Positions 1 through 39,341 of a stretch of 39,341 nucleotides of DNA are shown here, piece by piece; the first letter of the stretch is position 1, and every line of letters starts with the position of its first letter. The position numbers and the translations under genes are program-made. The notes under the pieces are model-generated. The model ran no database searches. It was not told the origin of the DNA and worked only from the letters and a program-made list of their open reading frames with translations. Source of the stretch: Clostridia bacterium (lineage in GTDB: Bacteria; Bacillota; Clostridia; UMGS1883); assembly GCA_017505525.1 (NCBI GenBank), contig JAFVPB010000012.1, positions 1 to 39,341 on the forward strand, in the 5' to 3' direction.

Positions 1-3000
1 CCGCCGTTTGCGTTGAAGATTACCGTATATTCGGGGTTTTTAAGGCTGACGGTTGTATCTTTCGTGTTAGACTTTTTATAGATGTCGGTCTGTTTCTGAT
101 ATACAAATACCCAAAGGTTATTGCTTCCTGCATAGACGTCGGGTACGGTGATGGTTGCTCTGCCGTTTGTATCGGGAGTAAATTCGATTTTATATTTATC
201 ACTGAACTCGCAAACAAAATCTGTTTTGCTCCTATCAGCTTCATCAAGGGTGATTACAAAGCTGTTCACCGTTACATCGCTAATGGTAAATTGGTTTATA
301 CTAGCACGGCCAAGCCTTTCAATCGTGTAATTTGTATAAGCTGTTACGCCGCCCACTGTGATTTGCGCTTTGTATGTACCGCCTACATTCTCAAAAGGTG
401 TGGTTGTAGCAGAGCTTTCGTCAATATTGGGATATTGTGAATATTTATAATAAACAATATCGGGAAGCTCTGTTATTCCGCCGATTGATGTTGCAGAAAG
501 AGTTGCTGCCGCATTTTTGCCGTCATTCACTTCGATGTGAAGCGGCTTAATAATAGCTAATTCCTTATTTGCTGTCGAGGTACATTCTCCCTCGCCGTTA
601 CAAGTTGCAACAATAATATCGGTTTGGTCTGCCTTAATCGAATAGCTCCACTGGCAAACGTGAGCAGGCTTTTCCACCAACTGCAGCTCGCCGTCAGTTT
701 CGCGGATGTCATACTTCGCCGAATCGTCAGGAGTGAAATATTTGTAAATATTCTCCCCTTCCCCATCCATGTATGTGTTCCAGCCGGAGGTAAATGTCGT
801 TTCGGTGTAATAATTTACGCCGATCTGTGCGTCCGCGGTCAGCGCGCCGATGATAGTGATGTCATTAGCGCAGTAAATATTGTTTTCAGCCGTGCCAACC
901 GTATTATCCGTGACAACAGGGCTGCCGGACACATTGAATTTGCCGGCCTGGTTATACACACCGCCGCTATAATAATTGGCGCTGTTGCCGGTGATCTCGC
1001 CGCCGGTCATGGTGAAGGTGCCGGAATACACATACACACCGCCGCCATAGGTGGATGCGGTATTGCCGGAAATGGTGCCGCCGGACATATTGAAGGTGCC
1101 GGAATACACATACACACCGCCGCCATCGGAGGATACATGGTCGGAAATTGTACCGCCGTACATATTAAAGGTGCCGGAGGACACATACACACCGCCGCCT
1201 TTGCGATCGCTGCCAGATGTAAAGGTGTTGTTGGTGATGCTTCCGCCGTACATGTTAAAGGTGCCGGAGGACACATACACACCGGCTCCTTGTTGATAAA
1301 CGGTGTTGCCGGTGATGCTGCCGCCGTAGAGGTTCACAGTGCCGTCATCAATATACACGCCGCCGTTTTTTCCTCCGGTGATCTTGCCGGTGGAAGGCTC
1401 GCTGCAGTCGCAGATGTTCAAAACCGCATTGGTGCCATTCGCTCTAAACACCGGGGCGCTTCCGGAGCCGGTAATTGTATTGCCATTCAGGCAAACGTTG
1501 TATGTTCCGCTGGCATTCACATAAATGAATGTGCAGTCATTGGCAACATACGAGAGGGTAATATCCTCACCCAGATAGTAGCTGCCGGGAGTGAGTATAT
1601 ATGAGGAGCCGGACTTTGTCACATAACTACTGATATTTTCCTTCGTCAGCTTGACCCACTCGCTTACTTCGCTGTGGTTATGGGTAGTGTTGGTGCAGTT
1701 CGCCACACCGCAGATGGGATGTTCGTGTGCTGCCAGCACCGTCACGATACATGTGTCAGTCTTGCCGCCATCAGCAGTGGTGACGGTTATGGTAGCCGTA
1801 CCTTCGCCTATAGCACTGACAACACCGTCAGCAACCGTTGCCACAGATTCATTATTGGAACTCCAAGTCACAGCCTTGTTGGTGGCGTTATTGGGGCTGA
1901 CGGTAGCGGTCAGGGTTTCGGTGCTGCCAACACCAAGGGTAAGGCTGCTCTCGCTCAGCTCCACGCCGGTGACGGGGATGCTGGGAGCTTCATACTCTAC
2001 CGGACCGGAATAGAGTACGGTACCGTCTTTATATGTGATCTTACAGGCATACCAGCCATCCTCATCTGCTTCAAAGGTCTTGCTCGTTGCACCGTCAGCG
2101 GGAGTGCTGCCGATGTGGAACACCTGCGCTTTCACAGTTGGTTGTGTGCCACCACCATATGTAACATCTGAAACATGGAGATCATAGTTTCCGTCTGCCG
2201 GAGCTGTTACCAAAAAGTGGTCATCCGGCGTTGTCCAGTCCCAATCCTGCTTCTCATAAGCCGCCCAGATGCCAAGCTGTCCTTCACTGATGGTAGCGGA
2301 GGTTTGGGCAAGGATCGAATCACCTGCGTTCAACGCAATGTTGAAATAGCCGGGGGTGCTATACCCCCCTGCTTCATGGCAAGTCCACCAGCCATCGGAA
2401 TAGGAAGAGGTCAATGTATCCTCCGTGTAGGCAGACACGCCATCAGCCGTATCGGTCACTTCCGACATAGTGCCTTTATACCACTGATAGGAAGCAATAT
2501 CGCCATCAGCGTTCGTGCCCACCGCAGGTGTGCTTTCAGTTGGCTGAGTCGTGATCTCATATTCTTCCCACTGAGCATAGAGCGTGGTGTTGGAGTTGAT
2601 GTTAAAGGTGTCACCCGGAGCATAATCTGTTCCATAGCCGCTGGACCATGTATTCCACCCGACAAATGCATAGCCGGTCTTTGCCAGATTGCCGGTATTG
2701 CCCAGAACGGTGACGGTGCTGCCGGAAATATATGGAGAATTGCTGTCCGCAGGCACATCACCGGAGGTCGCGCCGTTGCCGTTGTAGGTCACGGTATAGG
2801 AGGTGGGAGGCTCTGCCAACTCCAACTCGTTATTGCCGTCAGGCTGAACGATGTAACCGTCGTTTGCGGAGGTGAAATATCTGTCGTAATTCGCTGCGTT
2901 TTCGCCCATCTTGGTTGTCCAACCGCTGGTGAAGGTGCCGGGGGTATTCATCCTCACGCTGATGGCCTTGTCCGATGTGTAGGTCAGACCGCCCTCGCCG

Positions 3001-3878
3001 ATGGTGATGAGCTTGTCGGAATTAAGATAGATGTCTGCCCAAGTACCTGTGATGGTGGGGGCACCGCTGAGGTTAAGGGTGCCGTTGTTGCTGATGCCAT
3101 AGTTGCCGTCGAGATTTCCGACACTGCCGCCGCTGAGGTTAAGGATGCCGTTGTTGGTGATGCCGTTGGTGGCACCGATGACGGTGCCGCCGTAGACGTT
3201 GACGATGCCAGAGGTGAAATATTTTTTGTTTAGGATGCCTTCGCTGCTGCCGCTGCTCACGGTGCCGTCGTAGATGTTGGCGGTACCTTTGGCCTCGTTG
3301 TAGATGCCGTGACCCTGGCCATGGGGGGCTTTAACGGTGCCGCCGTAGACATTGACGGTACCGTAGTTGTCGATGCCGCTGCCTTTGACGGTGTTTCCAC
3401 TTCCGCTGCCTTGGACGGTGCCGCCGTAGACGTTGACGGTGCCGTTGTTGGTGATGTTGCCATCGCTGTTGACGATGGCTTTAACGGTGCCGCCGGAGCC
3501 GCAGGCACAAATGTTCAGGGTTGCACCGCTACTGACGGTGATGTTTTTCCTGTTTGTAATGGTCTTTCCGTTCAAGCAGAGGTTGACCGTGCCGGATGAA
3601 ATGGTAAGGGTTTCGGTAAGGTTGACATTATCGGTCAGATACCAACTGCCCGCTGTGAGCTGGATGCCATCGGTTTCGCCGTCTTTATCCGTGCCGTCCC
3701 ATGCCGTCCAAGTAATATCCTCACAACTTCCCGTGTGGTCTCCGATGTCAGTATGCGCTGCACCGCAGATTGCGTGAGCGTGTGTCGCCGGTATTGCAAA
3801 TGCGGTTGCCGGCATAAGGCTCATCAACATACAAAATGTGAGCAGACATGCCATTAGTTTTGATAACTTTCTTCTCAT
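1..3878 (-). CDS. Large secreted repeat protein (beta-helix-like repeats, InlB B-repeat, BIG2), 3' end outside window
   Basis: Reading back from ATG at 3878, the frame stays open to the window edge (about 1,292 codons), so the C-terminus is missing. A strong GGAGG lies 7 bases before the ATG. Residues 1-29 form a signal peptide (MRRK, then a hydrophobic stretch ending ATAFA). Residues about 110-285 carry repeats of the type GTVNVYGGTV and LNLSGG, as in right-handed beta-helix surface proteins. About 355-436 is an InlB B-repeat (Listeria-Bacteroides type: YTVTYNGNGA, then GYAFVGW, ending TLYAQW). About 630-710 is a BIG2 Ig-like domain (VTGVELSESSLTLGVG, then VTWSSNNESVATV). About 835-975 is a second repeat block with GGGVYVSSGTFNMYGG. 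A further B-repeat begins at the edge (YTVIFNANGG). Surface adhesion is inferred from these domains; no catalytic domain or anchor is visible. Base composition is distinctly richer in G+C than the genes to the right, which suggests separate ancestry. Confidence 0.9.
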   Translation of the reverse strand, partial: MRRKLSKLMACLLTFCMLMSLMPATAFAIPATHAHAICGAAHTDIGDHTGSCEDITWTAWDGTDKDGETDGIQLTAGSWYLTDNVNLTETLTISSGTVNLCLNGKTITNRKNITVSSGATLNICACGSGGTVKAIVNSDGNITNNGTVNVYGGTVQGSGSGNTVKGSGIDNYGTVNVYGGTVKAPHGQGHGIYNEAKGTANIYDGTVSSGSSEGILNKKYFTSGIVNVYGGTVIGATNGITNNGILNLSGGSVGNLDGNYGISNNGTLNLSGAPTITGTWADIYLNSDKLITIGEGGLTYTSDKAISVRMNTPGTFTSGWTTKMGENAANYDRYFTSANDGYIVQPDGNNELELAEPPTSYTVTYNGNGATSGDVPADSNSPYISGSTVTVLGNTGNLAKTGYAFVGWNTWSSGYGTDYAPGDTFNINSNTTLYAQWEEYEITTQPTESTPAVGTNADGDIASYQWYKGTMSEVTDTADGVSAYTEDTLTSSYSDGWWTCHEAGGYSTPGYFNIALNAGDSILAQTSATISEGQLGIWAAYEKQDWDWTTPDDHFLVTAPADGNYDLHVSDVTYGGGTQPTVKAQVFHIGSTPADGATSKTFEADEDGWYACKITYKDGTVLYSGPVEYEAPSIPVTGVELSESSLTLGVGSTETLTATVSPNNATNKAVTWSSNNESVATVADGVVSAIGEGTATITVTTADGGKTDTCIVTVLAAHEHPICGVANCTNTTHNHSEVSEWVKLTKENISSYVTKSGSSYILTPGSYYLGEDITLSYVANDCTFIYVNASGTYNVCLNGNTITGSGSAPVFRANGTNAVLNICDCSEPSTGKITGGKNGGVYIDDGTVNLYGGSITGNTVYQQGAGVYVSSGTFNMYGGSITNNTFTSGSDRKGGGVYVSSGTFNMYGGTISDHVSSDGGGVYVYSGTFNMSGGTISGNTASTYGGGVYVYSGTFTMTGGEITGNSANYYSGGVYNQAGKFNVSGSPVVTDNTVGTAENNIYCANDITIIGALTADAQIGVNYYTETTFTSGWNTYMDGEGENIYKYFTPDDSAKYDIRETDGELQLVEKPAHVCQWSYSIKADQTDIIVATCNGEGECTSTANKELAIIKPLHIEVNDGKNAAATLSATSIGGITELPDIVYYKYSQYPNIDESSATTTPFENVGGTYKAQITVGGVTAYTNYTIERLGRASINQFTISDVTVNSFVITLDEADRSKTDFVCEFSDKYKIEFTPDTNGRATITVPDVYAGSNNLWVFVYQKQTDIYKKSNTKDTTVSLKNPEYTVIFNANG

Positions 3879-3989
3879 AATGTTTCCTCCAAACATCTTT
3901 TAGTTTCTTTTTAATAATTCTTTATTTCGGGATAACAGCAGATGCCAACCTCTAAAGCCACAGGCTCGGTCAGGTGGAAGTCTGCAAAT

Positions 3990-4241
3990 TTACAATAATA
4001 GCACTCTGGCAATGCGTGAAATTTTGTCTGCCAAATCAATACCGTTTAACACGTCCATATAAATATCCAAAAAGATAACATCATACATTGCAGAATTATC
4101 AAGTGCGGAAATAATATCGTCTGCGGAAGAAAAGCCTGAAACGGAAATCTGCATCTGATTTTCATTTGCATATCGGTTTATATGTACTTTTAATTTTTTG
4201 ATTTCTTCGGGAATATCATCACATATTGCAACCTGTATCAT
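3990..4241 (-). pseudogene. Truncated LytTR/AgrA-type response regulator (receiver domain only)
   Basis: Eighty-three codons begin at an ATG preceded by AAAGGAGG with 7-base spacing. The product starts MIQVAICDD, with the acidic pair of a receiver domain, and has FLDIYMDVLNGIDLA with the phospho-acceptor Asp near residue 56. This is the pattern of LytTR-family regulators (AgrA, VirR). It then ends abruptly at RIARVLLL. The second half of the receiver and the whole LytTR DNA-binding domain are missing, and I see no continuation in the 110 bases before the next gene. Such a protein could be phosphorylated but could not bind DNA. I read it as a remnant cut by the recombination that placed the G+C-richer surface-protein gene beside it. 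A short stand-alone receiver decoy is possible but less likely. Confidence 0.75.
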
Positions 4242-4269
4242 CTGCAAACCTCCTTTGAGTTTTTATATA

Positions 4270-4298
4270 ATTATATCATTAAATTGTGTTTATTTCAA
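4270..4298 (-). promoter_or_regulatory. Sigma-A-type promoter before the receiver remnant
   Basis: On the minus strand TTGAAA (4298-4293) and TATAAT (4275-4270) are separated by exactly 17 bases, 29 bases upstream of the receiver start. With no clear promoter between 3880 and 3990, transcription from here may also run into the large surface-protein gene. Confidence 0.7.
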
Positions 4299-4375
4299 GA
4301 ATTTGACTGATATTTCAGCGTTTTGACATAAAAAAATAATGGAGTGAGCCGAAAACTCAGTTTTTTGAAAAGCAA

Positions 4376-4418
4376 AATGCACCGCTTTGACAAAATTTCA
4401 AGTCAAAAGCGGTGCATT
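4376..4418. terminator. Long hairpin, possibly bidirectional terminator
   Basis: AATGCACCGCTTTGAC (4376-4391) pairs with GTCAAAAGCGGTGCATT (4402-4418), with one bulged base. The minus-strand product is followed by TTTTGCTTTTC, and the plus-strand one by TATTTTC. It could insulate the receiver promoter region, but which transcript it ends is not obvious. Confidence 0.45.
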
Positions 4419-4560
4419 TATTTTCGAAGATAAGTTTCATTGTGAATTAAAAAAATGTATAAGATGTCTAATTTTAACTCAAATAAGCGCCCATAAAATC
4501 ACAACGGAACTTTTCTTTTTTTGAGAAATCACTCTATTTAAGGCTTTTTGAGCATAGAAA

Positions 4561-4595
4561 AAGAACCGTAACTTTGTATCAAAATTACGGTTCTT
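4561..4595. terminator. Perfect 11-bp hairpin
   Basis: AAGAACCGTAA (4561-4571) and TTACGGTTCTT (4585-4595) pair perfectly around a 13-base loop. There is only a weak T-run on the plus side. It stands immediately before the ribosome binding site of the small plus-strand frame at 4620, so it could be an upstream regulatory stem instead of a terminator. Confidence 0.35.
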
Positions 4596-4619
4596 CTTTG
4601 GCAAAGGAGGATGATATAG

Positions 4620-4691
4620 ATGCAGGCTAAAAAAAGCCCGATTTTAATAGGGTTTGCAGACATGGTCAAAAACAGTGTTTTTTTATTTTGA
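4620..4691 (+). CDS. Possible 23-residue peptide
   Basis: The only plus-strand frame in the window with a convincing start. AAAGGAGG (4603-4610) lies 9 bases before ATG at 4620. The frame runs 23 codons (MQAKKSPILIGF, then ADMVKNSVFLF) to TGA. The product is a short, basic-then-hydrophobic peptide. I recognise no family. It may be the surviving 5' end of a deleted gene, a small membrane peptide, or chance. Confidence 0.25.
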   Translation: MQAKKSPILIGFADMVKNSVFLF

Positions 4692-4762
4692 CTTTTTACA
4701 GTCGCAATTCGAACCCCCGACTATTTTCATGATTTTTCTGCTCTTTAATCACTTTTAAACAG

Positions 4763-4801
4763 ACACCTTAATTTGAACTATGGATGTTCCAAATGAGGTG
4801 T
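4763..4801. terminator. Imperfect hairpin with T-rich flank
   Basis: ACACCTTAATTTGAAC (4763-4778) pairs imperfectly with GTTCCAAATGAGGTGT (4786-4801), and TTATTTATTT follows on the plus strand. Its core ACACCTTAA also occurs in the hairpin at 4934-4973, so the two may be related copies. Confidence 0.35.
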
Positions 4802-4933
4802 TTATTTATTTCATTGATGACATTTTTTGTCGCCAATACTATTTTACAACAATGCGTTTGCCAAATTTATTCTCTTTTCAAGTGCATGGTTCGGATTCGC
4901 AAGGGGGAGCCAACAATATTTTAACAAACAAAA

Positions 4934-4973
4934 ACATACACCTTAAATTAAGATTTGCAATTAAGGTGTATGT
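4934..4973 (-). terminator. Intrinsic terminator after the HNH-like gene
   Basis: ACATACACCTTAA (4934-4946) and TTAAGGTGTATGT (4961-4973) form a perfect 13-bp stem with a 14-base loop. Read on the minus strand, the stem lies 28 bases past the stop of the HNH-like gene and is followed by TTTTGTTTG. The other strand also has a short T-run, so it may work in both directions. Confidence 0.75.
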
Positions 4974-5001
4974 TTTATCTCTTTATTTCAATTTCCTGTA
5001 G

Positions 5002-5817
5002 TCATAACTTGTTATAATATTTATTAATTTTCTCCTGCAAGTCCGGAGTCATATTCTCTCTATACATAGTAGCCATTTGTATGGCTTCTTCTTTTATTTC
5101 TTTACAAGTTATTTCTCTTATAATTTTTGATAAACAGTATTTTCTCTTAAATGCCTTTTTAGGTGTATCGATAAATATAAGATTTGCATCATGAAATACA
5201 GTAACAAATACAAGTCCTAAATAATATGAAATAACAATCGGCAGGTGGTATTCACCGTCAAAATAACAATACCCAAACAATGATGGCTCCAATAGTTTGA
5301 TTATATTTGCTTCACTCACTATTTCATCAACTTTATAAATATAATGCGTGCATGACGGAACTGTCTGAGGTAAATTATTAATCAATGTGTTGAAATATTT
5401 TCGCACACTATTTTCGTATTCTTCAAACACACTTCTGCAGCTCTCATCTGTAAACGAACCGGCATTATATAAATCATCATACATAATTCTCCAAGCTACT
5501 GACAATACATAGTTTTGAAACCAAGATTCCTTAAAGCACTTCTTATTAAGTTTTTTACTTTTTAGAAAATTATCCAAAAATTTATTGGCAAACTGAGTTT
5601 CAAAACCACTGAAAAATTCTTCACAATTATCGCATAACAGATATTTCTTTTCACCATCCTGTAGAGGCTGTTTTATATCATTCATTGCTCTAAAACGAGA
5701 TTTTTTTGTAGTTCTAGTTCTTGTATATGCTAATTTTGGAATTAAATGACTTGCTCTGAGCTGTATGTTTGTCTTTTCACACAATGCACATGTACCAGTA
5801 TTTTTATTCTTGCTCAT
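5002..5817 (-). CDS. HNH-like zinc-binding protein of unknown role
   Basis: 271 residues. The start is ATG at 5817, because the SD-like GGAG (5829-5826) is 8 bases upstream and overlaps the alternative GTG further out. The N-terminus has C10-x2-C13, then S23-H24-L-I-P-K, then C62-x2-C65. This CxxC / SH / CxxC layout is typical of HNH or treble-clef nuclease-like proteins, in which the cysteines hold zinc and the His is the putative catalytic residue. The remaining 200 residues (aromatic-rich, with SWFQNYVLSVAWRI and YYLGLVFVTVFHDANLIF) match no family I can name. It has its own weak promoter (TATAAT at 5858-5853 with a TTGATT 19 bases upstream) and a strong terminator. Position at the end of a recombinase cluster suggests cargo, perhaps defence or maintenance, but nuclease activity is inference. 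Confidence 0.7.
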   Translation of the reverse strand: MSKNKNTGTCALCEKTNIQLRASHLIPKLAYTRTRTTKKSRFRAMNDIKQPLQDGEKKYLLCDNCEEFFSGFETQFANKFLDNFLKSKKLNKKCFKESWFQNYVLSVAWRIMYDDLYNAGSFTDESCRSVFEEYENSVRKYFNTLINNLPQTVPSCTHYIYKVDEIVSEANIIKLLEPSLFGYCYFDGEYHLPIVISYYLGLVFVTVFHDANLIFIDTPKKAFKRKYCLSKIIREITCKEIKEEAIQMATMYRENMTPDLQEKINKYYNKL

Positions 5818-5848
5818 CGTAAACACTCCAAACTTAGTTCAAAACAAG

Positions 5849-5959
5849 TCATATTATATTCGAAGGCACAAATGAGAAATCAACAAACGGAGTTTTTATT
5901 TTAAATGTCAACTTTATTTTTTTTATGGAATTAACAAATTTTTTACATATCACGTTCAT
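5849..5959 (-). CDS. Possible 36-residue basic peptide
   Basis: ATG at 5959 follows GGAAGGGGGAT with good spacing and opens a 36-codon frame (MNVICKKFVNSIKKIKL, ending VPSNII). The N-terminal half is Lys-rich with spaced hydrophobic residues, which could form an amphipathic helix. It ends 31 bases before the HNH-like start and would be co-transcribed from the promoter at 6060-6088. No family is recognised. It could be a leader or small regulator of the HNH-like gene. Confidence 0.35.
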   Translation of the reverse strand: MNVICKKFVNSIKKIKLTFKIKTPFVDFSFVPSNII

Positions 5960-6026
5960 ACGCATCCCCCTTCCAAAAACACATTCTTCCTCATTTGCTT
6001 TTATCCATTCGGATCCTTGATCTGGC

Positions 6027-6053
6027 GAATTAGAGAAGGGGCTGATCTAATTC
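6027..6053. terminator. Hairpin in the leader before the HNH-like gene
   Basis: GAATTAGA (6027-6034) pairs with TCTAATTC (6046-6053); TTTTT follows on the plus strand. On the minus strand it falls just inside the transcript expected from the promoter at 6060-6088, so it may be a 5' RNA stem. On the plus strand it looks like a terminator. Confidence 0.35.
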
Positions 6054-6059
6054 TTTTTC

Positions 6060-6088
6060 ATTATAACATAATATATGTAATAAATCAA
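6060..6088 (-). promoter_or_regulatory. Near-consensus promoter for the HNH-like gene region
   Basis: TTGATT (6088-6083), a 17-base spacer and TATAAT (6065-6060) on the minus strand. It begins just after the stop of the helical protein (6094) and reads into the 36-codon frame and the HNH-like gene, which separates this unit transcriptionally from the recombinase operon. Confidence 0.7.
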
Positions 6089-6093
6089 CTCTC

Positions 6094-6837
6094 TTAAATT
6101 AACAGATACTCGTTTATTATTTTTTTGAAGAATTCAACTACAATTACCCTTTGAGTCTGCTCATCGTATTTTGAATAAATTTCCGGTTTTCTTTCCTTAT
6201 ACATTATTACCTCGTAAATGTATTCTTTGAAGAGTTCCCTTGTCGCTTTCTTTGATGAACGAACAGTAGGAATATATCTCTCCATCTCCTGCTGAATATA
6301 TTCCGGCGAAAGTTTTGTCTTAAGTACACCATAAAGCATTGCACCGAGGTCTTCTGCTATGTACTTCTTTATATCTGTATTAATATCGATTCTCGGAAGG
6401 ATTAAATTGATTGCATTTTCTTTAAACCGCAAAGCAAATTCACGGTATCGGTTGTAATATTCCGTTTCAACGGTCTTAAGAGTATGTTCCTTTTCTATAC
6501 AGCTCTTCAGGCAGCATTTTTCCTCACATTCTTCCAAAACCGCCTCAAATTCTGCCTTTGTTACTTGCTGAGTCATTTCCTTATCTGCTTCTGCAAATCC
6601 TTTACAGTTTCCAACAAACTCATAAAGTGCCTGAATAACTTCATCGCCGTCTTCGCACACCATCAAATATGATGATAAAAGCATAATATACTCGTTATCG
6701 GCATTATTCTCAGCACATTCTTTGAGCTTCATACATTCAGTATCATCTTCTCGCAGATATGATTCCCGACAGAAATCTTCAAGTGCATTTAACAATTCGA
6801 GCAAATCGGTTAATTGCATAATTCTTTCAATTGTCAT
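6094..6837 (-). CDS. Helical protein of unknown function, last gene of the recombinase operon
   Basis: 247 residues from ATG at 6837, chosen for its AAGGAAGG ribosome binding site; an upstream in-frame start has none. The sequence is almost entirely charged and amphipathic, so probably all-helical, with no signal peptide or membrane segment. Residues about 20-115 contain an unusual number of cysteines, including a CEEKCCLKSC cluster that could bind metal. The C-terminal 100 residues are Lys/Glu-rich (FKEYIYEVIMYKERKPEIYSKYDE). I recognise no family. It lies 63 bases after the dead-resolvase gene, with a small terminator-like hairpin between, so its expression may be lower than that of the upstream genes. 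Its place next to recombinase genes suggests an accessory or partner protein, but that is context only. Confidence 0.65.
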   Translation of the reverse strand: MTIERIMQLTDLLELLNALEDFCRESYLREDDTECMKLKECAENNADNEYIMLLSSYLMVCEDGDEVIQALYEFVGNCKGFAEADKEMTQQVTKAEFEAVLEECEEKCCLKSCIEKEHTLKTVETEYYNRYREFALRFKENAINLILPRIDINTDIKKYIAEDLGAMLYGVLKTKLSPEYIQQEMERYIPTVRSSKKATRELFKEYIYEVIMYKERKPEIYSKYDEQTQRVIVVEFFKKIINEYLLI

Positions 6838-6864
6838 TATAATCCTTCCTTTCAAAATTTCCAA

Positions 6865-6890
6865 AGAAAAGACAGCCTTTCGGCTGCTTA
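6865..6890 (-). terminator. Short attenuator-like hairpin
   Basis: CAGCC-GAAA-GGCTG (minus strand, 6886-6873) with a stable GAAA tetraloop is followed by TCTTTTCTTT. The 5-bp stem is short, so partial termination between the dead-resolvase gene and the helical protein is more likely than a full stop. Confidence 0.5.
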
Positions 6891-6900
6891 ATCTTTATTG

Positions 6901-7704
6901 TTAAAGTGTCATTATGTAGTTGTCTGTACGCACATCGTAATCCATTTCAAGGTCTGTTTCGATGAATTTTATTCCTATGCCCTTTTCCTCGAACATCTTG
7001 CAACAGGATATGAAATCCTTAGTCTTCGGGGCAAGGGTTTCTATGCTATAAGTGTATATCTCATCTATATCTTTTTTATTACATATTTGCATTAGCTCTT
7101 TAAAACCTATTCTTTCAGTAATAGGTTTATTTCCGCCGCCTATATCTATAACACAGTCTACAAGATTTACATTTTTATTTTCAACCAACTTGCTTTTGCA
7201 GATTTCGATACTTTCTCTATGTTTCTGCTCTTTTTCAGGTTTACAGAATGGGTATGCATAGTACATAACAACATTCTTCTTTTTTTCTTTAATTATTGGC
7301 TCTGTGCCGGTAACTATTCCGCAAACTCTTTTTAAATTGCTCATCATCTGAGGAGATGCTGTATTAATGCATTCAGCATAAAATTTTAACCCTACCCGTT
7401 GTTTATCGAATGCTTGTACAATATTCATCATTGCATCCATATTTCTTCCTATGTGTTTTAATGATGGTATTGCTATTTCATTAAGATTATCATCCTTTGA
7501 CAGTTCCAATAGTTTAAGCAAGACCGGTCTTTTTTCTAGCGGAGTATTTCGTGGACATATATCCACGAATTCCCCTATAAGTTCTGCACAAGGGTTCTTC
7601 TCTATATCCTTTTTAATATCTGCAATATGTTTCTTATATATTTCTTCTTGCTCTTTAGGCATTGTAAGATAACAACTGTATATAGCAACTTTTGATTTAT
7701 TCAT
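6901..7704 (-). CDS. Tandem-duplicated, catalytically dead serine-resolvase-domain protein
   Basis: 267 residues; GAGGAG precedes ATG 7704, and the gene starts 25 bases after the third recombinase. I see two copies of the resolvase N-terminal fold. Copy 1 (about 5-120) has VAIYSCYLT where the neighbouring recombinase has VAAYCRVST, and IAIPSLKHIGRN at 77-88 against ILTKSISRFARN, followed by GLKFYAECINT against VSVYFEKENIDT. Copy 2 (about 144-260) has VVMYYAYPF, then IYTYSIETLAPKT, then GIKFIETDLEM. The nucleophilic Ser is Leu13 in copy 1 and Pro152 in copy 2. The Arg of YxRVS is Cys11 and Ala150. Of the two Arg in SRFARN only the second survives, in copy 1 (Arg87). There is no recombinase DNA-binding domain or zinc ribbon. 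Strand transfer should be impossible. A role as dimer partner, inhibitor or directionality factor of the adjacent recombinases is inference. Confidence 0.8.
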   Translation of the reverse strand: MNKSKVAIYSCYLTMPKEQEEIYKKHIADIKKDIEKNPCAELIGEFVDICPRNTPLEKRPVLLKLLELSKDDNLNEIAIPSLKHIGRNMDAMMNIVQAFDKQRVGLKFYAECINTASPQMMSNLKRVCGIVTGTEPIIKEKKKNVVMYYAYPFCKPEKEQKHRESIEICKSKLVENKNVNLVDCVIDIGGGNKPITERIGFKELMQICNKKDIDEIYTYSIETLAPKTKDFISCCKMFEEKGIGIKFIETDLEMDYDVRTDNYIMTL

Positions 7705-7729
7705 ATAAGTGTTTTTCTCCTCTCTTTGT

Positions 7730-9373
7730 TTATAAATTTACTACAAGCTTGACTGTGTTAAACAATGTGATTTCCGCCTTTTCATCAGACAGTATCTTTA
7801 CCTTATTTACCATCTGTCTTGCTATTTCATCGTTATATTCTGTAAATTTTCCGGGGATTTGGCTTATGGTATCGTAGATTTCTCTGAGATGACCTGTTTG
7901 GGAGTTTTCCATCTGTTGTCTTGCAGTGGCAGAATTCAACATCTCCTGCAACTTGCTGACCTCATCATGTTTAACCTTGCATTTTTCTGATATTGTTGCT
8001 CTGTCATCTCTGTTTTCAACCCCCACCTTTATGATTTCTACTATTTCATTGTTTTTTTGTCTTATGCTTTCTGTAAGGTCTATTATTTGCCTGTCCGAAT
8101 CGGGAGCTTGCAGGATTTCGGCTATACTTCCTTTTATCAGACTTTTTATTTTGTCTGTATTATCAAGCATAGTATTCATTGCTGATACTACTGCATTATG
8201 TATTTTCTCTTCCTCTATTGTCGGAGATTTTGTACAGTATTTTGTTCCATAGTCGAGTCTGCTGATACATCTCCATACTACCCTTTTATTTCCGTTTCTT
8301 GACCATGTTGTTCTTCTGTACTTACCACCGCAATCTCCGCATACTACTATTCCTGTCAAGGCATATTTACTGCTGAACTTTGATTTATGAGATATGCTCT
8401 TGTCTGATGTTGCTTGGAGGCTGTTTCTTCTTGCAATCTCAACCTGAACCATATCGAATACTGCAGGTTCTATGATTGGTATGTGATGATTCTTTATATA
8501 GTACATAGGAAGTTCTCCTGTGTTTCTTGCTGACTTTTTCGTAAAGAGGTCTACCACATATGTTTTCTGTACTAAGACATCACCCTTATATTTTTCATTC
8601 GTCAATATATTATTGATTACAGATGGTGACCAATCATCCTTACCCTTTTTAGTTTTTATACCTTGCTCTTTCAGATATTTCGCGATTCCGCTATAGCTAT
8701 ATCCATCAAGGAATTTTTTGAATATAAGCTTTATGATTTCAGCTTCTTCCGGTACTATCTCAGGCTGACTGTCAATTCCTTTTCTGTATCCCAAGAGATT
8801 GTTATACATCATAGGAACTCTTCCGAGCTTATATCCGAACCTCTTACCAAGCTTGACATTATTACTATGAGATTCACTTTCCGCCTGTGCAAATACACTG
8901 TAAAGTGCAATCATCATTTCACTTGTCATCTGCCCTGTATCAATGTTTTCTTTTTCGAAGTACACAGACACACCAAGGCTTTTAAGTTCTCTTATGTATT
9001 TAATACTGTCCACAAGGTTTCGGGCGAATCGTGAGATTGATTTTGTCAGAATTCTGTCTATTTTACCTTCACGGCACATTTCAATCATCCTGTTGAATTC
9101 ATCTCGCTTTTTCGTCATTACACCGGATGTTCCCTCATCGGCAAAGACCTCGACAAGCTGCCATTCAGGATTGCCTTGAATTTTGTCGGTATAATAACCT
9201 ATCTGCGCTTCATAACTTGTAAGCTGTTCCTCATCATCCGTACTAACACGGCAGTATGCTGCTACTCGCAGTCTTCCCTTTTGTGCTTTCTTTTTTACAA
9301 GGTCTTTATTAGCCGGGAGGACTATAACCTCCATTGGCGGTAAGGTTGTGGCTTGAGCATATCCTACATTCAT
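7730..9373 (-). CDS. Large serine recombinase, full length (third of triplet)
   Basis: 547 residues; GAGGTGA precedes ATG 9373. Residues about 36-180 are the resolvase catalytic domain: VAAYCRVST with nucleophile Ser44, EGTSG, and ILTKSISRFARN with both active-site Arg. About 195-315 is the 'recombinase' DNA-binding domain (YSGIAKYLKEQGIKTKKGK, then NILTNEKYKGD). About 345-395 is a recombinase zinc ribbon (CGDCGGKYRR, then WRC and YCTKSP). The rest is a coiled coil with a final beta segment, as in TnpX/Ccr-type enzymes (usually 450-700 residues). It should cut and rejoin att sites of the element by a Ser-linked, double-strand mechanism. All key residues are present. It follows the catalytic-domain-less gene by 20 bases, so the triplet is one operon. 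Confidence 0.93.
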   Translation of the reverse strand: MNVGYAQATTLPPMEVIVLPANKDLVKKKAQKGRLRVAAYCRVSTDDEEQLTSYEAQIGYYTDKIQGNPEWQLVEVFADEGTSGVMTKKRDEFNRMIEMCREGKIDRILTKSISRFARNLVDSIKYIRELKSLGVSVYFEKENIDTGQMTSEMMIALYSVFAQAESESHSNNVKLGKRFGYKLGRVPMMYNNLLGYRKGIDSQPEIVPEEAEIIKLIFKKFLDGYSYSGIAKYLKEQGIKTKKGKDDWSPSVINNILTNEKYKGDVLVQKTYVVDLFTKKSARNTGELPMYYIKNHHIPIIEPAVFDMVQVEIARRNSLQATSDKSISHKSKFSSKYALTGIVVCGDCGGKYRRTTWSRNGNKRVVWRCISRLDYGTKYCTKSPTIEEEKIHNAVVSAMNTMLDNTDKIKSLIKGSIAEILQAPDSDRQIIDLTESIRQKNNEIVEIIKVGVENRDDRATISEKCKVKHDEVSKLQEMLNSATARQQMENSQTGHLREIYDTISQIPGKFTEYNDEIARQMVNKVKILSDEKAEITLFNTVKLVVNL

Positions 9374-9393
9374 TTGTTCACCTCATCTCTGCT

Positions 9394-10275
9394 CTAACCT
9401 ATTTCTCTTTCTCTTCTTTCAAATTCTTTTCCATTAATAAGTTCAATACATATTTCCTTGTTAGGGAGTATCTTTATTTTGCGTACAATCTTTTCAATTG
9501 TCTTTCCATCTGCCATTACCTTTTTGGGGTATATTGCAAGAGATTCTTTTATTTTCTGTGTTATGGCAGTATTATCTCCTGCTTTACATTGTTCAAATTT
9601 TACCGAAGCAAGATTCATTATTTTTTCTATTACATTTTCGATTTCACAGCAGGGATTTTCTATTGACAAAGCAATCTCATTGTTTGCCCTTACTACATCC
9701 GCACTTTTTTCATAATCTTTTTCGGTTTTTATATCGATTACATCAAGGTCATCTGCTAATTCATTCATAAAGTCTGCCAACAGAACATTGAGTGTTTTTT
9801 CACTGAAATTCATTCTATTGCTCTTGCATTCTTTATTTGAACATTTCCAATACATTCTTCTGTTTTTACCTGAGTTTGCATGCATTCTCAGCATTTTACC
9901 ACCGCAGATACCGCACTTTATTTTTGTTCTGTATGCATCAAGTCTGCTTTTATCATCTTCATCCAACTGCACCTGCTTCTTTTCCTTGCATTCACGGGCA
10001 AGCTTTGCATTCTCTTCAGATATAATCGGCGGATATCCTTTATCGCCTGTGTACTTCGGATTCTCAAGTATTCTCTTTACGATATTCTTGTTCCACGGTC
10101 TGCCATCATCTGAATATGCTATTGGAAGTAAGTTCAGTCTGTCTGATATATTCTGTAGCGATAATCCTTGTATATACAGGAGATAAATATTTCTTACTAC
10201 CTCTGCTTCTTTTTCAACTATGCACACCGCACCGTCAATTATTTCATATCCGAATGCCATATATCTGTTTGCCAC
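9394..10275 (-). CDS. Serine recombinase lacking the catalytic domain (middle of triplet)
   Basis: 293 residues. The start is GTG 10275, one base after the upstream stop, with AGGAGG 9 bases before it inside the preceding gene; this implies translational coupling. The product begins MANRYMAFGYEI, which corresponds to the point where the DNA-binding domain starts in full-length relatives (compare QGCAPYGFKI upstream). Residues 1-110 are the recombinase domain (LSLQNISDRLN, then RILENPKYTGDKGY). About 118-165 is a zinc ribbon (CGICGGKMLR, then WKC and ECKSN), followed by a coiled coil. There is no YxRVS or SRFARN segment anywhere. The tight gene junctions and good start argue that this is a designed form and not a decay product. 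It should bind DNA or partner recombinases but cannot cut. Confidence 0.88.
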   Translation of the reverse strand: MANRYMAFGYEIIDGAVCIVEKEAEVVRNIYLLYIQGLSLQNISDRLNLLPIAYSDDGRPWNKNIVKRILENPKYTGDKGYPPIISEENAKLARECKEKKQVQLDEDDKSRLDAYRTKIKCGICGGKMLRMHANSGKNRRMYWKCSNKECKSNRMNFSEKTLNVLLADFMNELADDLDVIDIKTEKDYEKSADVVRANNEIALSIENPCCEIENVIEKIMNLASVKFEQCKAGDNTAITQKIKESLAIYPKKVMADGKTIEKIVRKIKILPNKEICIELINGKEFERREREIG

Positions 10276-10276
10276 T

Positions 10277-11833
10277 TCATCTCACCTCCTGATAACTCAC
10301 TGTCAGTTTTAATCCGTTTATTAGTTCGTAGATAAGGTTTTTACCTGAATCTACCCAAATTTTATTCAATACTTTACTAAGTAAGGTTTTTTCAACCTCA
10401 CCGATAGGACCTGTGATTTTGATTATGTTAATTATTGATTCTGTTTTTTTAATAAGCTTTTCGCACTCATCATTTCCCATCAGTATTTTCTTTTCTTTTT
10501 GAAGCATACTGATTCTAGTCTTAGCTTCTTGACTTTTTTCTAAGAACAAAGCAGATTCCATGTATCCTTGTAGTTTCATTTCCTGATACATTAGAATCTG
10601 CTCTGATATTTCTGCTATTTCTTTATTTATATTTTCAATCACACCTGTGCTTCTCAATCTTTGAGTTCTGAGTTCAGAGAGTTGAGTCACTATAGGTGTA
10701 AGTATTGTTTCCACATTATTTACGAGTCTGTTATACATATTGATAAAGCCATCACATACTACTTTTTCTGATATTTGTGTTGATGAGCATTCGCTTCCAT
10801 ATTGGTCTTTTTTCCTGCATACCCAATACACATTTATGTCATTGGATTTCCTGCGGTACATTGTTCCGCATTCTTTGCAGTATATCATTTTTGAAAGCAT
10901 GTGGTTTCTCGGTGTTATACTTGTTCTGTATCTTTTTGATTGTTCATCGAGAAGCGCATTTGCCTTATCAAATGTTTCTTCATCAACTATAGCAGGATTT
11001 GCATTCTTAATATAATACATATCCTTTTCGCCACGATTGATTTTTGTTTTAAAGGGGAATTCCTCTGTATAGGTCTTTTGCAGGAGTGCATCTCCTTTGT
11101 ATCTTACATTGCGGATAATGTATGCAATGTGTTTTTCATTCCATACACAAGAGCCATCGTTTTTTGGAACTCTTGCCAGAGTTAATTGATCGGCAATTTT
11201 CTTAAGGCTGACACCGTTGATATATGATTTAAATATCAATCTTACAACCCTTGCCTGTTCTTCAACTATTTGCCAAATATTATCTACTATCTTAAATCCG
11301 TATGGTGCACATCCTTGCTTGAATGTTCCATTCTTCATTCGGTATTGAACCCCCATACGGACATTTTCTGATATTGACATTGATTCTTCCTGTGCAATAG
11401 AGCCTAACGCTGCAAGTTCTACCTCACTGGACATAATCATCGTGTTTATATTTTCTTTTTCAAAGTAAATTCCTACACCGAAATATTTAAGTTTTCTTGC
11501 ATATTCAACGCAGTCAAGTGTATTTCTCGCAAACCTTGATATTGATTTTGTAAGTATCAAATCAATTTTGCACTCTTTACAATCTTCATACATTCTGTTG
11601 AAGTCGTCTCTTTTATCTATTGCTGTTCCTGTTATACCTTCATCGGCATATACATCTACAAGAACCCAATTGGGATTTGAGTTTATGAGGTTGATATAAT
11701 AGTCATACTGCACTATGTACGAATTTTCCTGATCATCTGAATCACTGCTTACTCTGATATACGGAGCTACTCTGATTTTACCTGATGTTGTTCCTATGTT
11801 TTTCGTTGGATTTATAACTATTATTTCAGCCAT
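10277..11833 (-). CDS. Large serine recombinase, full length (first of triplet)
   Basis: 518 residues; AAAGGGGGAT precedes ATG 11833. Residues about 20-165 form the catalytic domain: VAPYIRVSS with nucleophile Ser29, DEGITGTAIDKRDDF, and ILTKSISRFARN. About 170-300 is the recombinase domain (CAPYGFKIVD, VSLKKIADQL, YIIRNVRYKGDALLQKTY). About 318-360 is a zinc ribbon (YCKECGTMYRR, then WVC and GSECSS), followed by a long coiled coil. The catalytic domain is close to that of the third recombinase but the C-terminal parts differ, so the two active enzymes probably read different half-sites or act in different steps. Triplets of large serine recombinases are known from some Firmicutes integrative elements. 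Confidence 0.93.
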   Translation of the reverse strand: MAEIIVINPTKNIGTTSGKIRVAPYIRVSSDSDDQENSYIVQYDYYINLINSNPNWVLVDVYADEGITGTAIDKRDDFNRMYEDCKECKIDLILTKSISRFARNTLDCVEYARKLKYFGVGIYFEKENINTMIMSSEVELAALGSIAQEESMSISENVRMGVQYRMKNGTFKQGCAPYGFKIVDNIWQIVEEQARVVRLIFKSYINGVSLKKIADQLTLARVPKNDGSCVWNEKHIAYIIRNVRYKGDALLQKTYTEEFPFKTKINRGEKDMYYIKNANPAIVDEETFDKANALLDEQSKRYRTSITPRNHMLSKMIYCKECGTMYRRKSNDINVYWVCRKKDQYGSECSSTQISEKVVCDGFINMYNRLVNNVETILTPIVTQLSELRTQRLRSTGVIENINKEIAEISEQILMYQEMKLQGYMESALFLEKSQEAKTRISMLQKEKKILMGNDECEKLIKKTESIINIIKITGPIGEVEKTLLSKVLNKIWVDSGKNLIYELINGLKLTVSYQEVR

Positions 11834-11950
11834 CTTTTATCCCCCTTTCCCAATTATCTGTGACATATAATATCACATAATATTTACAATATCTATTCAC
11901 GCACACTAACAAAATTTTTCTTTCAAATTAAGCATATCCAACATAGAATT

Positions 11951-12094
11951 TTATGCTATTTCAAGCTTATTTTTTATGTTATTCTCAAGCTGTTCTACCT
12001 GTTCTCTCGTTAAATTGTACTGCTTTGCTATCTTTTCAATTTCATATTTGATATAAATAAATGTTGCTTTGGATTTCATTTTATTTTCTGTCAT
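11951..12094 (-). CDS. 47-residue charged helical protein before the recombinases
   Basis: ATG 12094 follows GGAGGG with 6-base spacing and opens 47 codons to TAA. The product (MTENKMKSKATFIYIKYEIE, then KIAKQYNLTREQVEQLENN) is highly charged, with a heptad-like pattern and an NLTREQVEQLE segment resembling a small helix-turn-helix or dimerisation helix. It sits 117 bases before the first recombinase, in the position where small regulators or excision factors are often found in integrative elements. No family is recognised; the coding call rests on the ribosome binding site and composition. Confidence 0.6.
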   Translation of the reverse strand: MTENKMKSKATFIYIKYEIEKIAKQYNLTREQVEQLENNIKNKLEIA

Positions 12095-12124
12095 AACTTT
12101 TCCCTCCATAAATAAAACAGAAGC

Positions 12125-12148
12125 AGGGCGTTTGAAAATAAACGCCCT
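12125..12148 (-). terminator. Hairpin before the 47-residue gene
   Basis: AGGGCGTTT (12125-12133) and AAACGCCCT (12140-12148) form a perfect 9-bp stem with a 6-base loop. Only an interrupted T-run follows on the minus strand (GCTTCTGTTTTATTT). It may separate or attenuate transcription between the regulator block and the recombinase operon. Confidence 0.45.
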
Positions 12149-12204
12149 TAACTTCTATTCTATGAATACATATAAAGTATGTTATAACTTATCCGTATTA
12201 TTTA

Positions 12205-12396
12205 TCAGTATTTTTCCTGTCCCCTGACAATGGGCACTCTTGCGAACTGCTTCAGCTTAAAGCAACACAGGAATCTCACCTCCCCGGCATCCGCCCGGGC
12301 CACACTCTGGGACTTAACCTCGACTGTGTGGGAGTATCATTATATTCAATTACCATCAATGCATACAGCAGCTACTCTGTATTTTCTTAAGAATGG
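12205..12396 (-). other. G+C-richer block with a 43-codon open segment lacking a good start
   Basis: The segment differs from its AT-rich surroundings (for example a CCCGG/CCGGG stem at 12283-12299). On the minus strand a frame ending TGA at 12207-12205 reads protein-like for 43 codons (YSHTVEVKSQSVARADAGEV, then RFLCCFKLKQFARVPIV) but has only an internal GTG as a possible start. It is in the same frame as the 59-codon gene upstream, with TAA, TGA, TAA and TGA between them. The opposite strand is also open, from 12230 to 12583. The block could be a decayed gene, a conserved structured RNA, or a recombination or transfer site. I cannot decide from the sequence. Confidence 0.4.
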
Positions 12397-12576
12397 TTAC
12401 ACGCTCGTACCCTGTTTGGCGATTCTTTTGATGAAGGCTTGTCCTTCACGGGCAGTCTTCGCGCATTCTAAGAAAGCTCCGGCAATTGTGAAAGTGTTCG
12501 CAGATGGGTATTCACTTTTCAAAGTGCAACAAGAGGAAATTATTCCCCTTTCACCTAATTGGAATGGAATCGTCAT
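12397..12576 (-). CDS. 59-residue small protein overlapping the regulator gene
   Basis: ATG 12576 lies inside the 3' end of the sigma-like gene, in another frame, and the frame runs 59 codons to TAA (MTIPFQLGERGIISSCC, then NTFTIAGAFLECAKTAREG, ending AKQGTSV). The overlap of 26 bases suggests translational coupling, since no separate ribosome binding site is clear. It has a Cys-Cys pair and a further Cys. No family is recognised. A long antisense frame covers the same bases, so coding status is uncertain. Confidence 0.4.
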   Translation of the reverse strand: MTIPFQLGERGIISSCCTLKSEYPSANTFTIAGAFLECAKTAREGQAFIKRIAKQGTSV

Positions 12577-13081
12577 TTTGTAAACCCATTTCAGGAAAAA
12601 AAGTTGAAAAAATTTTTCTTACCTGATGTATGCTCTTTTTTATTGCATTCTTACTGCAACCTTCTTTTACCGCAATTTTGTCCATTGATAAGCCCATAGA
12701 ATACAGCATTGCCCTCCTTTTTTGCGTAGGGGTAAGCTTTGCCATTACTTGTTCAAAACGAGTATCCTCAGCTTTTTCTTTTTCGTCTTCGTCCTCTATG
12801 TATTCATCCTCCGGAGACTTTGCCTCTGTAATATCATCTAAAATTTCATCGTTAAACTGAGCAACAGAGTATTTTGATGCCTTATCATCATTCTTGCAAA
12901 TTTCGTGAAACAACTCATCAGATAACTTTTTAAGCTTTTTAAACTCTTCTCTCGTTATCGTAGGATCAGATTCTGAAATCTTTTCAAATGTCAAAATTTC
13001 TGTGCAACCATTATGGGTGTACACGATAGCTGCTGTGTTCATTTTGTTTTTTGCAAAATCACTTTCATTAAAATTTTTCAT
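12551..13081 (-). CDS. Sigma-70 region-4-like regulator
   Basis: 176 residues from ATG 13081, chosen because GGAGG lies 8 bases upstream. Residues about 1-60 are a mixed N-terminal domain (AAIVYTHNGCTEILTF). About 70-105 is a very acidic linker (PEDEYIEDEDEKEKAED). About 112-165 reads as a sigma-70 region 4 / helix-turn-helix: LTPTQKRRAMLYSMGLSMDK, then IAVKEGCSKNAIKKSIHQVR. Integrative elements of Firmicutes often carry such small sigma-like regulators, for example Tn916 ORF7. There is no region 2, so it is probably an activator or a sigma-like accessory and not a full sigma factor. It should control the small genes and recombinases downstream. Its ribosome binding site is buried in a hairpin (13091-13128). 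Confidence 0.75.
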   Translation of the reverse strand: MKNFNESDFAKNKMNTAAIVYTHNGCTEILTFEKISESDPTITREEFKKLKKLSDELFHEICKNDDKASKYSVAQFNDEILDDITEAKSPEDEYIEDEDEKEKAEDTRFEQVMAKLTPTQKRRAMLYSMGLSMDKIAVKEGCSKNAIKKSIHQVRKIFSTFFPEMGLQNDDSIPIR

Positions 13082-13090
13082 TAAGAAATC

Positions 13091-13128
13091 CTCCAATTCA
13101 AAATAATTTAGGTTAGATTGAATTGGAG
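13091..13128 (-). promoter_or_regulatory. Hairpin that hides the ribosome binding site of the regulator
   Basis: On the minus strand CTCCAATTCAA (13128-13118) pairs perfectly with TTGAATTGGAG (13101-13091), an 11-bp stem with a 16-base loop. The 3' arm contains the GGAG of the regulator's ribosome binding site. The 59-codon frame upstream stops at 13132, four bases before the 5' arm, so a ribosome finishing that frame would cover the arm and free the site. Confidence 0.65.
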
Positions 13129-13131
13129 TTT

Positions 13132-13311
13132 CTAAGGTGCTCGAATGTAGTAGAAAAGTCGGTTATATAGTCGTATTATGGCATCATATGAAAGACAAAA
13201 ATAAAAGACCGCACTTAATAAGCCCAAGGCTTCTTGGCGGTCAAAAAATGAGTATAAACGGCTATATTTAGCTAAGTTGACGGACACTAAAGACTTTTTT
13301 TTCCAACTCAT
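13132..13311 (-). CDS. 59-residue basic protein or leader ORF before the regulator
   Basis: ATG 13311 follows GAGGTG with 6-base spacing; 59 codons (MSWKKKSLVSVNLAKYSRL, FDRQEALGLLSAVFYFCL, ending YYIRAP). It is Lys/Arg- and Tyr-rich with a hydrophobic middle, so a membrane-associated peptide or a DNA-binding helix is possible. A stem within the gene (GACCGC/GCGGTC, 13207-13242) and one just upstream (CCGCAAGGT / ACCTGCG, about 13342-13370) mark a structured leader. Its stop lies immediately before the hairpin that masks the regulator's ribosome binding site, so translation of this frame may itself be the control. No family is recognised. Confidence 0.5.
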   Translation of the reverse strand: MSWKKKSLVSVNLAKYSRLYSFFDRQEALGLLSAVFYFCLSYDAIIRLYNRLFYYIRAP

Positions 13312-13414
13312 AAGCGGCACCTCTGAGGCAAAAAAAGAGCGCCGCAAGGTTTATCTTACCTGCGACACTTTTCGACTTATGGGTTGTGCTTTTATCTTTT
13401 GAAGAATTATATTA

Positions 13415-13522
13415 TTAAGTTGCCGACTTCAAGAGTACAAGCACACCTCGCAAGTAAGATATATAAAATAACAAAACAATATTTAATTCGATTAGATGTA
13501 GTTTTAATTTTGCAAATTTCAC
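13415..13522 (-). CDS. 35-residue hydrophobic peptide
   Basis: GTG 13522 has a strong AGGAGAG 6 bases upstream, and the frame runs 35 codons (MKFAKLKLHLIELNIVLL, then FYISYLRGVLVLLKSAT). The middle is a single hydrophobic helix flanked by Lys residues, the layout of small membrane peptides such as type I toxins or signalling peptides. It lies between the terminator at 13716-13755 and the 59-codon frame. No family is recognised. Confidence 0.4.
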   Translation of the reverse strand: MKFAKLKLHLIELNIVLLFYISYLRGVLVLLKSAT

Positions 13523-13715
13523 AGTTCTCTCTCCTATGATTTGATAGTAAATTACCTAAAAATTTATAAAGTGATTTGAATATTATTATTTTACTATTTT
13601 TCGCCAATTTCGTGTGTCGAATGGTGTCTTTACAACCAAGTATTTTTCCCTATACAAAGCCATTTTTCAAGCTTGAGCGTCAATAAATTCACCATTACGA
13701 CAAACCACAACAAAA

Positions 13716-13755
13716 AAGGCAATACTAACCCCTTGGTATAGGTTAATATTGCCTT
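13716..13755 (-). terminator. Strong intrinsic terminator
   Basis: On the minus strand AAGGCAATATTAACC (13755-13741) pairs with GGTTAGTATTGCCTT (13730-13716), 15 bp with one G-T pair and a 10-base loop, followed directly by TTTTGTTG. It ends the carbohydrate-gene transcript that passes through the galK remnant, and it may also act as the attenuator of the short leader frame just upstream. Confidence 0.8.
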
Positions 13756-13776
13756 AAAATATCAGTATGAATTTCT

Positions 13777-13800
13777 TTATATCGCTATAGTTTTCTTCAT
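13777..13800 (-). CDS. 7-codon leader peptide (MKKTIAI)
   Basis: AGGAGA (13812-13807), a 6-base spacer, ATG 13800 and six further codons to TAA. It stands between a long RNA stem (13812-13901) and the terminator at 13716-13755, the arrangement of leader-peptide attenuators. Whether it is translated cannot be told from sequence, but the ribosome binding site is as good as those of real genes here. Confidence 0.45.
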   Translation of the reverse strand: MKKTIAI

Positions 13801-13811
13801 TTGTTTTCTCC

Positions 13812-13901
13812 TATATGAGTCGCTGCTGCATAATGTATTTGGCAAGTTTACTTTTTTTGCGACAAAAAATAAGGTCACATCATGCAGTAGCAACCTATAT
13901 A
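13812..13901 (-). repeat. Inverted repeat, 24-base arms, probable RNA stem
   Basis: Arms 13812-13835 and 13878-13901 match at 19 of 24 positions when one is reverse-complemented. Read as minus-strand RNA, three of the five differences become G-U pairs, so 22 of 24 can pair; this favours a function in minus-strand RNA over a DNA site. The loop is 42 bases. The 3' arm runs directly into the ribosome binding site of the 7-codon leader. Confidence 0.6.
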
Positions 13902-13953
13902 CAAAAGCCTGTAAGGAAAACACTAAAATCCCCAGACTTAATGCCAAGTTAAA

Positions 13954-14586
13954 TCAAAGTATTTCTCTCCCCCCATCACCTATACTAGTAACATAGAACG
14001 ATGCTTTGTGACCAAATTTTTCTTCAAATAGCTCACCTATTCTTTTAGTGTATCTATCGACTGCATTATTTTTTATAATTGCAACTGTGCAACCTCCAAA
14101 ACCTGCACCAGTCATTCGTATTCCAAGTACGCCATCAATTTTTCTTCCCGTACTCACAATAAAGTCAAGTTCGGGACAGGTTACTTCATAATCATACTGC
14201 AGTGAATCATGAGATGCATTCATATACTGACCGAAGAGTGCTATATCGTTATTCTTCATAGCTTCTGCACTCTTGCAAACTCTGTCACATTCGTAAACTA
14301 CATGCTTAATTCTTTTCCTTGTAGTTTCGTTCTTAATTACATCTTTATATTGTTCAAACTTCTCTGTTGTTACATCAGCAAGTTCCTTTATGTCGTGAAG
14401 AACCATTTTAAGAGCGTTAATCCCCTCTTCACATTCTGCTCTTCTTTCGTTGTACTTTGAGCTTCCGAGAGAATGCTTAACATTTGTATTTGTAAGGACA
14501 ATACTGCTGTCACTTAATTTAAGCGGAATATGTTCATATTCAAGAGTTGCGCAGTTAAGATATACTGCGTGGTCTGCTTTTCCCAT
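13954..14586 (-). pseudogene. galK: Galactokinase, C-terminal half only
   Basis: The 210 codons begin MGKADHAVYLNCATLEYEHIPL, which matches galactokinase from about residue 180 of some 390, just after the usual MDQF segment, and run to the normal end. The GHMP motif 3 is intact (GIRMTGAGFGGCTVAII). The substrate-binding N-terminus (GRVNLIGEHTDY) and the ATP-binding motif (GLSSSA) are absent, so the product cannot phosphorylate galactose. There is no ribosome binding site. The beta-lactamase-like gene stops three bases upstream, in the same frame. The 5' half was probably replaced in one recombination event. A conventional galT does not follow. Confidence 0.85.
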
Positions 14587-14589
14587 ATG

Positions 14590-15663
14590 CTATTTTAAAT
14601 ATTTATACACCGTATCTCTTATCTTAACATGTAAAACATCATATTGATAGAAACCATAGTCTCGCACATGAGAAGCATAAAAAACAGCAATTTTATGTTC
14701 TAGATCAAGCAGAACATATGCCCCTGCAGCACCATCCCATCCAAATTCGCCTTTTGATGAAGAATCACTGTCAATGTTAACTCTTACTCCTAACCCATAA
14801 GAATATCCCTTATTACGGCTTTTAAAATATTGATAGGCATCTCCATCAATTTGCGGAGATATCATAAGTTTTAAAGTATCTACTTTCAATAATTTATCTG
14901 TATTTATTAAAGTTTGAGCAAACTTCATATAATCATCAACTGTTGATATTATGCCAGCACCACCCGATTCATAATTTGGGGTAAATATAAAAGAATTCTC
15001 TTTTTCCATAGGAACTACTGCTTTCTTTTTAGAATCATATCTAAATTGATCGCAAATATACATGTCCTTATTATAATGTAGATGTGTATTTGTCATTCCA
15101 CAGACATCAAAGATATTTTTAGTCAAATATTCTCCGAAACTCATTCTTGATACAATTTCAATTATAGCAGCCAACACATCATGGTTTAAACCATATTGCC
15201 AATAAGTTCCTGGATGGAAGTCTAGAGGTTCTTTTGCAATTGCTCGAACAATATCTAAAGTAGATGCATTAGGGTTGTTATCTTTTATTTGAATTATACT
15301 TTCACTGGTTAAGTTATAATTTATGCCTGACGTCATTGCAAAAAGATCTTTAATAGTTATCTCTGTTTTTGCTTTTTCTATTGTTCCGTCAGACTTTTTT
15401 ACATTCATATTTTTATATTCAGGAATATATTTACAAACACAATCATCAAGCTTTATTAAACCTTTTTCATACAATTGTAAAGCCGCAACACATGTTATTG
15501 GTTTTGTTGCCGAGTAAAGAAAATAAAGTTCGTTACCATTAATAGTACCGTTTTTATATCTACACACAATTTCATTGTTTTTTGATATAGCAATATCTGC
15601 AAAAGGTACATTATATGTTTCCTTGGAATGATCCATTATTATTTTTATTTCGTCTGTTAACAT
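14590..15663 (-). CDS. Serine hydrolase of the beta-lactamase / PBP4* family
   Basis: 357 residues; AGGAGAG precedes ATG 15663. The family's Ser-x-x-Lys is S51-A-T-K54 (LYSATKPITCVAAL), the second motif is Y157-G-L-N (PGTYWQYGLNHDVLAAI), and a GWDGAAGAYV segment takes the place of the KTG/HxG motif near the C-terminus. There is no signal peptide, so it acts in the cytoplasm, probably as an esterase or peptidase and not in drug resistance. In this neighbourhood an esterase acting on acylated sugars is plausible. It is 150 bases downstream of pfkA and directly abuts the galK remnant, so it may have been inserted recently. Confidence 0.85.
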   Translation of the reverse strand: MLTDEIKIIMDHSKETYNVPFADIAISKNNEIVCRYKNGTINGNELYFLYSATKPITCVAALQLYEKGLIKLDDCVCKYIPEYKNMNVKKSDGTIEKAKTEITIKDLFAMTSGINYNLTSESIIQIKDNNPNASTLDIVRAIAKEPLDFHPGTYWQYGLNHDVLAAIIEIVSRMSFGEYLTKNIFDVCGMTNTHLHYNKDMYICDQFRYDSKKKAVVPMEKENSFIFTPNYESGGAGIISTVDDYMKFAQTLINTDKLLKVDTLKLMISPQIDGDAYQYFKSRNKGYSYGLGVRVNIDSDSSSKGEFGWDGAAGAYVLLDLEHKIAVFYASHVRDYGFYQYDVLHVKIRDTVYKYLK

Positions 15664-15813
15664 AAATAACTCTCCTAAAAAACATTCTTTTATTAGATTT
15701 TCATTGGTAATTGTATTTCTTCGGTTAAAACATTTGGTGTTATTTTTATTCGACCATTACATTTCTCATTCTGCAAACAATTCTGTTTCCTCCTCATCCA
15801 AGATGCTACTTCC

Positions 15814-16932
15814 TTAATCTCCAAAGCAAACTCCTATCGCTTTTGCCATTTCAACTAATTCGCAATTAACGGGAACAAGCTTATTTCCTCTTCCTATAAC
15901 ATTTTCTAATGATTCGCACTCAATTTTGTCACCTCTGAGTACGACCATATTACCAAATTTTCCTTGCATTGCATATTCTACTGCTGCACAACCATAGCGA
16001 GATGATAATACCCTATCGTGTGCAGAAGTGCTTCCGCCACGTTGAGTATGACCAAGCTGTGTTGCACGTGCTTCGTTGTTACAAAGTTCTTCAAGCTGAT
16101 CTGCAACAACATTTGCAATACCACCAAGACGAATTGGATCAGGACTATCTTCACGAACTTTAAGTATTACTGCTTCACCATCTTTAGGTTTTGCACCTTC
16201 TGCAACAGCAACGATGGCAAAATCTTTACCTTTTTCAAAATCACCTTTGATTTTATCTGCAACCTTGTTTATATCGTAAGGGATTTCAGGAATAAGAATA
16301 ACATCTGCAGCACCAGCTATACCTCCGTGAAGAGTAAGCCATCCTGCACCTCGACCCATAACTTCAGCAACCATAATTCTGCCGTGACTTTTTGCTGTTG
16401 TTCTAAGTCTGTCAAGAGAATCAGAAACTACATTTATAGCTGTATCAAACCCATATGTATAGTCAGTGCAACTAAGGTCATTGTCTATAGTCTTAGGAAT
16501 CCCAATTACATTTACTCCAAGGCGCGCAAAGTCACGACCACTGGTAAGTGTTCCATCACCACCAAGGATGAAGAGTGCGTCAATACCTGCTTCTTTGAGA
16601 TTTTCTACTGCAACATGAGAAACATCTTCATAGATGATTTCTCCCTCTTTTTTTACAATATCACCTTTTTCATTACGAATGGGATATTTGAAAAGGTTGT
16701 CCTTGTTGGAGCTTTTAAGTATTGTACCGCCTTCACTGATTATTTCCTGAACGTTTTCAAGTGTAAGCGGAATAAAATCTTTATGGTATAGTCCATGATA
16801 TCCCTTTTTTATTCCTACTACTTCAAGTTTATATTTAACTATAGCAGTTTTAACAACTGCACGAATAACTGCATTAAGTCCGGGGCAATCTCCGCCTCCG
16901 GTAAGAATGCCTATTTTTTTAATCTGCGACAT
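15814..16932 (-). CDS. pfkA: 6-phosphofructokinase
   Basis: 372 residues; CGGAGGAT precedes ATG 16932. It phosphorylates fructose 6-phosphate to the 1,6-bisphosphate in glycolysis. Motifs: GILTGGGDCPGLN (8-20), GGDGT (124-128), PKTIDND (146-152), the EVMGRGAGWL segment and HTQRGGSTSAHDRVL near 300. It is longer than the 320-residue bacterial enzyme. Gly in GGDGT indicates ATP as donor, since pyrophosphate enzymes have Asp there. Lys in PKTIDND is the residue usual in the pyrophosphate-related clade. The pair Gly plus Lys is typical of 'group III' ATP-dependent enzymes. ManA, which makes its substrate, lies 31 bases upstream. Confidence 0.93.
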   Translation of the reverse strand: MSQIKKIGILTGGGDCPGLNAVIRAVVKTAIVKYKLEVVGIKKGYHGLYHKDFIPLTLENVQEIISEGGTILKSSNKDNLFKYPIRNEKGDIVKKEGEIIYEDVSHVAVENLKEAGIDALFILGGDGTLTSGRDFARLGVNVIGIPKTIDNDLSCTDYTYGFDTAINVVSDSLDRLRTTAKSHGRIMVAEVMGRGAGWLTLHGGIAGAADVILIPEIPYDINKVADKIKGDFEKGKDFAIVAVAEGAKPKDGEAVILKVREDSPDPIRLGGIANVVADQLEELCNNEARATQLGHTQRGGSTSAHDRVLSSRYGCAAVEYAMQGKFGNMVVLRGDKIECESLENVIGRGNKLVPVNCELVEMAKAIGVCFGD

Positions 16933-16963
16933 TTTTTATCCTCCGTAAAATTTTCTTTTTGCA

Positions 16964-17932
16964 TTAAACGTCAAAACCAACATACCAATTATTTTGATTT
17001 GTTGTAAGAAGAATTGTAGCTTTTCCTGTAAGGACATACTCACCCATATTTGCAGGAACAAACACAGTTTCTCCAAGATAAATTCTCTCTGCATCATCTT
17101 TTGTTTTAATTTCTGCCTCTCCATCTACAACCACAATTGCGTGGTAGCTTTTTTCATCGGCAACAAAGCTTTTACTTCCCGAAAGCTTAATTTCCTTCAC
17201 AGTAAAGTATTCACAGCTACCTAAAATTCTTGTGTCATCGGAACAAACAGGCATTTCCCTTAGTTTATTCTTTCGGCAGTTTGCAGCTTTAACACCTTTT
17301 TCAATATGAAGTTCACGAGGTTGTCCGTCTTTCCCTATTCTGCCGTAATCATAAAGTCGATATGTAACATTACTGTTCTGCTGAATTTCTGCAATCACAT
17401 TTCCTTTGCCGATAGCGTGAATTGTACCTGCTTCAACAAAAAAAACATCGCCTTTTTCAGAGGGAACAGTATTTAAAAGTTCTTCAACTGTGTTATTTTT
17501 AATAGCTTTTTCAAGAATTTCTTTAGTTATGTCCTTCTTGACTCCACAAGTCATCTTTGCACCCTTGTCAGCCTCAACAACATACCACATTTCTGTTTTG
17601 CCGTTCTGACCCTCTAGTTCTTTTGCCATCTTGTCGTCGGGATGTACCTGAACGCTTAAATTATCCTGTGCATCTATGAGTTTTATAAGAATCGGAAGTT
17701 CATTGGACTTACAAAGAGTACCAAGACAGCCTTCATTTTCTTCTATATACTCCAAAAGAGTCTTTCCTTTGTATTCTTCACTATCAATTATGCTCAAGCC
17801 ATCAGGATGGCAGCTAAGTTCCCAGCTTTCTGCAAGGGGAGTCATATCGGTTTCCTTGCCGTATTTTTTACGAAGTTTTTCTCCGCCCCATATATAGTCT
17901 TTATATGCCGCTTTCAGTTTTAATGGTTTCAT
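16964..17932 (-). CDS. manA: Mannose-6-phosphate isomerase, class I
   Basis: 322 residues from ATG 17932; AAAGG lies 8 bases upstream, and the alternative GTG further out overlaps it. The enzyme interconverts mannose 6-phosphate and fructose 6-phosphate with zinc. The cupin metal ligands are visible in LSVQVHPDD (about 92-100), KTEMWYVVE, and VEAGTIHAIGKG (near 170), and the catalytic Arg in TYRLYDYGR. Length is that of the short Firmicutes form. With pfkA directly downstream, mannose units from the degraded glycan would pass straight to glycolysis. Confidence 0.93.
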   Translation of the reverse strand: MKPLKLKAAYKDYIWGGEKLRKKYGKETDMTPLAESWELSCHPDGLSIIDSEEYKGKTLLEYIEENEGCLGTLCKSNELPILIKLIDAQDNLSVQVHPDDKMAKELEGQNGKTEMWYVVEADKGAKMTCGVKKDITKEILEKAIKNNTVEELLNTVPSEKGDVFFVEAGTIHAIGKGNVIAEIQQNSNVTYRLYDYGRIGKDGQPRELHIEKGVKAANCRKNKLREMPVCSDDTRILGSCEYFTVKEIKLSGSKSFVADEKSYHAIVVVDGEAEIKTKDDAERIYLGETVFVPANMGEYVLTGKATILLTTNQNNWYVGFDV

Positions 17933-17993
17933 CACAAACACCTTTTAATTAAAGTCAATGATATCTTTTTTCTATAATTTTATACAAACAATC

Positions 17994-18806
17994 TTATTTA
18001 TTATTAATCTTTTCCAGATTCAAAAAGGCTTTTATCACCTGTTCTTCATCAAAGCCTTCCATTATTATAGGGGTTTCCGGATTAAGCCTATCAAAAATGA
18101 GTTTGTAATTAAGCAATCCTTCTCCCGGCAGAGCTTTCTTTATTTCATTGTTTTCAATAATAAAATCTTTTGCATGGAATACTGCTATCTTGTCAGAGAG
18201 CAAATCAAACATAGAGTTTATAATTTCATCCTGATTAAGATGATTTTCTACCGTCATTAAATTACAAGGATCAAAAACAACCTTTATATTTGGAGAATTG
18301 ATATCATCAATAAGTCTATTCATTGTTTCAGGAGAGTTGACTACAAAATGGTGAACCAATTCTATTCCTATTGTAACATTATATTTTTCTGCCTCTTTAA
18401 CAAGTTCTTTTATATTTTTAAACAGATATTGATATGCTTCCTCGGTATGCGTTTTTCCTTCTATGTATATTCCTGTTTCTGTTCCAACGACAATAGGTTT
18501 TAAGATACTGGCATAGTGTATCTTTTCTTTAAATGCATTTATCGCATTTTCAAGTTGTTCTATGTCAGGATTTGAAAGATTCACATAACTTCCAAGCAGA
18601 GCAAGTTTTGTATCGCCGAGTTCTACTTTAATTTGTTCAGCATATTTTTCAGAAAACTTTCCTTTCTCAAAGTCTGGTATTGTTTTTTCAAGCACTAATT
18701 GCAGATACTCTATGCCAAGACTCTCACACTTTTCTGCAATCTGTTTAACACTGTTTGCTTTGAGGTCGTGACCTCTTATTCCTCTTTTAATCCCTCTAAT
18801 TTCCAT
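17994..18806 (-). CDS. TIM-barrel sugar isomerase/epimerase (xylose-isomerase-like)
   Basis: 270 residues from ATG 18806, chosen for AGGAGAG 7 bases upstream. It has the AP endonuclease 2 / xylose-isomerase-like fold. The metal ligands are in order: Glu in VTIGIELVHHF, Asp in IKVVFDPCNLM, His in IAVFHAKDF, and Glu in PIIMEGFDEE. Such proteins epimerise or isomerise free or phosphorylated sugars (for example IolI, tagatose 3-epimerase, hydroxypyruvate isomerase), and the exact substrate cannot be read from sequence. The neighbours (esterase, importer, ManA) suggest a sugar released from imported oligosaccharide. Confidence 0.85.
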   Translation of the reverse strand: MEIRGIKRGIRGHDLKANSVKQIAEKCESLGIEYLQLVLEKTIPDFEKGKFSEKYAEQIKVELGDTKLALLGSYVNLSNPDIEQLENAINAFKEKIHYASILKPIVVGTETGIYIEGKTHTEEAYQYLFKNIKELVKEAEKYNVTIGIELVHHFVVNSPETMNRLIDDINSPNIKVVFDPCNLMTVENHLNQDEIINSMFDLLSDKIAVFHAKDFIIENNEIKKALPGEGLLNYKLIFDRLNPETPIIMEGFDEEQVIKAFLNLEKINNK

Positions 18807-18858
18807 TATTATCTCTCCTACAAGTTTTATAAAAATATGAAACACTTCTTCTATGGTG

Positions 18859-18908
18859 CCTTTAGAATATATGGAGCGAAGTCATTCTCCGCCCCATATA
18901 CTCTAAAG
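18859..18908 (-). terminator. Long intergenic stem
   Basis: CTTTAGAATATATGG (18860-18874) pairs with CCATATACTCTAAAG (18894-18908) with one mismatch. There is no clear T-run. It sits between the SGNH hydrolase and the isomerase and is more likely an RNA processing or stability element within the operon than a full terminator. Confidence 0.45.
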
Positions 18909-18977
18909 ATATTGATATCAATAAATTAGGTTTCGTTCATTCCAAGTGGTATCAGTAGCATTATCATTAAAAATTGT

Positions 18978-19610
18978 TTATTTTTCATGTAATAACTCCG
19001 TAACTTGTTTAGAGATTTGCTTCATACCCAACTCGGTAGGATGACCATTTATTTTGTCTATTTCTTTAAGACATAAATATTTGATTTCTTTTTTTTCACA
19101 AGCTTCTATGAAACCTTTGGTGATTTCTTGTTTTAAATCAGTGTTTATGATAACAATTACATCTGCAACAACTTCTTTTGCTCTGTTAATTAGGTAGCAA
19201 AATGCAGGCAACACGCACTTTAACTCATCATCAGTCCAATCACAATACTTAAGATTTCCAATGGGCGCATCTATCCAGGAATCATTCGTTCCTCCAAATA
19301 TAAACATCGTGTTGATATTACTTTCGGCAAAAACTTTTTCGGTTATATATTTATCAATTCTGCTAACAAACGATGACTCAACAGTAAGTGTTTCTCTTAC
19401 CGTATTACATATCGTTGAACCTGAAAAGCTATCGTTAAGTGTTATATTAAGGTTGTTTTCATTCGCCATTATATTCCACCAAGTTTTTTCTACTCCCTTG
19501 ACAATAGGCGGGTCCATTCTTTCATCGCTATAATAAAAGTGATACCCGTCTGGAATATATCCCTCATAAGTTGAATAACTGTCACCCATTATAAAAACAT
19601 TATTTTTCAT
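18978..19610 (-). CDS. SGNH-family hydrolase, probable carbohydrate esterase
   Basis: 210 residues. SGNH blocks: GDSYS with nucleophile Ser11 (residues 9-13), a Gly in DSFSGSTICN (block II), GGTND (block III, the oxyanion Asn), and INGHPTELGM with the catalytic His near the C-terminus. In the last block the usual Asp three residues before His is Asn (NGH), while an Asp lies slightly upstream (EIDKINGH), which may fill the role. There is no signal peptide, so it works in the cytoplasm. In a cluster with a GH105 enzyme and an oligosaccharide importer, removal of acetyl groups from imported pectic-type fragments is a reasonable inference. The stop of the upstream permease gene is 40 bases away. 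Confidence 0.85.
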   Translation of the reverse strand: MKNNVFIMGDSYSTYEGYIPDGYHFYYSDERMDPPIVKGVEKTWWNIMANENNLNITLNDSFSGSTICNTVRETLTVESSFVSRIDKYITEKVFAESNINTMFIFGGTNDSWIDAPIGNLKYCDWTDDELKCVLPAFCYLINRAKEVVADVIVIINTDLKQEITKGFIEACEKKEIKYLCLKEIDKINGHPTELGMKQISKQVTELLHEK

Positions 19611-19650
19611 TTTATACCTCTATTATATATAATTTTTCCATTTGACTTTC

Positions 19651-20580
19651 TTACCACAACGAAGTGTTGTTAACCTTACGACTTATACGATTAGCCATGA
19701 AAACCATCAAGAGGTTTATTGTGGTATTAAACAATCCAACGGCTGATGAATAACTCCACTGTTGCAATACCAGACCTCGTCTATAATTATATATAGAAAG
19801 AACATCAGAAACTTCTTTTGTCATACTATTCTCAAGAAGAAGTATTTTTTCATAACCAACATTCATCATCCTTCCCATTCTCATTATTAACATAATAATA
19901 ATTGTTGGTAAAATAGATGGTATAGTAATATTTATTACTTTACGCCATTTGCCTGCACCATCTATTTCCGCTGCTTCGTAAAGGCTTTGGTCAATTCCTG
20001 TCAACGCAGCAAGATAAATAATTGCACCCCAACCGCACTCTTGCCATATGTTTGACAAAGCATATATGGGTATAAAGGTTGAAGCGTCATTGAGCATATT
20101 ACCAGTATTACCAGTTATAGCATTATAAAAAGAACCAATAATACCTGTGTCAGCTGTAAACATTCGTATTATCGAACACACAACAACTAAGGATATAAAA
20201 TGAGGAACATATGTACAGTTTTGAATAACTTTGCCAAGCTTAACACTCTTAACCTCATTGAGCAACAATGCTAATATGATAGGTGCCGGGAAGCCGATAC
20301 AAAGTGTAACAATGCTAATTCTTAATGTGTTTATAATGAGAGGTAAAAAAGACGGAGAGTTTATAAATTCGATAAAATGTTTAAATCCAACCCATTCACT
20401 TCCGAAAACGCCCAATCTTGGTGAATAATCCTTAAAAGAAATTATAATACCATACATCGGCAAATAACAAAACAAAACAAAATATGCTAGAACAGGAATC
20501 ATCAAAAGATACAACGAACCATTCTTTCCAAAATCTTTTTTTAGACGAAACCAAAAATTTTTTTCTTTATTTTTATTCAT
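19651..20580 (-). CDS. ABC sugar importer permease, LplB type
   Basis: 309 residues with about six membrane segments (first: LYLLMIPVLAYFVLFCYLPMYG). It has the permease EAA motif, SLYEAAEIDGAGKWRKVINITIP, at about 200-222, where the ATPase docks. The MYGIIISFKDYSPRLGVFGSEWVGFKHF segment is characteristic of LplB/YteP-like permeases that import plant-derived oligosaccharides in Bacillus and Clostridia. It pairs with the YtcP-like permease just upstream. No solute-binding protein or ATPase is in the window; in this family the ATPase (MsmX-type) is often encoded elsewhere. Confidence 0.9.
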   Translation of the reverse strand: MNKNKEKNFWFRLKKDFGKNGSLYLLMIPVLAYFVLFCYLPMYGIIISFKDYSPRLGVFGSEWVGFKHFIEFINSPSFLPLIINTLRISIVTLCIGFPAPIILALLLNEVKSVKLGKVIQNCTYVPHFISLVVVCSIIRMFTADTGIIGSFYNAITGNTGNMLNDASTFIPIYALSNIWQECGWGAIIYLAALTGIDQSLYEAAEIDGAGKWRKVINITIPSILPTIIIMLIMRMGRMMNVGYEKILLLENSMTKEVSDVLSIYNYRRGLVLQQWSYSSAVGLFNTTINLLMVFMANRISRKVNNTSLW

Positions 20581-20614
20581 ATAAATCAGAGTCCCCTTTC
20601 TTACTTCGCTGTAA

Positions 20615-21544
20615 TTAACCCTTTACCGCACCAACCATTACACCTTTTGTAAAGTATTTCTGGAGATATGGATACACACAAAGTATCGGTACCGTTGCGA
20701 TTATCATTGTTGCATATTTGATGGTTTCGCTTAATCCTTCAACATCGGATGCACCATTCATAGATGCAGTGTCATTTTGAATTAATATTTCTCTCAGGAC
20801 AAGTTGCAGCGGGAACTTGTTTCTATCTTGAAGGAATATAGAAGCATCAAACCAATCGTTCCAATGAGCAACTGCATAATAAAGAACCATAACAGCAATA
20901 ATTGGTTTTGAAAGCGGAAGTACGATACGGTATAATGTTTTGATATGTCCAGCACCATCTATGCGGGCTGATTCAAATAGACTTTCGGGGATGCTTTCGA
21001 AGTTTGTTCTCATAACAATCATATTATAAACATTAATCGCTCCAGGCAATATGAGCACCCACATCGAATCATATAAATTAAGTATCTTTGTATAGACAAT
21101 ATATCTAGGAATCATTTCACTGCCAAAAAACATTGTTAATGTTATTACAACCGTGAAGAATTTCTTTAACATCATTCCCTTTCGTGATAACACATACGCA
21201 CATAAAGCTGTTAAAATAATATTGATTGTAGTTGCAACACCGGTTATCAGTATACTGTTCCAATATGATGTTAAAATCAACGGATGAGAAAATGCTTTTT
21301 TGTATGCATCTATATTCATTGCGAGAGAGCCATCTCCGGAAAACGGATATAAAATAGCGCCGCTTTTACCCATTATGGCTGTTGCATCGGAAAATGACGC
21401 ACAAAATACGTGCCATAATGGATATACAGCTATAATTGAAATAGCAATAAGAAATACCACATTAAAAAAATCAAAAATGCGTTCTCCCAAACTTTCTTTT
21501 TGTAGCTTCCCTTTTTGTTTTTTCCTAATTAACAATGTTTTCAT
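20615..21544 (-). CDS. ABC sugar importer permease, YtcP type
   Basis: 309 residues from ATG 21544, chosen for AAAGGGG 7 bases upstream; a longer frame reaches into the SemiSWEET-like gene but lacks a ribosome binding site. It has six predicted membrane helices, the EAA motif as SLFESARIDGAGHIKTLYRIVLP, and an ending TKGVMVGAVKG that is very typical of YtcP/LplC-type permeases. It forms the translocation channel with the LplB-type partner. In Bacillus subtilis related permeases lie beside the GH105 enzyme YteR and import rhamnogalacturonan fragments, which agrees with the GH105 gene here. Confidence 0.9.
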   Translation of the reverse strand: MKTLLIRKKQKGKLQKESLGERIFDFFNVVFLIAISIIAVYPLWHVFCASFSDATAIMGKSGAILYPFSGDGSLAMNIDAYKKAFSHPLILTSYWNSILITGVATTINIILTALCAYVLSRKGMMLKKFFTVVITLTMFFGSEMIPRYIVYTKILNLYDSMWVLILPGAINVYNMIVMRTNFESIPESLFESARIDGAGHIKTLYRIVLPLSKPIIAVMVLYYAVAHWNDWFDASIFLQDRNKFPLQLVLREILIQNDTASMNGASDVEGLSETIKYATMIIATVPILCVYPYLQKYFTKGVMVGAVKG

Positions 21545-21591
21545 ATTATTACCCCTTTCATAAAGCACAAGGAATTTTGGCCTTGCAAACA

Positions 21592-21876
21592 TCAATCATT
21601 ATCATTTCTACCTTTATATTTAATGATAAGTATAGAGATATAAAGTGTAAAAATCAAAGCTATAGAATTAGTTATTAAAAACATCTGTCCGCTTCCTGAC
21701 AAAGTTAAATTAATAGCATATATCTCCATCATTAACATACCTAATGTCAAAAAAAGATACGTTTTTAAACTGATGTCTGCACAGGATTTTGTTTTGTGTA
21801 ATTGTATAATTTGAGGAATATAACCAACTGATAAAATAAATCCTCCAAGCAATTGCAAAAAATCGTATATATTCAT
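21592..21876 (-). CDS. SemiSWEET-like PQ-loop membrane protein
   Basis: 94 residues from ATG 21876, with GAGG 12 bases upstream. Three membrane helices are evident: LQLLGGFILSVGYIPQIIQL, then YLFLTLGMLMMEIYAINLTL, then a final ITNSIALIFTLYISILII. The Pro-Gln of the first helix (GYIPQ) is the PQ-loop signature. Bacterial SemiSWEETs have exactly this size and dimerise into a sugar uniporter. The gene lies between the GNAT gene and the ABC permeases, so it may serve as a release valve or alternative route for a product sugar. The substrate is unknown. Confidence 0.85.
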   Translation of the reverse strand: MNIYDFLQLLGGFILSVGYIPQIIQLHKTKSCADISLKTYLFLTLGMLMMEIYAINLTLSGSGQMFLITNSIALIFTLYISILIIKYKGRNDND

Positions 21877-21891
21877 CAACGCTCGCCTCTT

Positions 21892-22791
21892 TTAGGTAAG
21901 ATATGGAGCATATAGCAATTCTTCATTTAAGCCAAGATTTTGTGCTATTTCTCTCATGCGTTTTGGATTAACAACCCTAAAAAGAGTAGGTTCTTCTTTT
22001 TCCTTGGTAATTGTTGTTGCAAATTCTTTTAAACGCTCATATGTCAATTTATCATAACCCGATATGAGTACCTCAATAGAATCTGAATTAGCTTTTGCAA
22101 ATGCACCAAACACATCATGTTCTATTTCATCAACAAAAGCAAATTCTTCCACATGCTTATCTTCTTCAGAATAAGACATATATCCAACAAGGTTTTCTTC
22201 TTTATCGAAAACCGATATGGCTTGTCTATATCTACTGTTAAGAGCTGGAATAAAATCGCACTCTTTGCGTTTTATATACTCAACTTTGCTCTCGGAAAGT
22301 TTTTGTAATGCCGGAACATCTTCATCTTGCATAGGTCGAAAGAAATACTCGGCTACCGCATTAGGCTCAAATACAAGCAGGTATTCTGTTTCTCCTTCAT
22401 AATATCCAAAACGACCATACCTTACAGGATCACCATGCAGATAACAAAGATCTGCACATTTGTCGCATTCCTCGTTTATCTTTTTGAGTATTGCCGACAT
22501 TACACCTTTACCTCTATATGATTCATGTACAGCAACATTTCCGTTCGCTATAAGCTTGATGTTCTCTCCGCCCACTACATAATCAAGCGAATACATTGCT
22601 GCTGTTCCAATTAGCTTTCCATCTTCAAAAACACCATAATGTGATGATGTAGAATATTCGTTTAATTCACCAAAAATTCTTGGAAAAAGTTTTTCAAAAT
22701 CGGTTTCTCTTTTGTTTCTTTTTGTGAATACAGTTGTAAGTAAATCTCGAAGTTCATAAAAAGAGTCCTTGTCAAGTTTTACAACATCCAT
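21892..22791 (-). CDS. GNAT-family N-acetyltransferase, Eis-like
   Basis: 299 residues. The acetyl-CoA site is in NGNVAVHESYRGKGVMSAIL (about 84-103), and RYGRFGYYEG (near 125) is typical of the Eis-like/GNAT type 9 group. The second half (YIKRKECDFIPALN, then VGYMSYSEEDKHVEEF) looks like a second, degenerate GNAT domain as in Eis. It transfers acetyl from acetyl-CoA to an amine, with substrate unknown. Being two bases from murQ and in the same operon as an amino-sugar kinase, it may acetylate an amino sugar, but Eis relatives also modify drugs or peptides. Confidence 0.8.
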   Translation of the reverse strand: MDVVKLDKDSFYELRDLLTTVFTKRNKRETDFEKLFPRIFGELNEYSTSSHYGVFEDGKLIGTAAMYSLDYVVGGENIKLIANGNVAVHESYRGKGVMSAILKKINEECDKCADLCYLHGDPVRYGRFGYYEGETEYLLVFEPNAVAEYFFRPMQDEDVPALQKLSESKVEYIKRKECDFIPALNSRYRQAISVFDKEENLVGYMSYSEEDKHVEEFAFVDEIEHDVFGAFAKANSDSIEVLISGYDKLTYERLKEFATTITKEKEEPTLFRVVNPKRMREIAQNLGLNEELLYAPYLT

Positions 22792-22793
22792 TT

Positions 22794-23609
22794 TTACACC
22801 TCTTTATATGCAGAAATCGCTTTTGGAATACTAAAGTCATTATCAACAAGTAATTTTTCTGACTCTGCTTCATCTGTTCCAAGAATTTCCATTACTATAC
22901 CAATCATTCTTGCACGCAATTTTATATTTGTTGGTTTAAGATTAACCATCATATTTTCATAAACCTTACCTGTTTTAACCATTGCACAAGTCGATATCAT
23001 ATTAAGAACCATTTTCTGTGCATTGCCGGCTTTCATTCTTGTTGACCCAGTAATTACCTCAGGTCCTGTTTCTGTACATATCGTGTAATCTGCGATTTCC
23101 GCAATTTTACACTGCTTATTTGAGGAAATTGCCGCTGTAACACATCCGTGTTCCTTTGCAGTTTTAAGAGCAGAAACGATGTATGCTGCATTTCCTGATG
23201 CGGAAATGCCAATAACAATATCTTTTGGTGTTATTTTCTTTTCAAGAAGGTCTTCCCTGCCTTTTTCAAAAGAATCCTCTGCCCCTTCGGAAGCACGAGT
23301 TATCGCAGATTCACCACCGGCAATAATTGCTACAACAGTATCATAACCGACGCCATATGTAGGTGGGCACTCGGCAGCATCTGCTACTGCAGTACGCCCT
23401 GATGTTCCACATCCGACATAAATTATTCTACCGTCTTGTTCAATTGCTTTTGCGGCAGCATCAACTACTTTTACAATTTCCGGCAATGCTCTATCGACTG
23501 CAATGACAGAATTCAAATTTTCCTTATTAATCATATCAAGCATTTCATAAGTTGAAGCTTTATCAATATGTTTAGTTAGTGGATTTCTCTTCTCAGTATT
23601 AAAAATCAT
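22794..23609 (-). CDS. murQ: N-acetylmuramic acid 6-phosphate etherase
   Basis: 271 residues. It removes the lactyl ether from MurNAc 6-phosphate to give GlcNAc 6-phosphate. The SIS sugar-phosphate domain is clear: IIYVGCGTSGRTAVADAAECPPTYG (about 62-86) and GISASGNAAYIVSAL (near 134). TGSTRMKAGNAQKMVLNMIST (about 190-210) is the MurQ signature, and the catalytic Glu is in AITRASEGAEDS. It is about 25 residues shorter than typical MurQ. The start overlaps the upstream kinase stop by 4 bases (ATGA), so the two are translationally coupled and probably act in sequence on muramic acid. Confidence 0.93.
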   Translation of the reverse strand: MIFNTEKRNPLTKHIDKASTYEMLDMINKENLNSVIAVDRALPEIVKVVDAAAKAIEQDGRIIYVGCGTSGRTAVADAAECPPTYGVGYDTVVAIIAGGESAITRASEGAEDSFEKGREDLLEKKITPKDIVIGISASGNAAYIVSALKTAKEHGCVTAAISSNKQCKIAEIADYTICTETGPEVITGSTRMKAGNAQKMVLNMISTCAMVKTGKVYENMMVNLKPTNIKLRARMIGIVMEILGTDEAESEKLLVDNDFSIPKAISAYKEV

Positions 23610-24574
23610 CTATATGTGCTCCCTTTCTTTATTTTTTCATAGTCTTTTACAAAATTTTTATAAAAAGCAATCATATCAGTGCTCTTTATGCTGTTTGAAC
23701 AAAATTTCAATGCAGCTACAGCTGCTCCATATATTTGTGGCATATCAGGGAAAACAAAGTCATATTTTTTTTCTAATATCTCATCCAGAATTTCTGTGAC
23801 AATATCACTTTCCTTGGTAAGACCACCTGAAATAATAACAGCGTGGTTGCTACTATTAAAACTATATTTATCTGCAGCCATTATCAATTCAGCTACACGT
23901 TTGAAGTTTCTATAAAGAATTTTCTTCGCTACATCATCACCTTGTTTGTATGCAGCAAATGCATACGGAGCAAATTTACCTATTTCATCCGGATTTCCTG
24001 AATAAAGTTCATTCAAATGTTCAATAGCTTTTCCGCCAATTTTTTCTTCAGCCAGTTGTGTAACAATGCTTGATTTACCAAACCCGTTATTATATGCAAG
24101 ACACTCTCGCAAAACATCACAGCCGATATCATAACCTCCTCCGGCACGGTCAAAACGGTATCCCCATCCTCCATACGGATAGATCTGTTTCTCATCCCAT
24201 GCAAAAACAGATGAACCTGTTCCGCATATAACAGCTATACATTTACCAACATCGGGAACACTATGTATCACATTTAAGATGTCTGATTTCACATGCACTT
24301 GTGAGAGGTTAACACAGGAAGTAATTGTATTGTAAATCACATCAGAATTGCCAGGGGTTGAAGAACCTGCTATCCCCGCAAACACTCCATCCGGTTTAAA
24401 TTGGCATGTAAGTTCTTGTAAACCATTCCTTATATTTCCCGTTGCAACTTCAACACCGGAAACATTTACATTGGACCCGCCTTGAAGCGTATATGCTAAG
24501 ATTTTTCCTTCCTCGTTAAATAAAACAAATTCTGTTTTTGTTCCTCCGCCATCAATAGCTATATAATTAGACAT
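23606..24574 (-). CDS. BadF/BadG-type amino-sugar kinase, MurK-like
   Basis: 322 residues from ATG 24574 (AAGGAA 9 bases upstream). ASKHA kinase fold: phosphate-1 loop IAIDGGGTKTEFVLF (about 4-18), phosphate-2 ICGTGSSVFAW, adenosine region AVIISGGLTKES. The segment GWGYRFDRAGGGYDIG is characteristic of the GlcNAc-kinase branch of the BadF family. Clostridial MurK, which phosphorylates MurNAc and GlcNAc at O6, is the best match in role, because murQ is coupled directly downstream and needs that product. GlcNAc or another N-acetyl sugar alone remains possible. Confidence 0.85.
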   Translation of the reverse strand: MSNYIAIDGGGTKTEFVLFNEEGKILAYTLQGGSNVNVSGVEVATGNIRNGLQELTCQFKPDGVFAGIAGSSTPGNSDVIYNTITSCVNLSQVHVKSDILNVIHSVPDVGKCIAVICGTGSSVFAWDEKQIYPYGGWGYRFDRAGGGYDIGCDVLRECLAYNNGFGKSSIVTQLAEEKIGGKAIEHLNELYSGNPDEIGKFAPYAFAAYKQGDDVAKKILYRNFKRVAELIMAADKYSFNSSNHAVIISGGLTKESDIVTEILDEILEKKYDFVFPDMPQIYGAAVAALKFCSNSIKSTDMIAFYKNFVKDYEKIKKGSTYR

Positions 24575-24662
24575 TTTTTTCAATTCCTTATAAAAATTTT
24601 TCACACAAGAGCTTGAGTTAGACAGGCTTATTTACCTGTAATACTTTATTTCGACACAGCCT

Positions 24663-25823
24663 CTAATCATTTTTAAGCATTGCATCAATTTCAGCACACA
24701 TCAACAAAAATCCCGCTACACCATGAGCTTCATTGATAACACGTGGACGATAGTAGTAAAACTCTACATTTTCACCTACGGTAGTTCCTGCACAGATATC
24801 AAGAATCTTGAAATCATCGTCTGTTATGACAGTTGAATTTTCTATTGCATCTCTATAGCCAAGCAAAAGATTTTTTGTATAAGATTCATCGATTACTTTA
24901 TTCTTTATAGCTTTAGCCATAGCATAAAGAATTAAAAAAGTTCCTGAATTATCAATCCAGTTTCTCGGATCGTCTGCTCTATCAACAACTTGATACCATC
25001 TTCCCTTTGGTGATTGATATTTTATGATGTTTTCAAAAAGTTCCTTTATGATTTCGCGAATTCTGGCAATATACTTGTGGTCTTTAGGCGCTGCTTCATA
25101 CATTTCTGTAATAGCTGCAACATACCAACCTATACCTCTTCCCCAAACAAAGCCTGAAAGCCCTGTTTCCTTATCTGCCCAATCTGCCTTTTTGTACTCA
25201 TCATAGGCATGCCTTAACAGACCCGTTTTATGGTCTCTAATATTATCCCACATAATGATAGGCTGCTTTAATGCAATATCAAGAAGTTCCGCATCGTTAG
25301 AAAGCACCGCATATTTAACACTTGCGGGGCCTGCCATAAACAAACCATCAATATAAATCTGACCTTTTCTTTCTTCAGCAACATTATGTGAAAAACAACC
25401 ATGAGGGGTTTTGTTAAAGTTCTTCATTTCTTTAAAAAGGAAATCAAGACAGTTTATATATTTTTGGTCTTTTGTTTCATTGTACAAATCAAAAAACAAA
25501 TTTCCTGCCTGTCTAAAGTCAAGACTATCCTTTGATGACCATCCATGCTCATTATGTATAGGAATTCCATTTTTATCAGTCACCGACTCAATCCAGTCGG
25601 TTATATACTTTTTGTATTCAGACTTACCATTTCGTTCACATACCTCCTGAATTCCTCTCAAAACAATTCCTTGTGGGTAATTAAATACCTTTCCAACGGG
25701 ACAAAAGCAAAGAAAGGATAATTCCGGTGCAGGTATTTTATTTATATATCTATCTATAAACATCTCTGCGTACTGCAGAGGTGTATTGTTTTTTACGTTA
25801 AATAATTCAGTACTACAAGTCAT
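24663..25823 (-). CDS. GH105 unsaturated (rhamno)galacturonyl hydrolase
   Basis: 386 residues from ATG 25823, chosen for GGAGG 7 bases upstream. An alpha/alpha-barrel enzyme of the GH88/GH105 group, cytoplasmic (no signal peptide). It hydrates the 4,5-double bond of unsaturated uronic acids that polysaccharide lyases leave at chain ends. The catalytic Asp is D159 in YIDGLFMAGP. Other family marks are LLRHAYDE, GFVWGRGIGWYVAAI, SPKGRWYQVVD and NSGTFLILYAMA. The presence of this enzyme means that a lyase should exist in the same pathway; the large exported protein at 31885-35310 is a candidate. Compare YteR beside YteP/YtcP in Bacillus subtilis. Confidence 0.92.
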   Translation of the reverse strand: MTCSTELFNVKNNTPLQYAEMFIDRYINKIPAPELSFLCFCPVGKVFNYPQGIVLRGIQEVCERNGKSEYKKYITDWIESVTDKNGIPIHNEHGWSSKDSLDFRQAGNLFFDLYNETKDQKYINCLDFLFKEMKNFNKTPHGCFSHNVAEERKGQIYIDGLFMAGPASVKYAVLSNDAELLDIALKQPIIMWDNIRDHKTGLLRHAYDEYKKADWADKETGLSGFVWGRGIGWYVAAITEMYEAAPKDHKYIARIREIIKELFENIIKYQSPKGRWYQVVDRADDPRNWIDNSGTFLILYAMAKAIKNKVIDESYTKNLLLGYRDAIENSTVITDDDFKILDICAGTTVGENVEFYYYRPRVINEAHGVAGFLLMCAEIDAMLKND

Positions 25824-25846
25824 TATTTTCCTCCAACAAAGTACAT

Positions 25847-25881
25847 ACATATGGAATACCTGTTACAGGCATTCCATATGT
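25847..25881 (-). terminator. Long perfect-type hairpin before GH105
   Basis: ACATATGGAATACCTG (25847-25862) and CAGGCATTCCATATGT (25866-25881) form a 16-bp stem with one mismatch and a 3-base loop. The minus-strand T-run after it is weak (ATGTACTTTG). It separates the exported-protein genes from the cytoplasmic enzyme genes and probably sets different RNA levels. Confidence 0.6.
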
Positions 25882-25915
25882 ACACAAATATAAAACGCTG
25901 CTTTAATAAATCTTA

Positions 25916-27292
25916 TTAGTTAACAGAAAATTCGGGTGTAGGTTCAAGAACCGGAACAATTGTAGCTAAATCCTTCCACAGGAATGCTCTTACTTTTGTC
26001 ACGTTTTTGGATAATGTTGCCGTATAGCTATTGGAAGCATCTGCTTTGCTTACGGGAATAATGTCAACATCTGTCATTATAGTTCCTTCATATCCTGCTA
26101 CAAGAAGCACCATTGTATCGTTCTCACTAGCAGAAATATTAGAAACATCAACAGTCGCAGTTACATTTTCAGCCCCAGCAACTGCATTTGATACAGCGAA
26201 ACCGAGTTCTGCCACATCTCTTTTCATTGTAATCGTTATATTGGTCATACCATCAGTATCATATCTAGGTCTCTGCACGGACAATACTGAGGCACCTTCT
26301 GGATTAGACACAGAAAAGTCCACCTGAGTATTCGTTCCGGCCATATACGCACTAGCGTTTTCACCAAGATACAATTTCATATTTCTTTGGGTGTTATTCT
26401 GATTAGAATGTTTTGAGACAAATGATGTAATTTTATATCCTTCAAGCGAGTTAATATTTACTTTACCCTGCGAGGAGTCTGAGGTCGCAGCTAAGCCATA
26501 TACTCCAAGTTTATCAGCGTTTGTACTTTCAGCTTCCTTAAGCACCCATAAATCCATATTTTCCATGAACAAACCGGAACTTAAAAGATTAATTGCCCCT
26601 TGACCATAATTACCACTCACTGTAATCACTTCAGGGTTTCCAACGGGGATATATGCAAAAGTAAAGCCTACAACCGATAAATTTCCATATGTACTTGTAT
26701 AATCCGCTGTTTGTTTAATTTTCAACTTTTTAGCATCGTCCGGAATTTTGACGACCTGAAGGAAAGCCCTTCTGCTGCTTGCAAGATTTCCAATTACACC
26801 TGTCGTGCTGTAGTTTAGATTTTCAAGAGATGCATTATCGCTTCCTGCTGAATAATTAAGCAGATCACCCAATGAATTTGTATTATAAGGTCCTTGCACA
26901 AGAATTCCGACAGAATGTAGTTTGTAACCTTCTTTTTCAGGCAAATTAATTACCAACTGATCGTATTCGCCTGTTACAGCATCCTTCGTTTTATCAAATG
27001 TAGACATTAAGTAGTACGCATCAGTATTGCTCTTTCCAACGTATGACCAGTATGTCTCTGTCATTTTAGCACGATCAACTCCTGTAGAAGAAGCTTCAGT
27101 GTCATATATCGCTGGTGCTGTGGCACTTGTCGAAGAAGTAGACATCCCTCCCCAAAGCGCATATGTATCATCAATATACATTGCAGCAGGTTCTGCTGTT
27201 CCCTCGGCAAATACAGGAACAATTGCACTCATCGATGCAATAAGAGCTATTGTAAGAATGCTTACAATAATTTTTCGAAATGTTTTTTTCAT
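25916..27292 (-). CDS. Exported protein of unknown function
   Basis: 458 residues from ATG 27292 (AAAGGA 9 bases upstream). Signal peptide residues 1-29 (MKKTFRKIIVSILTIAL, ending VPVFA). The body looks like two or three beta-sandwich modules rich in Ser, Thr and Asn; the first (about 35-215) contains YDQLVINLPEKEGYKLHSVGI and AFLQVVKIPDDAKKLKI, the pattern of a carbohydrate-binding or adhesive domain. The last 80 residues (MVLLVAGYEG, ending VRAFLWKDLATIVPVLEP) resemble the short C-terminal module found on many clostridial glycan-active proteins. There is no SLH or sortase anchor and no catalytic motif I recognise. Probably a soluble glycan-binding accessory. Confidence 0.65.
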   Translation of the reverse strand: MKKTFRKIIVSILTIALIASMSAIVPVFAEGTAEPAAMYIDDTYALWGGMSTSSTSATAPAIYDTEASSTGVDRAKMTETYWSYVGKSNTDAYYLMSTFDKTKDAVTGEYDQLVINLPEKEGYKLHSVGILVQGPYNTNSLGDLLNYSAGSDNASLENLNYSTTGVIGNLASSRRAFLQVVKIPDDAKKLKIKQTADYTSTYGNLSVVGFTFAYIPVGNPEVITVSGNYGQGAINLLSSGLFMENMDLWVLKEAESTNADKLGVYGLAATSDSSQGKVNINSLEGYKITSFVSKHSNQNNTQRNMKLYLGENASAYMAGTNTQVDFSVSNPEGASVLSVQRPRYDTDGMTNITITMKRDVAELGFAVSNAVAGAENVTATVDVSNISASENDTMVLLVAGYEGTIMTDVDIIPVSKADASNSYTATLSKNVTKVRAFLWKDLATIVPVLEPTPEFSVN

Positions 27293-27396
27293 TTCAACCA
27301 TTCCTTTCATAAATAAATTTTTTTAACAACTGCATTAAATGAAATGTTTTTATTTCAGTTGTTTTCAACATTGTTTAGCTTTGAATCAACAAAGAT

Positions 27397-29199
27397 TCAC
27401 CTTATGAGGTCAAGTATTTTTGAGACTTCGGCACGTGTAATGTTGTTTTTGGGATTGAAGTATCCATTTTCGTCTCCGTTCACTATCCCCCTTTCATAAA
27501 GAGTGGAGACAGCTGGCTGTGCATAGTCTGATATTTGTTCAAAGTCAGGAAATATATCCGTGTTCACATTCGAGCTTTCTATACCAAGAGCACGACATAT
27601 CATAACTGCTGTATCCTCTCTTGTTATCTTAGCTCCACTTCCAAACTTGTTTTCGCTGATTCCTTGAACAATACCTTTTTCAAATGCACACGAAACATAG
27701 GGATAGAACCAACTATCTTTAGAAACATCACCAAAGTCTGAATTAAATCCGTTTTCGTAAGAGTTTGTTGCAAGCAAAAGCATTTTTACAAATTCTTCTC
27801 TTGAAACAGCACTGTCGGGTCTGAAAGTATTATCACTATAACCACTGACAACATTTGAATCAATAAGACTCATTATACTTTCATATGCCCAATGACTGCT
27901 TGATAAGTCTTTAAAGTACACCTTCTCGTTAGATGGTTGCGTGTTCGGGTCAGGCTTTGGTTCTCTTGATATTCCAGAACCACCACCGCCAACTTCAGGG
28001 GTACCCGTTGTTACAGACTGACTGTTTTTTTTGACGACAACATCTATTGTTTCAGAATATAAGTGCCCGTTAAACTCTGCTGTAACGGTCAAGGTAGCCT
28101 TTTTGTCTTTTTCACCACGGTTAATAACACCTTCATTTGAAATAGCGGAAGAATCACTTGAAGTCCATGTAATTTTACTTCCATTATCCCCGACTTTTGC
28201 AAGGGTCATATTGTTTACCAAGGCATTCAAAGTATAATCTCGGCTTATCTGTGCCAAAATATTTTTAACATCAATTTTCGGAATTTCTTCAAGTTCATCA
28301 TCAGAAAATGCCGTGATTTTCAGAGGTATAGTAAGATTTGTTTTTATATACGACTGAGAAAATGTAATCCTGAACTCTACTGTTTTATTACTATTTTTAT
28401 CACGGGTTACAACACCATTGTTTGTTACAATTTCTTGATTCTCCGAACTGTATTCTATCAATATTCCATCAGGTGCTGGAGGTAGAATCAAATCATTTTT
28501 TATATCGAAAATGTTATTGTGTTTCAGGAACTCATCACGATATAAATTTCTTGCATTTACCAACTCTTCGGGTAGTGTGTATCCTATTTGTTCTTCCGCA
28601 ACATTAAGGTAAAAATTCTTTTCACAAAACTCATTGTCGTAATAAAAAATTGCGGTTAAGCATACGCCATAGTTTCCCTCTCCAAAATAACTTTTGTTCA
28701 CTTCCCCTATATAGTTTCCATTATTATCTGATACAACCTTTATAAGAGATGAATTATCACTCGTCCATATAATTTTAGTTCCGTATAATCCTTCGCTTGG
28801 TAAGAACAAATCATTTTCAAGGAAATTAGAATTATCTGAACTGATAGCTGTGAAAGGGAAATATAATGCTGCTTTTTCTACTATCTCTTTTTTACTTTCA
28901 AAGGCCTTTATAGTAACTGAAAAAGCAGTTGTGTTTCCACCATACTCAGCAGTAATCAAAACATTTTCCGCATCATTCGGGAATGGTCTGTTAACAGTAC
29001 CGTCAGATTTTACATAAGTGCCATCTGTCGTCCATACAACAGCATTTCCTTCCCATGTATCAGGCAAAACGAGATTATGTACAACTGAATTTTCAACATC
29101 TACACTTATGTCTGAGAATGCAATTTCAGCAGCACTAACCGTGCTGACATATAGAATGATTACACAAATAAGGAAGATTAAAGATATAATCTTTTTCAT
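27397..29199 (-). CDS. Exported Ig-like protein with C-terminal SLH anchor
   Basis: 600 residues; GGAGG 12 bases before ATG 29199. Signal peptide 1-23. About 25-395 are four repeats of the 'atrophied' bacterial Ig type: each ends in a core like KITWTSSDSSAISNEGVINR followed by TLTVTAEF. A Gly/Pro linker (VGGGGSGISREPKPDPN) leads to three SLH repeats (about 425-600: FKDLSSSHWAYESI, FGDVSKDSWFYPYV, FPDFEQISDYAQPA). SLH repeats bind pyruvylated secondary wall polymers, so the protein is held at the surface. It has no enzymatic domain and is probably a spacer or scaffold that presents Ig modules. It lies 23 bases after the next SLH protein. Confidence 0.85.
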   Translation of the reverse strand: MKKIISLIFLICVIILYVSTVSAAEIAFSDISVDVENSVVHNLVLPDTWEGNAVVWTTDGTYVKSDGTVNRPFPNDAENVLITAEYGGNTTAFSVTIKAFESKKEIVEKAALYFPFTAISSDNSNFLENDLFLPSEGLYGTKIIWTSDNSSLIKVVSDNNGNYIGEVNKSYFGEGNYGVCLTAIFYYDNEFCEKNFYLNVAEEQIGYTLPEELVNARNLYRDEFLKHNNIFDIKNDLILPPAPDGILIEYSSENQEIVTNNGVVTRDKNSNKTVEFRITFSQSYIKTNLTIPLKITAFSDDELEEIPKIDVKNILAQISRDYTLNALVNNMTLAKVGDNGSKITWTSSDSSAISNEGVINRGEKDKKATLTVTAEFNGHLYSETIDVVVKKNSQSVTTGTPEVGGGGSGISREPKPDPNTQPSNEKVYFKDLSSSHWAYESIMSLIDSNVVSGYSDNTFRPDSAVSREEFVKMLLLATNSYENGFNSDFGDVSKDSWFYPYVSCAFEKGIVQGISENKFGSGAKITREDTAVMICRALGIESSNVNTDIFPDFEQISDYAQPAVSTLYERGIVNGDENGYFNPKNNITRAEVSKILDLIR

Positions 29200-29222
29200 A
29201 ATATCTACTCACCTCCATATTA

Positions 29223-31874
29223 TTAATCCTTCATATAAACAATTTCAATTGCATTTGAATACCTTCGTCTTGTAAAGATTTCCATTCCTACCTGCAAATC
29301 TTCAATTGATGCAATTTCAAATTCTCCGGTTGAACGATTATAACTCATTACTGCAATTCCGTTATTTTTTTGGATTGCAAATCCACTCTTATCAAGAACT
29401 ATCGCTCCACTAGAAACTTCTTTTATTACATCATATGTACATACCATTCCTTTTAGCGAAGATGTAGACACACCTGAAACAAGATTATAGTATGTATCAT
29501 TATAGGCATATGTTGTCTTATACATATTATCCTGTGTAAAATCAAATACCTTCTTAGCCACGACAACACGCTCGGTATTCTCTGATGTTTCAGCTCGTGA
29601 TCTTTCAAGGTCATTCAATACATACTGTACGGCATTACCGGGTTTGAAAACATCCAGCGATTCTGAGTTTTTATTTGGATTATTACCAATTCGTACTTTA
29701 ACCTCAACTCCTGCACAGTATCCAACAGCATAACGATCCCATTCGTCCTCTTCGTCTGCCATAGAAACAATTTTATTTACGAAAATCATCGGAGAATTAA
29801 CCGGATCCAATATAACTTCATATTCACCTTTTGATTCTGTCAAGCGATCAATAATTGTGTCTTTACGAATCAAAGCACCTACACGACCATCCGGTTCAAC
29901 ATCATACAATATGACATTATTTTTTCCAGATGAAAGAATATCATTATATTTTCCTACTTGAAGGTATTCTTCATACTTTCCTGAAAATGGTATTCCAAAG
30001 CAAACTGTATTAACATCTACATAACGTGAGTCAGCAATAACTCTACCTGAATATTCTGCTTCTGTTGAATAATAGTCTGCTGAAAGGTTTTCTCTGTCTC
30101 CGCTTTTACCGGGAAGACAAATTTTTGTTAATGTTTCTTCACCATCCCATTCGTATGTTACTAATTGTCCAATATAAGACTTCAATTGATTACCTATCGT
30201 TTCTCCATCTTCTTTTGAAATTTTATAACTACCTCCGTCAAGACGACCAAAACGAATTTTTTCTCTTGTAGGAATTGCAAAATATTGAAACTTATTTTCG
30301 CTTGTAAGAAGTCTTACTGCAACCGTTCCTGTTAATCCTGACCTAGAGTCGGTGTCGACTTCCATAAGGTATGCATAGTTGGGATATTCCTTGTCAGCTT
30401 CTATTGCTTCAGCAAATGCAACCTCGCCATAAATATCAAGGTAAATTTTCCTATACTCTCCCAGATTCATAGAAACACCATAGGAAGAATCCATCTTACT
30501 CATATATGCACTACTGAGATAACGTTCCTCTCCATCTATGTCATAGACGATATCCTCTCCATCCTTACGGTAGGACTCAATCATTCCTTCAGCGGTTTCA
30601 CGACTTATATGCACCCATGCCTTTTCGCCACTAGGACTTTTCATTACCGATAGGACATCGTCTGCCTTGATATCATTAAGAGATACCTCGGTATTGCCAT
30701 AGTATATATATACATACTCGCAATCTCTTAAATCAACCTGATTTCCCAGACGACCATATATCATTCCCTCACGATTCGCACTGACTATAACCAATTCATA
30801 ACCTTTAACATATATCATATCGTAACTATTGTTGCTATCAGTATCAATCAAGCTTACCTCACCGGATGCTGGTTTAAGCACAGTGGAATTTATCGAACCG
30901 GATGAAATTAGTTCGCCATTATAAATTACAACAGCATTACTAATTTTAGCGGATCTGGTTTTACCGTTTGTGTCTTTATATTTGTATTCAGTTAACGTCG
31001 GAGTTCCAACAATATCCCTACTCTTAATAGTTATAATGTTTTGACTGCCTTTAATATTGAGATGTACGATTTCTTCTTCCTTAGGAGAATAATAAGCAGA
31101 CACATGCCTTCCGACAAGTTCAATCGAAGGACAGGGGAAAAGCTTTATGTTTGTCTTATATACTTTTCCACCTATCTGAATTTGATTTTCATCTAAATTT
31201 TGCCCCAACTGCAATTCAAAAACAGATTCAACAATTCCATCTAACTGGATAAAACCGCGTTTTTCCAGCAACGTGCTTCTATCATCTGTATTTTCCTCAA
31301 CATCAAGTGCCCCGGCAATGAGTCGAGCAACCTCAGCTCTTGTCATTGCCTCTCCGTTTAAAGCAACAGCTCTATCCATCAATCCAATCGAATAAGCTAC
31401 CTGAAGATATCCTTCTGGATATCCGCCTCTACTCTCGGCTGCGTCTTTGTATCCCAATGCACTTATAATAATTTTAACTGCATCTCTCAAAGAAATGGTT
31501 GCATTTGGATCAAATTTGTTATTTCCAACACCTTCAGTCAATCCCATCATTCTCATAAAGCATGATTCATGATATGCCCAATGTGTATTAGGCACATCAT
31601 CAAATGCATACTCGTCAGTTGCAGAGAGATATAAATTTTGATCATTGTAAAGTGTTCTGAGCATAATTGTAAGAAATTCTATACGATTTATAGGATTATC
31701 AGGATTAAAATTTCCCTCTTCATCTCCGTTTATAATTCCTAAATTGCACAATAATCTTATATCTGCAGCATATTTATGTTCTTGTGCATCATCAAAAAAA
31801 GATGCGTAACTACTAGGAACAATGAATGAAAAAATCAGAATAATTAATATAAGTAAATTTATAATTTTTTTCAT
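29223..31874 (-). CDS. Exported protein with N-terminal SLH repeats and a large unknown domain
   Basis: 883 residues; AGGAGG before ATG 31874. Signal peptide 1-24 (MKKIINLLILIILIFSF, then SSYA). Three SLH repeats about 25-205 (FFDDAQEHKYAADIRLLC, FDDVPNTHWAYHESCF, and the RGGYPEGYLQVAYSIGLM repeat). The other 680 residues are mostly beta-strand (for example QIGGKVYKTNIKLFPCP, VTYEWDGEETLTKICLP, RVVVAKKVFDFTQDN) and match no family I know. The N-terminal anchor and tight spacing to the large helical protein (10 bases) suggest that the two work together at the wall, for instance as anchor and enzyme. Confidence 0.8.
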   Translation of the reverse strand: MKKIINLLILIILIFSFIVPSSYASFFDDAQEHKYAADIRLLCNLGIINGDEEGNFNPDNPINRIEFLTIMLRTLYNDQNLYLSATDEYAFDDVPNTHWAYHESCFMRMMGLTEGVGNNKFDPNATISLRDAVKIIISALGYKDAAESRGGYPEGYLQVAYSIGLMDRAVALNGEAMTRAEVARLIAGALDVEENTDDRSTLLEKRGFIQLDGIVESVFELQLGQNLDENQIQIGGKVYKTNIKLFPCPSIELVGRHVSAYYSPKEEEIVHLNIKGSQNIITIKSRDIVGTPTLTEYKYKDTNGKTRSAKISNAVVIYNGELISSGSINSTVLKPASGEVSLIDTDSNNSYDMIYVKGYELVIVSANREGMIYGRLGNQVDLRDCEYVYIYYGNTEVSLNDIKADDVLSVMKSPSGEKAWVHISRETAEGMIESYRKDGEDIVYDIDGEERYLSSAYMSKMDSSYGVSMNLGEYRKIYLDIYGEVAFAEAIEADKEYPNYAYLMEVDTDSRSGLTGTVAVRLLTSENKFQYFAIPTREKIRFGRLDGGSYKISKEDGETIGNQLKSYIGQLVTYEWDGEETLTKICLPGKSGDRENLSADYYSTEAEYSGRVIADSRYVDVNTVCFGIPFSGKYEEYLQVGKYNDILSSGKNNVILYDVEPDGRVGALIRKDTIIDRLTESKGEYEVILDPVNSPMIFVNKIVSMADEEDEWDRYAVGYCAGVEVKVRIGNNPNKNSESLDVFKPGNAVQYVLNDLERSRAETSENTERVVVAKKVFDFTQDNMYKTTYAYNDTYYNLVSGVSTSSLKGMVCTYDVIKEVSSGAIVLDKSGFAIQKNNGIAVMSYNRSTGEFEIASIEDLQVGMEIFTRRRYSNAIEIVYMKD

Positions 31875-31884
31875 TTTATACCTC

Positions 31885-34800
31885 CTATTCCACAGTTATA
31901 GTAATGGTATCTGACGAGAGACTTTTTACAGAACTTGAAACGCAACGAATCTCAACCGTTCCTGTTCTTTTTGCTTTGATTACACCATCAGTTGAGATGT
32001 CTGCAATCTCCGGATTAGAAACATCCCACAAAACCCCTGTTCCGGCATCATACGGAAGAACTGTAACTTCAATTTTTCTGCTCTCCCCAACGTTCATCGT
32101 GAAGGGTTCTTCTATAATGAGTGCTGTTTGTTGCACTTCGGGTTCAGTAAGGACAGTTAAATAAGCAAATGGTAGTTTATCCCCTTCTGTACCATTCTCC
32201 ACAACATATGTAGGATCCCAATATTGAATTTGCGAACCATAACTGTTTGCCTCAATCAAGTTGTCAAAATCATCAAGTAATAGTGCTTCAAGTTTCAAAA
32301 AAGTTTGAACCTCTATTGCTCCTGTAGCTGCAAGCAATGTGTCGTTAGACATAAAAATCCCTGCGGCTTCGCTAAACCTTGATGAAGCTATATTGTTGGC
32401 AATAACTTGAGCCATTTTTAAGAAATCTTCGTGTTCATATATCTGATAAAGGCACATCATTCCTTCTACTAATGCTGTAGAATAAGCTGTAGTTGCAAAA
32501 TCAAGTTCCGGAGGAATATTGTTAAACGGGTCACCAATATCGCCTATTTGGTATGATTTTTTACATATGCTTCGCAGCACACTCCAGATATACTCAGCTT
32601 GTTCTTCAAGCTGTGCTTTTCTCTTGTTCTCGGGGTAAGTATTTGTTGCAGCGATATCTTCTTCAGTATTTTCTGCCAGTGTAATTGCTTCTCGGGACAA
32701 ACGTGCCAAAGGAACTAACAGCTCAACTTCGGGCATTTTGGAGTTGAAAATACTTGATCCCATATTTCGATAATATCCCGCATGAGGATATTCCCATCCG
32801 GTCACATCTAATCCCCAACTCATCATCGCTTTAAACTGTGAATTTTGGGAATCATAACGTAAATTCAAATAATTATAAATTGAATTTGTATATTTTTCAA
32901 TTATTGAGGTTTTTAGTTCTGAATTATCATCTAAAACATCAATAAAATCAAACAATCCGCCCATAGAGGTTATACAGGAATTTTCTCTTGTAAACATATA
33001 TGGTTCCAAAAAATGCATCCAATTTTCCTCATTAACACCCTTGTATGGATCGCTATCATAATGTGTGTTAACCCATGATTTGCCGTCTGAACTCGGGCCG
33101 AAACCTTCTCCCCCCTCTGAAACCGGTCTTAAATCACGATCGCCAAGAATAACATTTGAAAAAAGTCTATCTCCTGCGGAAACAACTTTACCCTCATCAT
33201 ACCAATGCCTACCATAAACTTCCCAAACATTATAGATTTTTGTCCAAGAATGTTGCGAACCATTCGTTTCGTTAAACATTCCTGTATATTTTCCCGTGAG
33301 CGGGTCATAACCTGTTTGATCAAGTGAAGAATAAAGTAATTCTCCCCATTTTAGAATTTGCTCTTTCTCTTCAGGAGTTCTCGCTGCCTTGAAATATTCG
33401 GCAAACAATGTAAACATTTCGCTATATCCTACAAGGAACTGACATTCTGAAACACCTATAACAGCTCCTTTTCTATTTTTGTCATATAGCGAAGTATCAT
33501 TCCACCACTGTTCAACGGAAGTAGGTGTTAATGCTTGTGTTTTAACGCCCCAATGCCTACTTATCTGCAAGTGATTCCATCTGGCTGCAGTATCATAGAA
33601 ACCGGCATGACCTACAAAGCAACACTTAGCAAGTAATGCTGCACGATCATAATCAACCTCAAACATCGGCGAACGATATATAGTTCCACCTTTTGTTTCT
33701 TGTATATATAGGTTGTCTGTCATTCTGTAATCATTCGGTCGTTTTATGCTTAGGTCTACTTCCATATGCCCGCCTTCATACAAATAAGTTGGTTCGGTTG
33801 CAATATCCATATTATACTTGTAGATGTCGTAAACTCTTTGTCGATAAGAATCATCATTTTCAAAATTAGATAAATTTATCATAGAGCGCAGAAAGCTCGA
33901 CATTGTGCCTATGTTATGTGATATTAATTTTTCTCCATTTTTTAATGGTAATGACCCCGGCTCCAATGCAGGAACATATATGAAATCAGAAATAAGTGGG
34001 CTATCATCAAAAGGATCTTTTGCGTACTTTAATGCATTGTCAACATGGGACTTTGCTGCATTGTAACGATAATTATCCAATACATAGGACTGTAAATCTG
34101 TGACCAAAATCTTCTTTTCTGCCCATACTGCATTATTCTCTACAGATGTAGCTTTTAATTTAATAAATTCTCTATATGGCGTTTCTGAAGTCACTGTAAT
34201 ATCGCCATTACTTGAATTAACCGTTATTGAATCGGGTATTTCATACCCATTTAATCCCCATATAGACCATACAAACTCACCAAAATCATTTAATATGTCT
34301 CCGTTCTGGTCCTTCATAACCACATCATAGTTGTAAACATAATCAGCTTTGGAAGAACCGGCAATACGGGGTTCACCTATTATTTCAAGTTCCTCTGCAC
34401 TTACGCTTTCAACAGTAATCTCTTTTGATTTTGTGTATTTTCCACCAAGCACCGATGCTGTAACTATTAGCGTACCGCTCTGAGCCTGTGAAGAAACATT
34501 TACAATTAATTTATTATCTTTCTCTGTTATCTCTACATTGGGATAGTTTCTTGGCTCCCATGTCCACGATACATCAGATATTGGAATCGCTAGTTCCGAA
34601 CTATCTTTTATGCAAGCTGAAAAAGTGTATGTATTATCTCCATTTCTTGGAATTACAGCCGAAGAAACACCGTCAATACTAATTTCAGAAAAAACCTGTT
34701 CTGTGTCAACCAGAATATTATCTATATAAAATCCCGGAGATTCTTTTGCGACAAAACCTATGCCGCTGATTGCGGTTAACTCTGTATTTTCATTTTCTAA

Positions 34801-35310
34801 TACTTTCGAGCTATTAATAAAAATTTCAAATTTAGATGTCTGCAAATTTACAACTAGAGTTAACTTGTACCATTTATTAGAGACATAATCACTAAGTTTT
34901 ATATCATTAAAATAAAATGCACCGTTTTGAGCAAGAATAGTTAGCTTGTTCTCCCCATCAAAGAGTTGCAAAACAGTATTCCCTGAGGAACCACTCTGTG
35001 TTTGCATAAAACTCACAGAAACACATACTGTTTTTTCTTCAATACGTTCAATCCTCTTTTCTACAGTTGAAAGAGAAAGTCCATTCACATTTTCAATATG
35101 CAACACCTTTGATGCACCAATAGTATCTACATAAATTTTTCCAAGTGAGTCATAAACTTCCATATCTGGCTTATCGCCAACGTTATATCTTTCAAAATTT
35201 TCAGAGTACAATGTCGCTCTAATAATATCCTCTTCTGCAAATGGTACAATTGTAAAAGAGGTAAGAAGAAATGTCAAACTCAACAGTAAACTTAATACCC
35301 TTTTTTTCAT
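31885..35310 (-). CDS. Large exported protein with helical-barrel core, candidate polysaccharide lyase
   Basis: 1,141 residues from ATG 35310 (AAGGTGG just upstream; the further GTG overlaps it). Signal peptide 1-26. About 30-205: ConA-like jelly roll (YSENFERYNVGDKPDMEVYD, ending FYIDNILVDT). About 210-405: two Ig-like domains. About 410-1050: a long helical region with repeated aromatic/acidic helices (HNIGTMSSFLRSMI, GGHMEVD, ECQFLVGYSEMFTLFAEYFKA, NWMHFLEPYMFTREN, FATTAYSTALVEGMMCLYQ), the look of an (alpha/alpha) barrel. About 1060-1141: BIG2 domain. Several lyase families and glycosidases share this fold, but I cannot assign one. The GH105 gene, which needs lyase products, makes a lyase the favoured guess. 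There is no SLH; it may depend on its neighbours for retention. Confidence 0.7.
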   Translation of the reverse strand: MKKRVLSLLLSLTFLLTSFTIVPFAEEDIIRATLYSENFERYNVGDKPDMEVYDSLGKIYVDTIGASKVLHIENVNGLSLSTVEKRIERIEEKTVCVSVSFMQTQSGSSGNTVLQLFDGENKLTILAQNGAFYFNDIKLSDYVSNKWYKLTLVVNLQTSKFEIFINSSKVLENENTELTAISGIGFVAKESPGFYIDNILVDTEQVFSEISIDGVSSAVIPRNGDNTYTFSACIKDSSELAIPISDVSWTWEPRNYPNVEITEKDNKLIVNVSSQAQSGTLIVTASVLGGKYTKSKEITVESVSAEELEIIGEPRIAGSSKADYVYNYDVVMKDQNGDILNDFGEFVWSIWGLNGYEIPDSITVNSSNGDITVTSETPYREFIKLKATSVENNAVWAEKKILVTDLQSYVLDNYRYNAAKSHVDNALKYAKDPFDDSPLISDFIYVPALEPGSLPLKNGEKLISHNIGTMSSFLRSMINLSNFENDDSYRQRVYDIYKYNMDIATEPTYLYEGGHMEVDLSIKRPNDYRMTDNLYIQETKGGTIYRSPMFEVDYDRAALLAKCCFVGHAGFYDTAARWNHLQISRHWGVKTQALTPTSVEQWWNDTSLYDKNRKGAVIGVSECQFLVGYSEMFTLFAEYFKAARTPEEKEQILKWGELLYSSLDQTGYDPLTGKYTGMFNETNGSQHSWTKIYNVWEVYGRHWYDEGKVVSAGDRLFSNVILGDRDLRPVSEGGEGFGPSSDGKSWVNTHYDSDPYKGVNEENWMHFLEPYMFTRENSCITSMGGLFDFIDVLDDNSELKTSIIEKYTNSIYNYLNLRYDSQNSQFKAMMSWGLDVTGWEYPHAGYYRNMGSSIFNSKMPEVELLVPLARLSREAITLAENTEEDIAATNTYPENKRKAQLEEQAEYIWSVLRSICKKSYQIGDIGDPFNNIPPELDFATTAYSTALVEGMMCLYQIYEHEDFLKMAQVIANNIASSRFSEAAGIFMSNDTLLAATGAIEVQTFLKLEALLLDDFDNLIEANSYGSQIQYWDPTYVVENGTEGDKLPFAYLTVLTEPEVQQTALIIEEPFTMNVGESRKIEVTVLPYDAGTGVLWDVSNPEIADISTDGVIKAKRTGTVEIRCVSSSVKSLSSDTITITVE

Positions 35311-35332
35311 AGAAAAAACCACCTTAAAATTC

Positions 35333-38300
35333 TTACGTTAAACGTTTTGAAAAAACATTACTAACAATTCGATTGTTTTTGCTTACATATGCCTTTATTT
35401 CACAATCAAAATATTGAGAAATATCTATTTCTTCAAAAGAAACCACTGTCCCATTCAGTTGTGAGCTACGCATTTGCACCAGTTTCCCTTTGTTATAAAC
35501 AAGGAAAATAAATTCAGCATCTTCAAAGCCACTCAATTTTGACAATGTCACTCCGCTTATGATGTTCCCATCGCAGACAATATCAGAAACATGAAATTCA
35601 TTGTCATTTAACTTCCGAACGGTTACATTAAAGTCTTTCGTAGCGGTTGAAGCACCACGTTTTATAATAGCTTTAAGATGTGCATTACCGCTTCCAACAA
35701 TCTTGCCTGTATCAAGGATTACTTCTGGATTATATGATATCCATCGAATAGAAGTTCTATTTGTGCCACAAACAGGAAGAACAAAATCTTCTTGGATTTC
35801 ATTGGGGATAGAAAGATTAGAAAGTGCATCTTCTACAGCAACGCTATCATCCTCGCCTAAAACTCTAAAACACAAATCGTCTACATATATCTCTCCGACA
35901 GCCGATGTTCTAAAAGTATCAAGCAACAAATAATTAAACGATGGCTTTTTTTGTACAATATAATATGAATTTGGCAACACATCTGTTTTTCCATCAACCA
36001 TATAGTAAACAAGATAATTCTTTGGACATATAATAAACGTGAAATCATGCCATTCTTCCGTAGATAATGTTTCATTAAACCTATCTGAAATTCCACCGCC
36101 TAATCCATTTGGTCTCACATTGAAGCTGAGACCACCTATCTGGAAATCCAATCTTGATTGCGTAGTCATAAATTTTAATCTAAAACTGAATGCGAACGCC
36201 TCTGCTTTATTTAAGGCATTACTCTCTTCCTGAGAAAAATTTCTGTACGTACGTTGTGTATTTTCTGTAAGCTTATAACGATTTATTCTCAATGCTTTGT
36301 TGGCCTTTTCAAATGGAGCAAATGTATCCGCTGGATCTATCGCAAAATCTATAATCTGACCTGACAGATGTTCAGGCTGCTCTTCGAGATCCCAATTCCA
36401 TATAACTGGCGTTTGTCCAATATCTTCCCTAGATAATGTTTCAAAATCCTCATACATTACAGTTTCTCCTATGGCACGAACAATGAAAACATATTCCCTT
36501 TGCGTAGTAATGGACGGGTCTCGTTTTGATGTATATGTTGCAGTAAGTGTTACGCCTTTATCAAACATTGGTTGGGTTACTTTACCTTCATTAGATATAA
36601 TATCTTGATATTCTGACTCCCATTCTACATCCATTCCCCCATAGAAAGCAGAATTGCCTTCGATATACTCCAAAAACAGAGAGATATCTTTGGTAACATA
36701 ATATGGTTTCTCTTCAGTGAATGAATATATGCTAATGTCATCTACATGTTCTTCGAATTTTTCCTGAGTAGGCAATTCAGTTCCACTAAGACCAGGAACT
36801 TTTATATCAAAACAAATCGACTCGGAAACCCCACCTCTTGAAATTGTAGCAACAAGCTTTGCAATCTTATCTTCTCCAACTTTTCTATATACAATGCCTT
36901 CATTGCTAAGAATTGTCGGTGTTTCAGAACGCCAAACAATATTTGCTCCATATTGTCCTTGAGTCGGAAGTATAATATTCCATTCAGCTGTGTCTTCCAA
37001 AACAAGAGAGTTAATGGTCCTTTGGATTGAATCCTCATCAGAAATATTCGTATCTTTCACATATAAATCATCAACATACCATGAGCCAACTGAACCATCT
37101 ATGTTATCATTAGAAATTAAAATTGATGAAATTACAAGTTCATTTGTATAAAGAAGATCTGTAGTGTTAATTATTTCCCCATCAAGATATATGTTGTAAA
37201 ATTTGAAGTAGTCATTATATTTAATATTCAATTTGTGCCATTTTTTGTGTTCTATTGCAACGCTGTATTTCTCACCATCTACTGAAAGCTCCGAACATTT
37301 TATAACAACTGGCATATCTATCCCATTTATATTTATATTAATTTTATCCGAGCTGTTCTCTAAATAAAAAGATATACCAACATCCACAATCTGTCCTGAA
37401 ATATCTGTTTGAACTATCGCATCAGAATCAATGCTACTATTATTTGCTCTTGAAACAAGCATTACACCATCAAGCATATCGCTTGGGTTTTGCCATGCAC
37501 CATAAGACGCTCCGCTTCCGCTAGCTTCATTTACTTCAATTCCACTTATATTTGAAGCAGGTTTACCAAATTCTACTCCATCGAACTTGTTAAAATATTC
37601 GTATGAACCTTCTCCTGCAACAAATATGGTATATTGCTTTTCGTAAGAAATATTCGAATCTTCCTTAAAAGAAAACAATGCCGTAAGAGTTACCTTTACA
37701 TCATTTTCCGTTCTGTTAACTATTCCAGTGTCATTAACAATACTTATAGCATTATTATCGCTACTCCACGATATGTTACAACCACCAAGACGACCGGCAT
37801 CACCCTGATTATATTCTGTTGGCAAAAGGATATTGTCTGTAATATTGAATTCCGACTGACCTTGAAGCATCTTACCTATTGAAAATTTATCTGTGATTTT
37901 TTCAAGAGTGGTTAAACTCCTGTCGATTTCAACTTCATTCGTTGAAGAACAAACTGTTACTGTGAAATCACGTTCATCCATACATTCTCCGTTTACAATC
38001 GTTGCATGCAATGTTACAGTTCTATCAACCTCATCTTGTTCCACAATTCCGTTATGATTTATTACATTTGGTTCAGATGATAGCCATGTTATCGCTGAAC
38101 CAAATACTCCAGTTATTGGAAGGTCTATATCTTCTTTTACATTTTCAGGAACGTAGAGAAGCTGTGAATCCCAATTAACTACTTCACTACTCTCTGGGGT
38201 AAGGTCTCTCACACATATATCATCAAAATAATTTGCACCAAAATTGGAATCGCGCTTACTGGAAAGTGTGATAAAGTCCATTGAGTAATCTTTCTCAGGA

Positions 38301-39341
38301 AGCTGGTGATTTTCGAACAGTATGTCGTCGTTAAAATAAACACTCAATGTATTTTTATCAACGTCTAAAATAAATCTGTATGTATGCCACTCTCCGAGCT
38401 TCCATGTAGCCGACTTTTGTCCGTCAAAATTTACAGTTCCTCCTGGGGAACCATACCAACGAATTGCTTTAGAAGAAATATATAAATCCATTCCTGCAAA
38501 AAGGATTCTGGCCCATCCACTTATTGGATCTGCCATATGTTTAAAACTTAACTCCGCCTTTCCGCTTGATATGGGGTCGAAAGATTTCGTTAGTTCATGT
38601 TTATTGCTATCGGTATATCCCTCTCTGTAAACCCATAAATATTTATTAGCAACATCCAAACTGGAAGCAACAATTGCACTATCTGTTTTTTCTGTAAAAA
38701 CAGCACTCCATCCATTATATCCATTAAGTGTAGCTTTATTTGTTGTTTCGTCTATTTCTGCTGTATCAAATTCTTCTTTCATAACAAGTTCACTTGCGAT
38801 CGGTGCTATAGTAAGTTCATAACTCTTAAAATAAATTAACGCACCATCAGAATAAATCTTCGCAACAAGTGTTATATCTTTGCTTCGTACTCCTTGTGTT
38901 ACTCTTCCGTCTGATTCCACTGAATCTGGAGAACTGCTTGACCATTCTATATCATAAACAGTACCATCCTCAAGTTCTATAGTTTCATACAAATTGAGGT
39001 CGTTCTCTATGTGTAATCTATCCTGTCCGTTAGTTATTTCATCGACAGTATAGAAAACAGAATCTAAAGCCAATCCAGCTTTATTAATTTTATAATCATA
39101 TTCAAAAGCACCCAGACGAGTATACCCGGAAGATGGAAGGGTGATTTTTACATAACTGCAATTTATTTCTGCAGTTGTTTCTACTTCAAATAGCAAATGG
39201 TTGGTTGGGAATCCACTTACATATCCAAGTTTTTTTACAGAAACAGAGACCGGTGTGTAAGGACCATTTTCCTCTGCTGCTACAGATATCGCCTCTTTAA
39301 TTTCAGCAGATTTGTCTCCTGTAGATTTTATATAACACTTA
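35333..39341 (-). CDS. Giant modular exported protein (ConA-like and Ig modules), 5' end outside window
   Basis: The frame is open to the right edge (1,335 residues seen), so the N-terminus and any signal or catalytic domain are missing. Three ConA-like jelly-roll modules (VMKEEFDTAEIDE, YEYFNKFDGVEFG, VMYEDFETLSREDIG; each ends near a YFDDICVRD / WYVDDLYVKD / YVDDLCFRV strand) alternate with about six atrophied Ig modules (cores ITWLSSEPNVINHNGIV, IVWRSETPTILSNEGIV, IRWISYNPEVILDTGKI). The first 48 residues before these look like the end of another beta-domain. A short C-terminal module ends KAYVSKNNRIVSNVFSKRLT. ConA-like folds usually bind glycans. It starts the tight gene run of exported proteins (22 bases to the next gene). 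Confidence 0.8.
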   Translation of the reverse strand, partial: KCYIKSTGDKSAEIKEAISVAAEENGPYTPVSVSVKKLGYVSGFPTNHLLFEVETTAEINCSYVKITLPSSGYTRLGAFEYDYKINKAGLALDSVFYTVDEITNGQDRLHIENDLNLYETIELEDGTVYDIEWSSSSPDSVESDGRVTQGVRSKDITLVAKIYSDGALIYFKSYELTIAPIASELVMKEEFDTAEIDETTNKATLNGYNGWSAVFTEKTDSAIVASSLDVANKYLWVYREGYTDSNKHELTKSFDPISSGKAELSFKHMADPISGWARILFAGMDLYISSKAIRWYGSPGGTVNFDGQKSATWKLGEWHTYRFILDVDKNTLSVYFNDDILFENHQLPEKDYSMDFITLSSKRDSNFGANYFDDICVRDLTPESSEVVNWDSQLLYVPENVKEDIDLPITGVFGSAITWLSSEPNVINHNGIVEQDEVDRTVTLHATIVNGECMDERDFTVTVCSSTNEVEIDRSLTTLEKITDKFSIGKMLQGQSEFNITDNILLPTEYNQGDAGRLGGCNISWSSDNNAISIVNDTGIVNRTENDVKVTLTALFSFKEDSNISYEKQYTIFVAGEGSYEYFNKFDGVEFGKPASNISGIEVNEASGSGASYGAWQNPSDMLDGVMLVSRANNSSIDSDAIVQTDISGQIVDVGISFYLENSSDKINININGIDMPVVIKCSELSVDGEKYSVAIEHKKWHKLNIKYNDYFKFYNIYLDGEIINTTDLLYTNELVISSILISNDNIDGSVGSWYVDDLYVKDTNISDEDSIQRTINSLVLEDTAEWNIILPTQGQYGANIVWRSETPTILSNEGIVYRKVGEDKIAKLVATISRGGVSESICFDIKVPGLSGTELPTQEKFEEHVDDISIYSFTEEKPYYVTKDISLFLEYIEGNSAFYGGMDVEWESEYQDIISNEGKVTQPMFDKGVTLTATYTSKRDPSITTQREYVFIVRAIGETVMYEDFETLSREDIGQTPVIWNWDLEEQPEHLSGQIIDFAIDPADTFAPFEKANKALRINRYKLTENTQRTYRNFSQEESNALNKAEAFAFSFRLKFMTTQSRLDFQIGGLSFNVRPNGLGGGISDRFNETLSTEEWHDFTFIICPKNYLVYYMVDGKTDVLPNSYYIVQKKPSFNYLLLDTFRTSAVGEIYVDDLCFRVLGEDDSVAVEDALSNLSIPNEIQEDFVLPVCGTNRTSIRWISYNPEVILDTGKIVGSGNAHLKAIIKRGASTATKDFNVTVRKLNDNEFHVSDIVCDGNIISGVTLSKLSGFEDAEFIFLVYNKGKLVQMRSSQLNGTVVSFEEIDISQYFDCEIKAYVSKNNRIVSNVFSKRLT

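Follow-up and report, generated by a model that had tools for sequence, protein, structure and literature searches.

The gene at 6901-7704 on the minus strand of the window, a 39,341-nucleotide stretch of DNA from a Clostridia bacterium, encodes a protein (DD) that consists of two catalytically dead serine-recombinase domains and is located in an operon with three recombinase genes. We tentatively propose, giving it somewhat less than an even chance, that DD, conserved and non-catalytic, belongs to a serine-recombinase mobile element and acts in trans as a partner of the active recombinases R1 and R3, limiting or steering their synapsis. The parts of the gene and its ribosome binding signal are as follows.

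6901-7704, minus strand: DD, a 267-aa protein with two catalytically dead serine-recombinase (resolvase) domains (ORF, Pfam, HMM, AlphaFold, fold comparison)
7333-7704, minus strand: DD domain 1, aa 1-124 (residue alignment and fold match)
6958-7284, minus strand: DD domain 2, aa 141-249 (residue alignment and fold match)
6904-6957, minus strand: DD C-terminal tail, aa 250-267, with the motif ..TD..M.M/L (alignments)
7717-7724, minus strand: Shine-Dalgarno-like GAGAGGAG, 12 nt before the DD ATG (from sequence)

The reading frame is intact and runs from an ATG at 7704 down to 6901, with a gap of 25 bases (7705-7729) between the stop codon of R3 (7730-9373) and the start codon of DD. The intact frame, the ribosome binding site and the spacing behind R3 had been noticed in an earlier sequence-only reading, to which the strand is added here. 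The tail motif is common to one- and two-domain members of the family and is predicted with a pLDDT under 50.

The proposal that both halves are dead resolvase domains was borne out by profile searches and structure prediction. PF00239 matches DD twice (E 2e-17, 64.1 bits, against a gathering cut-off of 23.3 bits), and an HMM built only from the catalytic domains of seven or eight neighbouring recombinases aligned with residues 5-122 and 157-253 at a full-sequence E of 3.5e-25. Judged from sequence, this similarity is far past chance level. An AlphaFold run with eight aligned sequences as input gave two consecutive resolvase folds with a mean pLDDT of 78.5; at a pTM of 0.47 the model does not fix how the two domains sit relative to each other. 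In VIA-align the best match of residues 4-134 was the catalytic domain of TP901-1 integrase (3bvp_A, Z 15.5), and residues 143-249 matched the catalytic domain of an IS607-like transposase (6dgc_B, Z 15.1, rmsd 1.7 over 100 residues). Other Rossmann-like folds, such as sugar-binding proteins and ferrochelatases, ranked further down the fold lists, on long and poor alignments, and database searches with DD returned no family besides recombinases. By sequence and predicted fold each half of DD belongs to the resolvase-domain family. Placement in another Rossmann-like family and homologues located mostly away from recombinases had both been named as findings that would speak against this assignment; neither was found, and DD is conserved in other genomes.

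Catalytic residues were numbered by alignment to gamma-delta resolvase, the sequence of which served as a ruler. In domain 1, R8 is replaced by Cys11, S10 by Leu13, and both Q19 and R68 by His; Tyr6, D36, R45 and R71 are kept. In domain 2, R8 is replaced by Ala150, S10 by Pro152, Q19 by Ser, R68 by Thr and R71 by Pro, with Tyr6, D36 and R45 kept. The alignment agrees with the positions at which the loss of the nucleophile and the first arginine had been read by eye. The claim that hardly any of the other catalytic residues is left was too strong: Q19 and R68 are indeed lost, but Tyr6, D36 and R45 remain in both halves and R71 in the first. Of the recombinase domains returned by these searches, about 50 in number, nearly all read Y-R-S-Q-D-R-R-R, the exceptions being gaps or truncations. 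The relatives of DD described below are likewise dead, with other letters (C/I, G/E, C/V); catalytic residues are gone in every DD-family domain and present in all readable recombinases compared. Since the relatives are dead with different letters, the loss is old and tolerated, and Asp36, Arg45 and the fold have been retained.

No DNA-binding domain is present, as had been supposed: Pfam detects neither PF07508 nor a zinc ribbon or HTH along the 267 residues, and in the AlphaFold model both folded parts are resolvase domains. With the nucleophile, arginines (R8, R68) and a DNA-binding domain gone, DD is not a recombinase. In active serine recombinases, which work as tetramers, the subunits are held together by the catalytic domain and by alphaE, the helix that makes the dimer and tetramer contacts. 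In the DD model this helix is reduced to residues 120-131 (12 residues) in domain 1, and no helix follows strand 244-247 in domain 2. Because alphaE is shortened or missing, the canonical tetramer interface is doubtful for DD, a point that was missed when DD was proposed as a possible stoichiometric partner of the recombinases.

The genes around DD, all on the same strand, support its assignment to a recombinase-triplet operon, with R1, R2 and R3 directly upstream.

12551-13096, minus strand: sigma-70 region-4-like gene, upstream of the triplet
10277-11833, minus strand: R1, large serine recombinase, 518 aa, full set of catalytic residues (Pfam, alignment)
9394-10275, minus strand: R2, recombinase without catalytic domain, 293 aa, PF07508 and zinc ribbon only (Pfam)
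7730-9373, minus strand: R3, large serine recombinase, 547 aa, full set of catalytic residues (Pfam, alignment)
6094-6864, minus strand: ORF256, conserved partner gene beside DD and its relatives, with its ATG at 6834

Transcription proceeds from the sigma-like gene through R1, R2, R3 and DD to ORF256, the three recombinase genes being adjacent and in the same direction (11833-7730). The lack of a catalytic domain in R2 is not peculiar to the window; it was found in all nine R1-R2-R3 triplets that were readable enough (window, L034, L064, L113-L117, L120/L121), with R2 counterparts at 7591-8454 of L034, 3611-4498 of L064 and 3534-4409 of L113. The IMG/VR contig L064 has the same layout minus DD (sigma-like gene, R1, R2, R3, ORF256), and L034, elsewhere in the genome of the window, has it minus both DD and ORF256. 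No dead protein was seen at the triplets of C61 (same genome) and L064, so a dead protein is not obligatory. Further members of ORF256 are located at 6358-7119 of L064, 5153-5896 of L059 and 8777-10373 of L060. Its product, predicted to be mostly helical (pLDDT 90.7), has no family match in Pfam, NCBIfam or PHROG and no PDB match under E 1, the best Z of 6.7 lying below the noise level of the tool. ORF256 is a new conserved family and a constant neighbour of DD, often also of the triplet.

DD-type proteins are present in four of the 391 genomes of the class that were searched: that of the window and three other ruminant-gut Clostridia. These bacterial relatives are an addition to the sequence-only reading, which had none. 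Frames are intact in all four species. A full two-domain relative (L057/L055) shares 37% identity with DD (E 4e-48), and L061 and L062 encode single-domain relatives (E about 1e-15); the PF00239 scores of the relatives are 88.5, 44.0 and 43.2 bits. In L057 an additional, more eroded dead domain of 133 aa lies just before DD, with a Pfam score of 22.1 bits that is slightly below the cut-off. ORF256 genes are present at all four DD-type loci, in varying gene order. Whether homologues always follow recombinase triplets, as had been asked, is answered in part: R3 lies upstream of the dead gene at two of the four loci (the window and L062, where its 3' end is seen), and the contigs of L061 and L057 end before that point. 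Single-sequence scans with DD over genome contigs, viral contigs and plasmids gave no homologue, and a scan of a phage collection gave just a weak match to an invertase; the neighbouring ORF256 was the bait that succeeded. A dead-domain-1 profile run against 398 genomes of the phylum yielded active recombinases for the most part and added no DD-like protein. Short matches of about 290 aa in the same family, considered as DD relatives, turned out to be ordinary recombinases, their residues intact.

In a tree of 53 domains, in which long branches may attract each other according to a warning of the tool, domain 1 of both DDs groups with the single-domain proteins (99/89), the two domain-2 rows form their own clade (99/94), and a weak branch (75/75) leaves all dead rows together on the same side. 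The separate domain-1 and domain-2 clades indicate that the two-domain form is older than the split between the window and L057. The dead rows are strongly diverged, with end branches of 1.3-2.2 compared to a median of 0.19. Selection on DD is weakly measured, the single-domain pair giving an omega of 0.40 on 6 synonymous changes and the two-domain pair being saturated.

In other Bacillota, the dead-domain-1 profile led to 235-aa proteins that have Asp for Ser10 and are encoded right before R1. A search of 398 genomes with one of them gave seven close and two distant members of a second dead family (YCRID), of which two examples are listed here.

L098, 1486-1884: YCRID family member
L120, 2539-3246: YCRID family member

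Ser10 is replaced in all nine proteins, by Asp in six, Asn in one and Ala in two. It is the only uniformly lost residue; Arg8, Gln19, Arg68 and Arg71 are kept. The proteins are single-domain, some with an extra N-terminal part of about 115 aa, and stop near the last strand, without alphaE and without a DNA-binding domain. Their genes adjoin a recombinase cluster at each of the nine Bacillota loci, upstream of R1 in seven cases and directly behind the last recombinase in two. The omega is 0.14 for the 235-aa pair (0.11 in the resolvase half), 0.28 and 0.27 in better-measured comparisons, and 0.56 for L103/L105, the S10A pair, in which changes are few. By these values the YCRID family is under purifying selection. 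With all nine dead genes located beside recombinase clusters, dead catalytic-domain-only proteins are recurrent companions of these operons; they are a recurrent kind and no decaying oddity.

Three observations were made at the loci found in these searches. Sequence similar to the N-terminal 115 aa or so of the 235-aa dead proteins stands alone elsewhere, unfused (L096 1501-1830, L104 1453-1815 and L112). At L103 (1953) and L105 (1947) the frame that follows the dead-domain gene starts at LTQADE(A/C)H, in a different helicase-like gene at each locus, and the element may insert into a DEAD/DEAH-box motif. Single ORFs of about 1200 aa, at 4009-7686 of L095 and also in genomes G628 and G455, contain two complete, catalytically intact recombinase domains and are apparent fusions of two large serine recombinases.

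The DD halves share fold and family signature with TP901-1 integrase, the recombinase of a C. difficile conjugative transposon (3g13) and CcrA/B/C. Compared to large serine recombinases, DD lacks the nucleophile, R8, Q19, R68 and the DNA-binding domain, has a short or absent alphaE, and carries two copies of the domain per chain. YCRID proteins resemble DD in consisting of the catalytic-domain body alone, with the nucleophile replaced, and in adjoining a recombinase cluster; they differ in having a single domain, in keeping R8, R68 and R71, and in being encoded usually upstream of R1. In streptococcal ICEs three serine recombinase genes are likewise adjacent near one element end, but all 42 of 42 integrases of these triplets carry a PF00239 domain with the serine (Ambroset et al. 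2016, PMC4701971), whereas at the DD locus R2 lacks this domain and dead-domain genes are added. The only inactive serine recombinase found in the open-licence literature is poxvirus F16 (OPG061), whose catalytic inactivity was predicted by Senkevich, Koonin and Moss (2011; cited in PMC4304020). Like DD, F16 has a serine-recombinase fold without catalytic residues, but it is viral, has no neighbouring recombinases, is targeted to nucleoli and is not known to be linked to transposition. Fold matches between DD and OPG061 are weak (E 0.01-0.05) and common to all serine-recombinase folds. None of the open-licence papers found presents dead recombinase domains that accompany recombinase triplets. 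The statement that no protein of this design has been described thus stands, for this literature, as far as the tandem form is concerned, but it overlooked the F16 precedent and the YCRID family.

In view of the above, several roles can be considered for DD. Operon position and recurrence make a partner that limits or steers synapsis the most likely of these. DD would act in trans on R1 and R3, the recombinases of its own element. A DD body has no nucleophile, no DNA-binding domain and little or no alphaE, and would therefore be unable to recombine or to bind att sites alone; the surface left on it would be the face against which recombinase subunits pack. The DD bodies could pack on an active subunit, for example where the alphaE of its partner docks. 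Minus the nucleophile, DD would not take part in strand exchange but would restrain or redirect synapsis, and the element would stay quiet until excision is needed. That DD touches R1/R3, and in which direction it would act on them, is inferred. The dead proteins beside recombinase clusters suggest an overlooked class of recombination regulators. It is conceivable, though we hold it with reserve, that dead alphaE-less recombinase-domain proteins are general, repeatedly evolved built-in regulators of multi-recombinase elements, with DD as the covalently linked two-body version. DD would then be a direct handle on how multi-recombinase elements check their recombinases and on the three-gene design with one catalytic-domain-less member; if it inhibits or steers recombinases, it could serve as a natural off-switch for large serine integrases in genome engineering.

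It is rather unlikely that DD is a recombination directionality factor that binds R1/R3 and switches the reaction from integration to excision. Serine integrases need a separate factor of this type and the known ones are mutually unrelated, which would allow DD to be one, as would its place in the recombinase operon. The gin element, which is not a prophage and carries three serine recombinases, relies on a small separate factor, GirX (GirX/GirC; PMC5595907), which that paper does not describe as recombinase-like. However, a protein co-transcribed with the recombinases would always be present, an unusual trait in a directionality factor, several triplets have no dead protein, and ORF256 is a more constant neighbour than DD and just as good a candidate.

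We consider it unlikely that the DD domains have been co-opted outside recombination, for example for regulation or protection of the element, as apparently happened with F16. The strong divergence (end branches of 1.3-2.2 against the median of 0.19) and the F16 precedent would fit such a role, but two dead families both stay beside recombinases. There is a small chance that DD supplies the missing catalytic-domain part of R2, the two together forming inert subunits at att sites. The dead proteins lack exactly the parts that R2 has, and R2 is devoid of a catalytic domain in nine of nine triplets; yet the connecting alphaE is absent from DD domain 2 and R2 begins right at its recombinase domain, L118, L119 and L122 have a dead protein and full-length recombinases with no catalytic-domain-less R2 seen, and R2 triplets without a dead protein exist (L034, L064). 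A decaying, functionless recombinase duplicate, suggested by the lost catalytic residues and the few genomes (4 of 391 in the class sample), is very improbable in view of the intact frames in four species, the conserved two-domain layout and C-terminal motif, the retention of D36/R45 and the purifying selection in the related YCRID family.

A comparison of L061 and L062 bears on the extent of the element. Their single-domain dead genes are near-identical (dS 0.076), whereas saturation is reached in the neighbouring ORF256 genes (dS 2.7). High identity begins where ORF256 ends, covers the dead gene and stops at a sharp end some 70 bp beyond it, which indicates that the dead gene can be the last gene of an element and be swapped as a cassette. 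The sharp end coincides with the motif GGTTCGRATATCTYTATKGTTCGGCTTTCSCA, which recurs in L064 and abuts an intrinsic-terminator-like hairpin; elements ending in this way may integrate at intrinsic terminators. The motif was sought in the window and not found. The probable element ends, each with motif and hairpin, are:

L061, 1799-1836: GGTTCGRATATCTYTATKGTTCGGCTTTCSCA and hairpin
L062, 2431-2468: GGTTCGRATATCTYTATKGTTCGGCTTTCSCA and hairpin
L064, 7262-7295: GGTTCGRATATCTYTATKGTTCGGCTTTCSCA and hairpin
L057, about 3410: GGTTCGRATATCTYTATKGTTCGGCTTTCSCA and hairpin

At 371-1217 of L061, ORF256 is highly diverged from that of L062, with flanking DNA about 90-96% identical on both sides, which may reflect exchange or rapid diversification of the gene.

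Elsewhere in the window, a 210-aa galactokinase-like frame on the minus strand (13954-14586), identified by eye and apparently the C-terminal half only, is flanked by the sigma-like gene and a beta-lactamase-like gene. Positions 1-4000 have a G+C content of about 0.5, compared to 0.34 in the remainder, and contain long repetitive ORFs on both strands.
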